Positions 1-10,557 of a stretch of 10,557 nucleotides of DNA are shown here, piece by piece (within the stretch, counting starts at the first letter, position 1; the number at the start of each line of letters is the position of its first letter). The DNA is from an uncultured Oscillospiraceae bacterium. Its GTDB lineage: Bacteria > Bacillota > Clostridia > Oscillospirales > Ruminococcaceae. Both the position numbers and the translations under genes were made by a program. The DNA lies in contig CAKRVU010000021.1 of the NCBI GenBank assembly GCA_934408835.1, positions 1 through 10,557 on the forward strand, given 5' to 3'. The notes beneath the pieces were generated by a model that saw only the letters and a list, made by a program, of their open reading frames with translations, was not told where the DNA came from and ran no database searches.

Positions 1-60
1 GGATAGAGCGACCGCCTCCTAAGCGGTAGGTCGGAGGTTCGAATCCTCTCAGCGACGCCA
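1..60 (+). tRNA. tRNA-Arg (anticodon CCT), 5' truncated by window edge
   Basis: The 3' portion of a tRNA is visible. The anticodon stem ACCGC (11-15) pairs with GCGGT (23-27) around loop CTCCTAA, which puts anticodon CCT at 18-20; this reads AGG arginine codons. The T arm GGAGG (33-37)/CCTCT (45-49) encloses loop TTCGAAT. The 3' acceptor strand CAGCGAC (50-56) is followed by discriminator G and an encoded CCA at 58-60. The 5' acceptor strand and most of the D arm lie outside the window, so acceptor pairing cannot be tested. Confidence 0.95.
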
Positions 61-67
61 AAGGGTT

Positions 68-106
68 TGCCGAAAGCTTTGATTGTTCAAGGCTTTTGGC
101 ATTTTT
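68..106 (+). terminator. Rho-independent terminator of the tRNA gene
   Basis: TGCCGAAAGCTTTGA (68-82) pairs with TCAAGGCTTTTGGCA (87-101) over 15 bp, including two G-T wobbles, around a 4-nt loop. A T-rich tail follows (TTTTTATTTT from 102). It sits 7 nt after the encoded CCA, as expected for the end of a tRNA transcript. Confidence 0.9.
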
Positions 107-146
107 ATTTTGGTTTACGAAACCGGCATTTGAAGCTTCAGTATTA

Positions 147-175
147 TTGACAAAAAGAGCTGCTTATGCTATAGT
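147..175 (+). promoter_or_regulatory. Consensus SigA-type promoter, distal, upstream of glnN
   Basis: The -35 box TTGACA (147-152, perfect) is separated by 17 bp from the -10 box TATAGT (170-175, 5 of 6). Transcription would start near 182. The next plausible start codon on this strand is the glnN ATG at 646. The transcript therefore either has a leader of about 460 nt or is a separate non-coding RNA. Confidence 0.8.
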
Positions 176-181
176 ATGATT

Positions 182-526
182 CAATCAAAGTCCTTTCATT
201 GATTGGAGGACGTCTTTTGAGATAGAAAAGAATCGGCGATTCTATTTCTGTTCCCGGCTGCTGTTTGCGGTCGGGCAATATTTTATAGACGCTGGTGTGC
301 GGCATGTATGGTGGCTTTCCCGCCTCATCGTTTGAAAAGCGCGGGAAAGAGGTGAGGTCGTCGGGGCAGAGAGCTGAAAAAATACCGCTTAGCCGTGATG
401 ATTGGGAAACGTTTGGCATATGGTTGACATGGGGCATTTTCAGGAGAAAGGCTGCCTTGGTGAAAGTTATGACAAGAGCAGGCGAGTCTTTGGATGCCGG
501 AAACTTTTGAACCGGACTTCGGATTG
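182..526 (+). ncRNA. Candidate structured RNA (leader or stand-alone ncRNA), unassigned
   Basis: No protein gene is credible here, but several helices can be drawn. The 5' end CAATC (182-186) plus AAGTCC (188-193) pairs with GGACTT (514-519) plus GATTG (522-526), giving 11 bp that close about 345 nt, and the outer strand begins at the predicted transcription start. Inside lie hairpin 224-249 (11 bp with one bulge), hairpin 253-275 (9 bp with wobbles, loop TGTTT), hairpin 315-349 (perfect 9 bp CTTTCCCGC/GCGGGAAAG), and a longer-range helix GTTTGGCAT (411-419) with ATGCC (494-498) and AAAC (501-504). The 5' strand can instead form a local hairpin, GTCCT (190-194)/AGGAC (207-211), so a switch is possible. 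I do not recognise a known family: RNase P, tmRNA, SRP RNA, T-box and common riboswitch signatures were looked for and not seen. By-eye folding overcalls, so confidence is moderate. Confidence 0.42.
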
Positions 527-552
527 CGCCGCGGTTTTGGGTCGGCTAGACG

Positions 553-582
553 TTGAAATCTGCATATAAAATAATTTAAAAT
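553..582 (+). promoter_or_regulatory. Possible proximal promoter of glnN
   Basis: TTGAAA (553-558, 5 of 6) is separated by 18 bp from TAAAAT (577-582, 5 of 6) in an AT-rich stretch that contrasts with the GC-richer sequence before it. Transcription would start near 589 and give a leader of about 57 nt. If it is real, glnN does not depend on the distal promoter, and the RNA at 182-526 could be an independent transcript. Confidence 0.45.
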
Positions 583-645
583 GTAAAAAGAGGTTATGTT
601 CGATCGCTCACAGATCGTTATCAGCAACAAGGGGAGAGGTATGAT

Positions 646-2724
646 ATGAAAAATTTGGCGCGAAAATTTGGAACTAGTGTGTTTGACGATGTGATCATGC
701 TTGAGCGGCTTCCGGCAACTACCTATCAAAGCTTGCGGCGTTCGATTGATTTGGGTGTGCCGCTGGAGCCGGAGGTTGCCGGCATTGTAGCTGCTGCCAT
801 GAAGGAATGGGCTGTAGAACAGGGGGCGACTCATTTTACCCACTGGTTTCAGCCGATGACAGGGATTACTGCCGGAAAGCACGACAGTTTTTTAACGCCA
901 CAGGGGAACGGCACAGTAATGCTGGAGTTTTCAGGCAAGGAACTGATTAAAGGGGAACCGGACGCATCCTCCTTTCCGAACGGCGGACTGCGAAACACCT
1001 TTGAGGCGCGCGGATATACCGTGTGGGATTGCACCTCTCCGGCGTTTGTGTGGGATAAAACGCTATATATTCCTACCGCTTTTTGCTCCTATAACGGTGA
1101 GGCGCTCGATGCAAAGACGCCGTTGCTCCGCTCCATGGAGGCGCTTTCTGTCCAGGCGCTTCGCATTTTGAGGCTTTTTGGGAACACCAGCGCCAGGCAT
1201 GTGGAGTCGACTGTTGGGGCGGAACAGGAGTATTTTTTGGTGGATCGGGCATTGTATGAGAAACGGCTCGATTTGAAAATCTGCGGACGGACGCTATTCG
1301 GCGCGCAGCCTCCAAAAGGCCAGGAGATGGACGATCATTATTGCGGTCGAATCCGGCTGCGGATTGCCGATTATATGCATCAATTGGATGAGGCGCTCTG
1401 GAAGCTGGGGATTCCATCGAAAACCAAACACAACGAAGTGGCTCCCGCACAGCATGAACTTGCACCGGTTTTTGAGTCCTGCAATGTTGCGGCGGATCAC
1501 AATCAATTAACAATGGATATCATGCGGATGATTGCCAAAAGAAACGGGCTGGCCTGTTTGCTGCATGAAAAGCCGTTTGAACAGATTAACGGTTCGGGCA
1601 AGCACAACAACTGGTCTTTGTCCACCAGCGACGGCGTCAACCTCTTTCATCCGGGAAAGACGCCGTATGAAAACATACAATTTTTGGTTTTTGTCTGCGC
1701 TGTGATCCGGGCAGTCGATCGCTATGCGGGGCTGCTGCGGATGACGTCCGCTTATGTCGGCAACGATCTGCGTTTGGGCGGGCAGGAGGCGCCGCCAAGT
1801 ATCATTTCCATTTTTCTGGGAAATCATTTGACTGATATTTTGACGGCAATCGCGCGGGGGGAAGAAGAACCGCAGACGATGTCTGACGTTTTGGTTACTA
1901 GCGTTGCCACCCTGCCCAACCTCCAAAAGGACGACAGCGACCGCAACAGAACCTCCCCGTTTGCCTTTACCGGCAATAAATTTGAATTTCGGATGCTCGG
2001 TTCCTCCGCTTCCATCTCATCGGTCAATATGGTGCTTAACACCATTGTCGCGGAATCGCTGGAGACGTTTGCCGATCGGCTGGAGCGCTCAAAGGATTTT
2101 GACGCTGAAATACGAAAGATTATTACCGATACTGTCAACCAGCACGGACGGATTTTGTTTAATGGAAACGGATATACCACCGCCTGGCGCGAGGAGGCGC
2201 AGAGGAGAGGTCTTTTGAACATTCCCGACGCGGTGCGGGCGGCTGAGGAGCTGTTGCAAAAAGAAACCGTCCAGCTGTTTGAGCATTTTGGAGTGCTCAG
2301 CCAGGAGGAGTGCCGGGCACGGTATGAAATTATGCTGGAAAAATACTCGAAAACGGTGGAAATAGAGGCGCGCACCATGTTGCAGATGGCCTGCCAGGAG
2401 ATGATGCCTGCGGTAGTGCGGTACTGCGGCGATGTTGCCGATCGGCTCAACAGCCTGGAAGCGGCGGGAATGAACGTTGCCGCGGTGCGCAAGCGTTTGG
2501 AGCAGCTAACTCACAAAATGAATGCGGCATTTGAACGGGTGGACGCGCTGAAACATTCCTTAAATACGCTTCCAAGTCTGTTGCCGGAGCTTGCGGTTTA
2601 TTGCCGGAATGAGATACGCCCGAGAATGGAACAGTTGCGCAGGCAGGTTGATGCGCTCGAGACAGAGATCGAAAAGAAAGAATGGCCGATTCCCGATTAC
2701 ACCGATCTGCTGCATCGGGTATAA
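646..2724 (+). CDS. glnN: Glutamine synthetase type III (GSIII)
   Basis: It makes L-glutamine from glutamate, ammonia and ATP in the cytoplasm, the entry step of ammonia assimilation. At 692 aa it has the usual length of GSIII, far longer than GSI-type GlnA. Family motifs appear in order: HWFQPMTG (66-73), GAEQEYF (191-197, metal/glutamate site), NEVAPAQHE (263-271), [11 protein letters not shown] (314-324, ATP/glutamate region), [11 protein letters not shown] (376-386) and [18 protein letters not shown] (432-449). The last ~150 residues are the helical C-terminal extension typical of GSIII. The start at ATG 646 is supported by a purine-rich GGGGAGAGG (631-639). An ATG at 641 in another frame encodes only two codons and stops at 647-649, overlapping the true start. 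The gene is monocistronic, bounded by a strong terminator. Nitrogen control is likely but no known binding site is recognised. Confidence 0.97.
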
Positions 2725-2746
2725 TCCATCAAACGCGTGATTGCAG

Positions 2747-2787
2747 AAAAAACAGGACAGTGATGTTCAAAATCACTGTCCTGTTTT
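2747..2787. terminator. Bidirectional intrinsic terminator between glnN and the pseudokinase gene
   Basis: AAAACAGGACAGTGAT (2749-2764) and ATCACTGTCCTGTTTT (2772-2787) form a perfect 16-bp stem with a 7-nt loop. Runs of A on the left (2747-2752) and T on the right give a U-tract in both directions. It therefore serves both converging genes: glnN ends at 2724 and the minus-strand gene ends at 2810. Confidence 0.93.
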
Positions 2788-2809
2788 ATAATTCAGTTCT
2801 TGATTTGAC

Positions 2810-3973
2810 CTATCCGCCGAAAATATCGTTTCCAAATACCAGAAAAATGAGAATCAGCGAACTGATGAGAAGGACGCTGAGAGTGATAGAAAGGGCGGTA
2901 ATCATATATTGTTTGGTTTTTGCGCGGTCGTCTTCCTCGCTTTCTTCTTCCGTCTCCTCGGGCGGGTCGAAGTATTTATCGTAGTGAAAGTCGGCCGTCT
3001 TTTGAGAGGCGCGCAAAGGTGTAATAACATCGGCAAAAAAATCGTCCATTGTCTGGGTACGCAGTTTCGCGGAAAGGGTGAGGGCGGACATGATTGCCAG
3101 CGAGACGTTTTTAGGCACGTTCGAGTTCAAAATATCCGGCGCAATCAGATTATCGTTAAACGCGCGGGTGTTCGACGGGGTTGGCATGGTGCCTGTTAAC
3201 GCTTTATACAACACTGCGGCAACCGAATAAACGTCCGTCCATGGACCGCAGGTTTGATTTTCATCATATTGTTCAGGTGCGGCGTAGCCGTCATATAGGA
3301 TTTGCTGGGAAATTTCATTTTTTTGACGAAAAAACGGGGTCAAAAAGCCGGTGATCTTTGGCTTTTGAAGCTCTGTAATATAAATGGTTTCGGGTGAGAG
3401 AGCGCCTTGGATAATGCCAATTTTATGCAAATGAGAGAGGGTTTTAATCAGCTCGATAAACAGCGGGGATGCTTCGGACCAGGAAAGTTCGCCGTAATGG
3501 TCAAAGAGGTATTCCCGCAGCGTGACGCCCTGCACGGTTTCCGACACGGCATACAGGGTATGATTTTCCTCAAAAACGGAGTACACCTGAATCAGGCTGG
3601 GGATTGTTCGGAATTTTGAGAGAGTTTGGTTGAGCGCCAAAAAAGCCTCCATTTGTTCAAGCAAAAGGCTTTTTTTGCCCGGAATTGCCGTGATACTTCC
3701 GTTTGAATTCCGGAGGACAAGAGCGGGTGGGAAAAACTCCTTGATTGTGACAACAACGTCTAAATGATTGTCATAGGCAATATAAATAGCGTGTTCCGCA
3801 TTTTTTTGCAGCAGGTTGCCTAGTTGATAACGGTGTGCAAGAGTGGTGCCAGGCGGGAGATAGTTGGGGTCAGCGGGGACGGGTTTGGCGGAGAAACCGC
3901 AATGAGGGCAGACGGCAGCTGCAAAGTCGATTTCCTTCATACATTGGTGACAACGTTTTTTCGTATCGTTCAT
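2810..3973 (-). CDS. Zinc-ribbon, membrane-anchored protein-kinase-fold protein (predicted pseudokinase)
   Basis: This 387-aa protein has an N-terminal zinc ribbon with cysteines 8, 11, 22 and 25 (CHQC...CPHC). A Ser/Thr kinase fold spans about residues 45-320. An acidic linker follows (337-349, mostly Glu/Asp), then one hydrophobic membrane segment (about 357-380) and a 7-residue tail. Fold markers are kept: beta-3 lysine K78 in TIKEFF, GYAAPEQY (229-236) containing the APE motif, and F-helix D247 in WTDVYS. Catalytic markers are lost: the Gly-rich loop reads LQKNAEHAIY with no glycine, HRD reads Q189-G190-A191, the catalytic-loop Asn is T196, and DFG reads G209-F210-L211. Phosphotransfer is therefore unlikely, and a scaffold or ligand-sensing role at the membrane is inference. 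RBS GGAGGT (3981-3986 on the complement) lies 7 nt before ATG. The gene is monocistronic and divergent from popT. Confidence 0.88.
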   Translation of the reverse strand: MNDTKKRCHQCMKEIDFAAAVCPHCGFSAKPVPADPNYLPPGTTLAHRYQLGNLLQKNAEHAIYIAYDNHLDVVVTIKEFFPPALVLRNSNGSITAIPGKKSLLLEQMEAFLALNQTLSKFRTIPSLIQVYSVFEENHTLYAVSETVQGVTLREYLFDHYGELSWSEASPLFIELIKTLSHLHKIGIIQGALSPETIYITELQKPKITGFLTPFFRQKNEISQQILYDGYAAPEQYDENQTCGPWTDVYSVAAVLYKALTGTMPTPSNTRAFNDNLIAPDILNSNVPKNVSLAIMSALTLSAKLRTQTMDDFFADVITPLRASQKTADFHYDKYFDPPEETEEESEEDDRAKTKQYMITALSITLSVLLISSLILIFLVFGNDIFGG

Positions 3974-4007
3974 AAAATGAACCTCCAGGAAAGGAAAGAT
4001 TACCTAT

Positions 4008-4036
4008 ATCATACCAGTGAAATCAGATTTTGTCAA
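4008..4036 (-). promoter_or_regulatory. SigA-type promoter of the pseudokinase gene
   Basis: Read on the minus strand, TTGACA (4036-4031) is followed after 17 bp by TATGAT (4013-4008). Transcription would start near 4001, about 28 nt before the ATG. The near-consensus sequence suggests substantial basal expression. Confidence 0.8.
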
Positions 4037-4214
4037 TTGTTCTTTTATCGGACGCTGATGAGGGGCGGCTCTATTGCGGGGTTATCGCAAAGGAGCGATG
4101 GGAGCGGTGGCGCTTGGTCGGGAAGTATCTTGTGGTCTGTATGACTTGGAATGGCTCTGGCGGTTTCGCAGAGAATGTTTTTTGCCGGAAGCGTTTGCTG
4201 AAATCAAAATTCTT
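4037..4214. other. Divergent intergenic spacer without recognised content
   Basis: About 180 bp lie between the divergent promoters of the pseudokinase gene and popT. The stretch is relatively GC-rich for an intergenic region and has open frames on both strands, but none with a convincing ribosome binding site or recognisable protein. A small stem TTGCG/CGCAA occurs around 4075-4091. I see no other element. Confidence 0.4.
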
Positions 4215-4225
4215 TTGACATCCGA

Positions 4226-4255
4226 TTGACAGAAGCGGTATGAATTGGATATAAT
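4226..4255 (+). promoter_or_regulatory. SigA-type promoter of popT
   Basis: TTGACA (4226-4231) is separated by 18 bp from TATAAT (4250-4255), both perfect. A second perfect TTGACA lies 11 bp upstream (4215-4220) but is too far away (29 bp) to serve the same -10. Transcription would start near 4262, giving a short leader of about 25 nt. Confidence 0.85.
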
Positions 4256-4286
4256 AGGGACAGATTGCAATTGAGGGGAGAAACAG

Positions 4287-5102
4287 ATGGGAAAACAGAC
4301 TATTTGGAATTTTATCAAGGGAATCGTGATTGGGGGTGCCATGTTGATTCCCGGCGTCAGTGGCGGGACAACGGCGATCATCCTTGGCATTTATGATGAG
4401 CTGGTTCACGCCGTTAGCTCCTTTTTTCAGAATGTCAAGCAAAACGCGCTCATTTTGGCGGTTGTTTTGGCCGGTGGTATTGTGGGAATTTTGCTATTTG
4501 CCAGACCGCTTCTGTTTTGCTTTGAACAATATCCGCTTCCTACTATGTACTTTTTCTTTGGCGCGATTGCGGGGAGTGTGCCGATGATGTTGAAAAAGGC
4601 GCGGATTGAGCGATTCCGTTGGAATTTACTGGTGTATCCCGTGATCGGCGCGCTCTTAATTCTATTGTTAAAATTTTTGCCTGAGAACCTGTTTTCTCTT
4701 GATATGAATGGGGGATTTTGGGAAGTGCTATTGTTAATAGCAGTGGGGATTATCGTTGCCGTTGCCCTTGTATTGCCCGGGATTAGCTGCTCTTATCTGC
4801 TGCTGTTGTTCGGTATGTATGATCTGACCATCCGCGCAATCTCTGAGTTGCGGTTGTCTTATCTGGTTCCGCTTGGCGTTGGAATTTTGCTGGGTGTGAT
4901 TTTAACGACCAAGCTGTTGGAAAAAGCATTGAACTCCCATACGCAGGGGACTTATCTGGTTATCTTCGGCTTTATCATCGGGTCGCTGATTGAAATTTTT
5001 CCGGGAATTCCGTTTGGAATGGAATTTTTGATTTGTCTCCTCTTTTTTACCATCGGCTTTGTGCTCATGCTGCTTCTTCAGAGAAAAGAGGAGCACGTTT
5101 GA
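4287..5102 (+). CDS. popT: DUF368 membrane protein, undecaprenyl-phosphate translocase PopT
   Basis: This 271-aa polytopic membrane protein consists almost entirely of hydrophobic segments. DUF368 proteins are known as one of the two families, with DedA/UptA, that return undecaprenyl phosphate across the cytoplasmic membrane for reuse in cell-wall synthesis. The signature IPGVSGGTTAIILGIYDELV starts at residue 21 and recurs in divergent form as LPGISCSYLLLLFGMYDLTI from residue 163, showing the internal duplication of the family. In the second copy the glycine after PGIS is Cys168. The start is set by GAGGGGAG (4273-4280), 6 nt before ATG. A terminator follows immediately, so the gene is monocistronic. 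Function is assigned from the family; transport was not demonstrated here. Confidence 0.9.
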   Translation: MGKQTIWNFIKGIVIGGAMLIPGVSGGTTAIILGIYDELVHAVSSFFQNVKQNALILAVVLAGGIVGILLFARPLLFCFEQYPLPTMYFFFGAIAGSVPMMLKKARIERFRWNLLVYPVIGALLILLLKFLPENLFSLDMNGGFWEVLLLIAVGIIVAVALVLPGISCSYLLLLFGMYDLTIRAISELRLSYLVPLGVGILLGVILTTKLLEKALNSHTQGTYLVIFGFIIGSLIEIFPGIPFGMEFLICLLFFTIGFVLMLLLQRKEEHV

Positions 5103-5108
5103 GTGATG

Positions 5109-5152
5109 CAACAATCAGGTTGAGGCGATTGCTTCAACCTGATTGTTGTTTT
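5109..5152 (+). terminator. Intrinsic terminator of popT
   Basis: CAACAATCAGGTTGA (5109-5123) pairs perfectly with TCAACCTGATTGTTG (5134-5148), 15 bp, with a 10-nt loop and a TTTTAT tail from 5149. On the minus strand the hairpin is followed by CATCACTC rather than a U-tract, so it serves popT mainly and stops the converging hydrolase transcript less well. Confidence 0.9.
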
Positions 5153-5170
5153 ATATTCATTTGTTTACGA

Positions 5171-5707
5171 CTATTGCTGTGGGGGAATGATTTTCATATG
5201 CAGTCCTTCCATGACGGCAAGTGAGGCGCTGTGGAGCGTTTCTGAATTGCTTGCAATGCAGTTTTTGTCAATGATGATGGCGGCTTCCGGCAGTGCAGTC
5301 TGCGCTAAAACGGCGTTGCTGATCACGCAGATGTTGGATAGGATTCCCACCAGCTCTATGGATTGATACTCCTTTGTTTGCAGATAAGAGAATAATTTCG
5401 CAGAGCCATAAGCGGACTTGAGGAAGAAGTGATCGCAGTCCCTCTTGGCTGCACCAACGGCGCCGAAAAGCGACCAGCCGGCGGTATCCTTCATACAATG
5501 GACAATTGGCAGATTGTTTCCCTGCCGCGTTTGCAAATAGCGGTCATCGTGGGTGTCCAGTGTAAAGAGGACATCATTTCCGCTATTATGGTATTCGGCT
5601 ATTTTTGCTGCAATAGGCTGTTCCAGCGTTTTTGCCTGCGGGAAACCCAAAGCTCCGTCCACAAAATCATGCTGATAGTCGACCACGATCAGCGCCTTTT
5701 TTCTCAT
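5171..5707 (-). CDS. Cysteine hydrolase, nicotinamidase/isochorismatase superfamily
   Basis: This 178-aa cytoplasmic hydrolase has the superfamily catalytic triad Asp10 (LIVVDYQHDFVDG), Lys97 (FLKSAYGSAK) and Cys127 (LSNICVISNA). D51, H53 and H70 match the metal-binding positions of nicotinamidases. The IVHCMKDTAGW stretch (68-78) parallels the HCxxGT region. Nicotinamide deamidation (NAD salvage) is a reasonable guess, but substrate is not predictable from sequence in this superfamily. I chose the ATG at 5707 because AGGAG lies about 6 nt upstream. An in-frame ATG at 5740 would add 11 residues but has no ribosome binding site and would place the inverted repeat at 5724-5738 inside the coding region. 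The gene is 143 bp downstream of the PTS IIB gene on the same strand, with no clear terminator between them, so partial co-transcription is possible. Confidence 0.85.
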   Translation of the reverse strand: MRKKALIVVDYQHDFVDGALGFPQAKTLEQPIAAKIAEYHNSGNDVLFTLDTHDDRYLQTRQGNNLPIVHCMKDTAGWSLFGAVGAAKRDCDHFFLKSAYGSAKLFSYLQTKEYQSIELVGILSNICVISNAVLAQTALPEAAIIIDKNCIASNSETLHSASLAVMEGLHMKIIPPQQ

Positions 5708-5723
5708 TTCGCTCTCCTGTTCC

Positions 5724-5738
5724 GGTAAACGGTTTACC
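5724..5738. promoter_or_regulatory. Operator-like perfect inverted repeat upstream of the hydrolase gene
   Basis: GGTAAAC-G-GTTTACC is a perfect 7-bp inverted repeat around one base, too tight to form an RNA hairpin and therefore DNA-type. It lies just upstream of the ribosome binding site of the hydrolase gene. The half-site resembles LacI-family operators, but the odd spacing (single central base) differs from the usual CG-centred form. The binding protein is not in this window. Confidence 0.5.
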
Positions 5739-5776
5739 ATATGTTATGTTGTTTCGTCTGAAAAGATCAGCTTACT

Positions 5777-5789
5777 GTTATAGTATAAC
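5777..5789 (-). promoter_or_regulatory. Possible -10 region of the hydrolase gene overlapping a small palindrome
   Basis: On the minus strand TATACT (5787-5782) is a 5-of-6 match to a -10 box, but the -35 position is poor. It lies within GTTATA-G-TATAAC (5777-5789), a 6-bp inverted repeat with a single central base. Weak support. Confidence 0.3.
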
Positions 5790-5850
5790 CAATCTGACTG
5801 GAATGATAGCTCTAAGCAGGGGAGCGCGGTTTATCGGAAGCAGGGTCTGC

Positions 5851-6138
5851 TTAGACTTCGTTTTCTGCGCTCAATACCTTTTGAAGCTGTTCTGAAATTT
5901 CCGACACGGAAACCAGATTGGTTAGACCGATGGTTGGACCCGCCTTTTCTCCAACGGGTTTTAAGTCTGCGCTGCACACAAATAAATCTGCCGCGCCGGG
6001 AGCCACGTCGTCGATGGTGGAGTGGACGACCTCTACGCCGTCGATCTTTAACTCTTGCAGAGCCTTTTTGATATTCATTTCCATCAGAAACGACGTACCC
6101 AGACCGGAACCGCAAAAACACATAATTTTTTGAATCAT
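5851..6138 (-). CDS. ulaB: PTS IIB component, ascorbate (SgaB/UlaB) family
   Basis: This 95-aa cytoplasmic phosphocarrier passes phosphate from IIA to the incoming sugar at the IIC channel. The N-terminal P-loop-like motif CFCGSGLGTS contains the phosphorylated cysteine, Cys9, at the end of the first strand, as in UlaB (VCGNGQGSS). Length is normal for the family. The ATG is preceded by GGAGGT with a 6-nt gap. It is third in the operon, 29 nt after the IIC gene. The family is named for L-ascorbate, but members carry other sugar acids or polyols, and no ascorbate-catabolic gene is adjacent, so the substrate is open. Confidence 0.88.
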   Translation of the reverse strand: MIQKIMCFCGSGLGTSFLMEMNIKKALQELKIDGVEVVHSTIDDVAPGAADLFVCSADLKPVGEKAGPTIGLTNLVSVSEISEQLQKVLSAENEV

Positions 6139-6167
6139 GACAATACCTCCAATGTATCGTTGGTTGT

Positions 6168-7556
6168 TTATTCGTTTATTTTTTCTTGCTTTTTAGGGGC
6201 AATGAGGTGATAAAGGATGGGAATCAGGAACAAAATGACAATGATAACGAGCAGTCCGTTGCCGGATATGACGCGCGATAGATTGCCAAAGAGAATTCCT
6301 ACTATGGCGAAGTCAGAGTCCGAAAAGGTAGTATTGGCGAAGCCGACCGAGCCTAATGTGGCGTATAATCCGGCAATTAAGAAGGTGGAAACCACTCCAT
6401 GAACAAACGCGCCCGCGACGCATCCGCGAAGCCCGCCGCGAGCGTTGCCGCAAACGCCGGCGGTTGCGCCGCAGAAGAAGTGGAGCACCGCGCCGGGCAA
6501 AATGATGGCGACGGCCAGTCCGGTGCTCCCGAGAATTGCCAGAACGCCCATTGCCAGGATTCCGCCTATAAACGAGCAGATAAAGCCAATTAGAACGGCG
6601 TTAGGAGCGAAAGGAAAGACGATGGGGCAGTCCAGCGCGGGTTTGGCATTTGGAACCAACTTTTCTGAAATGCCCTTGAACGCCGGTATGATTTCATTAA
6701 TCAGCATTCGGACGCCGGCCAGTACGATATAAATTCCGGCAGAAAAGGTGATTGACTGGATGACAGAATACAAGATCCAGTTGGTGCCGGAAAATACCGT
6801 TGCTGCAGCCGGCGCAGCAGAAAACTCTGCAACGCCGGAGACGACAATGTAACACAAAAACATGGCGATGGCGATTGAAACGGTGTTTTCCCGCAAGAAG
6901 GACAGGTGCTTAGGGAAACGGACATCTTCTGTTGAGACAGACTTACCCTTTTTGCCGAACAGCTTGCCGATTTGTGCGCTCAGCCAATAACAGCAGCTTC
7001 CGAAATGCCCCAGCGCCAAGGAGTCGTTCCCGGTGATGGCTCTCATAGTTGGCTGCATGAGAGCCGGGAGCGCCGACATCAAAAGACCCAAGAGCAGGGC
7101 GCCGCCGATGATCATCACGACCTCTGAAGCGCCGGTTAACGACATGATGATTGCGATTAAACATGCCATATACAGCGAATGGTGCCCTGTTAAAAAGATG
7201 TATTTGAAGCGGGAAAAGCGGGCTAAAACAAGATTGGCGCACATTCCCAGTGCAAAGATGGATGCAGTTTGCACCGCAAATTGATTCAGTGCCAACGAGG
7301 TGATGGCCTCGTTATTCGGCACGACGCCTTCCACGCCAAACGCAATTTGGAACAGATCGCCAAAAGGAATGATAGCTTGCTGCACCACGGTAGAGCCGGC
7401 GGTTAAAATTACAAAACCTAGGATCGTTTTGATGGTTCCTGTCAGACAACTTTGAGCTCCTTTTTTCTGAAGCAGAAGACCCAGCAGGGCAATCAGACCG
7501 ACGAAGATGGCAGGCGTTGACAACACCTGTTGGATAAAGGTTAGCACTTCAAGCAT
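6168..7556 (-). CDS. ulaA: PTS IIC component, ascorbate (SgaT/UlaA) family permease
   Basis: This 462-aa integral membrane channel translocates the sugar while IIB phosphorylates it. It aligns in outline with E. coli UlaA: GTIKTILGFVILTAGS (40-55), TGHHSLYM (123-130, UlaA TGH), ALGHFGSC (181-188, UlaA IGHQQQF), and a C-terminal half containing VRMLINEIIPAFKGISEKLVPNAKPALDCP-type sequence that matches UlaA's [23 protein letters not shown] region. Length matches the family. The ATG lies 2 nt beyond the IIA stop codon, with GGAGGT inside the end of the IIA gene, indicating translational coupling. IIC and IIB being separate proteins is the SgaT-type arrangement. Confidence 0.92.
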   Translation of the reverse strand: MLEVLTFIQQVLSTPAIFVGLIALLGLLLQKKGAQSCLTGTIKTILGFVILTAGSTVVQQAIIPFGDLFQIAFGVEGVVPNNEAITSLALNQFAVQTASIFALGMCANLVLARFSRFKYIFLTGHHSLYMACLIAIIMSLTGASEVVMIIGGALLLGLLMSALPALMQPTMRAITGNDSLALGHFGSCCYWLSAQIGKLFGKKGKSVSTEDVRFPKHLSFLRENTVSIAIAMFLCYIVVSGVAEFSAAPAAATVFSGTNWILYSVIQSITFSAGIYIVLAGVRMLINEIIPAFKGISEKLVPNAKPALDCPIVFPFAPNAVLIGFICSFIGGILAMGVLAILGSTGLAVAIILPGAVLHFFCGATAGVCGNARGGLRGCVAGAFVHGVVSTFLIAGLYATLGSVGFANTTFSDSDFAIVGILFGNLSRVISGNGLLVIIVILFLIPILYHLIAPKKQEKINE

Positions 7557-7558
7557 AA

Positions 7559-7999
7559 TCAGACGACCTCCGTTTGAAAAGAGTTGTATAGGGACGCTTC
7601 GTCCTTGGCGGACAGCATTCTTTTCAGTCTGGCATCGTCTGCCAGCAGCTCTGAAAGCGATTCGAGCGTTTGCAAATGGGCGTCCCTGTCCGCAGCTGCA
7701 AGTGCCAGAAACAGACGTACGGGCTTTTCCCGGTGGTCAAAAAGCACGCCCTGACGGAACAGGGTGACGCTAAACTGTGTATGCAGCACGCCTTGTTCCG
7801 GTCTGGCATGTGGAAGCGCCACGTCCTCTGATAGCACGATGTAAGGACCTAGACGCTCGATATTCGCGATGATTTCATCCTTGTACCGCGCTTCTACCGC
7901 GCCGTCCTTTTCCAGTGGAAGGATGGATTGACGGATCGCGTCCTTCCAATCGGCTGCACTGTCTTTGATTTGAACATGTTCCGGTTTGAGAAGTTTCAC
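7559..7999 (-). CDS. ulaC: PTS IIA component, ascorbate/fructose-mannitol type (UlaC-like)
   Basis: This 146-aa cytoplasmic phosphocarrier is phosphorylated by HPr and hands phosphate to IIB. The active histidine is His64 in SEDVALPHARPEQG, and GPYIVLS (51-57) precedes it as in UlaC (GPYFVIAPG). I chose the GTG at 7999: the protein then begins VKLLKPEHVQ, at the usual family start, with AGGGGG about 8 nt upstream. The frame stays open to 8143, but upstream ATG codons lack properly spaced ribosome binding sites, the added residues resemble no IIA domain, and the longest version would run into the hpf terminator. It is the first gene of the IIA-IIC-IIB operon. No dedicated regulator or sugar-acid metabolic gene accompanies it. 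Confidence 0.87.
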   Translation of the reverse strand: MKLLKPEHVQIKDSAADWKDAIRQSILPLEKDGAVEARYKDEIIANIERLGPYIVLSEDVALPHARPEQGVLHTQFSVTLFRQGVLFDHREKPVRLFLALAAADRDAHLQTLESLSELLADDARLKRMLSAKDEASLYNSFQTEVV

Positions 8000-8041
8000 A
8001 AAATAACCCCCTGTTTTTTTCATCTCCCGGGACGGACGTGG

Positions 8042-8099
8042 TTGCCGCTCGGTCATAGCTCCCGCCGTTTCTGGCGGCTGTTTGGCAAGTTCGCGGCAA
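8042..8099 (-). promoter_or_regulatory. Possible structured leader upstream of the PTS operon
   Basis: On the minus strand TTGCCGC (8099-8093) pairs perfectly with GCGGCAA (8048-8042), enclosing an inner hairpin CCGCC/GGCGG (8077-8073 with 8066-8062). It lies between the hpf terminator and the IIA start, where no SigA promoter is visible. It might act in antitermination or mRNA stability; there is no direct support for either. Confidence 0.28.
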
Positions 8100-8122
8100 T
8101 TCGGGTGCGGGATGATTGTGCT

Positions 8123-8166
8123 AAAAAAGGAACTGCCGCACAATGATGGAATGCAACAGTTCCTTT
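8123..8166 (-). terminator. Intrinsic terminator of hpf
   Basis: On the minus strand AAAGGAACTGTTGCA (8166-8152) pairs with TGCGGCAGTTCCTTT (8140-8126) over 15 bp with two G-T wobbles around an 11-nt loop. A T-run follows (complement of the A-tract 8123-8128). It lies about 10 nt past the hpf stop codon and separates hpf from the PTS genes. Confidence 0.88.
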
Positions 8167-8175
8167 GTCTGTTCG

Positions 8176-8712
8176 TTACTCACAAACTAGTAGACCATAG
8201 CCGTTTTTGCGGTTATACAGAACGTGTACAGCGCCGTCTTCGCCAAGGTAGACAAAGAAGGAGTGTCCCAGCATTTCCATCTGTACAATCGCCTCGTCCT
8301 CTGTCATCATCTGCAAATCTACCTGCTTCCGTCTGTGGATCTCTGTGGAAAGAGCGTTTTCTCCGTCTAGTTCTTCGTCCATCAGCGGATTGATTGCGGT
8401 TGCAAGAGAGTCGATTCCTGATTTTCTCTTTTTGTCCACCAGCGAAGTTTTCAGCTTGCGAAGCTTCCGCTTTAAGTCGTCCACTGCGAAATCAATACCC
8501 GGCTCGATTTTGTCGGAAGTGGCTTCGCCGCGGATAAAGCTTCCGGTATTTTTGACGGTGATATCCACCTTATATCCGCCGGTTTGTTTGGCGATGGTGA
8601 CGTCGAAGCTAGCTGTTGATGGCAGCATCTTTTCCACTCGTTTTAATTCCTTTTCGATTCCATCCTTGGTTCCTTGTTTTAACTCAAAGCCCCTTGCTGA
8701 AATGTTGATCAT
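8176..8712 (-). CDS. hpf: Long-form ribosome hibernation promoting factor (HPF)
   Basis: HPF binds the decoding centre of the 30S subunit and, in the long form, dimerises ribosomes into inactive 100S particles in stationary phase. The 178-aa protein has an N-terminal S30AE domain (about 1-98; DFAVDDLKRKLRKLKTS at 74-90) and a linker. The C-terminal dimerisation domain (about 128-178) contains MTEDEAIVQMEMLGHSFFVYL and ends VLYNRKNGYGLLVCE, the usual long-HPF tail. Length is typical of long HPF and excludes the short enterobacterial form. AGGAGG (8726-8721) precedes ATG by 8 nt. The 69-bp gap to ackA holds no convincing terminator or SigA promoter, so hpf is probably read through from ackA. 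Confidence 0.95.
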   Translation of the reverse strand: MINISARGFELKQGTKDGIEKELKRVEKMLPSTASFDVTIAKQTGGYKVDITVKNTGSFIRGEATSDKIEPGIDFAVDDLKRKLRKLKTSLVDKKRKSGIDSLATAINPLMDEELDGENALSTEIHRRKQVDLQMMTEDEAIVQMEMLGHSFFVYLGEDGAVHVLYNRKNGYGLLVCE

Positions 8713-8757
8713 AATGTTTTCCTCCTAAAATCAAATAATATTTTTGCACGATTTTCT

Positions 8758-8775
8758 GATACCCGAAACGGTATC
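8758..8775 (-). repeat. Small hairpin in the ackA-hpf gap
   Basis: GATACC and GGTATC form a 6-bp stem with a 6-nt loop. On the minus strand it is followed by AGAAAATCG, not a U-tract, so it does not look like a terminator. It could be a processing or stability element, but it is short enough to be chance. Confidence 0.35.
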
Positions 8776-8781
8776 CTCTTT

Positions 8782-9993
8782 TTAAGAGCGGTTGTTTTCT
8801 GTAACCAGGCGCTCAGTGTCCTGCGCAATCAGCAGTTCTTCGTCTGTTGGAATAATCCAGACGTCGACGGCGGAAGAACTGTCGGATATTTTGGCTTCCT
8901 GCGCATTTTGTTCTTTGTTTTTCGCCTCGTCCAGCGAGATTCCAAACAGTTCCATATTGCTGCAAACCTTGCTCCGGAGCTGCGCGGAATGTTCCCCGAT
9001 GCCGCCGGTAAAGATAATCGCGTCAAGACCGCCCATGGCCGCCGCATAGGAGCCTATGTACTTTTTGATCTGATACGCTTGAATTTCCAATGTGATTTGC
9101 GCCCGTTCGTTTCCTGATTCTGCCGCTGCACGAAGATCCCGATCGTCACTGCCAACGCCCGATATGCCGAGGTATCCGGATTTTTTGTTCAGCAGCTCGC
9201 TCATCTCGTGCGGGGTGAGGGATTCCTTTTCCATCAGATAGGTGACGGCAGAGGGGTCAACGGCGCCTGAGCGGGTTCCCATCAGCAGGCCGTCCAGCGG
9301 GGTAAAGCCCATGGTGGTATCGAGTGATTTTCCGCCGTCGACAGCGGTGATGGAGGAACCGTTGCCCAAGTGACAAGTAACCATCTTCAATTCGGAGACC
9401 GGTTTCCCGATCAGTTCGGCTGCCCGTCCGCTGACATAGCGGTGAGAGGTTCCGTGAAATCCATATTTGCGGATATGATATTTTTGATAATATTCATATG
9501 GGATTCCGAATAAGAACGCTTTGGGCGGCATTGCCTGATGAAACGCTGTGTCGAACACGACCGTTTGCGGGGTTCCTTCTTCTAATACCTTCTGGCAGGC
9601 ACGGATTCCGAGCACATTTGCCGGATTGTGCAGGGGTGCAAGTTCCGACAAATCGGTGATTTTCTGGATTACCTCATCGGTTACAAGGACAGATTCCGAG
9701 AAGAATTCGGCGCCTTGGACAACTCTGTGTCCGACGGCTGAGATTTCGTCCAATGTCTGAATCACGCCGTATTTTGAGTCTGTGAGCAGTTCGATGACCT
9801 TGAGCAACGCCTCGGTATGGGTGGGGAAGTCGGGGGTATCCGCATAGCGGCGACCATCGTGTGTGGTATGAGAGATTTCACCACTGATACCAATTCGACC
9901 GCAAACCCCTTTTGCCAGGACAGTGCGAGTTTCCATTTGAAACAGTTGATATTTCAAAGATGAACTGCCGGCGTTGATTACTAAAATATTCAT
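8782..9993 (-). CDS. ackA: Acetate kinase
   Basis: It interconverts acetyl phosphate plus ADP and acetate plus ATP, the ATP-yielding last step of fermentative acetate formation. The 403-aa length is standard. Residues equivalent to the Methanosarcina active site are present: Asn7 (VINAGSSS), Arg90 (VGHRVVQG), His122, Asp148 (FDTAFHQ), His180 (YGFHGTSH), Asn211 (HLGNGSS), Arg241 (GTRSGAVDP) and the acidic pair in PTDEE (382-386); FTGGIGEH is also conserved. The ATG is preceded by AGGAGG at good spacing. The phosphotransacetylase gene pta, often adjacent in Clostridia, is not in this window. hpf lies downstream and tmcAL is divergent upstream. Confidence 0.97.
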   Translation of the reverse strand: MNILVINAGSSSLKYQLFQMETRTVLAKGVCGRIGISGEISHTTHDGRRYADTPDFPTHTEALLKVIELLTDSKYGVIQTLDEISAVGHRVVQGAEFFSESVLVTDEVIQKITDLSELAPLHNPANVLGIRACQKVLEEGTPQTVVFDTAFHQAMPPKAFLFGIPYEYYQKYHIRKYGFHGTSHRYVSGRAAELIGKPVSELKMVTCHLGNGSSITAVDGGKSLDTTMGFTPLDGLLMGTRSGAVDPSAVTYLMEKESLTPHEMSELLNKKSGYLGISGVGSDDRDLRAAAESGNERAQITLEIQAYQIKKYIGSYAAAMGGLDAIIFTGGIGEHSAQLRSKVCSNMELFGISLDEAKNKEQNAQEAKISDSSSAVDVWIIPTDEELLIAQDTERLVTENNRS

Positions 9994-10017
9994 AAAAGCC
10001 TCCTCTGGTGCGCATGC

Positions 10018-10046
10018 TGTACAAACAAGCTAAAATTTGGTATAAT
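10018..10046 (+). promoter_or_regulatory. Extended -10 promoter of tmcAL
   Basis: A perfect TATAAT (10041-10046) is preceded by TGG, forming an extended -10 (TGnTATAAT). A weak -35, TGTACA (10018-10023, 4 of 6), lies 17 bp upstream. Transcription would start near 10053, leaving a leader of about 100 nt before the TTG start. Confidence 0.65.
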
Positions 10047-10064
10047 CAAAATATGATTTCCTTT

Positions 10065-10093
10065 ATTATAGTATTTTTTTAGCAAAATAGCAA
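10065..10093 (-). promoter_or_regulatory. Promoter of ackA
   Basis: On the minus strand TTGCTA (10093-10088, 4 of 6) is followed after 17 bp by a perfect TATAAT (10070-10065). Transcription would start near 10058, about 65 nt before the ackA ATG. It faces the tmcAL promoter, so the two start sites lie within a few base pairs of each other. Confidence 0.7.
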
Positions 10094-10151
10094 GCATGAT
10101 TCCTTCTTTTTCAACAGAATTTATAAATTTTTTTTCAGGAGGGCTTTGATT

Positions 10152-10557
10152 TTGAACATCACCGGGATATTGGCTGAATACGATCCGCTCCATAGCGGGC
10201 ATATCTATCATCTGTCCCAGGCGAAAGAGGACGCGGACGGTATTGTGGTGCTGCTGAGCGGGCATTTGACCCAACGCGGCAGCTTTGCCAAATACGACAA
10301 ATGGAGCCGCGCAAGGGCGGCGCTTTTGGCGGGAGCTGATTTGGTGCTGGAGCTTTCCTCCTCTTTTTGCTGCGCCTCCGCGGAACGGTTTGCTTCTGCG
10401 GCTGTATCGGTATTTGACCGGATGGGGGTTGTTAGCCGATTGAGCTTTGGCAGCGAATCGGGAGACATTTGCGAGATACAGAAAGTCGCTTCTTTGCTTG
10501 ACGGGCTGGAAGGAACCGCGAATTTTGAACGAGAAATCAAACGGGGAGCCTCCTATC
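10152..10557 (+). CDS. tmcAL: tRNA(Met) cytidine acetate ligase (TmcAL/YlbM family), 3' truncated
   Basis: TmcAL makes N4-acetylcytidine at the wobble base of elongator tRNA-Met from acetate and ATP through an acetyl-adenylate. Only the first 135 codons are in the window. The start is TTG at 10152, preceded by AGGAGG (10137-10142) with a 9-nt gap; another in-frame TTG at 10146 is too close to that site. The nucleotidyltransferase motif reads AEYDPLHSGHIYHL (8-21), keeping HxGH, where the common family form is EYNPFHNGH. SGHLTQRGSFAKYDKWSRA and FGSESG match the family's SGxFxQRGxPAxxDKWxRA and FGSE blocks. Divergent pairing with ackA fits, since both enzymes use acetate and ATP. The substitutions N-to-D, F-to-L and N-to-S in the first motif are noted but need not impair function. 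Confidence 0.9.
   Translation, partial: MNITGILAEYDPLHSGHIYHLSQAKEDADGIVVLLSGHLTQRGSFAKYDKWSRARAALLAGADLVLELSSSFCCASAERFASAAVSVFDRMGVVSRLSFGSESGDICEIQKVASLLDGLEGTANFEREIKRGASY

What the first reader, a model, noticed from the sequence alone, without database searches (positions are those of the whole stretch)
147..645. Possible unassigned structured RNA between tRNA-Arg and glnN
A consensus promoter drives a stretch of ~460 nt with no credible gene. The predicted 5' end (182-193) pairs with 514-526 through 11 bp interrupted by a small internal loop. Inside are four more drawable helices (224-249, 253-275, 315-349, and 411-419 with 494-504). Ends that pair over about 345 nt are typical of large structured ncRNAs and complex leaders. 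I could not match it to any family I know.
Basis: partly seen in the sequence, partly recalled or inferred. Interest (0 to 1): 0.72.

Follow-up and report, generated by a model that had tools for sequence, protein, structure and literature searches.

The report
Untranslated leader before glutamine-synthetase gene
A stretch of about 460 bases with no recognisable gene lies before a glutamine-synthetase gene, where relatives usually carry an asparagine-synthesis gene; it is probably an ordinary long mRNA leader, and the large folded RNA first proposed is not supported.

Summary
Confirmed: the promoter (147-175, 11 of 12) and no credible gene in 182-645. The drawn helices are complementary, but the closing helix depends on where the RNA is cut: outer five pairs 0.85-0.90 for 182-526, about 0.26 for 182-550, 0 for 182-645. 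As good a helix arises in 13 of 400 shuffles. Helix 411-419/494-504 has probability 0 in five folds. No Rfam family fits. Covariation could not be tested: no homologous DNA was reached.

New: in 23 of the 30 nearest glnN loci fetched, asnA ends 9-113 bases before glnN; the window has none there. One predicted metagenomic peptide, P0121, matches 337-537 (76% of 67 codons), unchanged for nine codons beyond the window's stop, in a frame without coding signature.

Best reading: a long untranslated glnN leader where asnA was lost. Two terminator-like hairpins inside it (190-211, 253-275) could stop much of the transcription. A decayed asnA scrap (p about 0.01) or a lineage-restricted functional RNA in 337-537 is not excluded.

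The parts
147..175 (+). promoter-like site, TTGACA-17-TATAGT, extended -10
   Evidence: 11 of 12, best of 9 sites in 1-3000
182..645 (+). proposed untranslated leader of glnN, about 464 bases; transcription start inferred from the promoter only
   Evidence: no Pfam match in 4 ORFs, low codon score, no Rfam match beyond chance
190..211 (+). terminator-like hairpin, 7 pairs
   Evidence: pattern scan; 7 such sites in 1-3000 against 3.7 in shuffles
253..275 (+). firm hairpin with a weak T-rich tail, terminator-like
   Evidence: 9 pairs; pair probability 0.96-1.0 in four folds
337..537 (+). part with a relative: the translated stretch matches P0121 at 76% through an in-frame stop (508-510)
   Evidence: AsnA-like DDW...G..L.W motif at about 397-432
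   Evidence: probability 0.89-0.98 in four folds, 0.32-0.35 if 361-545 is folded alone
553..582 (+). second promoter-like site, TTGAAA-18-TAAAAT, nearer to glnN
   Evidence: 10 of 12
646..2724 (+). glnN, type III glutamine synthetase, 692 aa
   Evidence: Pfam GSIII_N, Gln-synt_C, Gln-synt_C-ter; 65-67% to nearest held genomes

Best explanation
The stretch is a long untranslated leader or spacer of glnN, not a free-standing large structured RNA. RNA polymerase would start near 182 from the promoter at 147-175 and run about 464 bases into glnN, with part of the transcription perhaps ending at the hairpins 190-211 or 253-275 (a simple attenuator) and a second promoter at 553-582 serving glnN directly. 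In relatives glnN closely follows asnA; in this lineage tRNA, promoter and leader stand there instead, so the leader probably arose when that neighbourhood was rearranged. Shown: sequence, promoter match, asnA missing from the window, no known family, one relative of 337-537. Inferred: start site, read-through or attenuation, and the history.
For: Promoter 11 of 12 and a second at 10 of 12 near glnN; no terminator-like site between 275 and 645. No Pfam match and no coding signature. asnA directly before glnN in 23 of 30 loci at 60-67% glnN identity, none in the window (best E 0.55). The large fold is not stable in the full transcript, and folding energy is not unusual in 361-600.
Against: Terminator-like sites at 190-211 and 253-275 may stop transcription before glnN. 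337-537 resembles P0121, more than a pure spacer needs if P0121 is not a very close species. 182-526 folds somewhat better than shuffles (z -2.0 to -2.5). No transcript data exist. In 3 of 30 relatives no asnA lies within 1.5 kb upstream, so its absence is not unique.
Confidence: 0.5

Rival explanations
1. 337-537 holds a decayed scrap of asnA, left after most of that gene was deleted; its likeness to P0121 is shared decay in a close species. Compatible with the leader reading.
For: asnA is expected here. On the + strand the frame 361-510 carries DDW...G..L.W of AsnA; 10 of 1000 shuffles reach the profile score; 5-12 of 1500 permutations. P0121 carries it too, and 3 of its 10 weak matches listed in the held loci (E 2.7-7.5) are to DDW motifs of this kind in L092, L165 and L170.
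Against: Rests on about 12 residues. A frameshift-tolerant alignment of the whole profile is reached by 45 of 400 and 13 of 400 shuffles. The stretch is less than half as long as asnA. No other AsnA piece is recognisable.
Confidence: 0.2
2. A lineage-restricted functional RNA, either a regulatory element in the leader or a separate small RNA, with its core in 337-537.
For: The match to P0121 runs unchanged for nine codons beyond the window's stop, its first 16 residues do not match, and the frame lacks a coding signature. Hairpin 452-481 is firm. z -3.9 at 161-280.
Against: No Rfam match. No homologous DNA in 297, 61 and 280 genomes searched. The core is not unusually stable, and forced changes do not avoid pairs (P 0.58-0.65). 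The distance of P0121's source is unknown.
Confidence: 0.2
3. A small protein gene, 295/304-510, with P0121 as its homologue.
For: P0121 was predicted as a protein; 74% identity over 80%.
Against: Codon score below all 52 gene pieces. The starts do not align, and the similarity continues past the window's stop. Among word-sharing candidates of 38-124 aa only P0121 was found.
Confidence: 0.05
4. A known nitrogen leader: ANTAR-dependent antitermination, a glutamine riboswitch or a T-box.
For: The gene is a plausible target (recalled).
Against: No hairpin with an A1/G4 six-base loop and 4 or more pairs in 101-720 (criterion from passages of PMC8934654). No Rfam match beyond chance.
Confidence: 0.03

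Closest known systems
Long 5' untranslated leaders of bacterial metabolic genes
   Same: promoter about 460 bases before the gene, no coding signature, local hairpins, two of them terminator-like
   Different: no known regulatory element recognised
asnA-glnN neighbourhood of related Clostridia
   Same: glnN of the same type, 60-67% identical
   Different: asnA is missing here; a cut-off tRNA and the leader stand in its place
Large ornate bacterial RNAs (GOLLD, ROOL, OLE; names seen in the listing)
   Same: a stretch of hundreds of bases that could pair end to end; a tRNA nearby (that resemblance is recalled, not tested)
   Different: no Rfam match (that these families are in Rfam is recalled), paired ends not stable in the full transcript, no set of homologues

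Membership tests
ANTAR-regulated leader | hexaloop hairpins with A at 1 and G at 4 | tested here: not met
   none with 4 or more pairs in 101-720; criterion from passages of PMC8934654
Any Rfam 15 family | match to a covariance model | tested here: not met
   58-660: 7 matches, E 2.3-9.8, all below the gathering score; whole window
Large structured ncRNA | end-to-end pairing in the transcript | tested here: inconclusive
   stable only if the RNA is cut at 526; true ends unknown; 13 of 400 shuffles as good
Large structured ncRNA | covarying pairs in homologues | not testable with these tools
   no homologous DNA reached
Large structured ncRNA | own 3' end | tested here: inconclusive
   no terminator-like site from 276 to 645; other ways of making an end not testable
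asnA remnant | AsnA similarity in order along the gene | tested here: inconclusive
   one motif, 10 of 1000 shuffles; whole profile 45 of 400 and 13 of 400
Small protein gene | coding composition, conserved start and stop | tested here: not met
Leader of glnN | transcription from the promoter at 147-175 into glnN | not testable with these tools
   no transcript data

The most novel reading that the evidence does not exclude
337-537 is the core of an undescribed RNA, restricted to a lineage without a held genome, that took over control of glnN when asnA left its neighbourhood; it folds with hairpin 452-481 and not with the helices first drawn.
Probability: 0.15. Interest if true: 0.55.

Novelty: new member of a known kind. 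Interest (0 to 1): 0.22.

Why it matters
As a leader it is one more long 5' UTR of a nitrogen-assimilation gene, and mainly a caution: complementarity drawn over 345 bases does not make a structured RNA. If 337-537 proves to be conserved as RNA, it would be an undescribed regulator of type III glutamine synthetase that arose where asnA was lost.

Tried and rejected
Homologous DNA was sought and not found. 147-645 against 297 genomes of the closest family: 259 of 297 have some match at E up to 1, best 2.4e-5, and those listed are 17-46 bases long; the 30 loci kept gave no long alignment (best nhmmer E 0.009, 48 bases). 340-550 against 61 relatives: 0 of 61 at E 0.001. 361-540 against 280 genomes of the order: 4 of 280 at E 0.01, 22-25 bases each. 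In some searches at most two candidates per genome were scored. Upstream regions of 143 of the 173 loci then held: best blastn E 0.87, no nhmmer match at E up to 5. Phages and plasmids: no match. Viral contigs: none.

A nearer genome was sought with glnN in 394 genomes of the order, 396 and 396 of the family (overlapping draws), 2 of the genus, and two families of 2 and 4 genomes; best identity 67%. Acetate kinase in 147 genomes: 5 of 147 at E 1e-165, 62-63% identity. The nearest glnN proteins besides P0001 (76-77%, P0002 and P0003) lie on contigs I could not reach.

Rejected: ANTAR leader; Rfam families; reverse-strand ORFs as genes; homology with the asnA-glnN spacers of L158 and L162. The test whether P0121's forced changes avoid paired bases was negative. 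An Rfam scan of 20 of the 30 nearest loci showed one glmS and four tRNAs, no leader at glnN. Paper searches (listings and starts of abstracts seen; no paper) showed nothing on this leader; one search showed passages of PMC8934654.

Full report
Observation. The window begins inside a tRNA (Rfam tRNA, 1-57, cut at its 5' end), followed by a terminator-like hairpin at 68-101 and a promoter TTGACA-17-TATAGT with TG before the -10 at 147-175, 11 of 12. glnN, a type III glutamine synthetase, starts at 646. None of the four ORFs of the stretch that I tested has a Pfam match at E up to 10. The two long-range complementarities are in the sequence.

Is it structured? 182-526 folds at -116.8 kcal/mol, z -2.5, 1 of 100 shuffles as good. 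A second run with 200 shuffles gives -2.0, the opposite strand -2.5; 32 other 345-base pieces of the window average -0.55 with sd 1.37, and 1 of 32 is at or below -2.5. In 120-base pieces the excess lies in 161-280 (z -3.9) and 201-320 (-2.1); pieces within 361-600 have -1.6 to +1.1. The closing helix depends on where the RNA is cut: outer five pairs 0.85-0.90 for 182-526, 0.25-0.26 for 182-550, 0 for 182-645; inner six 0.32-0.40, 0.09-0.12 and 0. Helix 411-419/494-504 has 0 in five stretches folded. From the first 15 bases, 13 of 400 dinucleotide shuffles of 182-645 hold a helix of 11 or more Watson-Crick pairs with at most a 2x2 interruption.

Known families and signals. Rfam gives 7 matches in 58-660, E 2.3-9.8, all below the curated scores (whole window). 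ANTAR leaders need six-base loops with A at 1 and G at 4 (passages of PMC8934654); no such hairpin with 4 or more pairs lies in 101-720. Terminator-like sites lie at 190-211 and 253-275, none between 275 and 645 (7 sites in 1-3000 against 3.7 in shuffles). If 253-275 works, much of the transcription from 147-175 would end near 285 and glnN would depend on read-through or on the second promoter-like site 553-582 (10 of 12).

Neighbourhood in relatives. No genome of the window is held. glnN relatives were collected; the best is 67% identical (L149). Of 35 family matches, 30 came with loci, all at 60% or more. In 23 of the 30, AsnA (E at most 1e-100 to that of L149) ends 9-113 bases before the estimated glnN start on the same strand (Pfam AsnA tested for L089 only). 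Two (L158, L162) have it about 550 and 620 bases upstream, two (L168, L170) a diverged one of 33-35% identity, and three (L093, L166, L171) none within 1.5 kb. The window has no AsnA match (one AsnA searched against the whole window, best E 0.55). So the stretch occupies the usual place of asnA.

Remnant of asnA? A profile of 27 AsnA proteins matches the region best on the + strand at a DDW...G..L.W motif; 10 of 1000 shuffles reach the score, as do 5-12 of 1500 permutations. P0121 carries the motif too. A frameshift-tolerant alignment of the whole profile is weak: 45 of 400 and 13 of 400 shuffles reach it with two gap settings. Suggestive, no more.

A relative. The ORF 295-507 found one protein, P0121 (83 aa, one contig of 2803 bases, 7 member sequences, E 8.7e-19), among 2 candidates that share words with it and are of like length. 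By tblastn against the window alone it covers 337-537 with 76% identity over 67 codons, E 5e-31; its first 16 residues do not match. At least 11 of the 177 bases of 361-537 differ. The nine residues after the window's stop are unchanged. In codon usage the ORF (295-510) and its core (361-510) score below all 52 gene pieces, which also trained the score, and 361-537 above about 2% of them. So the similarity reads better as nucleic acid than as protein. Ten base changes that the peptide forces do not avoid paired positions (P 0.58-0.65), so they lend the fold no support. P0121's DNA could not be reached, so synonymous sites, covariation and its distance are unknown. If it comes from a very close species the likeness means little; the 90% cluster that holds this glnN, P0001, has 16 member sequences.

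Spread. No homologous DNA was found in 297 genomes of the closest family, 61 relatives, 280 genomes of the order (these sets overlap and at most two candidates per genome were scored in 17 and 62), upstream of 143 glnN loci, in viral contigs, phages or plasmids.

Verdict. A promoter-preceded untranslated leader or spacer of glnN at the place of a missing asnA is the most economical reading (0.5). A decayed asnA scrap (0.2) is compatible with it. A lineage-restricted functional RNA (0.2) is not excluded, since 337-537 has a relative. The large RNA with paired ends, as drawn, is not supported.

Noticed in passing
window 182-205: The first transcribed bases 182-188 can pair perfectly with 199-205 (7 pairs), a local competitor of the drawn closing helix; its probability is 0 to 0.22 in the folds made.
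   Followed up: partly
upstream of glnN in L089-L092 and L149-L173: asnA (aspartate-ammonia ligase) directly precedes glnN in 23 of 30 loci; two paper searches on nitrogen genes (listings only) showed nothing about this pairing.
   Followed up: partly
L162, between asnA and glnN: An inserted ORF of 200 aa with the look of a sugar O-acetyltransferase (by eye).
   Followed up: no
L158, between asnA and glnN: About 550 bases with short repeats and inverted repeats (by eye).
   Followed up: no
window 2746-2788: Hairpin between glnN and the convergent kinase gene, probably a shared terminator (sequence; met as a chance miRNA match).
   Followed up: no
window 5851-8143: PTS genes IIB, IIC (EIIC-GAT) and IIA in one row on the - strand.
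   Followed up: no
window 8176-9993: A ribosome hibernation factor-like gene (Ribosomal_S30AE) next to acetate kinase, both on the - strand; Rfam shows no raiA-type RNA there.
   Followed up: no
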